Below are positions 1-64,000 of a stretch of DNA of 64,000 bases, piece by piece (position 1 is the first letter of the stretch; every line of letters starts with the position of its first letter). The stretch comes from Mesorhizobium sp. (lineage in GTDB: Bacteria > Pseudomonadota > Alphaproteobacteria > Rhizobiales > Rhizobiaceae). The stretch covers positions 143,351 to 207,350 of the forward strand of contig SAPZ01000011.1 of NCBI GenBank assembly GCA_004020875.1. Direction: 5' to 3'. The position numbers and the translations under genes were made by a program. Below the pieces are notes generated by a model. That model did not search any database. It saw only the letters and a program-made list of their open reading frames with translations, and was not told the origin of the DNA.

Positions 1-2
1 TC

Positions 3-293
3 GTGATGATGCTACGCCTGCAGCGCGAGCGCATGGAAGGCGCCTTCGTGCCGTCGATCCGCGAATATTTCCGCTATTTCGGCCTGGATGCCGAAAAGCT
101 GAAGGCTGCCAAGGACGACGCGCTCGTCATGCATCCCGGGCCGATGAACCGTGGCGTCGAGATCGCCTCCGAGATCGCCGACGGACCGCAAAGCGTCATC
201 CAGGAACAGGTGGAGATGGGGGTCGCCGTGCGCATGGCGGTCATGGAGGCGCTGCTTGATCCGCGCCGCAACCATGAGGGGCGCGGCGAATGA
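3..293 (+). CDS. pyrB: Aspartate carbamoyltransferase catalytic chain, C-terminal part (5' truncated by window)
   Basis: These are the last 96 codons of aspartate carbamoyltransferase, which joins carbamoyl phosphate to L-aspartate in de novo pyrimidine synthesis. The motif [13 protein letters not shown] is the hallmark of the ATCase C-terminal domain, and it is followed by the helix [18 protein letters not shown]. The gene begins upstream of the window, so the first residues seen are internal. Its stop codon overlaps the start of the dihydroorotase-like gene by 4 bases, which implies translational coupling. ATCases with this arrangement commonly assemble with the neighbouring dihydroorotase-like chain. 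Confidence 0.95.
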
Positions 294-1576
294 GCGTGAC
301 CGTCTTCAGCAAGGCGCACATCGTCGACCCGTCGCGCGGCGTGGATGAGATCGGCAGCGTCATCGTCGACGGCCGCAAGATCGTCGCAGCCGGAAAGGCC
401 GCATTGAACCAGGGGGCGCCCGAAGGCGCCACCGTCGTCGACTGCGCCGGCAAAACGATCATTCCAGGCCTTGTCGACGCGCGCGTTTTCATCGGCGAAC
501 CCGGCGGCGAGCATCGCGAAACCATCGCCTCGGCAAGCGTGGCTGCGGCGGCCGGGGGCGTCACCTCCATCGTCATGATGCCCGACACCGATCCTGTGAT
601 CGACAATGTGGCGCTGGTCGAATTCGTGCTGCGCACGGCACGCGACACCGCAAGCGTCAACATCTTCCCGGCGGCCGCGATCACCAAGGGCCTCGACGGC
701 CGCGAGATGACCGAATTCGGCCTGCTGCGCGAGGCCGGCGCCGTCGCCTACACCGACGGCCGCCACACGATCGTCAACGCGCTGGTGATGCGCCGGGCGC
801 TGACTTACGCCCGCGATTTCGGCGGCGTGATCGCGCATGAAACGCAGGACGCCAATCTCGCGGCGTCCGGCGTGATGAACGAAGGCCTCTATGCGAGCTG
901 GCTCGGCCTGCCGGGCATTCCGCGCGAGGCCGAACTCATCCCGCTCGAGCGCGACCTGGCATTGGCGCGGCTGACCGGCGGCGTCTATCACGCGGCAAAG
1001 ATCTCGTCGGCGATGGCGGCGGGCGCGGTAAACCGGGCAAAGACGGACGGCGCCAATGTCACGGCTGGGGTCGCCATCCACAATCTTTCGCTCAACGAGA
1101 ACGATGTCGGCGAATACCGCACCTTCTTCCGGCTGACCCCGCCCCTGCGGGCCGAGGATGACCGGCTGGCGATGATCGAGGCGATCAAGGACGGCACGAT
1201 CGACATCATCGTCTCCTCGCACGACCCCCAAGACGTCGACACCAAGCGCCTGCCCTTCGCCGATGCCGCTGCCGGCGCCATCGGGCTGGAGACGCTGCTT
1301 GGCGCGGCGCTTCGGCTCTACCACAATGGCGACGTGCCGCTGCTCAGGCTGATCGAGACATTGTCCACGGCGCCGGCAAGACTGTTCGGCCTGCCAGGCG
1401 GCACACTCCAGCCCGGCGCGCCGGCCGATCTCGCTGTCGTCGATCTCGACGAGCCGTGGATCGTCAGCGAAAGCGGTCTGCACTCGCGCTCGAAGAACAC
1501 CTGTTTCGAAGGTGCGCGTCTTCAGGGCAAGGTCCTGCAGACCGTGGTCGCGGGCCGCACGGTGTTTTCCACATAG
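290..1576 (+). CDS. pyrX: Dihydroorotase-like protein lacking catalytic residues (PyrX/PyrC' type)
   Basis: A 428-residue amidohydrolase-fold protein of the class I dihydroorotase family. Active enzymes carry DxHxHxR near the N-terminus, where the two His bind zinc. Here the stretch reads [10 protein letters not shown] (residues 63-72), so both His are replaced (Arg65, Phe67) and the substrate-binding Arg is Gly69. The late TDHAPH motif is replaced by SSHDPQ, which removes the catalytic Asp. Fold landmarks such as GVMNEG and TPPLR remain. In Pseudomonas such a chain is an inactive subunit needed to assemble PyrB, and the ATGA overlap with pyrB here fits that role. A separate active pyrC should exist elsewhere in the genome. 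Many pipelines would simply name it dihydroorotase. Confidence 0.9.
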
Positions 1577-1753
1577 ACCGTCCGACGCACTGCGCTATCA
1601 AATCTGCCAGGCACAGAGTTGCTTGGCGAACCCTCACGACTCTACCATTATGCCCAACTGTGCTTGAGCGGTGCCAGCTCTTGCAAATCCTGGTTGCAAA
1701 ACACACATTGAATCAATCTTAGGGCGAGTATCTGGGGCGGTATGGGGGAAATA

Positions 1754-2335
1754 ATGGGTTACGCGATCGCGCTCGTCTTCGGCTACCTGCTTGGCTCGAT
1801 CCCGTTCGGGCTCCTGATCACCCGCGCGGCCGGGCTCGGCGATGTCCGCAACATCGGCTCCGGCAATATCGGCGCGACCAATGTGCTGAGGACGGGCAAT
1901 AAAGGTCTCGCCGCCGCAACGCTGCTGCTCGATGCGCTGAAAGGCACTGCCGCGGTACTGATTGCTGGGCATTTTTTGCCGGACTTCGGGCTCCTCGCCG
2001 GCTTCGGCGCCTTCCTCGGACATCTGTTTCCGGTCTGGCTCGGCTTCAAAGGCGGCAAGGGCGTCGCAACCTATCTCGGCGTGCTGCTCGGCCTTGCATG
2101 GCAAGGCATGCTCGTCTTCGCCGTCGTCTGGCTCGCGATGGCCTTCCTGTTTCGATACTCCTCTCTGGCCGCATTGGCGGCGGCAGTCATCGTGCCGATC
2201 GCGCTCTATTTAATTACCACGCCGCAGATCGCCGGCCTGTTCGCCGTGATGAGCCTGATCGTCATCATCAGGCACCATGCCAACATCTCGCGGCTGCTGG
2301 CCGGCACCGAAGGTAGGATCGGGGCGAAGGGATGA
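1754..2335 (+). CDS. plsY: Acyl-phosphate:glycerol-3-phosphate acyltransferase PlsY
   Basis: An integral membrane enzyme that transfers an acyl group from acyl-phosphate to glycerol-3-phosphate, the first step of phospholipid synthesis. Family signatures are visible: [10 protein letters not shown] at the N-terminus, [12 protein letters not shown] in the first cytoplasmic loop, [18 protein letters not shown] in the second, and [14 protein letters not shown] at the C-terminus. About five membrane segments are present and the length is normal. ATG 1742 is an in-frame alternative, but the GGGGGAA run at 1744-1750 lies just before the ATG at 1754, which also gives a start directly at the first membrane helix. 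The stop overlaps the start of dprA (ATGA). Confidence 0.95.
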
Positions 2336-3138
2336 GTGCTCCAGCCGCCGGCCCGCGCCTCAGCGACCGGCAGCGGCTTGCCTGGCTTCGGCTGATCCGC
2401 ACGCCCAATGTCGGTCCGGCTTCGTTTCGCGGACTGATCAACCGCTTCGGCTCCGCCGAAGCAGCGCTCGAAATGCTGCCCGAATTGATGATCTCCGGCG
2501 GCGCCAATCCGCATCGTCCGCATTCCCTCCATCGCCGAGGCAGAAGCCGAGCTAGACGCCGCCCGGCGCGCCGGCGCCCGCTTCGTCGGCATTGGCGAGG
2601 CCGATTATCCGCCCTTGCTGAAGACCTTGGACAATCCGCCGCCGCTGCTGGCGGTGAAAGGCGAAGGCGCGGTCTTCCGCATGCCGGCGGTGGCGATTGT
2701 CGGCGCCCGCAACGCCTCGCTGGCCGGGATCAAGATGGCGCGTATGCTGGCGGCCGACCTCGGCCGCGAAGGCTACGCCATCCGTTTCGGGCCTGGCGCG
2801 CGGCGCGCGCGGCCGGCTGCAACGCCCTGCTCAAGGATGGAGTCACGCTGGTGACCGAAGCCGCCGACGTGCTCGGCGCGCTGGCGCCGCTTGCCGGCAC
2901 CCTGCCTTCGAGAATCGCCCCACTCGCCGAAGCCACCGACATGTTAGCCATGCCGCCGCCCGGCGAAAACGACCGCGCCGATGTGCTGGAAGCGCTGGGG
3001 CCCACGCCGACAGGCATAGATGAGATCATCCGCCACACCGGATTGAGCGCCGCGCAGATTGCGATGGTGCTGCTTGAACTCGACCTCGCCGGCCGGATCG
3101 AGCGTCACGCCGGCGGGAATGTGTCGCTGGTCACGTGA
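2332..3138 (+). pseudogene. dprA: dprA (DNA-processing protein A), degraded: two frameshifts plus internal deletion
   Basis: DprA loads RecA on incoming single-stranded DNA. Three parts can be recognised in different frames. The N-terminal helical region (LAWLRLIRTPNVGPASFRGL) is in the frame of the ATG at 2332. After a net +1 shift near 2505-2520 the Rossmann start continues in another frame as YPPLLKTLDNPPPLL and VAIVGARNASLAGIKMAR. A further extra base near 2781 restores VSGLARG, and the text then jumps to AAGCNALLKDGVTLVTEAADVL. The core normally lying between these, roughly 130 residues with the PRRNRLISG-type motif, is missing. The C-terminal winged helix survives in the original frame to the stop at 3138. 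The junction at about 2797-2815 sits in a GCGCGCGG repeat. It still overlaps plsY as in intact rhizobial plsY-dprA pairs. Confidence 0.88.
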
Positions 3139-3169
3139 TCTGGCACGTGCGCCCGCAAGGCTGATTTCC

Positions 3170-4312
3170 CTACCGGAACAAATATTTCGACACTTCGGAA
3201 TTGCCGCGGCGCCACATCACATTGTCGAGGAAATAGTGGTGCACGTTGATGAAGATCAGCACGATGAAGAAGAACAGGGAGGAACCGAGCACCTGTTTGT
3301 CGTAAGGGACCAGCGCGGTCAGCACGAACGGGATCAGCCAGAAGCCGAGATAGCCGAGCGCGCCGCCCCCGATGATGAATCCCAGCACCCGCCACCTGTA
3401 GCGGGGTCCGAGAACGGATAGTATTTTGGGTTCTGGATCGCTCACGGCATCCGAGACGTCGCGCTCGACATTGGTTTGGTAGCGCCAGACAACGGCCAGA
3501 TATTGCAGCGAGTGGAGCGCCGGCACCACCAGCAGCCAGAGCGGGTTTATCCTCGCAATCAGGATCCACAGATAGAGCGAGGCGACATAGGCAACGATGC
3601 CGTTATACGGTAGGCCACCATTTTTTCGCCAATGCCTGGCCAGCATCAGGAGCGTAGCCGCCGTCGATCCGACGGCCGCCAGCACCGCAATGTCGGTGAT
3701 CCATGAAGGCGCGGCGAAAGTGTAATACTGGAGCCCATAATACTGTCCCGCGGTCACCGCCGTGTTGGTCTGCAGCCAGGCCAGGATCCACACCGCGTAG
3801 CTGTTGACGAGCAGCACCTTCTTGTCACGGTCATCGAAGAATTTGCGCTTCAGCACAGCGTCTACCATCAGCATGCCGTAGCCTTGCTTGACGTAGTGCC
3901 AGCCGACGAAGAAGAACATTGCGTTGGCCGCGAAGCCAAGCAGGCGCACGTTCGACATTGCCGCGCCATAAGCGAAGAACAGGGTCATCATCACCGGGAC
4001 GATGACGCCGGCGAAAATGTAGCGAAGCTGCAGGCTTCTGTCGTATCCTTCGCCGCGCACCTTGCGGCCGAAATTGCGATAGAAGATCTGGTAGGAATGG
4101 GCGAAATGCGGATAGTTCACCAGATAGGCAACGACGACCATCGTCGCGGCTAGCGGACCTTCATAGTCGCGCGGCACGAAGAACAGCAGCGGCAGGATCA
4201 GAAAAGCGCTGCCGCCGAGCATGAGGAAATCGGCGACCGGCCCGAAGAGATATTTGCCGCGCGACGTTGCCGGTTTACGGGCCGTGGTCTCTACCGAAAG
4301 GTCAAGTGCCAT
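3170..4312 (-). CDS. Uncharacterised polytopic membrane protein with conserved histidine motifs
   Basis: A 380-residue protein with about nine hydrophobic segments after a short polar N-terminus. I do not recognise a named family. Histidines lie at membrane borders in regular motifs: NYPHFAHSYQIFYRN near residue 87, GWHYVKQGYG near 158, PALHSLQYLAVVWR near 285, and INVHHYFLDNVMWR near the C-terminus. The pattern resembles membrane metalloenzymes (desaturases, hydroxylases, carotenoid dioxygenase-like proteins), but I cannot assign one, so metal binding is inference. It lies convergent to the broken dprA, with 31 bases between them. The length and codon use look like those of a real gene. Confidence 0.75.
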   Translation of the reverse strand: MALDLSVETTARKPATSRGKYLFGPVADFLMLGGSAFLILPLLFFVPRDYEGPLAATMVVVAYLVNYPHFAHSYQIFYRNFGRKVRGEGYDRSLQLRYIFAGVIVPVMMTLFFAYGAAMSNVRLLGFAANAMFFFVGWHYVKQGYGMLMVDAVLKRKFFDDRDKKVLLVNSYAVWILAWLQTNTAVTAGQYYGLQYYTFAAPSWITDIAVLAAVGSTAATLLMLARHWRKNGGLPYNGIVAYVASLYLWILIARINPLWLLVVPALHSLQYLAVVWRYQTNVERDVSDAVSDPEPKILSVLGPRYRWRVLGFIIGGGALGYLGFWLIPFVLTALVPYDKQVLGSSLFFFIVLIFINVHHYFLDNVMWRRGNSEVSKYLFR

Positions 4313-4405
4313 CGTGGAGCCTCCCTCGGAGCCCGAGCTTAACCAGGACCCTGTCCAGGAACAAGGCGACGCGGCAGGATCAATTTGTCTGGGGGAGGTT
4401 CCCTG

Positions 4406-4693
4406 TCAGGCTGAGGCGGTCGAAGCGATCTTCATCAGCCGCTTTCTGGCCTCCGCGACCCGCTGCTGTTCCGACCTTATGCGGTCGCACAGCGCAAGAT
4501 TGATCCCGACGCCGCATTCCTCGTCCAGCAGTTTCTTTGCATGATTGAGCGAAATCTCTGCGCGCTTGACGCGCTGTCTGGCCCTGGCCAGTTCCAAGTT
4601 CAGTACATCCACTGTATCCGCATCCCAAATTGCGGTCCCTTCCGGGATTGAACGGGCGCGAATAATTATTGTTCCGAGCGCCAAGGGCATCAA
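4406..4693 (-). CDS. Small hypothetical protein with coiled-coil tendency
   Basis: A 95-residue open frame. Residues 30-90 are charged and helical (ARARQRVKRAEISLNHAKKLL, then SEQQRVAEARKRLMKIAS), suggesting a short coiled coil; the first 25 residues are hydrophobic or mixed. I do not recognise it. It lies between the His-rich membrane protein and the DUF535 gene on the same strand. Support comes only from the open frame and plausible composition, so it may be spurious. Confidence 0.4.
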   Translation of the reverse strand: MMPLALGTIIIRARSIPEGTAIWDADTVDVLNLELARARQRVKRAEISLNHAKKLLDEECGVGINLALCDRIRSEQQRVAEARKRLMKIASTASA

Positions 4694-4720
4694 GCTGGCC
4701 AGTAATGACGCAAAGCGCGG

Positions 4721-5635
4721 CTATTTCCGAAGCAGAGGGCGAACTGAATCCCTCACCTGCTCTGTGAGTTCATCCTCAAGGCGCCATCGCCTGCGAACCC
4801 GGGCCCGTTTGTTGGGCTTGTACTCGGTAATCTCGCGCTGCGCCTTGGCGATGGGCATGGCGAACATCGAGGGTTCCGTCCGGAGTCCCCCGGATTCCAT
4901 CCAGAAACCGTCATAGTCGGCGGAGATGCGGCGGCGCAAACTGTAATCGGTTGCAAAAACATGTCCCGCATTCGAAACGGCAAAGAGGCCGGACAACCCC
5001 AAGGACCGGCTAAGAACCTGCGCCACGAAAAGGAGCACCGTTTTCGGCCGCATGCCCTCCATGGCGTTCGTCAAGACACGGGCGTCTTCCAGGCTCTGCG
5101 CGCCGGCCGAAACGCTCTTGAGGGCGCCTATCAAAAGGACCTCCCCCGCTCCCTCGATGCGCAACAGCGACCGGTCCACGATTGCCAATCCCATCTCAAT
5201 GATCGGCCGGTGATCCAGACAAAGGATTAGGCGCCACTCCGCTTCCCTGTGGAGGCCGCCCTGGCCGGTCAGATCGACTGCGACTCTCCCCGCGGGTGTC
5301 GCGACGCCAGCTAGTTTCAGGCCGTCAGTGTGGCTCTCGACCAATGCGGCGTCGCCGAGCAGGCGAACCGCTGCGTTGTAGTGGCCCAGCAAGGCTGTTG
5401 CGCGATCGCCGCGCTTCAATCCCACTGTCAGATAGGGGCGGACAACCTTGAGTGGGATATCTGGATAACGGTGGAGGATTGGGGCGAAGGGCTCGGCACC
5501 AAGCCTCAACCCGACGTCGGCGATATCTCCACGATAGAGCCACCGGAGGGCGGCCCATTTGACCGCATGAACCCGCTCGTTAAGCCTGCGGCGGAAAGCG
5601 GAAGGCGCTCGCCTGCCCCGACGTGACGACACCAC
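4721..5635 (-). CDS. DUF535 (VirK/YbjX) family protein
   Basis: A 304-residue protein with the DUF535 signature: RPKTVLLFVAQVLSRSLGL, then the core VSNAGHVF, and RRRISADYDGFWMESGG towards the C-terminus. The family includes VirK of plant-associated and enteric bacteria and E. coli YbjX. The biochemical activity is unknown, with links to envelope stress and peptide resistance in enterics. The frame opens with a GTG at 5635 and no strong ribosome site is evident, so a later start is possible. It appears monocistronic, about 235 bases from the tRNA-Lys gene. Confidence 0.85.
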   Translation of the reverse strand: MVSSRRGRRAPSAFRRRLNERVHAVKWAALRWLYRGDIADVGLRLGAEPFAPILHRYPDIPLKVVRPYLTVGLKRGDRATALLGHYNAAVRLLGDAALVESHTDGLKLAGVATPAGRVAVDLTGQGGLHREAEWRLILCLDHRPIIEMGLAIVDRSLLRIEGAGEVLLIGALKSVSAGAQSLEDARVLTNAMEGMRPKTVLLFVAQVLSRSLGLSGLFAVSNAGHVFATDYSLRRRISADYDGFWMESGGLRTEPSMFAMPIAKAQREITEYKPNKRARVRRRWRLEDELTEQVRDSVRPLLRK

Positions 5636-5870
5636 TGCCCCATAATTCTATTCGGCGCGACACCAAGATAATACTTCTGTGGTGATCGCCGATGGCAAGA
5701 CTTCAAGGACGGCTAGATCCGTTCATCGGAACCAGTTCTGCTGCTCAATCGCATGCTCGAACCAAGCCGCGAGCCCGCCCTATCGCGAACCGCATCCCCA
5801 GGCAATTTACAAAAATGTAAAGAACAGGCGGAAAGCGTAGCGGCAAATGTGAGTCGGACACTTGTGTTTG
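5636..5870. other. Intergenic region upstream of the DUF535 gene
   Basis: This 235-base stretch lies between the DUF535 start and the tRNA-Lys 3' end. I see no convincing gene, palindrome or repeat. It presumably holds the DUF535 promoter and the trailer of the tRNA transcript. Confidence 0.4.
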
Positions 5871-5946
5871 TGGTGAGCGCGATGGGATTCGAACCCATGA
5901 CCTACTGATTAAAAGTCAGTTGCTCTACCGGCTGAGCTACGCGCTC
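5871..5946 (-). tRNA. tRNA-Lys (anticodon TTT)
   Basis: On the minus strand a complete cloverleaf can be folded. The acceptor stem GAGCGCG pairs with CGCGCTC, and the D arm reads TAGCTCAGCCGGTAGAGC. The anticodon arm CTGACTTTTAATCAG gives anticodon TTT, and the T arm ATGGGTTCGAATCCCAT carries the universal TTCGAAT. The discriminator A is followed by an encoded CCA at 5871-5873. Length is 76 nt including CCA. Confidence 0.97.
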
Positions 5947-6231
5947 CCGCGGGCTCGAAACGCCGCCCTCGAAATTGCGCGGAACATAGGGAGAGTGCCG
6001 CGACCGGTCAACCGGAAAAAGACGGGCTTCCAAGGCGGATTTTTTCAACGGATTCGAAGCGACGTCGAGAGTGCTTGCGAGCGGCTTACGATGCCTGCGC
6101 CAATGGCCCGGCGCCGGATCACTTCAGAAATCCCTACAATAACAATGGGCTGATGCCGAAATGGGGAACCATTGCAACCCCGACCCGTTTCGCCAAACAG
6201 GACATTCCTTCAACCCTCGAGGAGAAGAGTA

Positions 6232-6684
6232 ATGAACAAGATCGCATCGGGCCTGCTGGCCACCGCGCTCTCGGCGTCATTCATCGCGGCGGAGATGGTG
6301 CCGGTCAACGCTCAGCCAAACTATGTGCCGCAACCCCAGGCCATGTCGGATGTCCAGACCGTGCAGTATCAGGATTGGAGAAGACACCGCAGCTTCAACC
6401 GGGATTTCTTGCGCGGTGATGGCGCCGTCTACTGGAACGGCCATCGCGGCTATCGCGAATATCGCCACGGCTATCGCCGTCATGGCGACTACTGGTTCCC
6501 GCTGGCTGCTTTCGCCACCGGCGCTCTGATCACCGGCGCTATCGTCAACAGCGAGAACAGTCGCGTCCATCGCGGCGATGCGCATGTGCAGTGGTGCTAT
6601 GACCGCTACCGCTCGTATCGCGCCTCGGACAACACATTCCAGCCCAACAACGGCCCGCGTCGGCAGTGCGTGTCGCCGTACTGA
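6232..6684 (+). CDS. BA14K family secreted or envelope protein
   Basis: A 150-residue protein with an N-terminal signal peptide (hydrophobic segment up to about residue 27, cleavage near VNAQ). A Tyr/Arg/His-rich middle (GHRGYREYRHGYRRHGDYW) and one membrane-like segment (AAFATGALITGAIV) precede the BA14K hallmark, VQWCYDRYRSYRASDNTFQP followed by GPRRQC. BA14K proteins are immunoreactive, lectin-like envelope proteins of Rhizobiales first described in Brucella. The ATG at 6232 has an upstream GAGGAGA ribosome site. An upstream in-frame start at 6172 would place polar residues before the signal peptide and is rejected. A hairpin terminator follows. Confidence 0.92.
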   Translation: MNKIASGLLATALSASFIAAEMVPVNAQPNYVPQPQAMSDVQTVQYQDWRRHRSFNRDFLRGDGAVYWNGHRGYREYRHGYRRHGDYWFPLAAFATGALITGAIVNSENSRVHRGDAHVQWCYDRYRSYRASDNTFQPNNGPRRQCVSPY

Positions 6685-6718
6685 CGGCCTCCAGTCAGTA
6701 CCCAGGGTCGTTGACCGG

Positions 6719-6750
6719 GCCCGCGCCTCGAGAGGCGCGGGCTCTCTCGT
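6719..6750 (+). terminator. Hairpin terminator after the BA14K gene
   Basis: An 11-base GC-rich arm GCCCGCGCCTC (6719-6729) pairs with GAGGCGCGGGC (6732-6742) and is followed by a weak T-rich tail, TCTCTCGTTT. It lies 35 bases downstream of the BA14K stop. Confidence 0.75.
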
Positions 6751-6771
6751 TTCGGCTCGGCTGAACCGCCA

Positions 6772-6836
6772 GAGCAATTCCAGGAAAGGTATGAGCGGTT
6801 TTCCGCCCGCAACGCGTAAAAACAAATAGATAGCGA
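6772..6836. repeat. RIME-like intergenic repeat, copy 1
   Basis: The segment begins GAGCAATTCCAGGAAAGG, continues through GAGCGGTTTTCCG, and ends in the A-rich AACGCGTAAAAACAAATAGA. The same ordered blocks recur at 30702-30768 and, more diverged, at 42532-42580. The element abuts the 3' end of the broken DUF6882 gene. Confidence 0.7.
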
Positions 6837-7310
6837 TCAGTTCGCCCATCTGATGCTTTTGAAAACCAGGTACAGCGCTCCACCTTCGCCACGCGGTGAT
6901 CGGTAGGCTGCTAGTGCGTTGCACACCCGCACCATGGCCCCGGTCAGTTCCCAACCAAGAGCCTCCAGGTCGCCGTTCGCATCGACCTAGGCCTGTGCCA
7001 AGTCACCTATGCCCTTTTCCTCGCCGAAGGCCCGAACCAACTTGGCATCGCCGAGAAGATTGCCAGGCAGGTTCGAATTGGCCCATGCCCACAGCCAGTT
7101 GCCAGCCTTGGCGCTGGTGGAACCCGAGATCTGGATTTCAGAGACGACCTTGACGCCGGCCGTGTCGGAGAACGACAAGGTTCCGGCCGTCAGGTCGTAG
7201 TCGTAACGCGACCAACGACCGAGGCGGAAATCCTTCTCCAGGCGCGCGTTCTTGGCGGTAAGTTCTTCAAACGCCTCATCGCGCCAAGCAGGATACCAAT
7301 CCGGTTGCAT
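6837..7310 (-). pseudogene. DUF6882 family protein interrupted by an in-frame TAG
   Basis: The first 107 codons encode a DUF6882-like protein: TAGTLSFSDTAG, then SEIQISGSTSAKAGNWLWAW and ANSNLPGNLLG. A TAG at 6987-6989 (codon 108) ends this frame. Without any shift, the same frame then continues for 49 sense codons (ALGWELTGAMVRVCNALAAY, then GEGGALYLVFKSIRWAN) to a TGA at 6837. That continuation looks like the natural C-terminus, so a single substitution probably broke a 157-residue gene. It starts 21 bases after glpK on the same strand and may have been co-transcribed with it. Function is unknown. Readthrough is possible but there is no evidence for it. Confidence 0.8.
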
Positions 7311-7331
7311 TCTCCCCCGATCCAGTGATCG

Positions 7332-8825
<1,494 letters not shown>

Positions 8826-8849
8826 TCCGTTCCTCCACTACTCATGGAA

Positions 8850-8904
8850 CAGGGGAGACGGCCAAGCCGCCTCCCCTGCATTTCCTACACAGGCCCGCGG
8901 GCCT
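8850..8904 (-). promoter_or_regulatory. Paired stem-loops in the glpV-glpK gap
   Basis: A long hairpin spans 8850-8878: CAGGGGAG pairs with CTCCCCTG, one mismatch follows, and CGGC pairs with GCCG around a CAA loop. A palindrome AGGCCCGCGGGCCT follows close to the glpV stop. No T-run follows on the minus strand, so it looks more like an mRNA-processing or 3'-end-stabilising structure than a full terminator. It would favour higher glpV than glpK message. Confidence 0.55.
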
Positions 8905-8915
8905 GCGTCATGCAG

Positions 8916-10640
8916 TTACTTCTGCCAGCTCTTCACCAGCTCGTCGTAGTTGACGGTGATCGGCTTGTCCTTTTCGTTCTCGACCTTCAGCTGCGGCGCA
9001 AGATTGCCCTTCGAGACGGCATCCTTGTTCCAGTATTCGAGATCGTGCTCCTCGGCCATCTTCGGTCCGATATCGCCCTGGACGCCGGATTTCTCGAGAC
9101 GGGAGAGCACCTTCTCCTGGTCTGCGCAGAGCGAGTCCATCGCTTCCTGCGGGGTCTTCGCGCCGGACGACGCATCGCCGATGTTCTGCCACCAGAGCTG
9201 CGCCAGCTTCGGATAGTCCGGCACGTTGGTGCCGGTCGGGGTCCACTGCACGCGCGCCGGCGAGCGGTAGAACTCGATCAGGCCGCCGAGCTTCGGCGCC
9301 CGCTCGGTGAAGCTCTTGTCGTGGATGGTGGAGTCGCGGACGAAGGTCAGGCCGACTTGGCTCTTCTTCACGTCGACCGTTTTCGACACCACGAACTGCG
9401 CATAGAGCCACGCGGCCTTGGCGCGATCCGTCGGGGTCGACTTCAGCAGCGTCCACGAACCGGCGTCCTGGTAGCCGAGCTTCATGCCGTCCTTCCAATA
9501 GACGCCATGCGGCGACGGCGCGACGCGCCATTTCGGCGTGCCGTCCTCGTTCACGACCGGCAGGCCGGGCTTGGCCATGTCGGCTGTGAAGGCCGTGTAC
9601 CAGAAGATCTGCTGAGCGATGTTGCCCTGCGAGGGAACCGGACCCGATTCGGAGAAGGTCATGCCCTGCGCTTCCGGCGGCGCGTAGGCCTTCAGCCAGT
9701 CGAGATACTTCTGGATGGCATAGACCGAGGCTGGGGCATTCGTGTCGCCGCCGCGCGCGGAGCACGATCCGACAGGACGCGAATTTTCGTCGACCTTGAT
9801 GCCCCATTCGTCGACCGGCTTGCCGTTCGGGATGCCCTTGTCGCCATTGCCTGCCATGGAGAGCCAGGCATCGGTGAACCGCCAGCCGAGCGACGGGTCC
9901 TTCTTGCCGTAGTCCATGTGGCCGTAGACCTTCTTGCCGCCGATCTCGCGGCCGGTGAAGAACTGGGCGATGTCCTCATAGGCCGACCAGTTGACTGGCA
10001 CGCCGAGGTCGTAGCCATACTTGGCTTTGAAGTCGGCCTTGTTCTTCTCGTCGTTGAACCAGTCGTAGCGGAACCAGTAGAGGTTGGCGAATTGCTGGTC
10101 GGGCAGCTGGTAGAGCTTGCCGTCCGGCGCGGTGGTGAACGACTTGCCGATGAAGTCGTCGACGTCGAGCATCGGATCGGTGACGTCCTTGCCCTCGCCG
10201 GCCATCCAGTCGGTCAGGTTACGCGCCTGCTGATAGCGCCAGTGCGTGCCGATGAGATCCGAGTCGTTGACCCAGCCGTCATAGAGGTTCTGCCCGGTCT
10301 GCATCTGGGTCTGGATCTTCTCGACGACGTCTCCTTCCTGGATGACGTCATGCGTGACCTTGATGCCGGTGATGGCGGTGAAGGCCGGCGCAAGCACCTG
10401 GGATTCATACTGGTGCGTGGTCAGCGTTTCCGACACGACCTTGATTTCCATGCCGGCGAACGGCTTGGCCGCGTCGACGAACCACTGCATTTCCTTTTCT
10501 TGGTCGGCGCGCGAAAGCGTCGACAATGGGCCTATCTCCTTGTCGAGAAAGGCTTTTGCCTCGTCCATCCCGGCGTAGGCGTGCCCGGCGCCGAGCAAAA
10601 GGACGAGGGCTGTCGTTGATGTTAGGAATTGCCGTCGCAT
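8916..10640 (-). CDS. glpV: Glycerol ABC transporter substrate-binding protein
   Basis: A 574-residue periplasmic binding protein with a clear signal peptide (residues 1-23, MRRQFLTSTTALVLLL to AYA). It resembles the long GlpV type of the rhizobial glycerol importer. Extracellular binding-protein features include the N-lobe sequence EIKVVSETLTTHQYESQVLAP and TGQNLYDGW, and the later ARVQWTPTGTNVPDYPKLAQ. It lies downstream of the small membrane protein glpU and upstream of glpK. In this family the receptor gene follows the ATPase and permease genes, as here. Confidence 0.92.
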   Translation of the reverse strand: MRRQFLTSTTALVLLLGAGHAYAGMDEAKAFLDKEIGPLSTLSRADQEKEMQWFVDAAKPFAGMEIKVVSETLTTHQYESQVLAPAFTAITGIKVTHDVIQEGDVVEKIQTQMQTGQNLYDGWVNDSDLIGTHWRYQQARNLTDWMAGEGKDVTDPMLDVDDFIGKSFTTAPDGKLYQLPDQQFANLYWFRYDWFNDEKNKADFKAKYGYDLGVPVNWSAYEDIAQFFTGREIGGKKVYGHMDYGKKDPSLGWRFTDAWLSMAGNGDKGIPNGKPVDEWGIKVDENSRPVGSCSARGGDTNAPASVYAIQKYLDWLKAYAPPEAQGMTFSESGPVPSQGNIAQQIFWYTAFTADMAKPGLPVVNEDGTPKWRVAPSPHGVYWKDGMKLGYQDAGSWTLLKSTPTDRAKAAWLYAQFVVSKTVDVKKSQVGLTFVRDSTIHDKSFTERAPKLGGLIEFYRSPARVQWTPTGTNVPDYPKLAQLWWQNIGDASSGAKTPQEAMDSLCADQEKVLSRLEKSGVQGDIGPKMAEEHDLEYWNKDAVSKGNLAPQLKVENEKDKPITVNYDELVKSWQK

Positions 10641-10717
10641 GTGTCTCCTCCAGTGTTAGGTTGTAAAGTTCGATCCGGGGTGGCCGCCAGCACGCGGCCG
10701 CTCCGACTTTTCTCCCT

Positions 10718-11005
10718 CTATACGTATCGGAACACGCCAATGGCGTAGACCACGGAGAGAGCGAGAGCCCACCACAGGTTGGGTCCAACCAGACCCAGCC
10801 AAGCGAGATGGATGAAGGCGCTGCCGAGCAGCGAAACGAAGAGGCGGTCGCCGCGCGTCGTCTCGAAGCGCAGCAGGCCGACGCGCGGATTGCCGCCGGG
10901 CGAGACATATTCCCAAAAGCCCATGCCGCAGAGCATCAGCAAAATGACAATGAAGAAGGCGGCTGTCGGCCACGTCCACGCCATCCAGGAGAAGTCGAGG
11001 TTCAT
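10718..11005 (-). CDS. glpU: Small membrane component of the glycerol transporter (DUF2160)
   Basis: A 95-residue protein with three hydrophobic segments (WPTAAFFIVILLMLCGMGFW, LFVSLLGSAFIHLAWLGLV, LWWALALSVVYAIGVF) and the linker YVSPGGNPRVGLLRFETTRGDR. It is the DUF2160 protein encoded inside rhizobial glycerol transporter operons as glpU. It probably assists or stabilises the permease, but its exact role is unknown. It sits 3 bases from the end of glpQ and 77 bases before glpV. Confidence 0.9.
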   Translation of the reverse strand: MNLDFSWMAWTWPTAAFFIVILLMLCGMGFWEYVSPGGNPRVGLLRFETTRGDRLFVSLLGSAFIHLAWLGLVGPNLWWALALSVVYAIGVFRYV

Positions 11006-11008
11006 GGC

Positions 11009-11917
<909 letters not shown>

Positions 11918-11920
11918 CTG

Positions 11921-12787
11921 TCAGCGCTCCGCGTCGTAGTTGGTCATCACGGTGTAGAACACCCACGACAACAACAGGATGATAAGGAAGTAGACCAGCG
12001 ACATGGCCGCTGCCGGTCCGAGGTCGAACTGGCCGAGTGCCGTCTTCACCAGATCGATCGACAGGAAGGTCGTCGAATTGCCGGGGCCGCCGCCGGTGAC
12101 CACGAAGGGCTCGGTGTAGATCATGAACGAGTCCATGAAGCGCAGCAGCACGGCGATCAAAAGCACGCGCTGCATCTTCGGCAGCTGGATGTAGCGGAAC
12201 ACCGCCCAGCGCGAGGCGCCGTCGATCTTGGCCGCCTGGTAGAAGGCATCCGGAATGGAAACCAGCCCGGCATAGCAGAGCAGAACGACCAGGCTGGTCC
12301 AGTGCCAGACATCCATGACGATGACGGTGACCCAGGCGTCGAACGGGTCCTGGACATAGTTGTAGTCGATGCCGAGCGCGTTGATGTAGTAGCCGAGCAG
12401 GCCGATGTCGTTGCGACCGAACACCTGCCAGATCGTGCCGACGACATTCCACGGCACCAGCAGCGGCAGCGCCATCAGCACCAGGCAGACGGGCACGCCC
12501 CAGCCCTTCTTCGGCATGTTGAGCGCGATGAAGATGCCGAGAGGCACTTCGATCGCCAGGATGATGAAGGAGAAGATCAGATTGCGCACCATCGCTTCCC
12601 AGAAGCGGTCGGAGTGCAGCAATTCCTCGAACCATTCGGTGCCGGCCCAGAAGAAGACGTTGTTGCCGAACGTGTCCTGCACCGAATAATTGACCACGGT
12701 CATCAGCGGGATGACGGCCGAGAAGGCCACCAGCACCAGAACCGGCAGGACAAGGAACCAGGCCTTGTTGTTCCAGGTCTTGTCCAT
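11921..12787 (-). CDS. glpP: Glycerol ABC transporter permease
   Basis: A 288-residue permease of the MalF/UgpA type with six membrane helices (first: WFLVLPVLVLVAFSAVIPLM). Its EAA loop reads IPDAFYQAAKIDGASRWAVF. The ATG directly abuts the glpT stop codon with no gap, so the two are very likely translationally coupled. It pairs with GlpQ in the inner membrane. Confidence 0.93.
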   Translation of the reverse strand: MDKTWNNKAWFLVLPVLVLVAFSAVIPLMTVVNYSVQDTFGNNVFFWAGTEWFEELLHSDRFWEAMVRNLIFSFIILAIEVPLGIFIALNMPKKGWGVPVCLVLMALPLLVPWNVVGTIWQVFGRNDIGLLGYYINALGIDYNYVQDPFDAWVTVIVMDVWHWTSLVVLLCYAGLVSIPDAFYQAAKIDGASRWAVFRYIQLPKMQRVLLIAVLLRFMDSFMIYTEPFVVTGGGPGNSTTFLSIDLVKTALGQFDLGPAAAMSLVYFLIILLLSWVFYTVMTNYDAER

Positions 12788-13855
12788 CTAGGCCCCCATC
12801 TCGACGCGCCAGGAATCGGCATAGATGTTGATGCCGGCCGGATCGAAGCGAACTTTCGGCTCGGCAGGCACCTCGTCGTCCTCGCCGATCACCGCGGCGA
12901 TCTCTTTGCCTTCCAGGTTGGCGCGCACGACCTTGTGGCGGCCGACGTCCTCGATCTTGGAGACCTGCACCGCCATGCCTTCGCGGCCGAGCCGCACATA
13001 TTCTGGACGGATGCCGAGCTCGACGGCGCTGGCTTCCGCCTTTGGCACGCCCGGAAGCTCGATGCGCTGCGCGCCGAGCTTCGCCGTCCTGCCTTCCAGC
13101 GCGACCGGGAGCACGTTCATGCCCGGCGAGCCGATGAAATAACCGACGAAAGTGTGGCGCGGCCGCTCGAAGAGTTCGGCTGGCGTGCCGATCTGCACGA
13201 TCTCGCCGTCATACATGACCACGACGCGGTCGGCGAATGTCAGCGCTTCGGTCTGGTCGTGCGTGACATAGACCATGGTGTAGCCGAAGCGGCGATGCAG
13301 ATGCTTCAATTGCGAACGCAGCACCCATTTCATGTGCGGATCGATCACCGTCAGCGGCTCGTCGAACAGGATGGCGTTGACGTCCGAGCGCACCAGGCCG
13401 CGGCCGAGCGATATCTTCTGCTTCTGGTCGGCGGTGAGCCCGCGCGCCTTCTTCTTCGCCAGCGAAGCGAGATCGATCATGTCGAGCGTCTCACGCACCT
13501 TGCGGTCGACGTCCGCCTCCGGCACGCGGCGGTTGCGCAGCGGGAAGGCCAGATTTTCGTAGACGGTCATGGTGTCGTAGATGACCGGGAACTGGAACAC
13601 CTGCGCGATGTTGCGCTCTTGCGTCGACAGATTGGTGATGTCCCGGCCGTTGAACAAAAGCTGGCCGTGCGAGGGATGCAGCAGTCCCGAAATGATGTTG
13701 AGCAAGGTGGTCTTGCCGCAGCCCGATGGCCCAAGCAGAGCATAGGCGCCGCCGTCCTCGAAGGTGTGATGCACTTCCTTCAGCGCGAAATCCGAATCCT
13801 TCCGTGGATTGGGCAGGTAGGAGTGGCGGATATGATTGACGTCGATGCGCGCCAT
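12788..13855 (-). CDS. glpT: Glycerol ABC transporter ATP-binding protein
   Basis: A 355-residue ATPase. Walker A is LLGPSGCGKTTLLNII, followed by a Q-loop at VFQFPVIYDTMTVYENLAFP and Walker B at NAILFDEPLTVIDPHMKW. The ABC signature is degenerate (LTADQKQKISLGRGL instead of LSGGQ). A C-terminal TOBE-like regulatory domain follows. The frame stays open upstream to 14194, but that part is antisense-like Arg/Ser-rich text overlapping glpS. The ATG at 13855, preceded by GAGGAT, gives MARIDVNHIRHSYLP and a normal length. It probably works as a heterodimer with GlpS. Confidence 0.92.
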   Translation of the reverse strand: MARIDVNHIRHSYLPNPRKDSDFALKEVHHTFEDGGAYALLGPSGCGKTTLLNIISGLLHPSHGQLLFNGRDITNLSTQERNIAQVFQFPVIYDTMTVYENLAFPLRNRRVPEADVDRKVRETLDMIDLASLAKKKARGLTADQKQKISLGRGLVRSDVNAILFDEPLTVIDPHMKWVLRSQLKHLHRRFGYTMVYVTHDQTEALTFADRVVVMYDGEIVQIGTPAELFERPRHTFVGYFIGSPGMNVLPVALEGRTAKLGAQRIELPGVPKAEASAVELGIRPEYVRLGREGMAVQVSKIEDVGRHKVVRANLEGKEIAAVIGEDDEVPAEPKVRFDPAGINIYADSWRVEMGA

Positions 13856-13865
13856 CTGATCCTCC

Positions 13866-14945
13866 TCAGGCCGCGAGCTTCGACGCCGACACGGCGCGGC
13901 CGTTCTGGTCAAACACCATGATGTGGCGCGAGTCGATGAACACCTCGACTTCGTCGTCCGTCTCGAAATCGAGAATGCCATGCGCAAGCATGACCCAGCG
14001 CGCATCGGCGAAGTCGAGATGGACAAAGCTTTCCGAGCCGGTGATCTCGGTGATGGTGACCTTGGCGCGCACCGGCACGGCGCTAGCGTTCGGCCGCTCC
14101 AGCGACAGATGATGCGGTTGGAATCCGATCGCGTAGCTGGCGTCCGCAATGCCGTTGAGCTCCGGCGGCACCGGCAGCTTGACGCCGCCTTCAAGCAGGA
14201 AGTCCGAGCCCTTCTTGGAGAGCACGATGGTGTTGAGCGGCGGGTCGGCGAAGGTCCTTGCCGTCACCAGGTCGACAGGCTTGCGGAACACTTCGACGGT
14301 CGGGCCGAATTGCGTGACGCGGCCCTCCGAGAGCGTCGCCGTATTGCCGCCGAGCAGCAGCGCCTCGTGCGGCTCGGTGGTGGCATAGACGAAGATCGTG
14401 CCCGCGGCGGCGAAGATCTTCGGCAATTCGGCGCGCAATTCCTCGCGTAATTTGTAGTCGAGATTGGCGAGAGGCTCGTCGAGCAGCACCAGGCTGGCGT
14501 TCTTGACAATGGCGCGGGCAAGCGCCGTGCGCTGCTGCTGACCGCCCGAGAGGTTGAGCGGTGTGCGGTCGAGATAAGGCGTGAGCTTGAGCAGCGCGGC
14601 GGCATTGCGCACTTCCTTGTCGATCCTTGCCTGGTCGACGCCTGCAACCCTAAGCGGTGAGGCGATATTCTCGTAAACCGTCATCGCCGGGTAGTTGATA
14701 AACTGCTGGTAGACCATGGCGACGTTGCGCTTCTGCACCGGCTGTCCGGTGACGTCCTTGCCGTCGAACCAGACCGAGCCGGACGTCGGCGCGTCGAGAC
14801 CCGCCATCAGCCGCATGAGGCTGGTCTTGCCGGAAAGCGTCGGTCCCAGCAGAACATTCAGCGAGCCGTGCCGAAGCGTCAGCGACACGTCGCGGATATG
14901 CTCCTGCGCACCGATCGTCTTCGTCACGTTCCTCAGTTCCAGCAT
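13866..14945 (-). CDS. glpS: Glycerol ABC transporter ATP-binding protein
   Basis: A 359-residue ATPase with Walker A LLGPTLSGKTSLMRLM, a Q-loop in VYQQFINYPAMTVYENIASP, the intact signature LSGGQQQRTALARAI, and Walker B SLVLLDEPLANLDYKLREEL. The H-loop reads ATTEPHEA. The C-terminus is TOBE-like. GTG 14948 precedes ATG 14945; ATG is preferred because GGAGG then lies at a workable distance. In GlpS the signature is intact, whereas in GlpT it is degenerate, so the heterodimer may have asymmetric ATP sites. It lies 39 bases after glpD. Confidence 0.92.
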   Translation of the reverse strand: MLELRNVTKTIGAQEHIRDVSLTLRHGSLNVLLGPTLSGKTSLMRLMAGLDAPTSGSVWFDGKDVTGQPVQKRNVAMVYQQFINYPAMTVYENIASPLRVAGVDQARIDKEVRNAAALLKLTPYLDRTPLNLSGGQQQRTALARAIVKNASLVLLDEPLANLDYKLREELRAELPKIFAAAGTIFVYATTEPHEALLLGGNTATLSEGRVTQFGPTVEVFRKPVDLVTARTFADPPLNTIVLSKKGSDFLLEGGVKLPVPPELNGIADASYAIGFQPHHLSLERPNASAVPVRAKVTITEITGSESFVHLDFADARWVMLAHGILDFETDDEVEVFIDSRHIMVFDQNGRAVSASKLAA

Positions 14946-14984
14946 CACGCCTCCTCCCCGGCCTTGCGCTTCAGCGGTCCATCG

Positions 14985-16511
14985 TCATTCCGCCGCCGCG
15001 ACGTGACGGGTGCTCAGTCCTCGCATGAATTCTTCCAATGCCGCCGTCTGCTCGCGGCTGAAATGCAGGCCGCGCTTGGTGCGGCGCCACAGCACGTCCT
15101 CGGCGGTGACCGCCCATTCGTTCTCGGCGAGATAGCGAACCTCCACTTCGAAAAGATCGGCGCCGAAATTGCGGCCGAGATCGGCATTCGACTTGGCGAG
15201 CCCGAGCAGCTTCTCAGCCCGCGTGCCGTAGAGCCGCGTAAACCGGCGCGCCAGCCTCTGGTCAAGGAACGGATAGGCCTTTTTCAGCCTGGCGACCTGC
15301 GCGTCGAAACCGGTGGCCGGAAAATCACCGCCCGGCAGCGGCGCGTCATGCGTCCAAGGCTTGCCGCGCTTGCCCAAAAAGCCCTCGATCTTCTCAAGCA
15401 TCGATTCCGCCAGCCGGCGGAAAGTCGTGATCTTGCCGCCGAAGGCGTTGAGAAGCGGGGCAACGCCCTCCCCGCCATCGGCCTTCAGCACATAATCGCG
15501 CGTCGCTTCCTGCGCCTTGGAGGCGCCGTCGTCATAGAGCGGGCGCACCGCCGAATAGGTCCAGACGATGTCGGATCGCTTCACGGCGACCGCGAAATAT
15601 TCGCTTGCCGCGGCGCATAGGTAGTCGATCTCGGCGTCGGAGATCTTCACATCGTGCGGGTCGCCGGGATAATCGCGGTCGGTCGTCCCGATCAGCGTGA
15701 ATTCTTCCTCGTAGGGGATGGCGAAGATGATGCGGCCATCCTTGTTCTGGAAGAAATAGGCGCGCGGATCGTCGAACTTCTTGGCGACGACGATGTGGCT
15801 GCCTTGCACCAGGCGGACATTGTGGACTTCGTTCTGGCCGACGGCTGTCTGCAGAACGTGATCGACCCAAGGACCGGCGGCGTTGACGAGAAGCCGCGCG
15901 CGAACCTCCTCGGTGTCGCCGGTAAGCACGTTCTGCACCTTGACAGTCCAGGTCGGACCGTCGCGACGCGCGCTGACGACCTTGGTGCGGGTACGGATGA
16001 TGGCGCCCCGGTCGGCGGCATCACGAGCGTTCAGCGCCACCAGGCGAGCGTCATTGACCCAGCCATCCGAATATTCGAAAGCCTTGCGGAACAATGGCTT
16101 CAGCGGTTTGCCGGCCGGATCCCTCGCCATGTCCAGCGTCTTCGTCGCTGGCAGCAGTTTGCGCCCGCCGATGTGATCGTAAAGGAACAGCCCGAGCCGG
16201 ATCAGCCATGCGGGCCTCAGGCCCTTGGCGTAAGGCAGAACGAAGCGCATCGGCCAGATGATGTGCGGCGCGTTCTTCCAAAGGACCTCGCGCTCCATCA
16301 GCGCTTCGCGCACCAGCCGGAACTCGTAGAATTCGAGATAGCGAAGGCCGCCATGGATCAGCTTGGTCGAGCCGGAGGACGTCCCGCTCGCCAGATCGTT
16401 CATCTCAGCAAGGTAAACCGAAAATCCGCGGCCAACAGCGTCGCGGGCGATGCCGCAGCCATTGATGCCGCCGCCGATGACGAAAATGTCATGGATCGGG
16501 GATGCGTCCAA
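14985..16511 (-). CDS. glpD: Glycerol-3-phosphate dehydrogenase (FAD)
   Basis: A 508-residue flavoprotein that oxidises sn-glycerol 3-phosphate to dihydroxyacetone phosphate and passes electrons to the quinone pool at the inner membrane. The N-terminal FAD-binding motif is FVIGGGINGCGIARDAVGRG, followed by GTSSGSTKLIHGGLRYLE, the family signature. YSAVRPLYDD and AFGGKITTFRRLAE are typical of the FAD and substrate sites, and the C-terminal DAO domain is complete. The start is TTG at 16511 with GGAGG five bases upstream. It is first of the structural genes after glpR. Confidence 0.96.
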   Translation of the reverse strand: MDASPIHDIFVIGGGINGCGIARDAVGRGFSVYLAEMNDLASGTSSGSTKLIHGGLRYLEFYEFRLVREALMEREVLWKNAPHIIWPMRFVLPYAKGLRPAWLIRLGLFLYDHIGGRKLLPATKTLDMARDPAGKPLKPLFRKAFEYSDGWVNDARLVALNARDAADRGAIIRTRTKVVSARRDGPTWTVKVQNVLTGDTEEVRARLLVNAAGPWVDHVLQTAVGQNEVHNVRLVQGSHIVVAKKFDDPRAYFFQNKDGRIIFAIPYEEEFTLIGTTDRDYPGDPHDVKISDAEIDYLCAAASEYFAVAVKRSDIVWTYSAVRPLYDDGASKAQEATRDYVLKADGGEGVAPLLNAFGGKITTFRRLAESMLEKIEGFLGKRGKPWTHDAPLPGGDFPATGFDAQVARLKKAYPFLDQRLARRFTRLYGTRAEKLLGLAKSNADLGRNFGADLFEVEVRYLAENEWAVTAEDVLWRRTKRGLHFSREQTAALEEFMRGLSTRHVAAAE

Positions 16512-16539
16512 GGGGTCCTCCAGCGATTTCGCATTGCAC

Positions 16540-16612
16540 CATTTTTGTGTTTTACGAAACCGTGACGGAATTATTTCGAACTAAAAGCGAATGTCAAACG
16601 AAATTATCACGG
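16540..16612 (-). promoter_or_regulatory. Putative GlpR operator region and promoter upstream of glpD
   Basis: The 127-base gap between glpR and glpD contains several TTTCG/CGAAA half-sites: TTTTACGAAAC (about 16550-16560), TTATTTCGAAC (about 16571-16581), AAAAGCGAATG, and CAAACGAAATT (about 16595-16605). TTTCG-containing repeats are typical operators of the DeoR/GlpR family. The same motif occurs as a palindrome upstream of glpR. Confidence 0.6.
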
Positions 16613-16638
16613 CTGCGTGAAACAGCCCTGATGCGCCG

Positions 16639-17406
16639 CTATTCGAGCGCCGTCTCGATCAGCCGGACCTCAGTCTCCTCGCAAATCCGGCGGATCGAAG
16701 GGATGTCGCAACGATCGGTGATGAAGGTATTCACCTGGGAAAGGTGGCCGATCCGGACCGGCGCCGTACGTTCGAATTTGGTCCGGTCGGAGACCAGAAT
16801 GACGTGGCGCGCATTGGCTATGATCGCCTGCGCCACCTTCACTTCGCGGAAATCGAAGTCGAGCAACGCACCGTCATGGTCGATAGCCGAGGCGCCGATG
16901 ACCGCGTAGTCGACCTTGAACTGGCGGATGAAATCGACGGCAGCTTCGCCGACAATGCCACCATCGGAACCGCGCACCACGCCGCCGGCGATCACCACCT
17001 CGATCGTAGGATAAATGCGCATCCTATTGGCAACATTGATGTTATTGGTGATGACCATTAGTCCGTTATGGTCGAGAAGCGCCTTGCTGACCGCCTCGGT
17101 GGTGGTGCCGATATTGATGAACAGCGAGGCATTGTCCGGGATCAGCCGCGCCGCGGCGCTGCCGATCGCCTCCTTCTCGTCGGCCGCGATCTTGCGGCGA
17201 GCCTCGTATTCCATGTTCTCGATGCCGGACGGGAACAGTGCGCCGCCATGGATGCGGGTGAGCAGCCGCTGATCGCAGAGATCGTTGAGATCCTTGCGGA
17301 TAGTCTGCGGCGTCACGTTGAAATGGGTTGCCAGATCCTCGACCAAGACCCGGCCGTGATCTTTCGCCATCTGGATGATTTCGGCGTGGCGTGGCGAAAG
17401 AAACAT
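16639..17406 (-). CDS. glpR: DeoR-family glycerol-3-phosphate regulon repressor
   Basis: A 255-residue regulator. The N-terminal winged helix (LVEDLATHFNVTPQTIRKDL, then LCDQRLLTRIHGGA) is typical of DeoR proteins. The C-terminal sensor domain has the phosphosugar-binding NIGTTTEAVSKAL and TNNINVAN blocks and DFREVKVAQAI. GlpR is expected to repress the glp genes until glycerol 3-phosphate binds. The ATG at 17406 is chosen because GGAGGAA lies at good spacing; the upstream ATG at 17421 falls within that ribosome site. It precedes glpD on the same strand. Confidence 0.94.
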   Translation of the reverse strand: MFLSPRHAEIIQMAKDHGRVLVEDLATHFNVTPQTIRKDLNDLCDQRLLTRIHGGALFPSGIENMEYEARRKIAADEKEAIGSAAARLIPDNASLFINIGTTTEAVSKALLDHNGLMVITNNINVANRMRIYPTIEVVIAGGVVRGSDGGIVGEAAVDFIRQFKVDYAVIGASAIDHDGALLDFDFREVKVAQAIIANARHVILVSDRTKFERTAPVRIGHLSQVNTFITDRCDIPSIRRICEETEVRLIETALE

Positions 17407-17420
17407 CCGGCATTCCTCCA

Positions 17421-17460
17421 TTTTCGTTTTTTCCGTCTATATCGGAAAACGAAAGCGAAG
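17421..17460 (-). promoter_or_regulatory. Palindromic GlpR-type operator upstream of glpR
   Basis: An imperfect palindrome, TTTCGTTTTTTCCG then TCTATAT then CGGAAAACGAAA, is centred near 17437. It overlaps the region just before the glpR ribosome site, as expected for autoregulation by a DeoR repressor. Confidence 0.65.
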
Positions 17461-17532
17461 AAAAGGCATGAGCCGGCTAACGAAAATCAACTGACTGCAA
17501 AAGGCAAACCAGCGCGTAATGGGTCTGCCGCC

Positions 17533-18945
17533 TCAGGATAAGCGCCGCGCAATCTCGGTTATGACGTCGAAAGCGGCGTCGACATCGGCCGCCGTCGACT
17601 CGAACTGCCCCGCCTGAAAGCGGATCGCCACGAGCCCGTCGACCCTGGTTTGCGTCAGGTAAATGCGGCCTTCGGTGTTGATGGTGTCGACCAGCCGCAG
17701 ATTGTGCTCGTCCGGATCGGTACCCGAAGGCGCTTGGTGCCGGAACGAAAACAGCGACAGCATCGGCTCGCTGACGAGCTCGAAATCCGCTTCCCTGGCG
17801 AGCCGCGCGGCCAGTCCTTCGCTCCAGGCGACGTGGTTGCGGATCATATTGCGCAAACCTTCGAGGCCATGGGCCCGCAGCAGGAACCAGAGTTTGAGCG
17901 CACGGAAACGGCGCCCGAGCGGCACCGACCACTCCGAATAGTTGATGATGCCGTCGTGCCCCAACGTCTTCAAAAACTCCGGCTTTATGGCCAGCGTGCG
18001 CACCAGGTCTTCCGGCTGACGAATGAACTGGATCGAGCAATCGAATTGCGCGCCGAGCCACTTGTGCGGATTGAAGACGATGGAGTCCGCGCCTTCGACG
18101 CCCGCCCAGAAATGCCGGTATTCCGGGCAGATCATCGCCGATCCGGCCCAGGCGGCGTCGACATGCAGGTAAAGCCCCTGCCGCTTTGCGACCGCGGCCA
18201 CCGGGGCGATGTCGTCGGTGCCGCCAATGCTGGTGCCGCCGACGCAAGCGATGATGCCGGCCGGCAGCAGGCCGGCCTCGCGATCGGCGACGATCGCGGC
18301 CTCAAGTGCGGCCGTATCCATGGCGCGAAAACGTCCTGAGACCGGAATGCGGACGAGGTTCTCCTCGCCGATGCCTGAGACCCAGATGGCGCGGTCGATC
18401 GAGGTATGGACCTGGTCGGAGGAATAGACGCGCAGCTTGCCCTGTCCGGCCAGCCCGTTTTTGTTGCCCTGCCAGTCGAGCGCCCGCTCTCGCATGGTGA
18501 GCACCGCCGCAAGCGTCGCCGACGAGGCCGAATCCTGGATGACGCCGGAAAAGCCCTCGGGCAGGCCAAGCGCCTGGCGCATCCAGTCGACGATGCGCGT
18601 CTCGAGTTCGGTCGCAGCCGGCGAGGTCTGCCACAGCATGCACTGCGCGGCCATCGCCGAGACCAGATACTCCGCCACGACCGAGACCGGCGCCGCATTG
18701 GCGGGGAAATAGGCGAAGAAGCGCGGATGCTGCCAATGCGTCATGCCAGGCACGATCTTTTCTTCGAAATCGGCGAAGATCTTCTCCATCGGTTCGGGCA
18801 ATTCGGGCGGCGAAACCTCGATGCTCCGGAAAATCTCGCCCGGCGCGATTGCCGGCCGCACCGGACGGTCGCGCAAGCCGGCGCGGTAGTCGACGCCCCA
18901 GTCGGCCGCCCGCCTCGACCAGTCGCGGAATGTCTCGTTGTTCAT
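17533..18945 (-). CDS. PLP-dependent aromatic amino acid decarboxylase family protein
   Basis: A 470-residue group II decarboxylase. The PLP-binding lysine is Lys295 in FNPHKWLGAQFD. Upstream, HVDAAWAGSAMICPE holds the Asp and Ala that contact the cofactor ring, and the N-terminal THWQHPRFFAYFPAN block is typical of aromatic-L-amino-acid and tyrosine/tryptophan decarboxylases. The substrate cannot be fixed from sequence. It follows the Anbu cassette on the same strand, with 93 bases between them, and may or may not be part of that transcription unit. Confidence 0.9.
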   Translation of the reverse strand: MNNETFRDWSRRAADWGVDYRAGLRDRPVRPAIAPGEIFRSIEVSPPELPEPMEKIFADFEEKIVPGMTHWQHPRFFAYFPANAAPVSVVAEYLVSAMAAQCMLWQTSPAATELETRIVDWMRQALGLPEGFSGVIQDSASSATLAAVLTMRERALDWQGNKNGLAGQGKLRVYSSDQVHTSIDRAIWVSGIGEENLVRIPVSGRFRAMDTAALEAAIVADREAGLLPAGIIACVGGTSIGGTDDIAPVAAVAKRQGLYLHVDAAWAGSAMICPEYRHFWAGVEGADSIVFNPHKWLGAQFDCSIQFIRQPEDLVRTLAIKPEFLKTLGHDGIINYSEWSVPLGRRFRALKLWFLLRAHGLEGLRNMIRNHVAWSEGLAARLAREADFELVSEPMLSLFSFRHQAPSGTDPDEHNLRLVDTINTEGRIYLTQTRVDGLVAIRFQAGQFESTAADVDAAFDVITEIARRLS

Positions 18946-19038
18946 CTATCCTCCCGACCCCAGCCGCAATGCGGCGGGTAAACCAGCTTCGATATTGATC
19001 AACATGTTAAGTGCGCAAAAGGCCGCGAAATGCGAACC

Positions 19039-19770
19039 CTAACCGGGAAAATCCGGCAGGCTGGCAAAGGCCGTTTTCAAGGCGTTCGACCAGCCGTCGG
19101 AGATGGTGCGGTAATAGGGATCGTCCTGGCGGATGCGCCTGTTGAGCCCGACCTTGAAACTGTCCTTCTCCAGGAACAGCAGATCGAGCGGCAGCCCGAC
19201 CGAAAGGTTGGATTTCAGCGTCGAGTCGAACGACACCAGAAGCAGCTTCACCGTTTCGGCCAGGCCCATTGTCGGGTCATAGGCACGGATGATGATCGGC
19301 TTGCCGTATTTCGTCTCGCCGATCTGGAAGAAAGGCGTGTCATCGGTCGACTCGATGAAATTGCCTTCCGGATAGATCATGAACAGCCTGGGCGGGCTGC
19401 CCTTGATCTGGCCGCCGAGGATGAAGGAGGCATTGAAGTAGGAATCCGCCTTGTCGCCGTTCGGCGAGGCATGTTCGATGACTTCCTTGACCGTATCGCC
19501 GACCAGCCGCACCGTCTGGTACATGGACGGCGTCTCGAGCAGCTTCGGATGACGGTCGCCAACGGCCTTGTTGCGCTCGTCGAGCAGGCTGACGACGGCT
19601 TGCGTGGTGGCAAGGTTGCCCGCCGACATCAGCACGATCACGCGCTCGCCGGGCTCTTCCCAGACGTGCATTTTCTTGAAGGTCGAGATCGAATCCATGC
19701 CGGCATTGGTGCGCGTGTCCGACATGAACACGAGCCCCCGATCGATCTTGAGGCCGACGCAATAGGTCAC
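19039..19770 (-). CDS. Anbu, proteasome-related (HslV-like) peptidase
   Basis: A 243-residue Ntn-hydrolase of the Anbu family. It starts MTYCVGLKID, so removal of Met exposes Thr2 as the N-terminal nucleophile. GLVFMSDTRTNAGMDSISTF and the Lys in FKKMHVW are the conserved strand and catalytic-site blocks of the proteasome/HslV fold. Anbu subunits form open helical rings and have no ATPase partner encoded nearby. As in other proteobacteria, the gene is the last of a cassette with ATP-grasp, alpha-E and transglutaminase-like genes. The physiological substrate is unknown. Confidence 0.93.
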   Translation of the reverse strand: MTYCVGLKIDRGLVFMSDTRTNAGMDSISTFKKMHVWEEPGERVIVLMSAGNLATTQAVVSLLDERNKAVGDRHPKLLETPSMYQTVRLVGDTVKEVIEHASPNGDKADSYFNASFILGGQIKGSPPRLFMIYPEGNFIESTDDTPFFQIGETKYGKPIIIRAYDPTMGLAETVKLLLVSFDSTLKSNLSVGLPLDLLFLEKDSFKVGLNRRIRQDDPYYRTISDGWSNALKTAFASLPDFPG

Positions 19771-19802
19771 GATTCTTCTTTAACAGCGAATCCCGTCGGA
19801 AA

Positions 19803-20597
19803 TTACTGCTCCACCGTGACGGTGACGGCAAGCTTCTCTTGCGCCTGCCCCAGCAGTATCCCCGACACCGGCGAGGCGTCGCGATAATCGCGCCCCGTCG
19901 CCACCCGCACATAGCGTTCGTCGGGAGAAATACCGTTGGCCGGATCAAAGGCAACCCATCCGAGCCCCACGACATAGGCCTCGGCCCAGGCATGGCTTGC
20001 AGCCTGCTCGACGGCCGCATCCATCATCAGGTAACCGCTGACATAGCGAGCCGGAAAGCCAAGCGCGACGGCCCCGGCGATGAAGATATGGCTGTGATCC
20101 TGGCAAACGCCGGATTTGAGCGCCAGGGCCTCTTCCGCCGGCGTGACGACGCTGGTCGTGCCCGGTCTGTAGGCGACCCGTTCGCGGATGGCGGCCATCA
20201 ACCTGTGCAGCCGCTCGATCTCGGTTCCCTGCCCGAGCGAGCCGGCCAGTTCACGTATGCCCTCGCCGGCGGCGGTAAGCTGCGTCTGCTGGCCGAACAG
20301 CCAGAGCGGGGCAAAGCCCTGATGCGCGCCCGTCACGCCCGCCGTGTCATGCGTGGTCACCTCTCCCGCCGCCTCGACGGTGATCGTGCTGTGCCCGCTC
20401 TCAGCGCTCACCAGCCGCGTGTCGTTACCGAAATGATCGGTGAAGCGCACCTCCTCGCGCGCGCCTTCGACCTTGATAGCCCAGGAGCCGACGGTCTGCG
20501 TCCGTCCGCTCAGGGGCAGCAGGCGCAGCCGCTGCAGCAGGTATTGCACCGGCGCGTCGTAGCGGTACTCGGTGCGATGGGTGATCTTGAGCCGCAT
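19803..20597 (-). CDS. Transglutaminase-like cysteine peptidase family protein
   Basis: A 264-residue protein: an N-terminal beta domain (MRLKITHRTEYRYDAPVQYL) followed by the transglutaminase core. The triad is visible: Cys in LKSGVCQDHSHIFIAGAVAL, His in ASHAWAEAYVVGLGWVAFD, and Asp in the following FDPANG. No signal peptide is seen, so it is cytoplasmic. It lies 21 bases after the alpha-E gene and 32 before anbu. In this context it is predicted to cleave or exchange amide bonds of peptides made by the ATP-grasp partner. This is inference from conserved neighbourhood. Confidence 0.92.
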   Translation of the reverse strand: MRLKITHRTEYRYDAPVQYLLQRLRLLPLSGRTQTVGSWAIKVEGAREEVRFTDHFGNDTRLVSAESGHSTITVEAAGEVTTHDTAGVTGAHQGFAPLWLFGQQTQLTAAGEGIRELAGSLGQGTEIERLHRLMAAIRERVAYRPGTTSVVTPAEEALALKSGVCQDHSHIFIAGAVALGFPARYVSGYLMMDAAVEQAASHAWAEAYVVGLGWVAFDPANGISPDERYVRVATGRDYRDASPVSGILLGQAQEKLAVTVTVEQ

Positions 20598-20618
20598 GAC
20601 GCCCGCCCTCAGCCCCGC

Positions 20619-21560
20619 TCAATAGAACCGGTAATCCTGGGCAATCTCGTCGCCCAGCCTGGTGTTGTCGCGAATGAACTCGGCCAGAAATTCGTGCAGG
20701 CCGTGATCGAATATGTCCTTGATCGAGCCCCTCTTGAGCAACGCCTGGATCTTCTCGGCCGTGGCGTGGCAGGCATGGCGCTCGCCATAGTCGTCGGCGA
20801 GGAATTTCAGGTGCTCGCCGAGGAAGCGATAGCAGAATGTCAGCGAGCGCGGCATGCGCACATTGAGGATCAGATAGTCGGCAATATTCGTCGGCTTGTA
20901 GTCGGCCTCATAGACCCAGCGATAGGATCGATGCGCCGACACCGAGCGCAGGATCGACTCCCACTGGTAGTTGTCCAGCGTCGAGCCGACCCAGGACAGC
21001 GAAGGCAAGAGAACATAATATTTCACGTCAAGGATGCGCGCCGTGTTGTCGGCGCGCTCGACATAGGTGCCAAGCTGCGAAAAATCGAAAATCTCGTTGC
21101 GCAGCATCGTGCCGTAGAACGAACCGCGGATCAGCGCCGTCTCGCGCTTGATGGAATCGAGCACCGTCGGCAGGTCGCGCTCGTCGATCGGCTTCGCCAG
21201 CATGCGCTTCAGCGACATCCAGGCTTCGTTGATGCTTTCCCAGGTCTCGCGCGTCAGCGCCGTTCGCACCATGCGGGCATTGTTGCGCGCCGTCTCGATC
21301 GACGACATCGTGCTCGACGGGTTCGAGGTGTCGCGCAGCAGAAAGTCGGAGACGTTGGCAGCGGTGTAGTCCTGGTATTTCTGCGAGAACGCATAGTCCG
21401 AGCCGGCGCTGAGCAGCACCGAATTCCATTCCTCCGACGCGTTCTGCGTGCGCGTCAGCGCCATGCGCAGGCCGGCATCGACGAGACGCGCCATGTTTTC
21501 GGCTCGCTCGATATAGCGGTTCATCCAATAGAGACCGTTTGCGGTGCGGCCCAAAAGCAT
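20619..21560 (-). CDS. Alpha-E domain-containing protein
   Basis: A 313-residue, almost entirely helical protein. It starts MLLGRTANGLYWMNRYIERA, the defining opening of the alpha-E family, and later has GTYVERADNTARILDVKYY and LILNVRMPRSLTFCY. Alpha-E proteins are nearly always encoded beside a circularly permuted type 2 ATP-grasp protein and a transglutaminase, as here. Their molecular role is unknown. In this genome a four-helix-bundle insertion separates it from its usual upstream ATP-grasp partner by about 470 bases. Confidence 0.93.
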   Translation of the reverse strand: MLLGRTANGLYWMNRYIERAENMARLVDAGLRMALTRTQNASEEWNSVLLSAGSDYAFSQKYQDYTAANVSDFLLRDTSNPSSTMSSIETARNNARMVRTALTRETWESINEAWMSLKRMLAKPIDERDLPTVLDSIKRETALIRGSFYGTMLRNEIFDFSQLGTYVERADNTARILDVKYYVLLPSLSWVGSTLDNYQWESILRSVSAHRSYRWVYEADYKPTNIADYLILNVRMPRSLTFCYRFLGEHLKFLADDYGERHACHATAEKIQALLKRGSIKDIFDHGLHEFLAEFIRDNTRLGDEIAQDYRFY

Positions 21561-21581
21561 CTCAGCTTGCTCCGGTGTCGA

Positions 21582-21616
21582 GCGAATAGCGAATAGGGAG
21601 TAGCGAATAGGGAAAA
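21582..21616. repeat. Heptamer tandem array, left flank of the four-helix-bundle insertion
   Basis: Five consecutive 7-base units: GCGAATA, GCGAATA, GGGAGTA, GCGAATA, GGGAAAA. The same units occur in inverted orientation at about 22007-22028 on the other side of the broken four-helix-bundle gene. The array lies just upstream of the alpha-E start codon. Confidence 0.8.
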
Positions 21617-21623
21617 AAGGACT

Positions 21624-21992
21624 TCATGACTTTTGTTGCAGGCTCCTGATCATCGAACGCAGCTTTTCCCGATTTCATCAGTTTGGCCAAGCAAGCTGGC
21701 AACCTCCGCTTCGACCATTAGTCTCACCTCCCCACACAGGATGAGATGTGTCTCCAACTCTTTAAGAGAGCCCTGCGCCGCGCGAAGAAATTGAATAAAG
21801 GCTCCTGTACTTTCTCTTCCATGCCCCTCTGCGACATTCGCTGCGATGGAAGCCCCCGAGCGTCGTATCTGAGAGGTCATCCCGTACACTTCACCGTTTG
21901 GAAAACCTCCTGTGGCCGAGTAGCAATTCACTGCCAACTTCAATGCCGCCTTCCAACGACGAGTTCCCTGTAGGAATTGATTGCCGTCGTAT
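21624..21992 (-). pseudogene. Four-helix-bundle protein (S23/Avd-like family), frameshifted
   Basis: The open centre encodes LAVNCYSATGGFPNGEVYG, then TSQIRRSGASIAANVAEGHG, typical of the four-helix-bundle family that includes 23S-rRNA intervening-sequence proteins. Three single-base losses are inferred. One is at the presumed start near 21991 (AT_ACGACG after AGGAGGGGG). One is near 21954, where YRELVV would join WKAALKL. One is near 21663, where EIGK would continue as MLRSMIRSLQQKS to a TGA at 21624. The family has no known enzymatic activity. The gene is bracketed by inverted heptamer arrays and splits the Anbu cassette. Confidence 0.8.
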
Positions 21993-22006
21993 CCCCCTCC
22001 TTCCCT

Positions 22007-22028
22007 TATTCGCTACTCTCTATCGCTC
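22007..22028. repeat. Heptamer array, right flank (inverted relative to 21582-21616)
   Basis: TATTCGC, TACTCTC and TATCGCTC on the plus strand are the reverse complements, with small changes, of the units at 21582-21616. The array ends 1 base before the stop codon of the ATP-grasp gene. Confidence 0.7.
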
Positions 22029-22029
22029 T

Positions 22030-23442
22030 TTAATCATCCAACACCCACGTGTCCTTCGTCCCGCCCCCTTGCGAGGAATTGACGACAAGCGAACCCTCCT
22101 TGAGCGCGACACGCGTCAAGCCGCCCGGCACGATCTGGATTCGGTCCGAAACCAGCACGTAAGGCCGAAGATCGACATGACGCGGCGAAAGACCCTTTTC
22201 GGTCAGGATCGGACAGGTCGACAGCGCCAGCGTCGGCTGGGCGATATAGTTCGAGGGCTTCGCCTGCAGCTTCTTGGCGAACTCCTGGCATTCCTTCTTG
22301 GTCGCGGTGGGGCCGACCAGCATGCCGTAGCCGCCGGAGCCGTGCACTTCCTTGATCACCAGCTCGCTGATGTGCTCGAGCACATATTTGAGGCTGTCCG
22401 GCTCCGAGCAGCGCCAGGTCGGGATGTTGCCGAGGATGGCCTTGCGGCCGGTGTAGAACTCGACGATCTCGGGCATGTAGGAATAAATCGCCTTGTCGTC
22501 GGCGATTCCGGTGCCAGGCGCATTGGCGATGGTGATGTTGCCGGCGCGGTAGACATCCATGATGCCCGGCACGCCGAGCGCGGAGTCCGGGCGGAAAGTC
22601 AGCGGATCGAGGAAAGCGTCGTCGACGCGGCGGTAAAGCACATCGATCTGCTTGTAGCCTTCGGTCGTGCGCATCGCGACGTGGCCGTCAACGACGCGCA
22701 GATCCTGCCCCTCGACGAGCTGCACGCCCATCTGGTCCGCAAGGAAGGCATGCTCGAAATAGGCAGAGTTGTAGGAGCCTGGCGTCAGCACCGCGATGGT
22801 CGGCGCGCCCTTGGCGCTTTGCGGCCGCACCGCGGCGAGCGACTGGCGCAGGAGTTGCGGATAGTTCTCGACCGGCCGCACCTTGATCTTCTGGAACAAC
22901 TCCGGAAAGAGCTGCATCATCGTCTCGCGGTTCTCCAGCATGTAGGAGACACCGGACGGCGTGCGGGCATTGTCCTCCAGCACGTAGAAGTCGTTCTCCG
23001 ATATGCGGACGATGTCGACGCCGATGATATGAGTGTAGACGCCGGCCGGCGGCCTGACACCGATCATCTCGGGCAGGAAGGCCTCGTTCCTGGCAACGAG
23101 ATCCCTCGGCACGCGCCCGGCCCGCAGGATCTCCTGGCGGTGATAGATGTCGTCGAGAAAGGCGTTCAGCGCCTGCACGCGCTGCTCGATGCCCTGTGTC
23201 AGCCGGCGCCATTCCTGGCCGGATAGGATGCGCGGCACAATGTCGAAAGGGATCAGCCGTTCGGACGCTTCCTGCTCGCCATAGACGGCAAAGGTGATAC
23301 CGGTCTTGCGGAAGACGCGCTCGGCGTCCTGCATTTTCTGGGTAAGCCTGGCCGGGTCCTGCTCCTTCAGCCAGCGATCATAAGCCTCATAAGGTCTTCT
23401 CAATCCGGAAACGTCCGGAAGCATTTCATCGAAGGCTGCCAA
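22030..23442 (-). CDS. Circularly permuted type 2 ATP-grasp protein
   Basis: A 470-residue ATP-grasp ligase-like protein. Key blocks are IGVDIVRISENDFYVLEDNA and RTPSGVSYMLENR, then LTPGSYNSAYFEHAFLADQ, VIKEVHGSGGYGMLVGP, and the C-terminal HVDLRPYVLVSDRI. ATP-grasp enzymes form amide bonds through an acyl phosphate; this class is predicted to make or ligate short peptides. TTG 23442 is preferred because AGAGGGGAG lies seven bases upstream and the product then begins AAFDEMLPD. An ATG at 23499 would add a 19-residue extension. It is the first gene of the Anbu cassette. Confidence 0.92.
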   Translation of the reverse strand: MAAFDEMLPDVSGLRRPYEAYDRWLKEQDPARLTQKMQDAERVFRKTGITFAVYGEQEASERLIPFDIVPRILSGQEWRRLTQGIEQRVQALNAFLDDIYHRQEILRAGRVPRDLVARNEAFLPEMIGVRPPAGVYTHIIGVDIVRISENDFYVLEDNARTPSGVSYMLENRETMMQLFPELFQKIKVRPVENYPQLLRQSLAAVRPQSAKGAPTIAVLTPGSYNSAYFEHAFLADQMGVQLVEGQDLRVVDGHVAMRTTEGYKQIDVLYRRVDDAFLDPLTFRPDSALGVPGIMDVYRAGNITIANAPGTGIADDKAIYSYMPEIVEFYTGRKAILGNIPTWRCSEPDSLKYVLEHISELVIKEVHGSGGYGMLVGPTATKKECQEFAKKLQAKPSNYIAQPTLALSTCPILTEKGLSPRHVDLRPYVLVSDRIQIVPGGLTRVALKEGSLVVNSSQGGGTKDTWVLDD

Positions 23443-23609
23443 TCGCGTACTCCCCTCTAAGACCATTTCACTGGCCTGGCCGGAGAAAATCAAGCGCAAT
23501 CGGTGATTTAAGAAGCGATGACGGCCGCTCTATGCAAATTGCCTAATTTTAAGGCATGAGCACCAAGACCAGGTCACCTCCTGCTTCCGGGCCGGGCATC
23601 GCCAGCCGG

Positions 23610-23846
23610 TCAGAACGCCCGGAAGGTGACGATGGTGAAGGTGTCCTTGATTCCGGGCAGGATCTGCACCCGCTCATTGACGAAGTGGCCGATATCCTCC
23701 ACGTCGTCGACGTAGAATTTGGCGAGCAGGTCGTAATTGCCGGCGGTCGAGTAGATTTCGGAGGCGATCTCGGCGTCAGCAAGCGCGCTGGCGACCTCAT
23801 AGGCCTTGCCCAGATCGCATTTAATCTGCACGAAAAATGCCTTCAT
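23610..23846 (-). CDS. Stand-alone Lrp/AsnC ligand-binding (RAM) domain protein
   Basis: A 78-residue protein consisting of only the ligand-binding domain of Lrp/AsnC regulators: VQIKCDLGKAYEVASALADA, then STAGNYDLLAKFYVDD and LPGIKDTFTIVTF. There is no helix-turn-helix, so it cannot bind DNA alone. Such stand-alone RAM proteins form ring oligomers that bind amino acids and may mix with full Lrp proteins. It appears monocistronic. Confidence 0.9.
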   Translation of the reverse strand: MKAFFVQIKCDLGKAYEVASALADAEIASEIYSTAGNYDLLAKFYVDDVEDIGHFVNERVQILPGIKDTFTIVTFRAF

Positions 23847-24056
23847 TGCCTGGTCCTGCCGCCTGCGTCATGAATAAGCGGCCCTTGTGGCAGACTGCCG
23901 CCCGGCTTTCAAGCTTCACGCGCCGCGCAGATCAAAGAGTACCTGCTCCCGCCTCCGGCGGGAAATGGCGAAATCTTCGCAGGTCGGTGAAACCACGCCG
24001 TGCCGCGACGCGTATATTAGAGTAGTTCGGCAAGCGAATTTCCCGGGAGGCAGCCA

Positions 24057-24476
24057 ATGCGCCGCGCATTGTTCGCGTTAGCTATTGTTCCAATGCTGAT
24101 GACCTCGTCTGCCTTGGCCGGCGATGCGGAGGTCAAGGCCGCGCAGACGGTTATCGACAGCCAGCTGAAGGCCTTCATCGCCAATGATGGCGCCGCCGCC
24201 TATAGTTTCGCCGCGCCGAACGTGAAGCAGATATTTCCGACCGTCGAAACCTTCATGAACATGGTGACGAATGGCTACGCGCCCGTGCGAAAACCCCAAT
24301 CCTATTCCTTCGGCAAGGTCGAGGAGACGGGGCCAGGTTCGATCGTCCAGCAGGTCCTGATCGTCGGGCCCGACGGTAAGGATTACGAGGCGGTCTATAC
24401 GCTGCAGCAGCAGGCGGATGGCAGCTTCAAGATCACCGGCTGCAGCCTGCGAGCCTCGACCTCGGTCAGCACCTGA
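24057..24476 (+). CDS. DUF4864 domain-containing secreted protein
   Basis: A 139-residue protein with a signal peptide (MRRALFALAIVPMLMTSSALA, cleavage near residue 21). The rest matches the DUF4864 pattern: VIDSQLKAFIANDGAAAYSF, NVKQIFPTVETFMNMVTNGY, and the final DGSFKITGCSL. The fold is probably NTF2-like. Function is unknown. GGGAGG lies just before the ATG. Confidence 0.88.
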   Translation: MRRALFALAIVPMLMTSSALAGDAEVKAAQTVIDSQLKAFIANDGAAAYSFAAPNVKQIFPTVETFMNMVTNGYAPVRKPQSYSFGKVEETGPGSIVQQVLIVGPDGKDYEAVYTLQQQADGSFKITGCSLRASTSVST

Positions 24477-24521
24477 CCAACTCCGAGAAACCCGCGGGTC
24501 CGGTATGGACCGAGCCTACAC

Positions 24522-25997
24522 TCAATCCCGGCGGTGATACAGCGTCCAGGCCAGGCCTGAAAGACCCCAGCTAGTCGAGGCATCGACACGCTCATAGGCC
24601 GACCCGCAAGCCGGCGCGGCGTCGACATATTGCGGCTGCCGATCGATGGGCCCCTCGAGGATCAGCCAGGACGGACGCTCGTCACATATTTTGTCCGTCG
24701 CGACAAACGAGGCCTGACGCCCGAGCCGTTTGGCAAAATAGTCGACGGTCATCACGGTGCGGAATTCCTGGTTGGTAGCGTAGTCGGCTGCGCCGTCACG
24801 AGTCATTTTGTCGACCGTCGCGGCGTAGGACCCCCGCGCATATTTGTAGAATGGCAGCAGAAGCGTCGTCGTGCCGGCGAGGATTGCCACCATCGCGACC
24901 GCCGCGAACAGACGGTACTTGCCTCCGGCGGCGAAACCACGCCCAAGCAGCTCACCCGCCCACAACAACATCAATGTTGCGGGAACGAGGAAGTAGCGCG
25001 GGAATTCGGAATTGGGCGGTCGTGCCATTGCCATGATTACAGGCAGCCCGACGATCCCAATGACAAAGAGGCTCGCTCGCCGATCGCGCCATATGGCGGC
25101 GCAGACGCACACGACCCCGCAGACGGCAGTGATGGAAGCCCAGTCGCCGATCCAATCCGGCACGCCAAACAGGTAGCGGATCATTCCGCCATAACCCTGC
25201 CCAAAGGCGTGAAGCGAAAATGGCAGGACGCCACCGATCCTGAACCCGAACAGCAGCGAGCCAATCAGCATGCAGGCGGCAAGCGGCAGCACGGCCAGGA
25301 ACGCCGGCGCGAAGATCTGACCGAGCTCGACATTGACCCGCCCGAGGCTGCCGTTGCGCCGCCAGACGATCCAGGCGGCCCAGGCAACCAGAACAGCCAC
25401 GGTTTCCACCATGATGAGATGGGACAGAAAGCCGAGGAGGACGATCGCCCCGAACGCAACACCCGAGCCTCTTCCGTCGAGCCGGCGCTCCAGGAACATG
25501 GCGGCAAGAAGCGTGAACAACACCAAGCCGGCATAGCCTCTCGCTTCCGAGCCATAGTGAACCATCGGATAGCTGATGGCGAACAGCAGGCTTGTGGCGA
25601 CAGCGGCCCACCGTCCGCGAGCAGCCGCTCCCGCGGCGACGATGGAGCCGACACCCAGCGCGATCGACAGCGCGCGCTGGAGCAACGGTGAGGCATCGGG
25701 GCCGACCAGGTAGAGATAGATCGAATTGAGGAAATGATTGTTGTCGTGATTTATTCGCCAGAATATCTGGTCGATCGAGGTGAGCGGTTCAAGCTGCACT
25801 AGGCTCCAGATCTCATCCAGCCATAGGTCGCCACGCGCGCCGAGCATGCGCAGGACGAGGCCGGCGAGCCCGATGACCGCGACAGCCGGCAAAACCGCTC
25901 CCGCCCATTGCTGAACGGCGGCAGCAGACTCGCGAGAGCCGCTAGCGCGATTTGTTTGCGCCTCGCCCGACGCCGAGGCTTGTCCCGAGACGAGCAA
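24522..25997 (-). CDS. GT-C type membrane glycosyltransferase (GT39/PMT-like)
   Basis: A 491-residue protein with about eleven membrane segments. The first luminal loop carries the acidic motif DLWLDEIWSLVQ, typical of GT-C glycosyltransferases that use polyprenyl-phosphate sugars. RINHDNNHFLNS in the same loop and YGSEARGYAGLVL in the next region are also characteristic. The C-terminal domain is soluble and periplasmic. The sugar and acceptor cannot be inferred. It is convergent with the DUF4864 gene and not linked to other polysaccharide genes. Confidence 0.8.
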   Translation of the reverse strand: MLVSGQASASGEAQTNRASGSRESAAAVQQWAGAVLPAVAVIGLAGLVLRMLGARGDLWLDEIWSLVQLEPLTSIDQIFWRINHDNNHFLNSIYLYLVGPDASPLLQRALSIALGVGSIVAAGAAARGRWAAVATSLLFAISYPMVHYGSEARGYAGLVLFTLLAAMFLERRLDGRGSGVAFGAIVLLGFLSHLIMVETVAVLVAWAAWIVWRRNGSLGRVNVELGQIFAPAFLAVLPLAACMLIGSLLFGFRIGGVLPFSLHAFGQGYGGMIRYLFGVPDWIGDWASITAVCGVVCVCAAIWRDRRASLFVIGIVGLPVIMAMARPPNSEFPRYFLVPATLMLLWAGELLGRGFAAGGKYRLFAAVAMVAILAGTTTLLLPFYKYARGSYAATVDKMTRDGAADYATNQEFRTVMTVDYFAKRLGRQASFVATDKICDERPSWLILEGPIDRQPQYVDAAPACGSAYERVDASTSWGLSGLAWTLYHRRD

Positions 25998-26092
25998 GGT
26001 CTCCGCCTTTGCCTGAAGTCATCCCGGCAATCTGTACAATCACAGTCGTTTCAAAATGGTTCGCGCACGCTCAAGTGGAGGCCTGCAGCCAC

Positions 26093-27223
26093 TTAGCGCG
26101 CCGGAATATCGCCTCGCGACCAGCCTTCGGCGATCTCAGCGGCGCGCGCTTCAAAAACCCGCGCCTCGATAGCTGCCCGGATGTCCTGCATCAGCTTCTG
26201 ATAGTAGGACAGGTTGTTCCAGGTCAGCAGCATCGCTCCGAGCGACTCCTGCGAGCGCACCAGGTGATGCAGATAGGCACGCGAGTAATCGCGCGCCGCC
26301 GGGCAATCGCTTTCCTCGTCGAGCGGCCGAGGATCTTCGGCGTGGCGGGCATTCCTGAGATTGACCTTGCCGCGGCGCGTATAGGCAAGGCCATGGCGGC
26401 CGGCGCGGGTCGGCATCACGCAGTCGAACATGTCGATGCCGCGCGCCACCGATTTCAATATGTCGTCCGGCGTGCCGACGCCCATCAGGTAGCGCGGCTT
26501 GTCGGCCGGCAGCTCCGGGCAGGCGATGTCGAGCATCTCCAGCATCACCGATTGCGGCTCGCCGACCGCCAGCCCGCCGACGGCATAGCCTTTCAGATCC
26601 ATGGCCTTAAGCGCCTGCGCCGAACGCACGCGCATCGGCGCGCTGTCGCCGCCCTGGACGATGCCGAACATCGCCTTGCCCGGCTGGTCGCCGAAGGCCG
26701 CCTTGCAGCGCTCGGCCCAGCGCAGCGACAATTCCATCGCGCGCTCGATTTCCTTGGGCTTTGCCGGCAGCGCGGTGCATTCGTCCAGCTGCATCTGGAT
26801 ATCGGAATCGAGCAATCCCTGGATCTCGATCGACCGCTCCGGCGACATCTCGTAAGGCGCGCCGTCGATATGCGAGCGGAAGGTGACGCCCTGTTCGGTC
26901 AGTTTCCGGAGCTTCGACAGCGACATGACCTGGAAGCCGCCACTGTCGGTCAGGATCGGATGCGGCCAGCGCGCGAACTCGTGCAGGCCGCCGAGCCTGG
27001 CCACGCGCTCGGCACCCGGCCGTAGCATCAGATGATAGGTGTTGCCGAGGATTATGTCGGCGCCGACGCCGCGCACCTGATCCATATACATGGCCTTGAC
27101 GGTGCCGCCAGTGCCGACCGGCATAAAGGCCGGCGTGCGGATCTCACCGCGCGGCATCGAGACAAGACCGCGCCTGGCCTTGCCGTCCGTGGCAAGCACC
27201 TTGAACGAAAAAGTTTCAGCCAT
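26093..27223 (-). CDS. tgt: tRNA-guanine transglycosylase, with altered zinc site
   Basis: A 376-residue enzyme that swaps guanine 34 for preQ1 in tRNAs with GUN anticodons. Active-site blocks are present: [27 protein letters not shown], and [17 protein letters not shown] with the nucleophilic Asp. The zinc site differs from E. coli Tgt, where the ligands are Cys302, Cys304, Cys307 and His333. Here the aligned positions are Ser305, Cys307, Ala310 and Asn336 ([11 protein letters not shown] and LTWNNLSYY). The frame is open to 27388, but the ATG at 27223 gives the standard MAETFSFKV start. It overlaps the preceding small gene by 8 bases, in the order queA, small gene, tgt. Confidence 0.95.
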
Positions 27224-27485
27224 TGAATCCCTTGTCGTGCACCGGGGCAACAGACGCTTGCTCGTCGAGCGACTGCCGGTAGCGGATGTAGCCGCGCATG
27301 AATCTCGGCGATGGCGGCACGGAGATCGCAGGCTCGGTCTTTTCCGGCAGCAGGTCCCATAACTCGGGGTGATGCCAGCACAGATCATGCCCGGTCACAT
27401 CGCGATGCGCGCGGATACCGACGCGCAGCTTCCTCACCTCCGCGATCAGCGTGTCGCGGTCCATGCCGTCGAGATCATCGTCCAT
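27216..27485 (-). CDS. Conserved hypothetical protein between queA and tgt
   Basis: An 89-residue protein starting [20 protein letters not shown]. The middle [20 protein letters not shown] has closely spaced His and Cys residues that could bind a metal. I know of no assigned function. It overlaps queA by 11 bases and tgt by 8, which strongly supports translation as part of the queuosine operon. An upstream start at 27572 is rejected because it would lie wholly within queA. Confidence 0.75.
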
Positions 27486-28563
27486 CGCTCGTCTCCGCCC
27501 GGTGAAGCAGGCTAGCGTCCCCATAGGAGTAGAACCTGTAGCGGTTCTCGATGGCATGCGCATAGGCCTCACGCATCGTCTCCAGGCCGCTGAAAGCCGA
27601 GACCAGCATGAACAGCGTCGACCGCGGCAGATGGAAATTGGTCATCAGCATGTCGGCGGTGCGGAAGCGATAGCCGGGCGTGATGAAGATATCGGTCGGC
27701 CCGGACCAGGGCTCGATGCGGCCTTCGTCACGAGCCGCGCTCTCCAGAAGCCGCAGCGATGTCGTGCCGACGCAGATGATCCGCCCTCCCCGGACCCTGG
27801 CCGCGTTGAGCGCCGCCGCGGTCTCGGCACTTACCGAGCCGGTCTCGGCGTGCATTTTGTGATCGGCCGTGTCGTCGGCCTTGACCGGCAGGAAGGTGCC
27901 GGCGCCGACATGCAGCGTGACGAAGCGACGCTCGATGCCCTTGGCGTCGAGCGCCGCAAACAGCTCCGGCGTGAAATGCAGCCCGGCGGTGGGGGCAGCG
28001 ACCGCCCCCTCTTCCCTGGCATAGATGGTCTGGTAGTCGTCGCGGTCGCGCTCGTCATCGTCGCGCTTCGAGACGATATAAGGCGGCAGCGGAATGTGGC
28101 CGACGGCATGCAGCGCCTCGTCGAGAAACGGCCCGGACAGGTCGAAGCCGAGCAGCGCCTCGCCCGCCTCACCTTTCTCGATCACCGTCGCGTCGAGCTG
28201 GCCGAGGAAGCAGGAATTGCCGTCATGGCCGAAATGAATGCGGTCGCCGGCGGAGATGCGCTTGCCCGGCCGCATGAAGGCCTGCCAGCGGTCTGGCGCC
28301 ACGCGCATATGCAGCGTCGCCTCGACCTGCGCCACCGCGTCGCCGCGCTTGCGTACGCCCTTCAGCTGCGCCGGGATGACCTTGGTGTCGTTGAACACCA
28401 GCACGTCGCCGTCGCGAAGCAGCGACGGCAATTCGCTGACGATGCGGTCCTGTAATGCTTCGCGAGATTTGACGACCAGGAGCCTGGCGCTGTCGCGCGG
28501 TTCCGCCGGGCGAAGCGCGATGCGCTCCTCCGGCAGGTCGAAGTCGAACAGGTCGACGCGCAT
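27475..28563 (-). CDS. queA: S-adenosylmethionine:tRNA ribosyltransferase-isomerase
   Basis: A 362-residue enzyme that builds epoxyqueuosine on tRNA from 7-aminomethyl-7-deazaguanine and SAM. Signatures are the N-terminal [20 protein letters not shown] and RDSARLLVV, the central [20 protein letters not shown], and the C-terminal [19 protein letters not shown]. Length is normal. It begins one base into the end of the upstream transporter gene (TGATG) and overlaps the next small gene, so the four-gene set is a tight operon. Confidence 0.96.
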
Positions 28564-29009
28564 CAGAAAAGCCGGATGAGCAGCGCCCCGGCGAGCAGCA
28601 TTACCGCGCCGGCGACGCGGCCAAGCGAGATTTCGCGCACCGCCACCCCAAGGAAACCAACGCGGTCGATCAGCATGCCGGCGAGCAACTGCCCGGCGAC
28701 CAGGAAGGCCATCAGGGCCGCGGCGCCGATGCGCGGCGTCAGGATCGTCGACAACGTCACATAGAAGCCGCCGAGCATGCCGCCGGCGATGAACAGCCAG
28801 GGCGCCGGCGCCTTCCAGTCGAGCGAGATGCCCTGCATCCTCACCACCGCGAAGGCAATAATGCCAAGCACGATAGCGCCCGACAGGAAGGAGAATGCCG
28901 CCGCCGCGACCGGAAGGCCGAGGCCGCGCGCCAGTTGCGAGTTGATCGGCGCCTGGATGGCGATGAAGGCGCCGGACAGGATGCCCAGCAGAGACCAGAC
29001 TGCGCCCAT
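28563..29009 (-). CDS. DMT-superfamily membrane protein (DUF606/YdcZ family)
   Basis: A 148-residue protein with five hydrophobic segments. The opening [20 protein letters not shown] and [20 protein letters not shown] are typical of the DUF606 (YdcZ) subgroup of the drug/metabolite transporter superfamily. The substrate is unknown. Its TGA overlaps the queA ATG. It may share the operon with queA and tgt, though a functional link is not evident. Confidence 0.88.
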
Positions 29010-29022
29010 CGTCGTTCCGCCT

Positions 29023-29535
29023 TTACTTGACGTCGGCCGCGACCTTCAGCGACACGATCTTGTCGGGATCCTGCACCGGCTCGCCGCGCTTGATCTTGTC
29101 GACATTTTCCATGCCTTCGATGACCTGGCCCCACACCGTGTACTGGCGGTTGAGGAAGGCGGCGTCGTCGAAGCAGATGAAGAACTGCGAATTCGCCGAG
29201 TTCGGGTTCTGGGCGCGCGCCATCGAGCAGGCGCCGCGGCCATGATTGGCGTTGGAGAACTCGGCCTTGAGGTCCGGCTTGTCCGACCCGCCCATGCCCG
29301 CGCGTGACGGCGCATAGGTCGGCTTCGAGGAATTGCCGAACTTGACGTCGCCGGTCTGCGCCATGAAGCCGTCGATGACGCGATGGAACACCACTCCGTC
29401 ATAGGCGCCCTCACGCGCCAGCTCCTTGATGCGGGCGACATGGCCGGGAGCCAGCTCGGGATACATTTCGATGACGACCTTGCCCTTGGTCGTTTCCATG
29501 ATCAGCGCGTTCTCGCGATCCTTGATCTCAGCCAT
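29023..29535 (-). CDS. ppiB: Peptidyl-prolyl cis-trans isomerase (cyclophilin), cytoplasmic
   Basis: A 170-residue cyclophilin without signal peptide. Catalytic residues lie in GVVFHRVIDGFMAQTGDVKF, and GRGACSMARAQNPNSANSQF and FICFDDAAFLNRQYTVWGQV form the rest of the site. It catalyses proline isomerisation during folding. It lies 30 bases after the paralogue on the same strand, which probably arose by duplication. Confidence 0.95.
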   Translation of the reverse strand: MAEIKDRENALIMETTKGKVVIEMYPELAPGHVARIKELAREGAYDGVVFHRVIDGFMAQTGDVKFGNSSKPTYAPSRAGMGGSDKPDLKAEFSNANHGRGACSMARAQNPNSANSQFFICFDDAAFLNRQYTVWGQVIEGMENVDKIKRGEPVQDPDKIVSLKVAADVK

Positions 29536-29565
29536 GTCAGAAATCCTTTTTGAAAATTGAGGGGT

Positions 29566-30171
29566 TTATTTGCCGTCGGCGGCGATGCGAACCTTGATCA
29601 TGCGGTCGGGGTCGGTGACCGTGCCGTTGTCGGCCTCGTCGCCCTTCTTGATCTTGTCGACGAGGTCCATGCCACCGACCACCTTGCCGACGATGGTGTA
29701 CTGGCCATCGAGGTTCGGCGCCGGCGCGAACATGATGAAGAATTGCGAATTGGCCGAGTTCGGATCCTGCGAACGGGCCATGCCGACCACGCCGCGCGTG
29801 AACTGCTCGCTCTGCGAGAACTCGGCCGGCAGGTCGGGAAGATCGGAACCGCCGGTGCCAACCGCTTGCGGGTCGAAGCCCTTCTTCATGTTGCCGAACT
29901 TGACGTCGCCGGTTTGCGCCATGAAACCGTCGATGACGCGGTGGAAGGCGACATTGTCATAGGCGCCGTCGCGCACCAGCTTCTTGATCTGCGCGACGTG
30001 CTTGGGCGCCAGATCGGGACGCAGCGCGATCGTCACGTCGCCATCCTTGAGCGTGATGACCATGGTGTTTTCCTTGTCGGCGGCGACAGCCGGCCCGGAT
30101 GCCGAGAAAAAGGATGCCGCGAAAAGGCCGGCAAGCACGACTAGGAACGAAGCGAGCTTCTTCAGCTGCAT
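29566..30171 (-). CDS. ppiA: Peptidyl-prolyl cis-trans isomerase (cyclophilin), periplasmic
   Basis: A 201-residue cyclophilin with an N-terminal signal peptide (LASFLVVLAGLFAASFFSAS, cleavage near residue 31). The catalytic blocks NVAFHRVIDGFMAQTGDVKF and VGMARSQDPNSANSQFFIMF match the adjacent cytoplasmic paralogue. A short insertion (DPQAVGTGGSDLPDL) distinguishes it. It acts in periplasmic folding. It lies 18 bases after coaD. Confidence 0.95.
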   Translation of the reverse strand: MQLKKLASFLVVLAGLFAASFFSASGPAVAADKENTMVITLKDGDVTIALRPDLAPKHVAQIKKLVRDGAYDNVAFHRVIDGFMAQTGDVKFGNMKKGFDPQAVGTGGSDLPDLPAEFSQSEQFTRGVVGMARSQDPNSANSQFFIMFAPAPNLDGQYTIVGKVVGGMDLVDKIKKGDEADNGTVTDPDRMIKVRIAADGK

Positions 30172-30189
30172 GGGGATCTCCGGGAAAGC

Positions 30190-30690
30190 CTATTTGGTGA
30201 ACTTGGCGGTGAGCGCCCCGGCGACGGCCGCCGGCACGAATGGGCGGATATCGCCGCCCATCGACGCAATCTGGCGCACGAGTGTGGCGGTAATGGTGCG
30301 CACCGAGGGACTGGCGGGGAGAAAAACCGTCTGCAGTTCCGGCGCCATCGTCTCGTTCATACCGGCCATCTGCATTTCGTAGTCGAGATCGGTGCCGTCG
30401 CGCAGGCCGCGGATGATGATCGAGGAGCCGTGCTTGCGGGCCGCGTCGATGACCAGCCCATCGAAGGAAACGACCCTGATGCGATCGCTGTCCTTGCCCA
30501 ATTCCACCTTGGTTGCCGCCTCGATCAGCTCCACGCGTTCCTCGAAGGAAAACAACGGCTTCTTGCCTGGATGGATGCCGATCGCCGCATAGACGGTGTC
30601 GGCCACCGCCAGCGACGCCTTGAGCACGTCAAGATGGCCGTTGGTCAGTGGGTCGAAGGAGCCGGCGTAAAGGGCGGTGCGTTCTGTCAT
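30190..30690 (-). CDS. coaD: Phosphopantetheine adenylyltransferase
   Basis: A 166-residue enzyme that makes dephospho-CoA from 4'-phosphopantetheine and ATP, the penultimate step of CoA synthesis. The nucleotidyltransferase motif is [15 protein letters not shown] with His19. [18 protein letters not shown] and the C-terminal [20 protein letters not shown] are family-specific. Length is normal. It heads the coaD-ppiA-ppiB run on the minus strand. Confidence 0.96.
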
Positions 30691-30701
30691 GGCAGGCTTC
30701 T

Positions 30702-30768
30702 AGATCAATTCCAGGAAAAGTGTGAGCGGTTTTCCGTCCAGAATTGAGCAAAGACAAAAAGATTAGAG
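30702..30768. repeat. RIME-like intergenic repeat, copy 2
   Basis: It reads ATCAATTCCAGGAAAAGTGT, then GAGCGGTTTTCCGTCCAGAATTG, then an A-rich tail (AAAGACAAAAAGATTAGAG). This matches the copy at 6772-6836 block by block. It lies in the coaD upstream region. Confidence 0.75.
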
Positions 30769-30815
30769 AGGTTCGCTGCTATCTTGAAATGGTGAAACGC
30801 TCTAGCGAACCTCTC
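30766..30815. repeat. 12-bp perfect inverted repeat next to RIME-like copy 2
   Basis: GAGAGGTTCGCT at 30766-30777 is the exact reverse complement of AGCGAACCTCTC at 30804-30815, with a 26-base spacer. No T-run follows, so it is probably the outer arm of the composite repeat rather than a terminator. Confidence 0.6.
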
Positions 30816-30979
30816 AGACGCAAATCCCAATGATTGCATGGCCATGAACCTTTCCGCGCCGATGAACGACAGATGAATGCGGCGATCACGAACGTTTCAC
30901 GCAGCGTTCACTAGGTTGCCGCTTCAAGGGACGAAACCAAATCCCCATCTCGTCGTTGTAAGCCCAGGAGAACACGCAA

Positions 30980-31135
30980 ATGCTGATCTACATGCTTGCC
31001 ACAGCAATGACCATCGTGATGCTCATCGCGACCGCATTCGGATTGCATCAGGAAGCGGCGCGGGTGCGCGTCAAGGCCAACACCAAGCGGCTCGATGGTT
31101 TCGCTCATCATCGCAACGTCTACCGTCGCCACTGA
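30980..31135 (+). CDS. Small single-pass membrane protein (51 aa)
   Basis: A short gene of 51 codons starting MLIYMLATAMTIVMLIATAF, a single membrane helix, followed by a basic tail (QEAARVRVKANTKRLDGFAHHR). CAGGAGA lies nine bases before the ATG at a good spacing, and the stop is followed by a strong hairpin. These support a real gene despite its size. Function is unknown; the topology suggests a small regulatory or stress membrane peptide. Confidence 0.6.
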   Translation: MLIYMLATAMTIVMLIATAFGLHQEAARVRVKANTKRLDGFAHHRNVYRRH

Positions 31136-31150
31136 TCCCCGTCATGACCG

Positions 31151-31171
31151 AACCGGCCCAACGGGCCGGTT
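31151..31171. terminator. Hairpin between the small membrane gene and gyrA (convergent)
   Basis: AACCGGCCC at 31151-31159 pairs perfectly with GGGCCGGTT at 31163-31171 around a 3-base loop. It lies between two convergent stops and could serve both strands, although T-runs are weak. Confidence 0.6.
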
Positions 31172-31186
31172 GAGCCGAACGAGATC

Positions 31187-33973
31187 TTATTCGCTCCCGC
31201 CCGGGTCGTCCGCACCAGCTTCGCTCGAAGCCACGTCTTCCGCCTCTTCGTCCGACTGCGGCTCCGAAATCCGCTCCACCGACACGACCTTCTCGCCTTC
31301 GGCCGTGTTGAAGATCGTCACGCCCTTGGTGGCGCGGCTGGCGAAGCGTATGCCATTGACCGGCACCCGGATGACCGTGCCGCCATCCGAAACCAGCATG
31401 ATCTGATCGTCATTGCCGACCGGGAAGGTCGCGACCAGGCGACCGATCTCGGCCGTCTTCGACACGTCGGTGGCGCGGATACCCTTGCCGCCGCGCCCCG
31501 TCAGGCGGAAGTCGTAGGATGACGAGCGCTTGCCATAGCCATATTCGGTCACCGTCAGCACAAGCTTTTCATGCGCCTTGAGGAATTCGTAGCGCTCGTC
31601 GGATAGCTCGGCTTCCTCGCCGACCTCTTCATTGGTGAGCGCAATCTCCTCGTCCTCGCCTGCTCCACCGGCGGCAAGCCGTCGCTCGGCCGCCGCGCGC
31701 TTCAGATAGGCGGCGCGCTCGGCGGGTGACGCATCGACATTCTCGATGATCGACATCGAGATGATGCGGTCGGTCTCGGCCATGCTTATGCCGCGCACGC
31801 CAACGGAGTTGCGGCTCTGGAAGACGCGCACGTCGGAGACCGGGAAACGGATGCACTGGCCGGAATTCGCCGTCAAAAGCACGTCGTCATTGTCGGTGCA
31901 GGTCTCGACGCCAAGGATCTCGTCGCCTTCTTCCTCCAGCTTCATGGCGATCTTGCCGTTGCGGTTGACCTGGACGAAGTCGGACAGCTTGTTGCGGCGC
32001 ACCGTGCCGCGCGTGGTCGCGAACATCACGTCGAGCTCGCCCCAACTGGTTTCGTCCTCCGGCAGCGGCATGATGGTGGTGATGCGCTCGCCCTGCTCGA
32101 GCGGCAGCATGTTGATCAGCGCCTTGCCCCGCGATTGCGGGTTGCCGATCGGCAGCCGCCAGACTTTTTCCTTGTAGACGATGCCGCGCGAAGAGAAGAA
32201 CAGCACCGGCGTATGCGTGTTGGCCACGAACAGCCTTGTGACGAAATCCTCTTCCTTGGTCGACATGCCGGAGCGGCCCTTGCCGCCGCGGCGCTGAGCC
32301 CGGTAGAGCGACAGCGGCACGCGCTTGATGTAGCCGGAATGGCTGACGGTGACGACCATGTCCTCGCGCTGGATCAGGTCCTCGTCTTCCATGTCCGCTC
32401 CGCCCTCGGAGAGCTCGGTACGGCGCGGCGTGCCGAACTCGTCGCGAACCGCAATCAACTCGTCCTTGACGATCTGCTGGATGCGCGCTCGAGACGACAA
32501 AATATCAAGGAAATCAACAATCTCGGCGCCAATCTTGTTCAACTCATCGGCGATCTCGTCGCGGCCGAGCGCTGTCAGGCGCTGCAGGCGCAGGTCGAGG
32601 ATGGCGCGCGCCTGTTCCTCGGAGAGATTGTAAGTGCCATCCTCGTTGATGCGGTGGCGCGGGTCATCGATCAGCTTGATCAGCGGCGCGACGTCGTGCG
32701 ACGGCCAGCGCCGCTCCATCAACTGCTCGCGCGCCGTCTGCGGATCGGGCGCGGTGCGGATCAGCTTGATCACCTCGTCGATATTGGCGACCGCAATCGC
32801 CAGGCCGACAAGGACATGGGCGCGCTCGCGCGCCTTGCGCAGCAGGTATTTGGTGCGGCGGCTGATCACCTCCTCGCGGAAGCCGACGAAGGCTTTCAGC
32901 ATGTCGATCAGCGTCATCACTTCCGGCTTGCCGCCGTTCAGCGCCACCATGTTGGCGCCGAACGATGTCTGCAGCGGCGTGAAGCGGTAAAGCTGGTTGA
33001 GGATGACGTCGGCGACGGCCTCGCGCTTCAGCTCGATGACGACCCGGTAACCCTGGCGGTCGCTTTCGTCGCGAATGTCGGAGATCCCGTCGATGCGCTT
33101 TTCGCGCACCAGTTCGGCCATCTTCTCGATCATCGCCGCCTTGTTCACCTGATAGGGGATTTCGGTGACGACGATGGATTCGCGGTCATTGCCGCGCCTT
33201 TCGATCTCGACGCGGCCTCGCATGACGATCGAGCCGCGGCCGGTGGAATAGGCACTGTAGATGCCGGAGCGGCCAAGCACGATGCCGCCGGTCGGGAAAT
33301 CCGGGCCGGGCACGATCTCCATCAGCGCCGGCAGGTCGATGGCCGGGTTGTCGATGATCGCCATCGCGCCATTGCACACTTCCGCCAGGTTGTGCGGCGG
33401 AATGTTGGTGGCCATGCCGACAGCGATGCCGCCGGAACCGTTGACCAGAAGGTTGGGGAAGCGCGCCGGCAGCACCTTCGGCTCTTGTTCGGCGCCGTCG
33501 TAATTGTCCTGAAAATCGACCGTTTCCTTGTCGATATCCTCCAGGAGCTCATGCGCGACCTTGGTGAGCCGCGACTCGGTGTAGCGCATGGCCGCGGGCG
33601 GGTCGGCGTCGATGGAGCCGAAATTGCCCTGTCCGTCGATCAGCGGCACGCGCAGCGACCAGTCCTGCGCCATGCGAACCAGCGCGTCATAGATCGAGGC
33701 GTCGCCATGCGGATGGTATTTACCCATCACGTCGCCGACGATACGCGACGACTTCACATGCTTGCGGTTCCAGTGGTAACCGCCTTCCTGCATGGCGTAG
33801 AGGATGCGGCGATGCACGGGCTTCAGGCCGTCGCGCACGTCGGGCAGCGCGCGGCTGACGATCACGCTCATGGCGTAATCGAGATAGGAGCGCTGCATCT
33901 CCTCGATGATCGAAATCGGCTCGATGCCGGTGGGGCCGTCGTCCGGCCCGCGCGGTGTCTTCTGGTCGGTCAA
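31187..33973 (-). CDS. gyrA: DNA gyrase subunit A
   Basis: A 928-residue type II topoisomerase subunit that breaks and rejoins DNA. The catalytic Tyr131 is in [14 protein letters not shown]. The quinolone-determining region reads [17 protein letters not shown], so the position equal to E. coli Ser83 is Ala92 while Asp87 is kept (Asp96). The C-terminal beta-pinwheel with the GyrA-box-like [10 protein letters not shown] is present. The start is TTG at 33973, giving MTDQKTPRG as in relatives. An acidic tail ends the protein. No frameshift is present over nearly 2.8 kb. Confidence 0.97.
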
Positions 33974-34146
33974 ATCAGGTCACAATCCAGTCGGGAATCA
34001 CTGCATGCTTATATAGGAAGCCTCGCCGAAACTCCAATGTCGGCCGGACTTTTCCAGAGGCAATTTCGATGGTAATTTCAAATGGATACCGCTGATTGCG
34101 ACGATATGGCCACCGTCGTTTTCGCCGTCATGCGGCAAGGTCGGTG

Positions 34147-35877
34147 ATGGATCGGGCAAAAACCGCAAGAGCTGTGAACCTGGCCTCGTGGCTGCCCATG
34201 CGGGCCCTCAGCGGCTGGGGTGTCAATGACCTCAACGGAGATCTGGCGGCCGGCATCACGCTGGCCGCGATCGCCATTCCAGAGCAGATGGCGACGGCGC
34301 GCCTCGGCGGTTTCGCGCCGCAGATCGGCTTTTTCACCTTCGTCGCCGGCTCTGTCGCCTTCGCGCTGCTCGGCGCCAACCGCCACCTGTCGGCGGGCGC
34401 GGATTCGACGATCACGCCTTTGTTCGCCGGCGGTCTGGCGGTGATCGCCACCTCGGGCTCGCCGCATTATCTGGCGATGGCGGGCATGCTGGCCCTGATG
34501 GTGGGCCTGCTGGTGGCGCTCAGCGGTATTTTCCGTCTCGGCTGGATTGCCGATCTCCTGTCCGTGCCGGTCACGACCGGCTTCCTTGCCGGCATTTCCG
34601 TACATATCATCGTCTCGCAACTGCCTTCCTTGTTCGGCCTGCCGGCCGAAAGCGGCGAGACGGTGCGGCGGATCGGCGAGATAGCCGCCAATCTTCACCT
34701 CACCAATCCCTGGAGCCTGGCAATCGGCCTCGGCGTCTTCGCCATCGTCTTCGCGGCCGGACAGGTCAGCGCGCGTATCCCGGCGGCATTGATCGGCATG
34801 GTCCTGGCGACGCTTGGCGTTGTCGCCTTCGACTTGAAGAACCGTGGCGTCGAGGTGCTCGGCGCCTTGCCGAACGGGCTGCCGGCCCCGGGCATACCGA
34901 CCGTCGACTTCCAGGACGCACGGGCCCTTGTGCCCCTGGCGCTGCTGATCGCCATCGTCGTCATGGTGCAGACGGCGGCCACAAGCCGCTCCTTCCCGCC
35001 GCGGAATGGCCAAGCGACAGACGTGAACCGCGACTTCGTCGGCGTCGGCGCGGGCAGCATCGTGGCCGGCCTGTTCGGCGCCTTTGCCGTCAACGCCAGC
35101 CCGCCGCGTACGGCCATCGTCGCCCAGACCGGCGGCCGCTCTCAGCTGTCGGGTCTGATCGCGGCGGCCATCGTGCTGACGCTCGGCGCCTTTGGTGGCA
35201 CCCTGCTGGCCAATGTGCCGCAAGCGGCCCTTGCCGCCGTGCTGATGTTCGTGGCCCAGCACATCCTGCGCTGGAGGATCGCCGTTAACGTCTACCGGCA
35301 GGCGCCGGGTGAGTTCGCGCTGATCCTGATCACCATGATCGCCATCGTCATCCTGCCGATCGAAACCGGCGTCGCTATCGGCATCGGCCTGTCGCTGCTG
35401 CACGGCATCTGGGGCTCGACGCGCACGGAACCGATCGAACTGGCGCAGGTGCCGGGCACCTCGGTCTGGTGGCCGCCGAACGGCTCAAACGCAGGCGAGC
35501 AGCACGCCGGTGTGCTGGTTGCAGCGTTCCAGGCGCCGCTTTCCTTCGTCAATGCCGACCGTTTCAAGCGCGGTCTGAGGGACCTGATCGACGCCAGGAG
35601 CGACGATGTGAAGCTGGTGGTGCTGGAGGCCAGCAACATCGTCGAGATCGACTATACCGCCGCCCAGGCACTGATCGACACCATCTGCCATTGTCGCGAC
35701 AAAGGCGCGGTCTTTGCTATCGCGCGCATGGAATCGCTGCGCGCCCAGGCGGCGCTGACGCGGTTCGGTATCGCTGACATTGTCGGCGCTGAGCACATAT
35801 TCCACAGCGTCGACGCGGCGATCAAAACACTTGATCCGGGGAAACCGCAACCGCAAGAACAGGATGGAATAGGATGA
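34147..35877 (+). CDS. SulP-family anion transporter with STAS domain
   Basis: A 576-residue transporter. About twelve membrane segments occupy residues 20-430, with the SulP signature region ITLAAIAIPEQMATARLGGF near the N-terminus and FGAFAVNASPPRTAIVAQTG. A cytoplasmic STAS domain (about residues 450-555) includes VKLVVLEASNIVEIDYTAAQ, where an Asp replaces the Ser phosphorylated in anti-sigma antagonists. The substrate could be sulfate, bicarbonate or another anion. ATG 34147 is chosen; an upstream TTG at 34096 would add a basic extension. The stop overlaps the next gene (ATGA). Confidence 0.9.
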   Translation: MDRAKTARAVNLASWLPMRALSGWGVNDLNGDLAAGITLAAIAIPEQMATARLGGFAPQIGFFTFVAGSVAFALLGANRHLSAGADSTITPLFAGGLAVIATSGSPHYLAMAGMLALMVGLLVALSGIFRLGWIADLLSVPVTTGFLAGISVHIIVSQLPSLFGLPAESGETVRRIGEIAANLHLTNPWSLAIGLGVFAIVFAAGQVSARIPAALIGMVLATLGVVAFDLKNRGVEVLGALPNGLPAPGIPTVDFQDARALVPLALLIAIVVMVQTAATSRSFPPRNGQATDVNRDFVGVGAGSIVAGLFGAFAVNASPPRTAIVAQTGGRSQLSGLIAAAIVLTLGAFGGTLLANVPQAALAAVLMFVAQHILRWRIAVNVYRQAPGEFALILITMIAIVILPIETGVAIGIGLSLLHGIWGSTRTEPIELAQVPGTSVWWPPNGSNAGEQHAGVLVAAFQAPLSFVNADRFKRGLRDLIDARSDDVKLVVLEASNIVEIDYTAAQALIDTICHCRDKGAVFAIARMESLRAQAALTRFGIADIVGAEHIFHSVDAAIKTLDPGKPQPQEQDGIG

Positions 35878-36497
35878 TCGCCCCCCGAGAACCAATTGTG
35901 ACGCCGGTCCCCGTCGAGGAACTGCGGCCAACGCAGATAACGGTTGGCATGAGGGAGGTCGAGCTGAAGCGCCAGATGATCCGGGCGCAGGACGCCAAGA
36001 ACAAGACTGGTGTCTTCCTGGGCAGACACATGATGCCGGTGGTGCTCGGTCCGAAGAACCGCAATTACGTCACCGACCATCACCACCTCGCCCGTGCCCT
36101 TCTGGAGGAAGGGGTCAAGGACGTGCTGGTCACAGTAGTCAGCGATTTGTCCGCGCTGGACAAGGAAGCGTTTCTTTTCATGCTCGACAATCGTGGTTGG
36201 ATGCATCCTTTCGACGAGACTGGCAGGCGCCGCGATTATTCGGCCATTCCCAAGACCATCGGCGAGCTGGTAGACGATCCGTATCGAAGCATGGCCGGCG
36301 AACTGCGCCGTCAGGGCGGTTTCGCCAAGGACACCACGCCATTCAGCGAATTCCTGTGGGCTGACTTCCTGCGCCGGCGCATCGACCGCGACGCCGTCGC
36401 CAAGAACTTCGACAAGGCGACGAAGCAAGCCTTGGCGCTCGCCAAGAGCAAGGACGCGGATTATCTGCCTGGATGGTGCGGCCCGACATCGGATTGA
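35874..36497 (+). CDS. ParB/Srx-fold protein (ParBc_2-like)
   Basis: A 207-residue protein with a ParB-like N-terminal fold: VPVEELRPTQITVGMREVEL, then MMPVVLGPKNRNYVTDHHHL and ARALLEEG. The DHHHLARAL block replaces the DGxHR motif of ParB/sulfiredoxin proteins, which suggests a nucleotide- or phosphate-binding site. It has no helix-turn-helix and is not linked to parA, so it is unlikely to segregate DNA. The 4-base overlap with the SulP transporter implies coupled translation and a shared process, which is unknown. Confidence 0.82.
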   Translation: MIAPREPIVTPVPVEELRPTQITVGMREVELKRQMIRAQDAKNKTGVFLGRHMMPVVLGPKNRNYVTDHHHLARALLEEGVKDVLVTVVSDLSALDKEAFLFMLDNRGWMHPFDETGRRRDYSAIPKTIGELVDDPYRSMAGELRRQGGFAKDTTPFSEFLWADFLRRRIDRDAVAKNFDKATKQALALAKSKDADYLPGWCGPTSD

Positions 36498-36523
36498 CTG
36501 CACACTGATCGAAAGCGTCAAGC

Positions 36524-37351
36524 CTATCGGCTCGCACGGCGTCTGCGATAGACGCCTGGCGCCTCTCCCATCTCGCGCCGGAACCGGCGATTGAAGGTCG
36601 ATAGATCGTTGAAACCGGCGTCGAATGCGATCGTCGAAATCGTCGCGTCCGAGCTGCGCAGGCGCACAGCGGCGCGGTGAAGCCTGGTCCTCAGCAGGAA
36701 CTGATAGGGCGTCATGCCGGCCACGTGCCGGAACGTGCGCAGGAAATGATACGGGCTGGTCGCCGTGCCGCCGGCAAGCTCGGCCAGCGAGAGCGGCCGC
36801 TCGGCATTGAGCTCGATCAGCCGCACTGCTTCGGCAACACGTTTCTGATCGCGGCGGCTGGGTGCCCGCGCCGTTCTGGAAGAACCGGCGGCAGCCGCAA
36901 CCACCGCGCCGGCAAGGCGCAGGCCGAGTTCCTCGAACGCCCCGTTGTCGCTCCTTTCGCGCGCCGCCTCCGCCTCGGCAAGCAAAGGCGCCAGCGACGG
37001 TAAGGGCGGCAGGCGCGGATCGGCGAAGCCCAGCCGCTTCGCGCCCGGCAGTTCGGCCACGACGCGCTCCAGATAGGCCGGGGAAAAATGGAAGGAGAGG
37101 CAGCGATCGCCGGCGCCATGCTCGTGCCCGCATTCGTAGCAGGCGCCTGGATTGCCGAGGAGGATGGCGCCCGGCGCCAGCATCGCCGTGCCTTGGCGCG
37201 TGCGGTAGCGGAACGTGCCGCTGGTTACCGCGGCGACGCAGAAGCCGCGATGTTCTTCCTCGAACGGCCTGTCGCCCGCGGCGGCGGTACACACCACGTC
37301 GGACACCTGCCAGCCTGATCCGGAAGCCAGAGTTCTCTGCACTGTCGTCAT
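36524..37351 (-). CDS. AraC-family transcriptional regulator
   Basis: A 275-residue regulator. An N-terminal cupin-like sensor (FCVAAVTSGTFRYRTRQGTA, with CYECGHEHGAGDRCLSFHF) precedes the double helix-turn-helix: RPLSLAELAGGTATSPYHFLR, then TISTIAFDAGFNDLSTFNRR. The Cys/His cluster in the sensor could bind metal or respond to thiols. The ATG at 37351 is followed by MTTVQRTLAS; an upstream open frame is antisense to the next gene and rejected. It is divergent from the 176-residue gene and likely controls it and the VOC gene. Confidence 0.9.
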   Translation of the reverse strand: MTTVQRTLASGSGWQVSDVVCTAAAGDRPFEEEHRGFCVAAVTSGTFRYRTRQGTAMLAPGAILLGNPGACYECGHEHGAGDRCLSFHFSPAYLERVVAELPGAKRLGFADPRLPPLPSLAPLLAEAEAARERSDNGAFEELGLRLAGAVVAAAAGSSRTARAPSRRDQKRVAEAVRLIELNAERPLSLAELAGGTATSPYHFLRTFRHVAGMTPYQFLLRTRLHRAAVRLRSSDATISTIAFDAGFNDLSTFNRRFRREMGEAPGVYRRRRASR

Positions 37352-37435
37352 GCCTGAAAGATAGCAATTTTTCCCAAGCGACGAACCCCGCCTGCCCCTA
37401 TTGCTTGCCCTCTCCTGACAAACGAGGCAGCAACC

Positions 37436-37966
37436 ATGACCAATCCCTTTGCCGAGGCCTTGCACAGTGACGGCCCCAATCCGGATCTCGCTGAAAAGCT
37501 GAAGCTCTACGGCCGCTTCATTGGCGCCTGGACATTCGACGCCACGCGCATCTTCGAGGACGGCACCAGGCTCACCGGTCGCGGCGAGGTGCATTTCGGC
37601 TGGGTTCTGGAAGGCAGGGCCGTGCAGGATGTCTGGATCTTGCCGGCGCGAGACGCGGGCCCCTCCCCGTCGCTCGGGCCGTGGACCTTCTACGGCACGA
37701 CATTGCGCGTCTACGATCCCGGCACCGACACCTGGCACATCTTCTGGAGCGACCCGCGCAACCAGTACTACAGCCGGCAGCTCGGCCGCGCCGAGGGCGA
37801 CACGATCGTCCAGATCGGCGCCGACGGCACCGGCGCGTCGGTGCGCTGGAGCTTTTCACGCATCACCGAAAACTCGTTCCGCTGGCTAGGCGAGCATTCA
37901 TATAACGGCGGCACGACCTGGCGAATGGAGGTCGAATTCCTGGCGCGACGCGCGACTCCGGCCTAA
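37436..37966 (+). CDS. Conserved hypothetical lipocalin-like protein
   Basis: A 176-residue protein without signal peptide. The pattern FIGAWTFDATRIFEDGTRLT, then GRAVQDVWILPARD, FYGTTLRVYDPGTDTWHIFW and SDPRNQYYSR resembles small beta-barrel proteins of the DUF1579/lipocalin kind. Function is unknown. It lies 84 bases from the divergent AraC gene and is followed by the VOC gene, so both may be AraC targets. Confidence 0.75.
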   Translation: MTNPFAEALHSDGPNPDLAEKLKLYGRFIGAWTFDATRIFEDGTRLTGRGEVHFGWVLEGRAVQDVWILPARDAGPSPSLGPWTFYGTTLRVYDPGTDTWHIFWSDPRNQYYSRQLGRAEGDTIVQIGADGTGASVRWSFSRITENSFRWLGEHSYNGGTTWRMEVEFLARRATPA

Positions 37967-37998
37967 TCAGCCAACCAATTGCAATTATGGAGGAAACA

Positions 37999-38376
37999 AT
38001 GCTCGATCATGTCTCGATCGGTGTCCGCGATACCGGTACTTCCAAACGCTTCTACGACGCTGCTCTCGAGCCGCTCGGCTGTTCCTGCCTCAGCCAGTCC
38101 TCCGGCTCCCTCGGCTACGGTGCCGAGGCGGTCCAGCTTTGGGTGAACGACGCCGGGCGGCCGGTACCGGCTGACACGGAGTCCGGCCTGCATTTCTGCT
38201 TCTCGGCGCCGACGCGCGCCAGCGTCGACGCCTTCCATGCCGCCGCGTTGCGTGAGGGCGGCAAGGACAACGGCCAGCCGGGACTGCGCGCAGCCTATGG
38301 CGACAACTACTATGCCGCCTTCGTCATCGATCCGGACGGCTATCGGTTGGAAGCCTACTGCAGCAGGGCCGAATAG
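37999..38376 (+). CDS. VOC-family (glyoxalase/bleomycin-resistance fold) protein
   Basis: A 125-residue protein. LDHVSIGVRDTGTSKRFYDA and ESGLHFCFSAPTRASVDAFH carry the first metal-ligand positions, and FVIDPDGYRLEAYC holds the terminal Glu. This is a single VOC module expected to dimerise around a divalent metal. The ATG at 37999 sits after GGAGGA; the earlier ATG at 37987 is part of that ribosome site. The substrate is unknown. Confidence 0.88.
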   Translation: MLDHVSIGVRDTGTSKRFYDAALEPLGCSCLSQSSGSLGYGAEAVQLWVNDAGRPVPADTESGLHFCFSAPTRASVDAFHAAALREGGKDNGQPGLRAAYGDNYYAAFVIDPDGYRLEAYCSRAE

Positions 38377-38468
38377 CCGGCTGATTTCCCCTCCCGGCTG
38401 TTCCCACCGCTCGGGCTTTGCTCTACCAATTGCAGAGCTTGGGCTTCGCCCGGCGGGAGGGGCCAGCG

Positions 38469-39098
38469 ATGCCGAGTTTCGACAGCCTGTTCAACGCCTT
38501 CGTCACGATCCTGGTGACCATCGACCCCCCGGGGCTGGCGCCGCTCTTCCTTGCCGTGACGCGTGGCATGAATCGCGAGGAGCGCCAGCAGGTGTCGGTG
38601 CGCGCTTCGGTGATCGGCTTTCTGGTCATGGCGCTGTTCGCGATCGCCGGCGCCTCGATCCTGTCGGTGTTCGGCATCACGCTGCCGGCCTTCCGCGTTG
38701 CCGGCGGCTTCCTGCTGTTCTTCATTGCCTTCGAAATGGTGTTCGAGCGCCGCCAGGACCGCAAGGAGAAGATCGGCGACGTCGCCATCACCAAGGACAT
38801 GATCCACAACATCGCCGCCTTCCCGCTGGCGATCCCGCTGATCGCCGGCCCGGGCGCCATCTCGGCGACGGTGCTCTTATCGGGACATTTCGAGGGCTTT
38901 GCCGCCCAGGCAGCCCTTGTCGGCATCATCTTCTTCTGCCTCGTCATCACCTATCTTGTGTTTGTGCTGTCGGAACGCATCGACCGAATCCTCGGCCAGA
39001 CCGGTCGTTCCATCCTGACGCGGTTGCTCGGCGTGATCCTGGCGGCCTTGGCGGTCCAGTTCGTGGCCGACGGCGTCAGGGCGCTGATGGCCGCATAG
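38469..39098 (+). CDS. MarC-family integral membrane protein
   Basis: A 209-residue protein with six membrane segments. The signature VTILVTIDPPGLAPLFLAVT at the N-terminus, FRVAGGFLLFFIAFEMVF, and FPLAIPLIAGPGAISATVLL are typical of MarC. Despite the name, the family has no proven role in multiple antibiotic resistance. The start at 38469 follows CGGGAGGGG at good spacing; an upstream frame from 38418 is rejected. Confidence 0.9.
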   Translation: MPSFDSLFNAFVTILVTIDPPGLAPLFLAVTRGMNREERQQVSVRASVIGFLVMALFAIAGASILSVFGITLPAFRVAGGFLLFFIAFEMVFERRQDRKEKIGDVAITKDMIHNIAAFPLAIPLIAGPGAISATVLLSGHFEGFAAQAALVGIIFFCLVITYLVFVLSERIDRILGQTGRSILTRLLGVILAALAVQFVADGVRALMAA

Positions 39099-39128
39099 TC
39101 CAGCGGCCGCGAAGCAACTGCCTCCTGC

Positions 39129-39554
39129 CTACTTCACCCCCGTCTCAACCACCTCGAAATCATGCGTGAGCGTCGCCGTCTTCGCCATCATGGCGCTAGC
39201 CGAGCAGTATTTATCGATCGACAGATCGATCGCCCGTTTGACCTTGTCATGCGACAGGGCTTTGCCCTTGACGATGAAATGCATGTGGATGCGGGTGAAC
39301 ACTTTGGGGTCGGTCTCTGCGCGATCGGCGTCGAGCTCGACGACACAATCCTCGATTGCTTCGCGGCCTTTCTCAAGGATGTGAACGACGTCAAAGGCCG
39401 AGCAGCCGCCGGTGCCGATCAGCACCAGTTCCATCGGGCTCGGTCCAGGCGTCTTGCCATCCGGCCCACGCGCCGTGCCCAGCACGACCTTATGCCCGCT
39501 TCCGGATTCGCCGACAAAGGTGCGATCCTCGACCCATTTGACGCGTGCTTTCAC
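39129..39554 (-). CDS. OsmC-family peroxiredoxin-like protein
   Basis: A 141-residue protein of the OsmC/Ohr fold, YhfA-like subgroup. The block GPSPMELVLIGTGGCSAFDV contains Cys51, and Cys70 lies in AIEDCVVELDAD. Members reduce peroxides with paired cysteines. The C-terminus (SIDKYCSASAMMAKTATLTH) matches the subgroup. It follows MarC in convergent orientation. Confidence 0.9.
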   Translation of the reverse strand: MKARVKWVEDRTFVGESGSGHKVVLGTARGPDGKTPGPSPMELVLIGTGGCSAFDVVHILEKGREAIEDCVVELDADRAETDPKVFTRIHMHFIVKGKALSHDKVKRAIDLSIDKYCSASAMMAKTATLTHDFEVVETGVK

Positions 39555-39583
39555 GTTAATCTTCCTTGCGAGGTTCCCGTCGC

Positions 39584-39979
39584 CTATTGGCCGAACACGA
39601 CGGCGTGCATGATCCGGCCGGGCAGTAGCGTGAACATGCCGGCGCCGACCAGCGCGAAAAGAGTTTTACCATAGCGCCGCAATGCGCGGCCACCTTATGC
39701 GTGCGCGCATACCAGGCCGCCAGCGGTACAGTGACCAGCACCAGGATCGACAGCAGATGGATTGGGCTGAACGGACCTGCAAGCCGGATCTGCTGGATCC
39801 AGAAGCTCGAAATGGCGATGACCTAAAATCAGCGCCACCCAGGCATAACCCAGCACGCGGTGACGTATCGTGCCTTTCGGCAACGCCAACTGGGCGCCGC
39901 CGACGGCTAAAGCGGCGATGGCCGCGAAAGCATGCCATGGAATGGGAGGCGGCGCCGACAGAAGCGATCCGAGCGACAT
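39584..39979 (-). pseudogene. DUF2306-like membrane protein, frameshifted
   Basis: The first frame, from ATG 39979, gives PIPWHAFAAIAALAVGGAQL and LPKGTIRHRVLGYAWVALIL. An extra base near 39827 shifts it; the next frame gives SSFWIQQIRLAGPFSPIHLL and LVTVPLAAWYARTHKVAAH. A missing base near 39665 shifts it again; the third frame gives LFALVGAGMFTLLPGRIMHA and VVFGQ to a TAG at 39584. Put together the parts form a continuous four-helix membrane protein of about 130 residues like the DUF2306 family. As written it cannot be made. Confidence 0.8.
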
Positions 39980-40003
39980 CGCGCCTTCCCTTAAGTGAAG
40001 CGC

Positions 40004-40519
40004 CTAGAACGGGATCTCGTCGTCCAGCTCGCGCGACGAGCCGCCGCCACCGCCGCCCCTGGAACCGCCGCCGCCACCGCGGCTGAAACCTTCGTTCGGG
40101 CCGGACTGGCCGAAATCTGAACCGCGGCTGCCGCCGCCGGAATAGTTGCCGACCTGGCCGCCCTCGCCGCGGGCATCGAGCATCTGCAGCTCGCCGCGGA
40201 ATTTCTGCAGCACGATTTCCGTCGTGTAGCGGTCATTGCCGGTCTGGTCCTGCCATTTGCGGGTCTGCAGCTGGCCCTCGACATAGACCTTCATGCCCTT
40301 CTTCAAATACTGCTCGGCGACCTTGGCGAGTTGGTCGTTGAAGATCACGACATTATGCCACTCGGTCTTTTCCTTTCGCTCGCCCGAGTTCTTGTCGCGC
40401 CAGCTTTCCGAGGTGGCGACGCGGATGTTGACGACCGGATCGCCGGAATTCAGGCGGCGGATTTCAGGGTCCGCCCCGAGATTGCCGACCAGAATGACCT
40501 TGTTGACGCTACCCGCCAT
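40004..40519 (-). CDS. ssb: Single-stranded DNA-binding protein
   Basis: A 171-residue protein. The OB fold (about residues 1-112) begins [20 protein letters not shown] and contains [20 protein letters not shown] and [17 protein letters not shown] Gly/Ser/Arg-rich linker leads to the acidic tip DDEIPF, which recruits repair partners. It coats single-stranded DNA during replication and repair. A LexA box lies about 100 bases upstream. Confidence 0.97.
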
Positions 40520-40620
40520 CTTACTTCTCCGCGCTCATCCGAAACAAATTTTAAGTCGCTCACCTTACAGCCTGCGGGCTGTTCATGCCTGAAGAGGCTG
40601 GCTTTTCCCACAAGGTTTTT

Positions 40621-40635
40621 GTTCCCTTTTCGTTC
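40621..40635 (-). promoter_or_regulatory. LexA (SOS) box upstream of ssb
   Basis: GTTCCCTTTTCGTTC is an exact match to the alphaproteobacterial LexA consensus GTTC-N7-GTTC. It lies 101 bases upstream of the ssb start codon. Confidence 0.8.
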
Positions 40636-40730
40636 TAGCCAAGACCTGCCTTTCTGTCAAGGAATGTCAGCAAAGGCCGCGCCTGAACATCTGTTTTGAT
40701 ATGGCGATCAAACAGACGCTTGCCAAATCA

Positions 40731-40746
40731 ATAAGTGTCGACTTAT
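40731..40746 (+). promoter_or_regulatory. Palindromic ArsR operator overlapping the arsR-like start
   Basis: ATAAGTGTCGACTTAT is a 16-base palindrome with perfect 6-base arms, like the ATAA-type operators of small ArsR repressors. It ends 9 bases before the ATG at 40756, so the repressor would block its own transcription or translation start. Confidence 0.75.
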
Positions 40747-40755
40747 GCTTTGTCC

Positions 40756-41070
40756 ATGATCGAAGCAGAGATTTTCCGGGCGCTCGCCGATCCGACGCGT
40801 CGCGCCGTCTACGAGCGCCTCGTCGCCAGCGAGATGAGCGTGAGCGAGCTGCGCGCCGGCATGAGTGTGTCGCAGCCGGCGGTCTCGCAGCATCTCGCCG
40901 TTCTGCGCGGCGCCGGCCTGGTGATCGAGCGGCGCGCCGGCCGCAACGCCTATTACCGCGCCGATCCGCAAGGGCTCGACCCGCTGCTCGGCTGGATCGA
41001 ACGCTACCGCGCCTTCTGGCCGGAACGCATCGCAAAGTTGAAGACGGTTCTGAAGGGAATGGATCAATGA
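40756..41070 (+). CDS. ArsR-family transcriptional regulator
   Basis: A 104-residue winged-helix repressor: IFRALADPTRRAVYERLVAS, MSVSELRAGMSVSQPAVSQH and AVLRGAGLVIERRAGRNAYY. There are no Cys pairs for metal sensing. It is of the SdpR-like type that is normally paired with an SRPBCC protein. GTG 40735 is an alternative start in frame, but lies within the operator palindrome. Its stop overlaps the SRPBCC start (ATGA). Confidence 0.9.
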   Translation: MIEAEIFRALADPTRRAVYERLVASEMSVSELRAGMSVSQPAVSQHLAVLRGAGLVIERRAGRNAYYRADPQGLDPLLGWIERYRAFWPERIAKLKTVLKGMDQ

Positions 41071-41543
41071 CGGCAACCGAAAACCCGACGGTCAACGAAG
41101 CGCCGCTCAGCTTCGAATGCGAGCTTGCCGATCCGCCGGAAAAGGTCTGGCGGGCGCTGACAGAGCCGGAACTGCTGGCCTCCTGGATGATGCCGAACGA
41201 CATGAAGGCTGAAGCCGGCAGCTGCTTCACCTTTGCCGGACCGGATGCGCCGATCGAATGCGAGGTGCTCGAGGCCGAGCCCGGCAGGCTGCTGCGCTAT
41301 TCCTGGCGCGAGGGGCCCGCCGACAAGGAGGCCGACCAGCTTCCGGCTTTTGACAGCATCGTCACCTTCACGCTGGCCCGCACAGCCTCCGGAGGCACGT
41401 ATCTTCGTATAGTCCATGACGGCTTCGTCCCGGTGGCGGAGCCTGTTCTGGCCATTGCGGGCGCCGGCTGTGGATTCTCGCTTTATGCGCGCAAGACCCC
41501 GGCCGCGGCCAATGCGCCCTGCATGATGCTGCGCGCGGCCTGA
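41067..41543 (+). CDS. SRPBCC (AHSA1-like) domain protein
   Basis: A 158-residue START-like fold protein. LADPPEKVWRALTEPELLASWM is the typical opening, followed by EVLEAEPGRLLRYSWREG and FTLARTASGGTYLRIVHDGF. Such proteins bind hydrophobic ligands. The coupled ArsR partner overlaps it by 4 bases and is presumed to control it. The ligand is unknown. Confidence 0.9.
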   Translation: MTATENPTVNEAPLSFECELADPPEKVWRALTEPELLASWMMPNDMKAEAGSCFTFAGPDAPIECEVLEAEPGRLLRYSWREGPADKEADQLPAFDSIVTFTLARTASGGTYLRIVHDGFVPVAEPVLAIAGAGCGFSLYARKTPAAANAPCMMLRAA

Positions 41544-41567
41544 TCAATAGGACCGAGGAAATCCGTC

Positions 41568-42170
41568 ATGAGCATTGCCAATCTGGTGCCGATGGTCATC
41601 GAGCAGTCGAGCCGCGGCGAACGTTCCTTCGATATTTTTTCGCGGCTGCTGCGCGAGCGCATCGTCTTCATCAACGGCGAGATCAACGACAACGTTTCGG
41701 CGCTGGTCTGCGCCCAGCTGTTGTCGCTGGAATCCGACCATCCCGACAAGGAGATCTCGCTCTACATCAACTCGCCCGGGGGCATGGTGACCAGCGGCTT
41801 CGCCATCTACGACACGATGCAGTACATCTCCTGTCCGGTGTCGACGGTCTGCATGGGCTTCGCCGCCTCGATGGGCTCCTTCCTGTTGATGGCAGGCTCC
41901 CCGGGACGCCGCATCGCGTTGCCCAACACCAGGATCGTGCTGCATCAGCCGCTCGGCGGCTTCCAGGGCCAGGCTTCCGACATCCAGCGACACGCCGAGG
42001 ACATTGTGCGCACCAAGCAGCACATGACGGAGCTGTACGCCAGGCATTGCGGCCGGACCTATGAGGAAGTGGAGCGCACGCTCGACCGCGACTATTTCAT
42101 GAGCGCCGCTGAAGCCAAGGAATGGGGCCTCGTCGACCATGTCTACGATACTCGCAAGAGGGCGGCTTAA
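41568..42170 (+). CDS. clpP: ATP-dependent Clp protease proteolytic subunit (orphan ClpP)
   Basis: A 200-residue serine peptidase subunit. The catalytic triad is Ser101 ([11 protein letters not shown]), His126 ([13 protein letters not shown]) and Asp175 ([18 protein letters not shown]). It forms tetradecameric barrels fed by ClpX or ClpA. No clpX or lon follows, so it is not the usual clpP-clpX-lon locus but an additional paralogue. It lies 24 bases after the SRPBCC gene. Confidence 0.95.
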
Positions 42171-42250
42171 CACTTCCCTTGAACCGGACGCGCGGCAATT
42201 TGATTGGCCCGCGTCTGGCCTCGCTCCGGCCGCGTCTCTATAGTTGGCGC

Positions 42251-42532
42251 ATGACCAAGCTGCTGCAAACCAGACATTTGCGCGTTGCCGCCGCCGCGCT
42301 TGCCGGCGCGCTGACAGCCGGCACCGCACTTGCCGAGGACAGCCCGTCGCAAAAACTGCCCGGCGTCAGCGGCGACTATCGCATTGCCAAGCCGGCGCCG
42401 CAGCCCGAGCCGGATGACGCGCAGCCCGCCGGCAGCGACGGCTCGTTCAAGATCGGCAACACCGATGTCAGGATCGGCGGCAGCATTACGATTGATATGG
42501 CAACGGGCGGGATGAAGCTGCCGAACCATTAA
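42251..42532 (+). CDS. Small exported hypothetical protein
   Basis: A 93-residue protein with a signal peptide (LRVAAAALAGALTAGTALAE, cleavage near residue 29), then a Pro-rich linker (KPAPQPEPDDAQPAG) and a small C-terminal motif (SFKIGNTDVRIGGSITIDM). Function is unknown. It lies 80 bases after clpP. Confidence 0.65.
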   Translation: MTKLLQTRHLRVAAAALAGALTAGTALAEDSPSQKLPGVSGDYRIAKPAPQPEPDDAQPAGSDGSFKIGNTDVRIGGSITIDMATGGMKLPNH

Positions 42533-42580
42533 AGCAATGCCAGGAAAGTGCGTGGTGACGTTCCGTCCGGAAGTCTCTGG
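42532..42580. repeat. RIME-like repeat fragment, copy 3 (diverged)
   Basis: AAGCAATGCCAGGAAAGTG followed by GACGTTCCGTCCGGAAG retains the ordered blocks of the copies at 6772 and 30702 but lacks the A-rich tail. It begins at the stop codon of the preceding small gene. Confidence 0.5.
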
Positions 42581-43174
42581 CGCCGTCAACAAGGTGAGGC
42601 ACCCACAAAATGTAAAGCCCCATCCCTGCTGTGCAGACGGATGAGGCTTCATGGATCTGAAATCCAACTTTAGCCGGGAGTGGACTGCCGGCGTTCTGTT
42701 TCGGATGCAACGCGGCGTTCGGCCGACGATCCGACTATCGTCTCTGATTGTAGGGAATCGGCAAGTCACGGTTTGTCGGGCTGGCGTTTCAAGTCTGCCC
42801 TGGCACTTATGCCCGCCGCGGCTCCATCTCCGTGTGGAGCCTCAAGGGACTGTCCGGTGGCGTCATGCTCCGCTCCTGGGTCCGTTGCGACAATGTCGTT
42901 CGAAGCGCTGATCGCTATTGCCTGCGGCGTCTCGCAGGCCGCCAGTCGGGCGGCGAGGCCATCGAAAGACGGCCGGCTTCGTTGACGCCTTTAAGACTGC
43001 CCCCGTGTGTCGCCGGCGTCAACCGTTGAATAGCCGGTTACCGAAAAATGTGATCGCCCGGAGATTACGTGCGGGTAAGTTGAGTGGCTTTCGGGGTCAA
43101 CAAGACGGGCATCGGCGGCACTTGTCTTCGCCGCCCTTAACGCGATTGTCTCCACAGCACTTTGTCAGGAGCGT
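42581..43174. other. Long non-coding stretch upstream of uvrA
   Basis: About 600 bases with no gene I can support. Short open frames exist on both strands, but none resembles a protein family or has a good ribosome site. Sequence texture is similar to the flanks. It may contain the remains of a lost gene or the long uvrA leader. Confidence 0.5.
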
Positions 43175-43189
43175 GTTCGGCCTTTGTTC
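43175..43189 (+). promoter_or_regulatory. LexA (SOS) box upstream of uvrA
   Basis: GTTCGGCCTTTGTTC matches the alphaproteobacterial LexA consensus GTTC-N7-GTTC exactly. It lies 163 bases upstream of the uvrA ATG. Confidence 0.8.
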
Positions 43190-43352
43190 TTTCCGCTTGC
43201 CCGCTGGCGCGAAAGGCGGTTAAACCCAGGATCGGCTTGTTCCGTCGAGATTGTGGCGTCTCTCGACGTGGCGCCGAAACTACCTACATAGGGGATGGCC
43301 GGGACGAACCCGCCCAATCCAGCAAATTCCAGACCTGAGGCGGCGACCGGCG

Positions 43353-46273
<2,921 letters not shown>

Positions 46274-46274
<1 letters not shown>

Positions 46275-46684
46275 TGGCAGGTAACGGCCTTGTCTCCATC
46301 GAAAGCCGCTTCGGCGTCAGTGAAACCATCGACCGATTGGTCGACGCGGTGACGCGTGCCGGATTGCGCGTCTTCGCCCGCATCGACCATGCCGCCGGCG
46401 CGCTTGAGATCGGCGCGGCCCTGCGTCCAACTGAATTGCTGATCTTCGGCCACCCGAAAGGCGGCACGCCATTGATGCAGGATCGCCAACTGACCGGGAT
46501 CGACCTGCCGATCAAGGCGCTGGCCTGGCAGGACGAGCAAGGCAAGGTCTGGCTGTCCTACAATGATGCGCACCGGCTGGCTGAGCGTCATGGGCTGGGC
46601 CAGGCCAGCCGCGATGCTGTCGCGGCCATAGCTGCTGGCATGCAAAAGGTCGTCGCGGCCGCTGCCGGAGTAGACCAGTCATGA
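46274..46684 (+). CDS. DUF302 family protein
   Basis: A 136-residue protein with the DUF302 pattern: RAGLRVFARIDHAAGALEIG, LRPTELLIFGHPKGGTPLMQ and DLPIKALAWQDEQGKVWLSY. The fold is a small alpha/beta domain of unknown function; some members are regulated by stress. It is translationally linked to uvrA (TGATG) and overlaps the acetyltransferase start (ATGA), so all three are probably co-transcribed. Confidence 0.9.
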
Positions 46685-47139
46685 GACCGGCCCGCCCGGA
46701 CGATCTCGCCGCCATCGTCGCTCTCACAACGGACGCCTATGCGCCCTACACGGCCATCTTCGACGCACCGCCGATACCGGTGACCGAGGATTACGCGCCG
46801 CGCATCGAGCGGGGCGAAGTCTGGCTTCTGGACGGAGAAGAGAAGCTCGCCGGACTGATCGTGCTCGAACGTCACCCAGACCACGCCATGATCTTCAGCG
46901 TCGCCGTCGCACCGGCTTTCCAGGGCAGGAAGCTCGGCATCAAGCTGCTCGACTTCGCCGACGAACAGGCGCGGTCATGGGGCGTGCCGGAGGTGCGGCT
47001 CTACACCAATTCCCGCATGGAGCGGAACATCGCGCTCTATTCCGCCTATGGCTATCGCGAAACGGGTCGCCGCGCCAATCCATACCGGCCAGGATGGACG
47101 CTGGTCGACATGGCCAAGCCTGTCCACCGGGCGGTCTGA
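46681..47139 (+). CDS. GNAT-family N-acetyltransferase
   Basis: A 152-residue acetyltransferase. The acetyl-CoA binding region is FSVAVAPAFQGRKLGIKLLD, and RLYTNSRMERNIALYSAYGY is the C-terminal substrate-side block. The opening MRPARPDDLAAIVALTTDAY is typical. The substrate is unknown. It is coupled to the preceding DUF302 gene by a 4-base overlap. Confidence 0.92.
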   Translation: MRPARPDDLAAIVALTTDAYAPYTAIFDAPPIPVTEDYAPRIERGEVWLLDGEEKLAGLIVLERHPDHAMIFSVAVAPAFQGRKLGIKLLDFADEQARSWGVPEVRLYTNSRMERNIALYSAYGYRETGRRANPYRPGWTLVDMAKPVHRAV

Positions 47140-47166
47140 TCGCATTTCGAACGAAGGAGGAAGACA

Positions 47167-47973
47167 ATGACTGCCCAAGGAAAAATCCGTGCCGGCATGG
47201 GCGGTTGGACTTTCGAGCCCTGGGACACCTCCTTTTATCCGGAGAAGCTCGCCAAGGCCAAGCAGCTCCATTACGCTAGCCGCCAGGTGCCGAGCATCGA
47301 GGTCAACGGCACCTATTATTCCAGCTTCAAGGAGCCGACCTTCGTCAAATGGGCAAAGGACGCGCCGGAGGGCTTCGTCTTCTCGCTCAAGGGCAACCGC
47401 TTCGTCACCAATCGCCGCGTGCTCGGCGAGGCCGGTGAATCGATGATGCGCTTCCTCGGCTCCGGCGTTGTCGCGCTCGGCGAGAAGCTCGGGCCAATTC
47501 TGTGGCAATTCGCGCCGACCAAGAAATTCGACGCCGACGATTTCGAAGCCTTCCTCAAACTTCTGCCCGAGAAGCAGGACGGCGTGCCTTTGCGCCACGC
47601 GCTGGAAGTTCGCCACGACAGCTTTGTCGTTCCGGAGTTCCCGGCGCTTGCGCGCAAATACAAGGCCGCGATCGTCTATGCCGACCATGCAAAATATCCA
47701 GCGATAGCCGATGTCACCGGCGATTTCGTCTATGCGAGGCTGCAGACCGGCAGCGACGACAATCCCGACTGCTACACGCCGAAAGGCCTGGACGAATGGG
47801 CGGGGCGCGTGAAGACCTGGGCGGCGGGCAAGCAACCCGCCGACCTGCCGCGCGCCGACCCGAAGACCGATGCGCCGGTCAAGCCGCGCGACGTGTTCGC
47901 CTACTTCATCAGCGAAGGCAAGGTGCGCGCGCCGTTCGGCGCCATGGCGCTGATGAAGCGGGTGGCGGCCTAG
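47167..47973 (+). CDS. DUF72 domain-containing protein
   Basis: A 268-residue protein of the DUF72 TIM-barrel family: RAGMGGWTFEPWDTSFYPEK, YASRQVPSIEVNGTYYSSFK, and VKPRDVFAYFISEGKVRAPF. The family has no firm biochemical role, although structure suggests a nuclease or sugar-phosphate-like active site. CGAAGGAGGAAGACA before the ATG gives a strong ribosome site. Confidence 0.92.
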   Translation: MTAQGKIRAGMGGWTFEPWDTSFYPEKLAKAKQLHYASRQVPSIEVNGTYYSSFKEPTFVKWAKDAPEGFVFSLKGNRFVTNRRVLGEAGESMMRFLGSGVVALGEKLGPILWQFAPTKKFDADDFEAFLKLLPEKQDGVPLRHALEVRHDSFVVPEFPALARKYKAAIVYADHAKYPAIADVTGDFVYARLQTGSDDNPDCYTPKGLDEWAGRVKTWAAGKQPADLPRADPKTDAPVKPRDVFAYFISEGKVRAPFGAMALMKRVAA

Positions 47974-48212
47974 CGCTGCGAACCTTCACAGCGGCCGTTG
48001 TTCAAACGCCAGCCCTTTGTTCGGCGCGCCGCGCGGCGCTAATCGGCCGCTGGCTTGTCGGAACCTGCCTGCCGTCTTGACCGTTCTGTCTCAGCCGCCG
48101 ACCCGCGGGAGACCGCCGTGAAGTCGCAACAGCTGCCGAAGATCGGAACGGGAAAGTGGCCACCTCCCTAAACGCTTTCCAAGTCCCGCAGCGTTGGAAA
48201 GGAGCGGGGAAG

Positions 48213-48455
48213 ATGATCGTCATCCTCGGTGCCTTGCTCACGATCGCAGGCGTCGTGTACATGGCAGGCGCCACTCTGAGGCGCGGACGACTGAGTGATC
48301 CAGCACCTCGTCCGACGCCAAACCTGGCAACGTCGGGCCCGACATTGGAGCCGCGGCGGCGCGGCCTCGGGTTCCTCGGCCTGTCGCAGAATTGGCCGGG
48401 TCTGGTGATGATGGCGATCGGCCTTATCCTGCTATTGTCGGTAATAGTCCTATAA
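48213..48455 (+). CDS. Small membrane protein (80 aa, DUF2905-like topology)
   Basis: An 80-residue protein with two membrane helices, MIVILGALLTIAGVVYMAGA and GLVMMAIGLILLLSVIVL, separated by a proline-rich soluble linker. AAAGGAGCGGGGA supports the ATG at 48213. The layout resembles small inner-membrane proteins of the DUF2905 type, but the match is topological only. Confidence 0.65.
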   Translation: MIVILGALLTIAGVVYMAGATLRRGRLSDPAPRPTPNLATSGPTLEPRRRGLGFLGLSQNWPGLVMMAIGLILLLSVIVL

Positions 48456-48563
48456 CGCAGGAATCCTCGCATATTCTCGCCTATCGTAACGTAATCGATA
48501 CTTCCATGCTGCACTTAAGTGACCTACGCCAGGTTGCAGCCCGGCGAAGGCTGGGATGCGTGC

Positions 48564-49709
48564 ATGCTGCCAGATTACAACTCATTGCTCCTGGCCGTCG
48601 GCTTCTCCGCCGCTTGCCTCAGCCTCACGCTGTTCGGAACCTGGATGGCCGCCCGTTCCGACAGGTTCCTGCTGACCTGGGCAGTCAGCGTGCTCGTCGT
48701 GGTGGTCGAGGTCTTTGCGTACGACGCCTATATCGCAAGGCCCGGAATGGCGCTCGGCGTGCTGACGCTGGCGCTGCTCTTGCTAGGATTCTCGGTCATG
48801 TTGGGCGCCGCCCATCAATTCAGGACAAGGCGCTCGCCTTTGCCGCTTATCGCGCTCGGCGTCGGCATTTCCTGTGCTCTGGCGCTGCCGCCGATGGCGC
48901 TCGGCTATGACGGCTTGGGCTTCATGCTGGAGAACACCCTGGCCGCGCTGCTGCTGTTTGGCACCGCGTATGAATATTGGCCGGGCCGTGCGGAGGCGCC
49001 GGTACCTCTCATCGGCGTGTCGCTGCTCTATTCACTGACCGCGGCATCCTTCGTGCTGTGCGCGGGCGTGCTGGCGTGGGATGGCAAACTGGTTCTCGGT
49101 CACGCGCCCAGCAATTGGGCGGAGGATCTGAGCCTCGTCATCGTGATCGCCTCCATGACCGGTATCGGCGCGTTGTCGCTCGCGCTCAACCAGGGTCGGC
49201 TCGCCCGCCATCATCAGCGCGAGGCGCAAACCGATGCCTTGACCGGCCTTCTGAACCGCCGCGCTTTGTTCGACCTCAACGGCAAGACACCGGTCAACGC
49301 CTTCACCGCTGTGGTGGTGTTCGACCTCGATGGCTTCAAGTCGATCAACGACCAGTTCGGCCATGCCGCTGGCGACGAGGTGCTTAAGGTCTTTGCCGAA
49401 GTGCTTTGCGCCGGTCTGCGCCCGAACGACTACGTCGCCCGCATGGGCGGCGAGGAATTCGCCATGGTGTTGAGGCGCATTTTACCCGAGGCGGCTGGAG
49501 CAACGGCCGAACGTGTCAGGGCTGCGTTCGCCGAGCGCACGATTGAGACCGAGACCGGCCCGCTGCGCTGCACGGTCAGCGCAGGTTTCGCCTTCGGCAG
49601 CACGGACGGCATGAGCTTCGACAAAGTGCTCAGCGCCGCCGACAAGGCGCTTTATGCCGCCAAGCGCGCGGGCCGCAATCGTGTCCTGGACTTCCGCCTC
49701 GCCGGATGA
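48564..49709 (+). CDS. Membrane-anchored diguanylate cyclase (GGDEF)
   Basis: A 381-residue signalling enzyme that makes cyclic di-GMP from GTP. Six or so N-terminal helices (residues 1-190) form a membrane sensor. The GGDEF domain starts near residue 220 (LTGLLNRRALFDL), has the metal-binding Asp in VVFDLDGFKSINDQFGHAAG, and the active-site loop GGEEF at residues 295-299. No RxxD inhibitory site stands four residues before GGEEF. No EAL domain is present. ATG 48564 is preferred over GTG 48519. Confidence 0.93.
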   Translation: MLPDYNSLLLAVGFSAACLSLTLFGTWMAARSDRFLLTWAVSVLVVVVEVFAYDAYIARPGMALGVLTLALLLLGFSVMLGAAHQFRTRRSPLPLIALGVGISCALALPPMALGYDGLGFMLENTLAALLLFGTAYEYWPGRAEAPVPLIGVSLLYSLTAASFVLCAGVLAWDGKLVLGHAPSNWAEDLSLVIVIASMTGIGALSLALNQGRLARHHQREAQTDALTGLLNRRALFDLNGKTPVNAFTAVVVFDLDGFKSINDQFGHAAGDEVLKVFAEVLCAGLRPNDYVARMGGEEFAMVLRRILPEAAGATAERVRAAFAERTIETETGPLRCTVSAGFAFGSTDGMSFDKVLSAADKALYAAKRAGRNRVLDFRLAG

Positions 49710-49733
49710 CCTTTTACGGCCACCTGCTCGCTC

Positions 49734-49910
49734 TCAGTGGTGAGCAATCACGTCGTTGAAGGCATCGAGGTCGACGTAGAAAACCTTGGTCATTTCGCCG
49801 ATCAAATCATCCTCGTCATAGCCTTGCGACATCAGGATGTTGATCGCGGTCATGATATCGACGCGCTCCGTGAGGCGCCGCTTCTGATAGTCCTCGACAA
49901 AACGTTCCAT
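49734..49910 (-). CDS. Small hypothetical acidic protein
   Basis: A 58-residue protein, MERFVEDYQKRRLTERVDIM, then TAINILMSQGYDEDDLIGEM and TKVFYVDLDAFNDV. It looks like a real small helical protein, with GGGGA at a suitable distance. Function is unknown. It is convergent with the GGDEF gene. Confidence 0.6.
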   Translation of the reverse strand: MERFVEDYQKRRLTERVDIMTAINILMSQGYDEDDLIGEMTKVFYVDLDAFNDVIAHH

Positions 49911-50116
49911 CGCCATCCCCTGGCAAAAGTCTTTTTTGGACGCATTGACCGACAATCACTGCGAGGAAAGCTAGGCGGACTTGCTTGCGTGGACCTTGCG
50001 GGCAGTGTCCCCGCCTTCCCCCCTCATTCGCGACTGGCACGGAAAGCGGCCGACTCACCAAGGCCAAGAAAAGACTAGCATGGAGTATTGAGCGCGCCAG
50101 AGCGCTCAACAACTTC

Positions 50117-50320
50117 GTCATCCTTGGGCGCAGCGACGCGAAGCGGAGCGAAGACCCAAGGATCTATGCCGTTACTTCGAAGCGTTACTGATGGTGCGGA
50201 ATTTGGAATGGCGCTGCGCAAGGAACCTGTTCTGTAGCGCAGCACTCTTCGACCAACGTCACGGAATGGATCTTGGGTCTGCGCCGCGTCGCTTCGCTCC
50301 TTGCTTCGCCCAAGGATGAC
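50117..50320. repeat. 204-bp MITE-like element with long inverted ends
   Basis: GTCATCCTTGGGCG at 50117-50130 is the inverse of CGCCCAAGGATGAC at 50307-50320. Each end is itself a hairpin: CTTGGG to CCCAAG at about 50123-50160, and its counterpart at about 50273-50316. The core is about 110 bases and carries no gene. It lies just downstream of the urtE stop. Such palindromic elements are common in rhizobial intergenic DNA. Confidence 0.8.
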
Positions 50321-50331
50321 CACGACGCGAG

Positions 50332-51027
50332 TTACACTGTGAGGAACTTTCGCACATCCGCCCGGTCGAGGTCTTCGGCGGGACCGGTATGCACGATCTG
50401 GCCGCGATCCATGATGTTGACCTCGTCTGCAAGTTCCCGGCAGAAGTCGAGATATTGCTCGACCAGAAGCACGGCGATCCCCGCCTGGTCGCGCAGATAG
50501 CGGATGGCGCGGCCGATATCCTTGATGATCGACGGCTGGATGCCTTCGGTCGGTTCGTCGAGCACCAGCAGCTTCGGCCGCATCACCAGCGCCCGGCCGA
50601 TGGCGAGCTGCTGCTGCTGCCCGCCGGAGAGATCGCCGCCGCGGCGGCCGAGCATCTGCTTCAGCACCGGAAACAGCTCGAAGACATGGGCCGGAATGTT
50701 GCGGTCTGCGCGCCGCAGCGGCGCAAAACCGGATTCCAGGTTTTCGCGCACCGTCAGCAGGGGAAAAATCTCTCTGCCCTGCGGCACGAATGCGATGCCC
50801 GACCGGGCGCGGTCATACGCCGCGCTCCGGTCGAGCGCCTTCCCCTCGAAGGCAACGCTTCCGCTCGTCAGCCGGTGGTGGCCGACGATGGATCTCATCA
50901 AACTTGTCTTGCCGACGCCGTTGCGGCCGAGCACGCAAGTGATCTTGCCGGCGCCGGCCTTCAGTGAAACGCCGCGCAGCGCCTGGGCGGCGCCGTAATG
51001 CAGCGTGGCGTTGGAGACTTCGAGCAT
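50332..51027 (-). CDS. urtE: Urea ABC transporter ATP-binding protein
   Basis: A 231-residue ATPase of the LivF/UrtE type. Walker A is LGRNGVGKTSLMRSI, the Q-loop is FVPQGREIFPLLTVREN, the signature is LSGGQQQQLAIGRAL, and Walker B is LLVLDEPTEGIQPSII, which carries the urea-transporter-like EGIQPSII. It pairs with UrtD in the high-affinity urea importer. The upstream open frame to 51300 is antisense text, so the ATG at 51027 is used. Confidence 0.94.
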   Translation of the reverse strand: MLEVSNATLHYGAAQALRGVSLKAGAGKITCVLGRNGVGKTSLMRSIVGHHRLTSGSVAFEGKALDRSAAYDRARSGIAFVPQGREIFPLLTVRENLESGFAPLRRADRNIPAHVFELFPVLKQMLGRRGGDLSGGQQQQLAIGRALVMRPKLLVLDEPTEGIQPSIIKDIGRAIRYLRDQAGIAVLLVEQYLDFCRELADEVNIMDRGQIVHTGPAEDLDRADVRKFLTV

Positions 51028-51097
51028 GCTCAGCCCCTTCTCCAGCGCTTCAGGAATGCGAAATCGAAACGGTAGAATGGAACCCGCCAGACCATGC

Positions 51098-51844
51098 TCA
51101 GCGCCCCAGATAGACTTCGACGACGCGCTCGTCCGCCGAAACGAAATCGAGTGTGCCTTCCGAGAGCACCGAGCCCTCGTGCAGGCAGGTGACCTTGACG
51201 CCGAGCTCGCGCACGAAATGCATGTCGTGCTCGACGACCACCACAGAATGGTCGCGCGCGATGTCCTTGAGCAGGCGTGCTGTCTCCTCGGTTTCGGCAT
51301 CGGTCATACCGGCGACCGGCTCGTCGACGAGCAGCAGCTTCGGGTCCTGCGCCAAGAGCATGCCGATCTCCAGCCACTGCTTCTGGCCGTGGCTGAGATT
51401 GGCGGCGAGCTCATCACGCTTGTCGCCGAGACGGATGATGCCGAGTATGTCGTCGATGCGTCGCGCCTCGGCGGCGGAACGGCGATGGAACAGCGCCGGG
51501 AAGATCGAGCGCGGCGCCTTCAGCGCCAGCATCAGATTGTCCTCGACGCTGTGGCTCTCGAAGACGGTCGGCTTCTGGAATTTGCGGCCGATGCCCATCA
51601 TGGCGATCTCGGCCTCGTCATGGCGGGTGAGGTCGACCTGGCCGTCGAAGAAGACTTCGCCTTCGTCCGGCCGCGTCTTGCCGGTGACGATGTCCATCAT
51701 GGTCGTCTTACCGGCCCCGTTGGGCCCGATGATCGCCCGCATCTCACCCTTGTCGAGCACCAGCGACAAATTGTTGATGGCGCGAAAGCCATCGAAGGAG
51801 ACCGAGACGCCGTCGAGATAAAGGATGGTGTTCGACTTGTTCAT
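51098..51844 (-). CDS. urtD: Urea ABC transporter ATP-binding protein
   Basis: A 248-residue ATPase of the LivG/UrtD type. Walker A is IGPNGAGKTTMMDIVTGK, the signature region LSHGQKQWLEIGMLLAQDP is typical of UrtD, and Walker B is LLLVDEPVAGMTDAETEE. GIGRKFQKPTVFESHSVEDN is the Q-loop block. It lies 6 bases after urtC and 70 before urtE. Confidence 0.94.
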   Translation of the reverse strand: MNKSNTILYLDGVSVSFDGFRAINNLSLVLDKGEMRAIIGPNGAGKTTMMDIVTGKTRPDEGEVFFDGQVDLTRHDEAEIAMMGIGRKFQKPTVFESHSVEDNLMLALKAPRSIFPALFHRRSAAEARRIDDILGIIRLGDKRDELAANLSHGQKQWLEIGMLLAQDPKLLLVDEPVAGMTDAETEETARLLKDIARDHSVVVVEHDMHFVRELGVKVTCLHEGSVLSEGTLDFVSADERVVEVYLGR

Positions 51845-51850
51845 GTCCGC

Positions 51851-53074
51851 TCACCCCGCCGGCTGCGGCTCGGACCCGGTGGCCGACCAGGCGCCCGGCG
51901 TCCGTGCCGCCGAGCGGACGATCTTCGGCTGCGGCACCTCTGCATCGGCGCCGGCTTCGGCGGCAAGCGAGGCCGCGCGCAGCGCCTTGGTCTTGCCGCG
52001 CCAACTGTCCCACACGCCGACGATGCCCTTGGGCAAAAGCAGCGTGACGGCAACGAACAGCCCGCCGAGCGCGAACAGCCAGAATTCCGGCAGCACGCCG
52101 GTAAACCAGGATTTGCCGGCATTGACGAGAAGCGCGCCGATGATAGGGCCGACGATGGTGCCGCGCCCGCCGACGGCGGTCCAGATCACCACCTCGATCG
52201 AGTTCGCGGGATCGAATTCGCCGGGATTGATGATGCCGACCTGCGGCACGTAGAGCGCGCCGGCGATGCCGGCCATGACTGCCGAGACGGTGAAGGCGAA
52301 CAGCTTGACGTTCTCCGCCCGCCAGCCAAGAAAGCGGGTGCGGCTCTCGGCGTCGCGCACGGCCATCAGCAGCTTGCCGTATTTGGATCGCACGATCGCC
52401 GCCGTGACGAAGACGGCAAGCGCGAGCGTGACGGCGCTCGCCGCGAACAGCGCCGAGCGCGTCGCGTCCGCCGGCACGCTGAAGCCGAGTACGTCCTTGA
52501 AATCGGTCAGGCCGTTGTTGCCGCCGAAACCCATGTCGTTGCGGAAGAAGGCGAGCAACAGCGCATAGGTCATCGCCTGGGTTATGATGGAGAGATACAC
52601 GCCGGTGACACGGCTGCGGAAGGCAAACCAGCCGAAAACAAAGGAAAGCAGCCCGGGCACGGCGAGCACCATCAGCGCCGCGAACCAGAAATGGTCGAAA
52701 CCGTACCAGAACCAGGGCAACTCCTTATAGTTCAGGAACACCATGAAGTCGGGCAGGATAGGGTTGCCGTAAACGCCGCGCGAACCGATCTGGCGCATCA
52801 GATACATGCCCATCGCATAGCCGCCGAGCGCGAAGAAGGCGCCGTGGCCGAGCGAAAGGATGCCGCAATAGCCCCAGACCAGATCGAGCGCGAGCGCCAG
52901 CAGCGCATAACAGAGATATTTGCCGACCAGCGCCACGATGTAGGGCGGGATATAGAAGGCGCTTTGCGGCGACACCGCGAGGTTGAGCAGCGGCACGATC
53001 ATGGCTGCCGCGAGCAGCGCGACGATCGTTACGGCAATGCGGCGGTCGGCGGAGAAGAAGCGTTGCGTGATCAT
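51851..53074 (-). CDS. urtC: Urea ABC transporter permease
   Basis: A 407-residue LivM-type permease with about ten membrane segments. Conserved blocks are VWGYCGILSLGHGAFFALGG, SRVTGVYLSIITQAMTYALL, MGFGGNNGLTDFKDVLGF and AVGGRGTIVGPIIGALLVN. It forms the membrane channel with UrtB. The start overlaps the urtB stop by 4 bases. A C-terminal charged tail follows the last helix. Confidence 0.95.
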   Translation of the reverse strand: MITQRFFSADRRIAVTIVALLAAAMIVPLLNLAVSPQSAFYIPPYIVALVGKYLCYALLALALDLVWGYCGILSLGHGAFFALGGYAMGMYLMRQIGSRGVYGNPILPDFMVFLNYKELPWFWYGFDHFWFAALMVLAVPGLLSFVFGWFAFRSRVTGVYLSIITQAMTYALLLAFFRNDMGFGGNNGLTDFKDVLGFSVPADATRSALFAASAVTLALAVFVTAAIVRSKYGKLLMAVRDAESRTRFLGWRAENVKLFAFTVSAVMAGIAGALYVPQVGIINPGEFDPANSIEVVIWTAVGGRGTIVGPIIGALLVNAGKSWFTGVLPEFWLFALGGLFVAVTLLLPKGIVGVWDSWRGKTKALRAASLAAEAGADAEVPQPKIVRSAARTPGAWSATGSEPQPAG

Positions 53075-54687
53075 GCTTCCACCGCCCTGCCCTTCAGCGC
53101 GAACAGGCCGCGCGGACGCTTCTGGATGAACAGGATGATCAGCACGAGCACGACGATCTTGCCCAGCACCGCGCCGGCATAGGGCTCGAGGAACTTGTTG
53201 ACGATGCCGAGCGAAAAGGCGCCGACCAGCGTGCCCCAGAGATTGCCGACGCCGCCGAAGACCACGACCATGAAGCTGTCGATGATGTAGCCGCGGCCGA
53301 GATTAGGCGACACATTGTCGATCTGGCTGAGCGCCACGCCTGCGATACCTGCAATGCCGGAGCCCAAGGCGAAGGTCAGCGCGTCGACCCAAGGCGTCTT
53401 GATGCCCATCGAGGCGGCCATGCGCCGATTGGCGGTCACTGCGCGCATCTGCAGCCCCCAGGGCGTGCGCTTCATGACGTAAAGCAGCACGATGAAAGCG
53501 GCGAGCGCGAACACCAGGATCCACAGCCGGTTCCAGGTGATCGCGAGCTGGCCGATATCGAAGGAACCCGACATCCAGGACGGGTTGCCCACCTCCTGGT
53601 TGGTCGGCCCGAAAATGGTCCGCACCGCCTGCTGCAGGATCAGCGAGACGCCCCAGGTGGCCAAAAGCGTCTCCAGCGGCCGACCGTAGAGGAAGCGGAT
53701 GATGCCGCGCTCGATGGCGAGCCCGACGAGTGCTGCGACCAGGAAGGCGAGCGGCAGCGCGATCACCAGAGACCAGTCGAACAGGCCGGGAAACGAGGTG
53801 CGGATCACCTGCTGGACAACGAAGGTGGTATAGGCACCGAGCATAACCATCTCGCCATGCGCCATGTTGATGACGCCCATGACGCCGAAGGTGATGGCGA
53901 GGCCGATCGCCGCCAGCAGCAGCACCGATCCGAGCGAGATGCCGTACCAAATGTTTTGGCCGGCATCCCAAAATGCCAGCGTCGAATTGATACTCGCGAT
54001 TGTAGCCGTCGCCGCTTCCTTGACCGCTCCGGAGGCATTGGCCTCGACGGAGGTGAGGAGCGACACCGCGTTGCGGTCGCCACGCGCACCGATCAAGGCA
54101 ATTGCGGCGAGCTTGTCCGCATCGGGCTTGTCCGAAACCAGTATGGAAGCGCCACGCGCCTGCTCCAGCAAAGCCTTGACGCTCGCCACGGTTTCACTGG
54201 CGATCGCTGCGTCGAGCGGCTCGACGTTGGCGGCATCAGGTGTCTTGAACATAGTGTTGGCGGCGGCGATGCGGACAGTCGGATCCTTGGAACCAAGCGT
54301 CAGCGTGCCCAATGCATCGCGGATGGTGCGGCGCAAGGTGTTGTTGACGCCGATCTGGGTTAAGTCATCGGCGGAAGCCTCGCCCGCTGCCTCGCCGCTC
54401 AGCGGGTCGAAAAGCTGGATGCTGTCGCTCCCTTCCTTGCCGACAAACACCATCGAGTCGGCGGCGCGAATGTAAAGATTGCCTTCCGCCAATGCAGCAA
54501 GCGGCCGTTCGACAGCCGGATCGCCTGTGGCTGTCAACTCGCGAACGATAACTCCAGTCTCGGAAAAGTCCGCAGCTGTCGCGAATTTGGCGATGAGGGC
54601 ACGCAGATCGGCTTCCGCAGCGCCCGAGGACGACAGCGTCGTCAGCAGGAACAAAAGCGTGAGGCCAATCGCACGGAAGATCTTCAT
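53071..54687 (-). CDS. urtB: Urea ABC transporter permease, with N-terminal periplasmic extension
   Basis: A 538-residue protein. A signal peptide (about residues 1-23) and an Ala-rich helical domain (about residues 24-230, including DLRALIAKFATAADFSETGV) precede a LivH-type permease of about eight helices. Permease blocks are AIGLAITFGVMGVINMAHGE, ATWGVSLILQQAVRTIFGPT and TANRRMAASMGIKTPWVDAL. The extended N-terminus is typical of UrtB. It pairs with UrtC. Confidence 0.95.
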   Translation of the reverse strand: MKIFRAIGLTLLFLLTTLSSSGAAEADLRALIAKFATAADFSETGVIVRELTATGDPAVERPLAALAEGNLYIRAADSMVFVGKEGSDSIQLFDPLSGEAAGEASADDLTQIGVNNTLRRTIRDALGTLTLGSKDPTVRIAAANTMFKTPDAANVEPLDAAIASETVASVKALLEQARGASILVSDKPDADKLAAIALIGARGDRNAVSLLTSVEANASGAVKEAATATIASINSTLAFWDAGQNIWYGISLGSVLLLAAIGLAITFGVMGVINMAHGEMVMLGAYTTFVVQQVIRTSFPGLFDWSLVIALPLAFLVAALVGLAIERGIIRFLYGRPLETLLATWGVSLILQQAVRTIFGPTNQEVGNPSWMSGSFDIGQLAITWNRLWILVFALAAFIVLLYVMKRTPWGLQMRAVTANRRMAASMGIKTPWVDALTFALGSGIAGIAGVALSQIDNVSPNLGRGYIIDSFMVVVFGGVGNLWGTLVGAFSLGIVNKFLEPYAGAVLGKIVVLVLIILFIQKRPRGLFALKGRAVEA

Positions 54688-54794
54688 CGGTCTTTGGTGA
54701 CCCTTGAGGGTTTAATGAGCGTCCGGACGGTGGAGGAAACCGTCCGGACGCGCGCAGTCTTAGGCATGGACCCGGTGGTCCAGCCCGGGGAGGA

Positions 54795-56105
54795 TCAGTT
54801 GGTGCCCTTGCCGCCGCACTTGCCGGTCTTGACATTGAAGTTGCCGCAGCTGAGCGGCGCGCGCCAATCGGAAATGAGGTCCTTGGAATCGGGCAGGTAG
54901 TCGGACCATTCGTCGCCCATCACCAGGCCGGGCGTCTTCGAGACCGTCTGGAACTGGCCATTGGCCTGGATTTCACCGATCAGCACCGGCTTCGTGATGT
55001 GGTGGTTCGGCATCATCGTCGAATAGCCGCCGGTCAGGTTCGGCACCGAAACGCCGACCATGGCGTCGATGACCTTGTCCGGATCGGTGGTGCCGGCCTT
55101 CTGGACCGCCTTCACCCACATATTGAAGCCAATATAGTGAGCTTCCATCGGGTCGTTGGTGGTGCGCTTGTTGTTCTTGATGAATTTGTGCCAGTCGGCG
55201 ATGAACTTCTTGTTCTCGGGCGTGTTGACGCTCTCGAAATAGTTCCAGGCGGCGAGATGGCCGACCAGCGGCTTGGTGTCGAGACCGGCGAGTTCTTCCT
55301 CGCCGACGGAGAAGGCCATGACCGGGATGTCCTCGGCCTTGATGCCCTGGTTGCCGAGTTCCTTGTAGAACGGCACGTTGGCGTCGCCATTGACGGTCGA
55401 GACCACCGCCGTCTTCTTGCCGGCCGAGCCGAATTTCTTGATCGCCGAGACCTCGGTCTGCCAGTCGGAGAAGCCGAACGGCGTGTAGTTGACCATGATG
55501 TCCTCGGCCGGCACGCCCTTCGACTTGAGGTAGGCCTCGAGGATCTTGTTGGTGGTGCGCGGATAGACATAGTCGGTGCCTTCGAGCACCCAGCGCTTTA
55601 CGGAGCCGCCATCGGCGCTCATCAGGTAGTCGACCGCCGGAATGGCCTGCTGGTTCGGCGCCGCACCGGTGTAGAAGACGTTGCGCTCGCTCTCCTCGCC
55701 CTCATATTGCACGGGATAGAACAGGATGTTGTCGAGTTCCGAGAACACCGGCAGCACCGACTTGCGCGACACCGAGGTCCAGCAGCCGAACACGGCGGCG
55801 ACCCTGTCCTTGGAAATCAGCTCGCGCGCCTTTTCGGCGAAGAGCGGCCAGTTGGACGCCGGGTCGACGACCACCGCTTCCAGTTTCTTGCCGAGCAGGC
55901 CGCCCTTGGCATTTTGCTCGTCGATCAGCATCAGCATGACGTCTTTCAGCGTCGTCTCCGAAATCGCCATGGTTCCCGACAGCGAATGGAGGATACCGAC
56001 TTTGATCGTGTCTTCAGCCGCCTTGGCGGGAGCCGATGCCAGCAGACCGGCGGCGACGACGCCGGCGGACAGGATTTTTGTTATTTTCGCGAAGTTACCC
56101 CTCAT
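54795..56105 (-). CDS. urtA: Urea ABC transporter substrate-binding protein
   Basis: A 436-residue periplasmic receptor for urea. The signal peptide (about residues 1-29, ending APAKAAED) is followed by KVGILHSLSGTMAISETTLK, then KLEAVVVDPASNWPLFAEKA and VAAVFGCWTSVSRKSVLPVF, the UrtA pattern. NVFYTGAAPNQQAIPAVDYL is also specific. The ATG at 56105 follows GGGAGAG; an earlier frame to 56183 is rejected. A sigma-54 promoter lies 46 bases upstream. It heads urtABCDE. Confidence 0.96.
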   Translation of the reverse strand: MRGNFAKITKILSAGVVAAGLLASAPAKAAEDTIKVGILHSLSGTMAISETTLKDVMLMLIDEQNAKGGLLGKKLEAVVVDPASNWPLFAEKARELISKDRVAAVFGCWTSVSRKSVLPVFSELDNILFYPVQYEGEESERNVFYTGAAPNQQAIPAVDYLMSADGGSVKRWVLEGTDYVYPRTTNKILEAYLKSKGVPAEDIMVNYTPFGFSDWQTEVSAIKKFGSAGKKTAVVSTVNGDANVPFYKELGNQGIKAEDIPVMAFSVGEEELAGLDTKPLVGHLAAWNYFESVNTPENKKFIADWHKFIKNNKRTTNDPMEAHYIGFNMWVKAVQKAGTTDPDKVIDAMVGVSVPNLTGGYSTMMPNHHITKPVLIGEIQANGQFQTVSKTPGLVMGDEWSDYLPDSKDLISDWRAPLSCGNFNVKTGKCGGKGTN

Positions 56106-56150
56106 ATGACACTCTCCCAAGCATGGTTGTTTGCATCGCAACTTAAACTG

Positions 56151-56166
56151 TGCAAGCGACGTGCCA
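56151..56166 (-). promoter_or_regulatory. Sigma-54 (RpoN) promoter of urtABCDE
   Basis: On the minus strand TGGCACGTCGCTTGCA has the -24 element TGGCACG and the -12 element TTGC at exact spacing (GG to GC 12 bases). This is a near-perfect match to the RpoN consensus. It predicts a transcript start about 35 bases upstream of the urtA ATG and nitrogen control, probably by NtrC. Confidence 0.85.
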
Positions 56167-56414
56167 GACGGGAATGCGCTCAACGGAATTGCAGGATAAC
56201 GATGAGATTACAGCCGGTTATCCAGTAGCCGGGAAACTTCCAGATCCATTGCCACGCGACCAAGTTGAGAAAAGTTTACGCAATGCTGCCCAGATTTTGG
56301 CCAAATGGCAAAAATGCTTTAAATTTCATCACATGGGCAGAGAGACTGGCTGATCGGCCCTGTTGCAGGGCCATGGCAAAATGGGGCAAGGTCGCCGCGC
56401 AAACGAGCGACGTC
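56167..56414. other. Intergenic regulatory region between urtA and the small exported protein
   Basis: This stretch of about 250 bases lies upstream of the sigma-54 promoter and of a divergent small gene. It should hold the activator sites, but I cannot point to a clear NtrC palindrome (TGCACC-N5-GGTGCA). TGC and GCA half-sites occur near 56175-56200 but the spacing is off by two. Confidence 0.45.
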
Positions 56415-56804
56415 ATGGCCCTGAGAACGATCCTGAGTATCCTGCTTCTCCTGTCCGCCGCCGGCGGCGCCCGCGCCGATTTCACCGAGGGCAAGCTGCC
56501 CGACGGAGCCTATCACTGCGAGGTCTACCTGCTCGGCCTGTTCCTCGACCTCGGCGTGATCACCATCAAGGGCAACCTCTATAGTGGCCCGGTGACCTTC
56601 GGCGCCGCGCCGCCGCCTTACAATTACCAGATGAACCCCAATGGTGAGATCACCTGGCTCGGCCCGCTCGGCGGCTACACCAGCGGCGGCAATTCGATCT
56701 CGATCACCCAGGCGACGCTGGACGACCCGAACGGACCCTCCTTCGACATTATCATGAGACAGAAGGACGGCGCCTTCACCGCCTCGACGTGCACCAGAAG
56801 ATAG
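56415..56804 (+). CDS. Small exported hypothetical protein
   Basis: A 129-residue protein with a signal peptide (MALRTILSILLLLSAAGGAR, cleavage near ARAD). The mature part is YHCEVYLLGLFLDLGVITIK then GNLYSGPVTFGAAPPPYNYQ, with two Cys (about residues 37 and 126) that could form a disulfide. Function is unknown. A frame open to 56265 would hide the signal peptide and is rejected. Confidence 0.7.
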   Translation: MALRTILSILLLLSAAGGARADFTEGKLPDGAYHCEVYLLGLFLDLGVITIKGNLYSGPVTFGAAPPPYNYQMNPNGEITWLGPLGGYTSGGNSISITQATLDDPNGPSFDIIMRQKDGAFTASTCTRR

Positions 56805-56810
56805 GCCGCA

Positions 56811-56845
56811 TAAAAATGGCGCGGAACCCTTTCGGGTCCCGCGCC
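56811..56845 (-). terminator. Rho-independent terminator of the GMC dehydrogenase operon
   Basis: On the minus strand, GGCGCGG pairs with CCGCGCC and GACCC with GGGTTC around a GAAA loop (56818-56845), followed by ATTTTTATG. The T-run fits termination of the minus-strand dehydrogenase genes; the hairpin also separates them from the convergent small gene. Confidence 0.85.
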
Positions 56846-56862
56846 AGCAGGCAGTCGGGAGG

Positions 56863-58434
56863 TCAAATAGTTTTGGCCGACATCTGCGCGGCGATGTAGT
56901 CGGCCTGGCGGATCGCCAGCGTCACGATGGTCAGCGTCGGGTTCTCCGCCGCGCCGCTGGTGAACTGGCTGCCGTCTGAGACGAACAGGTTCTTTATGTC
57001 GTGCGACTGGCCATGCTTGTTGACGACGCCGTCCTCGGGCTTCTCGCTCATCCGGTTGGTGCCGAGATTGTGCGTCGAAGGATAAGGCGGCGTCGGGAAG
57101 GTCCTGGTCGCGCCGACAGCGGCGTAGAGCGCCTGACCTTGGCTGTAGGCATGGTTTCGCATTGCCTCGTCGTTCGGATGATCGTCGAAATGGACGTCGG
57201 CGATCGGCATGCCGTGCTCGTCCTTCTCATCCTTGTGCAGCGTGATGCGGTTCTCCTCGCGCGGCATGTCCTCGCCGACGATCCAAAGACCAGCCATATG
57301 GTCGTAATGGTCGAGCGCCGTGGTGAATGAGCGGCCCCAGCCGCCGGGATTGAGGAAAGCCGCCATGAATGGCAGGCCGAGCGACAGCGTCTCCATCTCA
57401 TAGCCGCCGACGAAGCCGCGCGACGGGTCGTGCCGCGCCTCGTCGCGGATGATGCCGGCCATGGTGGTGCCGCGATACATGTGCACCGGCTTGTCGAAGA
57501 TGGCATAGACCGAGCCGGTGGTGTGGCGCATGTAGTTCTTGCCCACCTGCCCGGACGAGTTGGCGAGCCCGTGCGGGAATTTGGACGACTCCGAATTGAG
57601 CAGCAGGCGCGGGCTCTCGATCGAATTGCCGGCCACCGCGACGATGCGGGCCTTCTGCTCCTGCAGCTTGCCGTCCTTGTCGGCATAGACGACGCCGGTC
57701 ACCTTGCCCGAAGCGTCATGATTGATCTTGATCGCCATCGAGTTAGGCCGCACCTCCAGATGCCCCGTCGCCTCGCCCTTTGGTATCTCGGTGTAGAGCG
57801 TCGACCATTTGGCGCCCCATTTGCAGCCCTGGAAGCAGAAGCCGGTCTGCTGGCAGGAGTTGCGGTCGTCGCGCTCGACCGAATTGATGGCCATGTTGCC
57901 GGTGTGGCATTCCTTGTAGCCAAGCTTGTCGGCGCCGGCCTTGAGCACCTTGAAATTGTTGTTGCCCGGCAGCCGTGGCCAGTTGTTGGTGCCGGTGACG
58001 CCCATCTTTGCTTCGGCCTTGGCGTAATAGGGCTCCATCTCGGCCAGCGTCACCGGCCAGTCCAGAAGGTTCGCGCCCTTGACCTTGCCGTAGGTCGTGG
58101 CCGCCTTGAACTCATGCTCCTGGAAGCGCAGCGAGGCGCCCGCCCAATGCGTGGTCGAGCCGCCGACCGATTTGACGATCCAGGCCGGCAGGTTCGGGAA
58201 ATCCTTGGCCACTCGCCAGTCGCCCGAAGTGGTGCGCTTGTCCTTCCAGGCAAGCTGGGCGAAGGACTCCCACTCGTCGTTGATGAACTCCTCATATTCG
58301 TGGCGTGCGCCCGCCTCGAGGATGACGACGTCGATGCCTTTCTGCGCCAGTTCGTTGCCGAGGGTGCCGCCGCCCGCGCCGGAGCCGATGATGACGACCA
58401 CGCCGTCGTTCTTGAGATCAAATGATGCTGCCAT
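56863..58434 (-). CDS. GMC-family oxidoreductase (gluconate 2-dehydrogenase large subunit-like)
   Basis: A 523-residue FAD protein. The N-terminal motif VVIIGSGAGGGTLGNELAQK binds FAD. SVGGSTTHWAGASLRFQEHE and VAVAGNSIESPRLLLNSES are GMC blocks, and THNLGTNRMSEKPEDGVVN followed by FTSGAAENPTLTIVTLAIRQ closes the site. No signal peptide is present. It lies downstream of a Tat-signal small subunit, with which it is probably co-exported. The sugar or polyol substrate is unknown. No cytochrome c subunit is adjacent. Confidence 0.9.
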   Translation of the reverse strand: MAASFDLKNDGVVVIIGSGAGGGTLGNELAQKGIDVVILEAGARHEYEEFINDEWESFAQLAWKDKRTTSGDWRVAKDFPNLPAWIVKSVGGSTTHWAGASLRFQEHEFKAATTYGKVKGANLLDWPVTLAEMEPYYAKAEAKMGVTGTNNWPRLPGNNNFKVLKAGADKLGYKECHTGNMAINSVERDDRNSCQQTGFCFQGCKWGAKWSTLYTEIPKGEATGHLEVRPNSMAIKINHDASGKVTGVVYADKDGKLQEQKARIVAVAGNSIESPRLLLNSESSKFPHGLANSSGQVGKNYMRHTTGSVYAIFDKPVHMYRGTTMAGIIRDEARHDPSRGFVGGYEMETLSLGLPFMAAFLNPGGWGRSFTTALDHYDHMAGLWIVGEDMPREENRITLHKDEKDEHGMPIADVHFDDHPNDEAMRNHAYSQGQALYAAVGATRTFPTPPYPSTHNLGTNRMSEKPEDGVVNKHGQSHDIKNLFVSDGSQFTSGAAENPTLTIVTLAIRQADYIAAQMSAKTI

Positions 58435-58482
58435 GGTTTCCTCCCATGAAATCTGTCGAAATGCTGTTCAGGGCAGAGCGGC

Positions 58483-59031
58483 TTAGAGCCACTCGATGTC
58501 GTTGAAGCCGCGTGCGATGTAGCCGCCCTTGGAATAGGATTCGCCCTCGTAACCGAAGATCGGCCACAGCTCCTTCTGGTTGTAGAGGCTGACGACAAGC
58601 CCGCCGCGCACCGCCTGGAAGAACGGCGTCCTCTCGATGCCGGTAAGCAGCGCGACCCGCTGCTCTTCCCAACCAATCCCGCGATAGCCACCCTTGCCGG
58701 CCTTCTTGTCGAGCTCGGCGATGCCCTTCTCGATCAGTTCCTTGTGGGCCGGGTCCTTGGCCGCCGTCTCGTCATGGCCTTTGACGGCGATGGCGTAATA
58801 TTTGTCCGGCACCTGGTCATGCGGGTAGACGTCGCGCGCCACCTGGATCAGCGTCGCCATCGTTTCGGGCTTGAGCGCCGAGGTCTCGAGACCCCAGGCG
58901 TGTTCGGGACTGATGACGGCGCTGCCCGATATGATGAGCAGCGCGCCGGCGCCGCCGCGCTTGAGAAGCTCGCGCCGCGAAAGGCCTGATTTCTTCTCGT
59001 AACCCGGCTTCTTCTCGTAGACCGTAACCAT
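58483..59031 (-). CDS. Gluconate 2-dehydrogenase subunit 3 family protein (Tat signal)
   Basis: A 182-residue protein. It has a twin-arginine signal (GLSRRELLKRGGAGALLIIS, residues about 16-36). The core ETMATLIQVARDVYPHDQVP, then YRGIGWEEQRVALLTGIERT and PFFQAVRGGLVVSLYNQKEL is typical of the small subunit. Partner GMC oxidoreductases lack signals and travel with it. ATG 59031 follows GGAGGAAATC. It lies 48 bases before the GMC gene. Confidence 0.9.
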   Translation of the reverse strand: MVTVYEKKPGYEKKSGLSRRELLKRGGAGALLIISGSAVISPEHAWGLETSALKPETMATLIQVARDVYPHDQVPDKYYAIAVKGHDETAAKDPAHKELIEKGIAELDKKAGKGGYRGIGWEEQRVALLTGIERTPFFQAVRGGLVVSLYNQKELWPIFGYEGESYSKGGYIARGFNDIEWL

Positions 59032-59109
59032 GATTTCCTCCCTGCTTGCTGTTCGCACCCCCTGAGAGGGTGCCGTTGCTGGCGCCGCGCCTCTCCGCGG
59101 CGAATATCT

Positions 59110-59505
59110 CTATTGGAAGCGCCCTCCCCGCTGCAGCACCTCGATCTTGTAGCCGTCGGGATCCTCGATGAAGAAGAAGCGGGCGATCAGCGCCCCGTCG
59201 TGATTGAACTCGACGATCTTCTTCGGATTGAAGCCGAGCGCGCCGATCCGGTCGTGTTCGCTGTCGAGATCGGCGACCGAGACGGCGAGATGGCCGTAGC
59301 CGTCGCCAAGCGCGTAGGGCTCGGTGCGCCCCTTGTTCACGGTCAGCTCCACCTCGAAGGGCGAGTCGGCATTGCTGAGATAGATGAGCGTGAAGGTCTC
59401 GAAATCGAGCCGCTGCGCCACCTCGAGGCCGAAGGCCTTGTTGTAGAAATCGACGGACCGCGCCTCGTCGAGAACCCTGATCATGGAATGGATCGTCTTC
59501 GCCAA
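59110..59505 (-). CDS. gloA: Lactoylglutathione lyase (glyoxalase I-like)
   Basis: A 131-residue VOC enzyme. Predicted metal ligands are His6 (TIHSMIRV), Glu53 (FEVELTVN), His72 (YGHLAVSVADLD) and Glu122 (YKIEVLQRGG). It converts the hemithioacetal of methylglyoxal and glutathione to S-lactoylglutathione. YNKAFGLEVAQRLDFETFTL and IEDPDGYKIE fit glyoxalase I. It is divergent from the RHH gene. Confidence 0.9.
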   Translation of the reverse strand: MAKTIHSMIRVLDEARSVDFYNKAFGLEVAQRLDFETFTLIYLSNADSPFEVELTVNKGRTEPYALGDGYGHLAVSVADLDSEHDRIGALGFNPKKIVEFNHDGALIARFFFIEDPDGYKIEVLQRGGRFQ

Positions 59506-59743
59506 ATCGGACTCCGCAGCTTTTCTTGATTTCGAAGCCGATTATGCGCGCCGGCGAAAAATGGTGGTGGCAGCCGATTACCACGCGTGCGGCTCGAAGA
59601 TGGGTAGTCTCGCCCCGCGTAAGGACGAAAGTCTGATTGCCGTCGGCGGCTATCGGATCGAAGATGACAAACGCAGGCAGTGTTCCAAAAGGCGCCGGCT
59701 TACTCAATCGGCGCCCAAGACAAACAAGAAACGGGAGGTACCG

Positions 59744-60049
59744 ATGTGCAGAGTCTTCGCCGGGCAGGATCCGGAAGGCTACCGCCAGATCAACAGGTCG
59801 ATCCGCATCGATGGTCATTCGACCAGCATCCAGCTCGAGGCGACGTTCTGGGGTCTGCTCGACGAGATCGCCGACAGCCAGGGACTGACGACACCGAAAT
59901 TCATCTCGAAGCTCTATGACGAGGCGATCGAGATCAACGGTCAGATCCCGAACTTCGCCTCCATGCTGCGCACGACCTGCGCGCTCTATCTGCGGGGCCA
60001 CCGGCCCAATGCCGAGGAGCAGGCAGCGTTGAAGCGTGAAGCCGCCTAA
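59744..60049 (+). CDS. Ribbon-helix-helix domain protein (RHH_4-like)
   Basis: A 101-residue protein. NRSIRIDGHSTSIQLEATFW and GLLDEIADSQGLTTPKFISK form the ribbon-helix-helix region. It is probably a DNA-binding regulator of the stand-alone RHH_4 type. The ATG at 59744 follows ACGGGAGGT. Its stop (TAA) overlaps the stop of the convergent nucleoside phosphorylase. Targets are unknown. Confidence 0.85.
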   Translation: MCRVFAGQDPEGYRQINRSIRIDGHSTSIQLEATFWGLLDEIADSQGLTTPKFISKLYDEAIEINGQIPNFASMLRTTCALYLRGHRPNAEEQAALKREAA

Positions 60050-60753
60050 CTCTCGGCCGCGACTTCGAGCGCCAGACGGGTCATGTCGGTGAAGAGGGCC
60101 TGACGCTCCGAATAGTCCGTCAGCTCGCCGGTGGCGATGTGATCGACCACGGTTAGCAGCGACAGCGCCCGCGCGCCGAACTGCGCGGCAATGCGGTAGA
60201 GCGCGCTGGTTTCCATATCGACAGCCAGTGCCCCGAGTTCCCTCGGTTCGGCGAACCGGGCGCGGCCGTCGGGATGGTGGAACACGTCGCTGCAGATCGT
60301 CAGCCCGGCGCTGCAGGCGATGCCGAGATCGGCCGCGCTTCGCAGCACCAGCGCATGCAGCGCCGGGTCCGGTCCGGCCGGCCGGCACAGCCCGAACACC
60401 TGCCCACTGTTTGCGCCCTCAGACCGCACTTCGCTGGAGATGACGAGACCACGCAGGGGTACCTCTTCCGACAAGCCGCCGCATGTGCCGGTGCGTATCA
60501 GCGTCTTCACGCCATAATAGTCGAGCAATTCATGGACGTAGATCAGGAAGGATGGAACGCCGATGCCGGTCGCCTGGATGCTGACCGGCCTGCCACGGAA
60601 GCGGCCGGTGAAGCCCAGCGCGCCCCTTCGGCGGTTGACGCAGCGTGGTGCCTCGAGAAAGGTCTCCGCCATCCATTGGGCGCGCTCGGGGTCGCCCGGC
60701 AACAGCACCGTTTCGGCATAGTCGCCCCTGCCCGCCTCGATATGCGGCGTCAC
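60046..60753 (-). CDS. Purine-nucleoside/uridine phosphorylase family protein
   Basis: A 235-residue phosphorylase of the PNP/UDP family. GDPERAQWMAETFLEAPRCV is the phosphate-binding opening, QATGIGVPSFLIYVHELLDY the central block, IRTGTCGGLSEEVPLRGLVI the substrate region, and LAVDMETSALYRIAAQFGAR the ribose-binding motif. It cleaves nucleosides with phosphate in salvage. Purine versus uridine preference is not clear. The 3' end overlaps the convergent RHH gene by 4 bases. Confidence 0.9.
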   Translation of the reverse strand: MTPHIEAGRGDYAETVLLPGDPERAQWMAETFLEAPRCVNRRRGALGFTGRFRGRPVSIQATGIGVPSFLIYVHELLDYYGVKTLIRTGTCGGLSEEVPLRGLVISSEVRSEGANSGQVFGLCRPAGPDPALHALVLRSAADLGIACSAGLTICSDVFHHPDGRARFAEPRELGALAVDMETSALYRIAAQFGARALSLLTVVDHIATGELTDYSERQALFTDMTRLALEVAAES

Positions 60754-60912
60754 GCGCTACCACCCCATGATAGACCACCGGCCGCCATCATGGCAGGGCT
60801 GTCGCAATGTGCAAGCGATAGCTGATTTAGAAGCAATTCCAGCGATCTGTAAGGCGGTCAGGCACCAGCGCCTTCGCCTTAGGTCGTCCGTCCACAATTG
60901 CGTCGAAGCGGT

Positions 60913-63495
60913 CTAGGATTCCAGCACGTCCTTGACGATCGTCGCCAGTTGCTTGAGCGAGAACGGCTTCGGCAGGAAGCCGAAATGCGCGTCGGCCGGC
61001 AGGTTCTTGGCAAAGGCGTCCTCGGCATAACCCGAAACGAACACGAACTTGATGCCGGGCTGACGCTTGCGCAGCTCGCCGAGCAATGTCGGCCCGTCCA
61101 TCTCCGGCATCACAACGTCGGACACGACGATGTCGACCTTGCCGCCGAGGGCCTCGAATACTTCCAGGGCCTCAACGCCGGAGGACGCCTCGTGCACGGT
61201 GTAACCGCGCGAGGTCAGCGCCCGCACCCCGCCCATGCGCACCGCGTCCTCGTCCTCGACCAGGAGCACGGTGGCCGAGCCGGACAGGTCCTTCGCGGTG
61301 TCGGCAGGCTTGGCCGGGGCCGCCACAGTAACCGGCGCCTCGCCAGGTTCGGCCTGCTTCTTCACTTCGGCGATGTGGCGCGGCAAGAAGATGCGGAACA
61401 CCGTGCCCTTGCCGACCTCGGAATCGCAGAAAATAAAGCCGCCAGTCTGCTTGATGATGCCGTAGACCATCGACAGGCCGAGGCCGGTGCCCTTGCCCAC
61501 TTCCTTGGTCGTGAAGAACGGCTCGAAGATCTTCTTCAGCACGTCGGGCGCAATGCCGCTGCCGGTGTCCTCGACGTCGACCAGCACATAGTCGGCCGGC
61601 GTCAGCTCGCGATAGGCGAAGGATTTGCACTCGTCCAACGTGACGTTGCGAGTGCGCACGGTAAGATCACCGCCGCCCGGCATGGCGTCGCGCGCATTGA
61701 CGGCGAGATTGACCACCACCTGCTCGAACTGGCCGATATCGACTTTGACCGGCCAGAGGTCGCGCCCGTGGTCGATCTTCAGCTTGATGTCGTTGCCGAC
61801 AAGCCGGGCGAGCAGCATCCGGAGATCGGCCAGCACGTCGGTCAGGCTGAGCACTTCCGGCCGCAACGTCTGCTTGCGCGAGAACGCCAGCAATTGCCGC
61901 ACGAGCGAGGCCGCTCGGTTGGCGTTCTGCTTAATGTTCATGATGTCGGGGAAGGACGGGTCCGACGGCCGGTGGTTGGTCAAGAGCAGGTCGGACGCCA
62001 TGATGATGGCGGTCAGCACGTTGTTGAAGTCATGCGCGATACCGCCGGCGAGCTGGCCGACCGCCTGCATCTTCTGGCTTTGCGCCATCTGGCCCTCGAG
62101 CGCCTTCTGCTCGGTGGTCTCGACCGCATAGACGATCGCCGATTCCTCGGCGCCCTCGCCACCCGCGGTATCGGCGACGGCATTGACGTAGAAGCGAATA
62201 TGGCGCTCCTCGTTGCCCGGGAGCACCGAGTCGATCGGCTCGATATTGGCTTGCCGCTGCCGGGCCTTCTCAAAGGCGGCGGCGAAGGCCGGCCTGTCAC
62301 GCTCGTGGACGATGGTCTCGAAGCGCACCCGCCGGTCGACGGCGTCGCGGTCGACCACGGATGAAAACAGCTGCAGGAACGGCGCGTTGGTGCGCAGGAT
62401 GCGTCCGTTCGCATCGACGCCTGCAATAGCCATCGGCGTCGAGTTGAAGAAACGGGTGAAGCGAACTTCGGAGGCCCGAAGTTCCGCAGAGGCGTCCTCG
62501 CCCTGGGTGCGGTTGAGCACGATGGTACGGGTCGGGCCGTTCACGCCCTCGCGGCTTGCCGAAACCCGGTGCATGAAGCGCACCGGCAGCGCCTGGCCGC
62601 TCATGGTGGTGAGATCGAGGTCGATGACGGCGTTGCGGGTCGTGCCGGGATCGGCCTTGACCGAGCGGACCAGCGCCATGCCGTCGCCGGCGATGATTTC
62701 CGGCAGTGTGATGGCGCCCGGCGTGAAGGAGGCGAGGTCGATTCCCAGCCATTCGGCGAGCGTGGCGTTGATATAGGTGACGCGACCTTCCTGATCGGCC
62801 GAGAAGAACCCGGCCGGCGCGTGGTCGAGATGGTCGATGGCTTTCTGCAGGTCGAGGAAGAAACGCTCCTGCTCCGCTCGTTCCTGCGAGATGTCGGCAA
62901 GCTGCCAGGCCAGCATAGGCAGCCTTTGCCCGGGCATGCTGAAGGCGCGGGCGCGCGCCCGATACCAGCGCGCGCCGGGCTCTGCGCCAGGCTTGATTGA
63001 CTGCGCAAGCCGGAACTCGCCGTCGCCGGCCTGGCCGTCGCGCAGGCCCGACGCCAGCCTGTAGATCGTCATCGAGGCCTCGGGAACATCCGACAAGAGC
63101 CCTTCGACGGTCTTGAGATCGGCCGCCGAGGCGGCGCCCGTCATATCGGCATAGGCGCGATTGGCATAGACGACGCGGCCCTTGGTGTCGGTCACCAGCA
63201 ACCCCTGGGACATGGAGTCGACGAAGGCCTTCGACAATTCATCGCCGGTCGAACGCGGCGCGATCTGCACGAAGCCGATCGCAGTCGCGAACAGGAAGCC
63301 GACGCCGATCATGGCGAGCACGCCGAGCATGCCGAGCAGGAAAGGATCGCCGAGCCGCTCGCGGAACAGCCCGAAGACGATTGCCGCACCGGTCAGCACG
63401 ACGATGAAGACGATGAGCCTGGTGACGGCGCCCGGACGCGTGTTCTGGTCGACGATCGGTACCGGATAGAAATCGCCGCGCGCTTCCTTGGCCAT
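60913..63495 (-). CDS. cckA: Hybrid sensor histidine kinase CckA
   Basis: An 860-residue hybrid kinase that starts the CckA-ChpT-CtrA phosphorelay controlling the cell cycle. Two N-terminal membrane helices (about residues 25-75) are followed by PAS domains (about 90-460). The phosphoacceptor is His488 in [16 protein letters not shown]. The ATP-binding domain includes [20 protein letters not shown] and [19 protein letters not shown]. The C-terminal receiver has Asp793 in [12 protein letters not shown]. Size, order and a neighbouring FliO-like gene match rhizobial CckA. Confidence 0.93.
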
Positions 63496-63702
63496 GTTCC
63501 CCCTGCTCGTGATTCCGGTGTCCGACGGGCGCGGACGGCCGGTTGAATCACATTCTCCTGTAACGGAAAAGGCCTCGGCGGCAAATGTCCGATAAAATCA
63601 ATGATTCATGTTCAAACTGTTCACGATGGGTGATGTGAACTTGCGGCAGGCCGCCACAGCGGTCTAGTGTCGCCTCACCTCAAGAGGCGATTGGGTGCAC
63701 CG

Positions 63703-64000
63703 ATGCTGCAGTGGCTGGATAGCGTGGCGGGTCCGGGTTATGTCGCTGCAATCCTGTGGACGTTTGCAGCACTCATTTTGCTCGTCGTCGTCCTGCTCGT
63801 CATCAAGGTGGTGCGCAACCTGACCTTCGGCACTTTCGTGGCCGGCGGCAGGAACCGCAAGACGCGCCTCGCGGTCATGGACGCCACCGCCGTCGACAGT
63901 CATCGCAGGCTGGTGCTGGTGCGCCGCGACGACATCGAGCATCTGATTTTGATCGGCGGGCCGACCGATGTCGTCGCGGCGCACCAGCACCAGCCTGCGA
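63703..64000 (+). CDS. FliO-like membrane protein (3' truncated by window)
   Basis: The first 99 codons of a protein starting MLQWLDSVAGPGYVAAILW, with one membrane helix (FAALILLVVVLLVIKVVRNL) and the FliO-like block RRLVLVRRDDIEHLILIGGP. In relatives GGPTDVV is normally followed by Val-Glu. Here the last codons read AAHQHQPA and are the exact inverse of upstream sequence, so the real C-terminus is not seen. The gene lies divergent from cckA, as in other rhizobia. Confidence 0.8.
   Translation, partial: MLQWLDSVAGPGYVAAILWTFAALILLVVVLLVIKVVRNLTFGTFVAGGRNRKTRLAVMDATAVDSHRRLVLVRRDDIEHLILIGGPTDVVAAHQHQPA
63903..64000. repeat. 34-bp perfect inverted repeat ending at the window edge
   Basis: Positions 63903-63936 (starting TCGCAGGCTGGTGCTGGTGC) are the exact reverse complement of 63967-64000 (ending CACCAGCACCAGCCTGCGA). 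The spacer is 30 bases. The arm starts inside conserved coding sequence and ends exactly at the last base of the window. A 10-base microhomology, GATGTCGTCG, lies at the join. Confidence 0.85.

Follow-up and report, generated by a model that had tools for sequence, protein, structure and literature searches.

Which of the genes at this Mesorhizobium locus belong together, what might they make, and what occupies the gap within their row? In the window (the whole stretch of DNA that was analysed, 64,000 nucleotides), four genes lie on the minus strand in the order ATP-grasp, alpha-E, transglutaminase-like (TG) and Anbu, with intact catalytic residues. The four genes and their neighbours are:

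23611..23846, minus strand: stand-alone Lrp/AsnC ligand-binding domain gene, upstream, a lineage neighbour (PF01037, E 2.3e-13)
22030..23442, minus strand: circularly permuted ATP-grasp ligase, 470 aa, TTG start, first cassette gene (PF14403, E 1.7e-167)
20619..21560, minus strand: alpha-E protein, 313 aa, all-helical (PF04168, E 1.2e-92)
19803..20597, minus strand: TG-like cysteine enzyme, 264 aa, triad Cys165-His202-Asp218 (PF08379, E 3.6e-21; PF01841, E 2.1e-23)
19039..19770, minus strand: Anbu, proteasome-like Ntn hydrolase, 243 aa, GTG start, Thr2 nucleophile (PF00227, E 9e-07)
17533..18945, minus strand: PLP-dependent decarboxylase, a genus-level neighbour outside the cassette (PF00282, E 1.3e-94)

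The locus is a Mesorhizobium copy of the Anbu operon described in the literature. Its ATP-grasp protein matches PF14403 over its full length and aligns over residues 3-470 with the solved relative 3n6x (E 2.1e-197), which places it in the circularly permuted ATP-grasp type 2 family. The alpha-E protein matched no PDB sequence at E<=1, and its AlphaFold2 model (pLDDT 90.0, pTM 0.88) gave 87 Foldseek matches in the PDB at E<=10 and 0 at E<=0.001, leaving a confident all-helical model without a solved counterpart at the latter threshold. The TG triad is conserved across the aligned loci (Cys in 109/117, His in 113/115, Asp in 115/115). Anbu has no propeptide, carries Thr right after the start codon together with the equivalents of Asp17 and Lys32/33, and matched five PDB sequences, all of them Anbu proteins or peptidases of the Anbu family (best 5loy_A, E 1.5e-95); Thr2, Asp18 and Lys33 do not vary in any of the 96 loci aligned. 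Profile matches and residue conservation bear out the initial annotation in the order and positions that it gave the four genes and in naming Thr2 as the Anbu nucleophile.

The co-occurrence of the four families, which had also been claimed, holds in the 121 genomes of the order: stand-alone alpha-E is present in all 76 genomes with Anbu (Fisher p 1e-21, a value that ignores relatedness), and the two genes are codirectional within 2.5 kb in 64 of these. Among the remaining 12 genomes, the genes are nearby but otherwise arranged in 8, hundreds of kb apart in 2 and on other contigs in 2. The ATP-grasp, alpha-E and TG-like genes keep a conserved order: in 40 loci picked out of 77 Anbu places across the order, the cassette was collinear in 32. 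All 80 named loci had TG, 79 had ATP-grasp, 79 the three-gene core and 57 Anbu, and 23 loci kept ATP-grasp, alpha-E and TG with no Anbu within the flank examined. Because these 23 have the core without Anbu, the role of Anbu as a required step is weakened. Judged by gene content, the stable unit is the three-gene core of ATP-grasp, alpha-E and TG, with Anbu as an accessory. The Lrp/AsnC gene, beside the cassette in 2/40 loci of the order and 10/80 named loci, is a lineage neighbour and is not counted in the cassette. As had been noted, the decarboxylase follows Anbu after 93 bases. It adjoins Anbu in only 3 of the 76 Anbu genomes, all of one genus, and stands beside the cassette in 8 of the 80 named loci; apart from one distant protein of 28% identity among these 8, the adjacency is confined to same-genus loci. 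Since absence from other Anbu loci was the ground on which the initial annotation would have removed it, the decarboxylase drops out of the system and is ruled out as a cassette member on synteny.

The four-gene operon is known; comparison of same-genus loci shows that in Mesorhizobium it is often interrupted by an insert with heptamer arrays in the gap between ATP-grasp and alpha-E. In this genome its parts are:

21561..22029, minus strand: insert in the ATP-grasp/alpha-E gap, 469 bases, inverted heptamer arrays around a four-helix-bundle ORF
21996..22023, no strand assigned: outer arm of the inverted array, ATP-grasp side, 82% complementary to 21593-21620
21650..21943, minus strand: four-helix-bundle / 23S rRNA intervening-sequence protein ORF, 97 aa from TTG (PF05635, E 5e-28)
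21581..21620, no strand assigned: inner arm of the inverted array, alpha-E side

The initial annotation described 19039-23442 and overlooked the insert inside it. In a comparison of 13 copies at the site, the four-helix ORF of the window differs from its relatives at both frame ends and looks decayed. The gap folds only modestly better than shuffled sequence (z -2.28, 2/100 shuffles as low), an Rfam search over 18900-24100 gave no match at E<=1, and the insert's flanks score 18, below our threshold of 20 and above the largest control, 12.

In 58 same-genus loci (L205, at a contig end, lies outside the classes) the gap was empty in 11, held arrays only in 24, arrays and a gene in 13, one arm in 8 and other sequence in 2; an empty gap measures 24 bp, the ATP-grasp stop codon counted. 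The best period was 7 in 69 of 74 arms. Heptamer units differ between strains and tend to be alike in the two arms of a single element: in 37 elements arms scored 20.47 with their own partner versus 14.53 with others, a value that none of 10000 permutations reached, although only 8 of the 37 had their own arm as top-scoring partner; the 13 gene-bearing elements alone gave a permutation p of 0.013. Three arrays-only gaps chosen from the 24 form hairpins with z from -6.4 to -8.3. The four-helix ORFs at this site have a median pN/pS of 0.17 (n=13, decayed copies included), showing that the protein has been under purifying selection here. The more the flanks diverge, the more the four-helix bodies do (Mantel r 0.82, p 1e-4; r 0.69 after removal of the two deepest rows), and recent transposition of this gene into the cassette is therefore not needed and is disfavoured. 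The loops of arrays-only elements follow flank divergence weakly (Mantel r 0.18, p 0.03). In arrays-only elements, micro-ORFs (MPYSIEIQ...) run through the inner arm and vary more at third codon positions than at the others (25 versus 13 and 8 in 13 different rows with one broken row omitted, 27 versus 17 and 10 with it included); on our reading, arms in this orientation are stop-free anyway, and coding by the micro-ORF is therefore only suggestive.

Related elements were also found elsewhere. Four-helix genes in relatives occupy four further sites, among them nuoC|nuoD, giving five sites for 32 locus records, and at the examined sites they are codirectional with their operons. Two four-helix genes (L225 and L227) have arrays that are direct and not inverted. 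Farther off in the phylum, 15 of 20 loci had flank scores below 20; these counts exclude partial four-helix matches, seven of them among the near relatives and three in the phylum set. Cyanobacterial plasmids carry a comparable architecture of four-helix gene and arrays.

By analogy with the intervening sequences of 23S rRNA, we read the insert as an intervening-sequence-like element in the operon mRNA. The ATP-grasp/alpha-E junction is occupied by inverted heptamer arrays, some enclosing a four-helix gene and some not; on the mRNA the arms are predicted to pair into a long stem, which RNase III may cut, parting the ATP-grasp message from that of alpha-E, TG and Anbu. That the insert is instead an ordinary mobile element, or a passive simple repeat that plays no part in RNA, is a serious possibility, though short of probable. 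Insert class changes almost randomly on the flank tree (28 changes versus a shuffled mean of 30.1; 26 without the two "other" gaps), short gaps free of any insert exist in the genus, and pieces of the arrays lie scattered over the genome, a 22-base piece of the inner arm recurring at 10 places, its own included, with <=2 mismatches (reversed control 0). Against this, no transposase gene was noticed beside the insert, only five sites account for the 32 locus records, the four-helix bodies follow their flanks, and the elements combine codirectional placement in operons with strong hairpins.

The intervening-element reading can be widened, and we do so tentatively, regarding the result as possible but doubtful. 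S23p/IVP genes framed by inverted heptamer arrays might form one widespread family of mRNA intervening elements in Pseudomonadota and Cyanobacteriota, hosted by nuo, tol, the Anbu cassette, CRISPR-Cas and conjugation operons and uniting the 23S rRNA intervening sequences with the Xanthomonas and Nostoc heptamers, in which the two arms would change together as the unit drifts, RNase III would cut the stem from the transcript, the four-helix protein would maintain or copy the arrays, and gene-less elements would be its dependants. Searches of open-licence PMC papers turned up none linking four-helix (PF05635) genes to heptamer arrays. If the intervening-sequence reading is true, a protein family named for rRNA would really be the protein of an operon-inserting element, and the Xanthomonas, Nostoc and rRNA repeats would be one phenomenon that could tune expression within central operons such as the one for complex I.

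For the cassette itself, the family of the ATP-grasp protein suggests that it activates a carboxylate with ATP and couples it to an amine; phosphate release from ATP has been reported for the ATP-grasp protein of Yersinia bercovieri (accessible text of PMC6376114). Alpha-E probably partners it physically, to judge from near-constant adjacency and a fused paralogue: a second cassette of the same genome (L003) encodes a 1119-aa TG-like protein, an 804-aa ATP-grasp/alpha-E fusion and a 294-aa TG-like protein, and such fusions occur in 51 of the 121 genomes of the order, by reading of search results. The proposal of alpha-E as partner made in the initial annotation gains support from this single 804-aa protein. 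As the ATP-grasp enzyme would join an amide and the TG-like Cys-His-Asp enzyme would cleave or transfer one, the three-gene core may make and unmake a small amide-linked product. Anbu would be an Ntn hydrolase that most, not all, sampled lineages have acquired as an accessory, and the decarboxylase would take no part. NtrC-linked expression elsewhere makes nitrogen economy its most likely role. In Pseudomonas putida, PP_2686-2688 rose 11- to 15-fold under nitrogen limitation, if the first table column is read as wild type, and PP_2685-2688 are listed as NtrB/NtrC-controlled, yet in that column the Anbu gene PP_2685 rose only 1.12-fold where its operon mates exceeded tenfold (excerpted text of PMC7801951); in Burkholderia, expression of the DUF404/DUF403/transglutaminase cluster I35_5080-83 dropped 6- to 9-fold when ntrC was mutated (excerpted text of PMC5491218). 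Consensus patterns matched no sigma-54 or NtrC-like site from the ATP-grasp gene up to position 24056, and nitrogen control of this Mesorhizobium locus is therefore no more than presumed; the whole window held 29 and 27 matches to the sigma-54 and NtrC patterns versus 28.85 and 37.70 expected by shuffling.

Altogether, we lean towards a known Anbu operon that would make and unmake an amide product, carrying an unrelated, intervening-sequence-like insert. The initial annotation had proposed instead that ATP-grasp tags proteins or peptides and that TG and Anbu trim or degrade the tagged product. This model, which we consider unlikely, has the identical gene set, the conserved Ntn and Cys active sites and the binding of epoxomicin and MG132 to Thr1 of Pseudomonas Anbu (PMC5666114, in the text available) in its favour. 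The named loci with a core and no Anbu argue against an obligatory Anbu role, and, in the available portions of the two reports, a homologous Anbu cleaved none of the peptides tested and co-expression with pull-down in another species gave no specific interaction among the products (PMC6376114), while a second study found Anbu inactive on a standard substrate set and did not succeed in producing a further form of Anbu through co-expression (PMC5666114). That Anbu is an independent protease merely sharing the locus with an amidoligase pathway seems quite improbable: the 12 of 76 Anbu genomes lacking the codirectional arrangement within 2.5 kb speak for it, but stand-alone alpha-E is missing from 0 of the 76, and Anbu therefore goes with the core in the sampled genomes. 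Provision of the amine to ATP-grasp by the decarboxylase, adjacent and codirectional in same-genus loci, is hardly credible and largely refuted by the one-genus synteny and by a named Mesorhizobium locus (L303) with no such gene within the flank examined.

For the cassette, an old open question is narrowed: the unit worth study is ATP-grasp, alpha-E and TG, which is workable in strains naturally without Anbu alongside, and the decarboxylase can be left aside. The fast-changing palindromic insert, sometimes with its own small gene, may outrank the cassette as a find.

Among known systems, the Anbu operon, which the excerpts of PMC5666114 and PMC6376114 attribute to Valas and Bourne 2008 and to Iyer et al. 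2009, shares with the Mesorhizobium locus its four families, their order and the Thr nucleophile with Asp and Lys; the Mesorhizobium copy differs in carrying the 469-bp insert and then a genus-level decarboxylase. The second cassette likewise unites ATP-grasp, alpha-E and TG-like functions, its fusion also matching 3n6x (E 1.1e-64), but has the first two as a single protein, and no proteasome-like ORF was noticed by eye among its listed ORFs. The rim and rlo operons of Pseudomonas pair an ATP-grasp ligase with a peptidase, rlo adding a transglutaminase-fold protein; their peptidase is retropepsin-like and not Anbu, RloB is described as an inactive membrane protein, and alpha-E goes unmentioned in the portion of the text available (PMC12239564). 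The intervening sequences of 23S rRNA, according to the accessible text of PMC4990558, have an inverted-repeat stem enclosing an S23p ORF, with tandem heptamers reported upstream of that ORF. The insert likewise has a predicted stem around a four-helix ORF, one that looks decayed in the window, whereas rRNA intervening sequences lie in 23S rRNA helices, a location that the insert does not share, and are cut by RNase III; the Mesorhizobium insert lies between protein-coding genes. The Avd accessory protein of diversity-generating retroelements is reported to be homologous to PF05635 (PMC10053308, in the part available). The heptameric repeats of Xanthomonas (GGGAATC) and Nostoc (GGGGA(C/T)T) form 7-base tandem arrays, preferably between aligned ORFs, and those of Xanthomonas often stand as inverted convergent pairs, as in the insert; the text of PMC4692102, as far as available, does not mention S23, four-helix or helix bundle, and in contrast to its repeats the Mesorhizobium arrays frame a four-helix gene and have a unit that varies between elements.

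The initial annotation had described an Anbu cassette of four minus-strand genes, and their place, strand and order are borne out by ORF positions and family matches:

22030-23442, minus strand: circularly permuted ATP-grasp, first in transcription order
20619-21560, minus strand: alpha-E, second
19803-20597, minus strand: transglutaminase-like protein (TG), third
19039-19770, minus strand: Anbu, fourth
17533-18945: decarboxylase, 93 bases after Anbu

This cassette is an already known operon: PMC5666114 and PMC6376114 report the four families co-occurring in the same order and attribute the operon to Valas and Bourne 2008 and Iyer et al. 2009. Judged from aligned loci, its active sites look intact, with Anbu T2, D18 and K33 kept in 96/96 loci and the TG triad largely preserved (Cys165 in 109/117, His202 in 113/115, Asp218 in 115/115). 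Almost the full length of the ATP-grasp aligns with the solved structure 3n6x, whose deposited name is putative glutathionylspermidine synthase. Of the five PDB sequences that Anbu matches, three carry the name Anbu and two the name peptidase. Upstream of the cassette lies a stand-alone Lrp/AsnC ligand-binding domain gene (23611-23846), also found upstream of cassettes in Mesorhizobium, Aquamicrobium and one Hyphomicrobiales locus.

Occurrence counts in an order sample (121 genomes taken evenly from a larger group), in 40 loci chosen from 77 Anbu places and in named genomes show that ATP-grasp, alpha-E and TG are the unit, that Anbu is an accessory and that the decarboxylase is a lineage neighbour. 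In the order sample alpha-E was present in 87 genomes; judged from open-frame lengths, 86 had it as a stand-alone gene and 51 as a fusion with ATP-grasp. Anbu was present in 76 genomes and never without alpha-E: all 76 carried the stand-alone form, which occurred without Anbu in ten further genomes. Anbu and alpha-E were codirectional and at most 2.5 kb apart in 64 of the 76, the remainder being nearby but otherwise arranged (8), far apart (2) or on other contigs (2). ATP-grasp, alpha-E, TG and Anbu were collinear in 32/40 chosen loci. Among the best 80 of at least 587 named alpha-E loci, TG was found in 80 and ATP-grasp in 79, the exception being a contig with alpha-E at its very start; 57 had Anbu. 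The other 23, named Rhizobium, Agrobacterium, Sinorhizobium, Shinella, Martelella, Burkholderia, Caballeronia or Rhizobiales bacterium, had no Anbu within the flank examined, although one of them, L265, ends right after TG and Anbu presence cannot be judged there. The interpretation in the initial annotation is partly supported. The co-occurrence that it claimed holds, whereas synteny does not support its suggestion that the decarboxylase could supply or use an amine: this gene adjoins the cassette in 2/40 chosen loci, both same-genus, and in 8/80 best named loci, of which seven are Mesorhizobium-type and one has a remote Celeribacter protein at 28% identity.

The same genome holds a further cassette of amidoligase type (locus L003, G000:C17:378000-396000), which comprises:

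3613-6972: 1119-aa TG-like protein (by eye)
6979-9393: 804-aa ATP-grasp/alpha-E fusion
9493-10377: 294-aa TG-like protein

Because ATP-grasp and alpha-E form one protein here, the fusion supports their physical partnership, as had been suggested for alpha-E. A sequence search of the PDB gave no solved relative of alpha-E. Its AlphaFold2 model, built with 61 sequences, is confident and all-helical (pLDDT 90.0, pTM 0.88); Foldseek matched it to no PDB chain at E<=0.001, an absence that is no proof of a new fold.

Gene order, catalytic-residue conservation and the presence of Anbu solely alongside alpha-E in the sample are established for the cassette. By the proposed mechanism, ATP-grasp would form an amide bond with the assistance of alpha-E, the TG-like enzyme would break or transfer that bond, and Anbu, in lineages having it, would hydrolyse a further amide. 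Published biochemistry includes phosphate release from ATP by the Yersinia bercovieri ATP-grasp, no cleavage of the tested peptides by Anbu and no specific interaction in a pull-down after co-expression (PMC6376114), as well as binding of epoxomicin by Thr1 of a Pseudomonas Anbu that showed no activity towards a standard set of substrates (PMC5666114). Our first choice would be a role in nitrogen economy, which we prefer because of published nitrogen-regulation data. The Pseudomonas putida operon PP_2685-2688 is listed under NtrB/NtrC control, and upon nitrogen limitation PP_2686-2688 rose 11- to 15-fold and the Anbu gene PP_2685 1.12-fold (first column of the table, taken as wild type; PMC7801951). 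Furthermore, a related DUF404/DUF403/transglutaminase cluster was down 6- to 9-fold in a Burkholderia cenocepacia ntrC mutant (PMC5491218). A consensus pattern scan found no sigma-54 or NtrC site directly upstream of the window ATP-grasp; the sole sigma-54-type match with 0 mismatches in the window lies at 56151-56166, minus strand.

ATP-grasp and alpha-E are separated by 469 bases containing a PF05635 four-helix ORF that lies between inverted arms made of a 7-base unit. This insert was absent from the initial annotation. A 22-base arm piece occurs at 10 places in the genome, its own included (at most 2 mismatches; reversed control 0), despite which the genome has one PF05635 match. Stand-alone alpha-E of cassette type was found in 59/61 same-genus genomes, and the gap was measurable in 58 of these 59 loci.

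Gap classes in 58 same-genus loci, set by length, which counts the ATP-grasp stop codon
24 bp: no insert, 11 loci
91-97 bp: inner (alpha-E-side) arm only, 8 loci
122-188 bp: arrays only, 24 loci
465-505 bp: arrays and four-helix ORF, 13 loci, window included
Other: 2 loci

The repeat unit varies between strains, yet the arms of one element tend to match. Across 37 elements at this site the mean arm score was 20.47 with the own partner versus 14.53 with other partners (0/10000 permutations as high), the own arm being the single best partner in 8/37; the 13 gene-bearing elements alone gave p 0.013, and the best period was 7 in 69/74 arms. On a tree of flanking coding sequence, insert class required 28 changes against a shuffled mean of 30.1 (as low in 32/200 shuffles), and the no-insert class was somewhat clustered (8 changes versus 10.3; as low in 19/500). 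The four-helix bodies diverge in step with their flanks (Mantel r 0.82, p 1e-4). The pattern is most simply read as an old insertion that deletion or recombination has removed or replaced many times, not as repeated new arrivals of the gene. In many of the arrays-only gaps among L161-L207 a 20-codon ORF (MPYSIEIQ...) crosses the inner arm and ends just short of alpha-E; third-position variation suggests, not conclusively, that it is coding.

Among the 13 four-helix copies, decayed ones included, pN was below pS in all 78 pairs (median pN/pS 0.17), and the complete conserved frame is retained in nine. The copy in the window, whose frame differs at both ends, looks decayed, and those of L166, L209 and L213 are also altered. 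In 10/11 copies with the conserved start block, no in-frame ATG, GTG or TTG precedes it; a conserved ACG, seen by eye, does.

PF05635 was found in 12/26 relatives and 27/150 genomes of the phylum. Grouped by flank similarity, 32 near-relative locus records, some being fragments of the same gene, form five sites, placed via one representative each, with two submitted flanking ORFs lacking a family match: ATP-grasp|alpha-E, nuoC|nuoD, glutamine synthetase-like|FAD oxidoreductase, the gap preceding a 3-hydroxyisobutyrate dehydrogenase-like gene, and the gap following tolB. At the complex I junction nuoC|nuoD (L106, L108, L109, L110, L137, L138), a four-helix element is present in Mesorhizobium and, judged from flank similarity, also in G010 and G023, which lie outside the genus. 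Inverted-repeat scores in 180-bp flanks reached at least 20 in 17/25 near-relative loci (Mesorhizobium, G010 and G023), against 0/22 controls 600 bp further out (largest 12); the locus in the window scored 18. Elsewhere in the phylum 5/20 loci did so versus 0/19 controls (largest 14), and strong 7- or 8-base arrays occurred in 31/76 flanks of 38 other Pseudomonadota loci (shuffled 0; flanks 500 bp away 0). Searching plasmids with the protein from the window gave 22 matching records, 20 cyanobacterial by name; four of 14 regions examined scored at least 20 (largest control 12.5). In the 13 cyanobacterial regions among these, 14/26 flanks had strong 7-base arrays, compared with none after shuffling and one at a distance of 500 bp, and genes on both sides were codirectional in 10/13, as read from incomplete gene tables. 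These ten include CRISPR-Cas operons on cyanobacterial plasmids, with the four-helix gene at cas6|cas4 (twice) and cas10|cmr3 (L220, L223, L225), where it may be a passenger and not a Cas accessory. Against the inverted rule, arrays are direct in L225 and L227, and several loci in the near-relative, phylum and plasmid flank scans had no array. The L225 arrays, on both flanks of a Pseudanabaena four-helix gene, are long and 7-base.

Three arrays-only gaps, chosen from 24, gave fold z of -8.3, -6.4 and -7.2, and the window gap -2.28. A putative mRNA stem at the insert would act as a processing site, and processing there would uncouple ATP-grasp from alpha-E, TG and Anbu. No prior description of such elements was found in open-licence literature, and on present evidence the insert is a previously undescribed form of intervening-sequence-type element. 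Xanthomonas heptameric repeats are often inverted pairs with a preference for gaps between aligned genes (PMC4692102); the terms S23 and helix bundle do not occur in that text. In Coxiella, the intervening sequence of 23S rRNA forms a stem with an S23p ORF and tandem heptamers upstream of it, and its excision by RNase III has been shown in vitro (PMC4990558).
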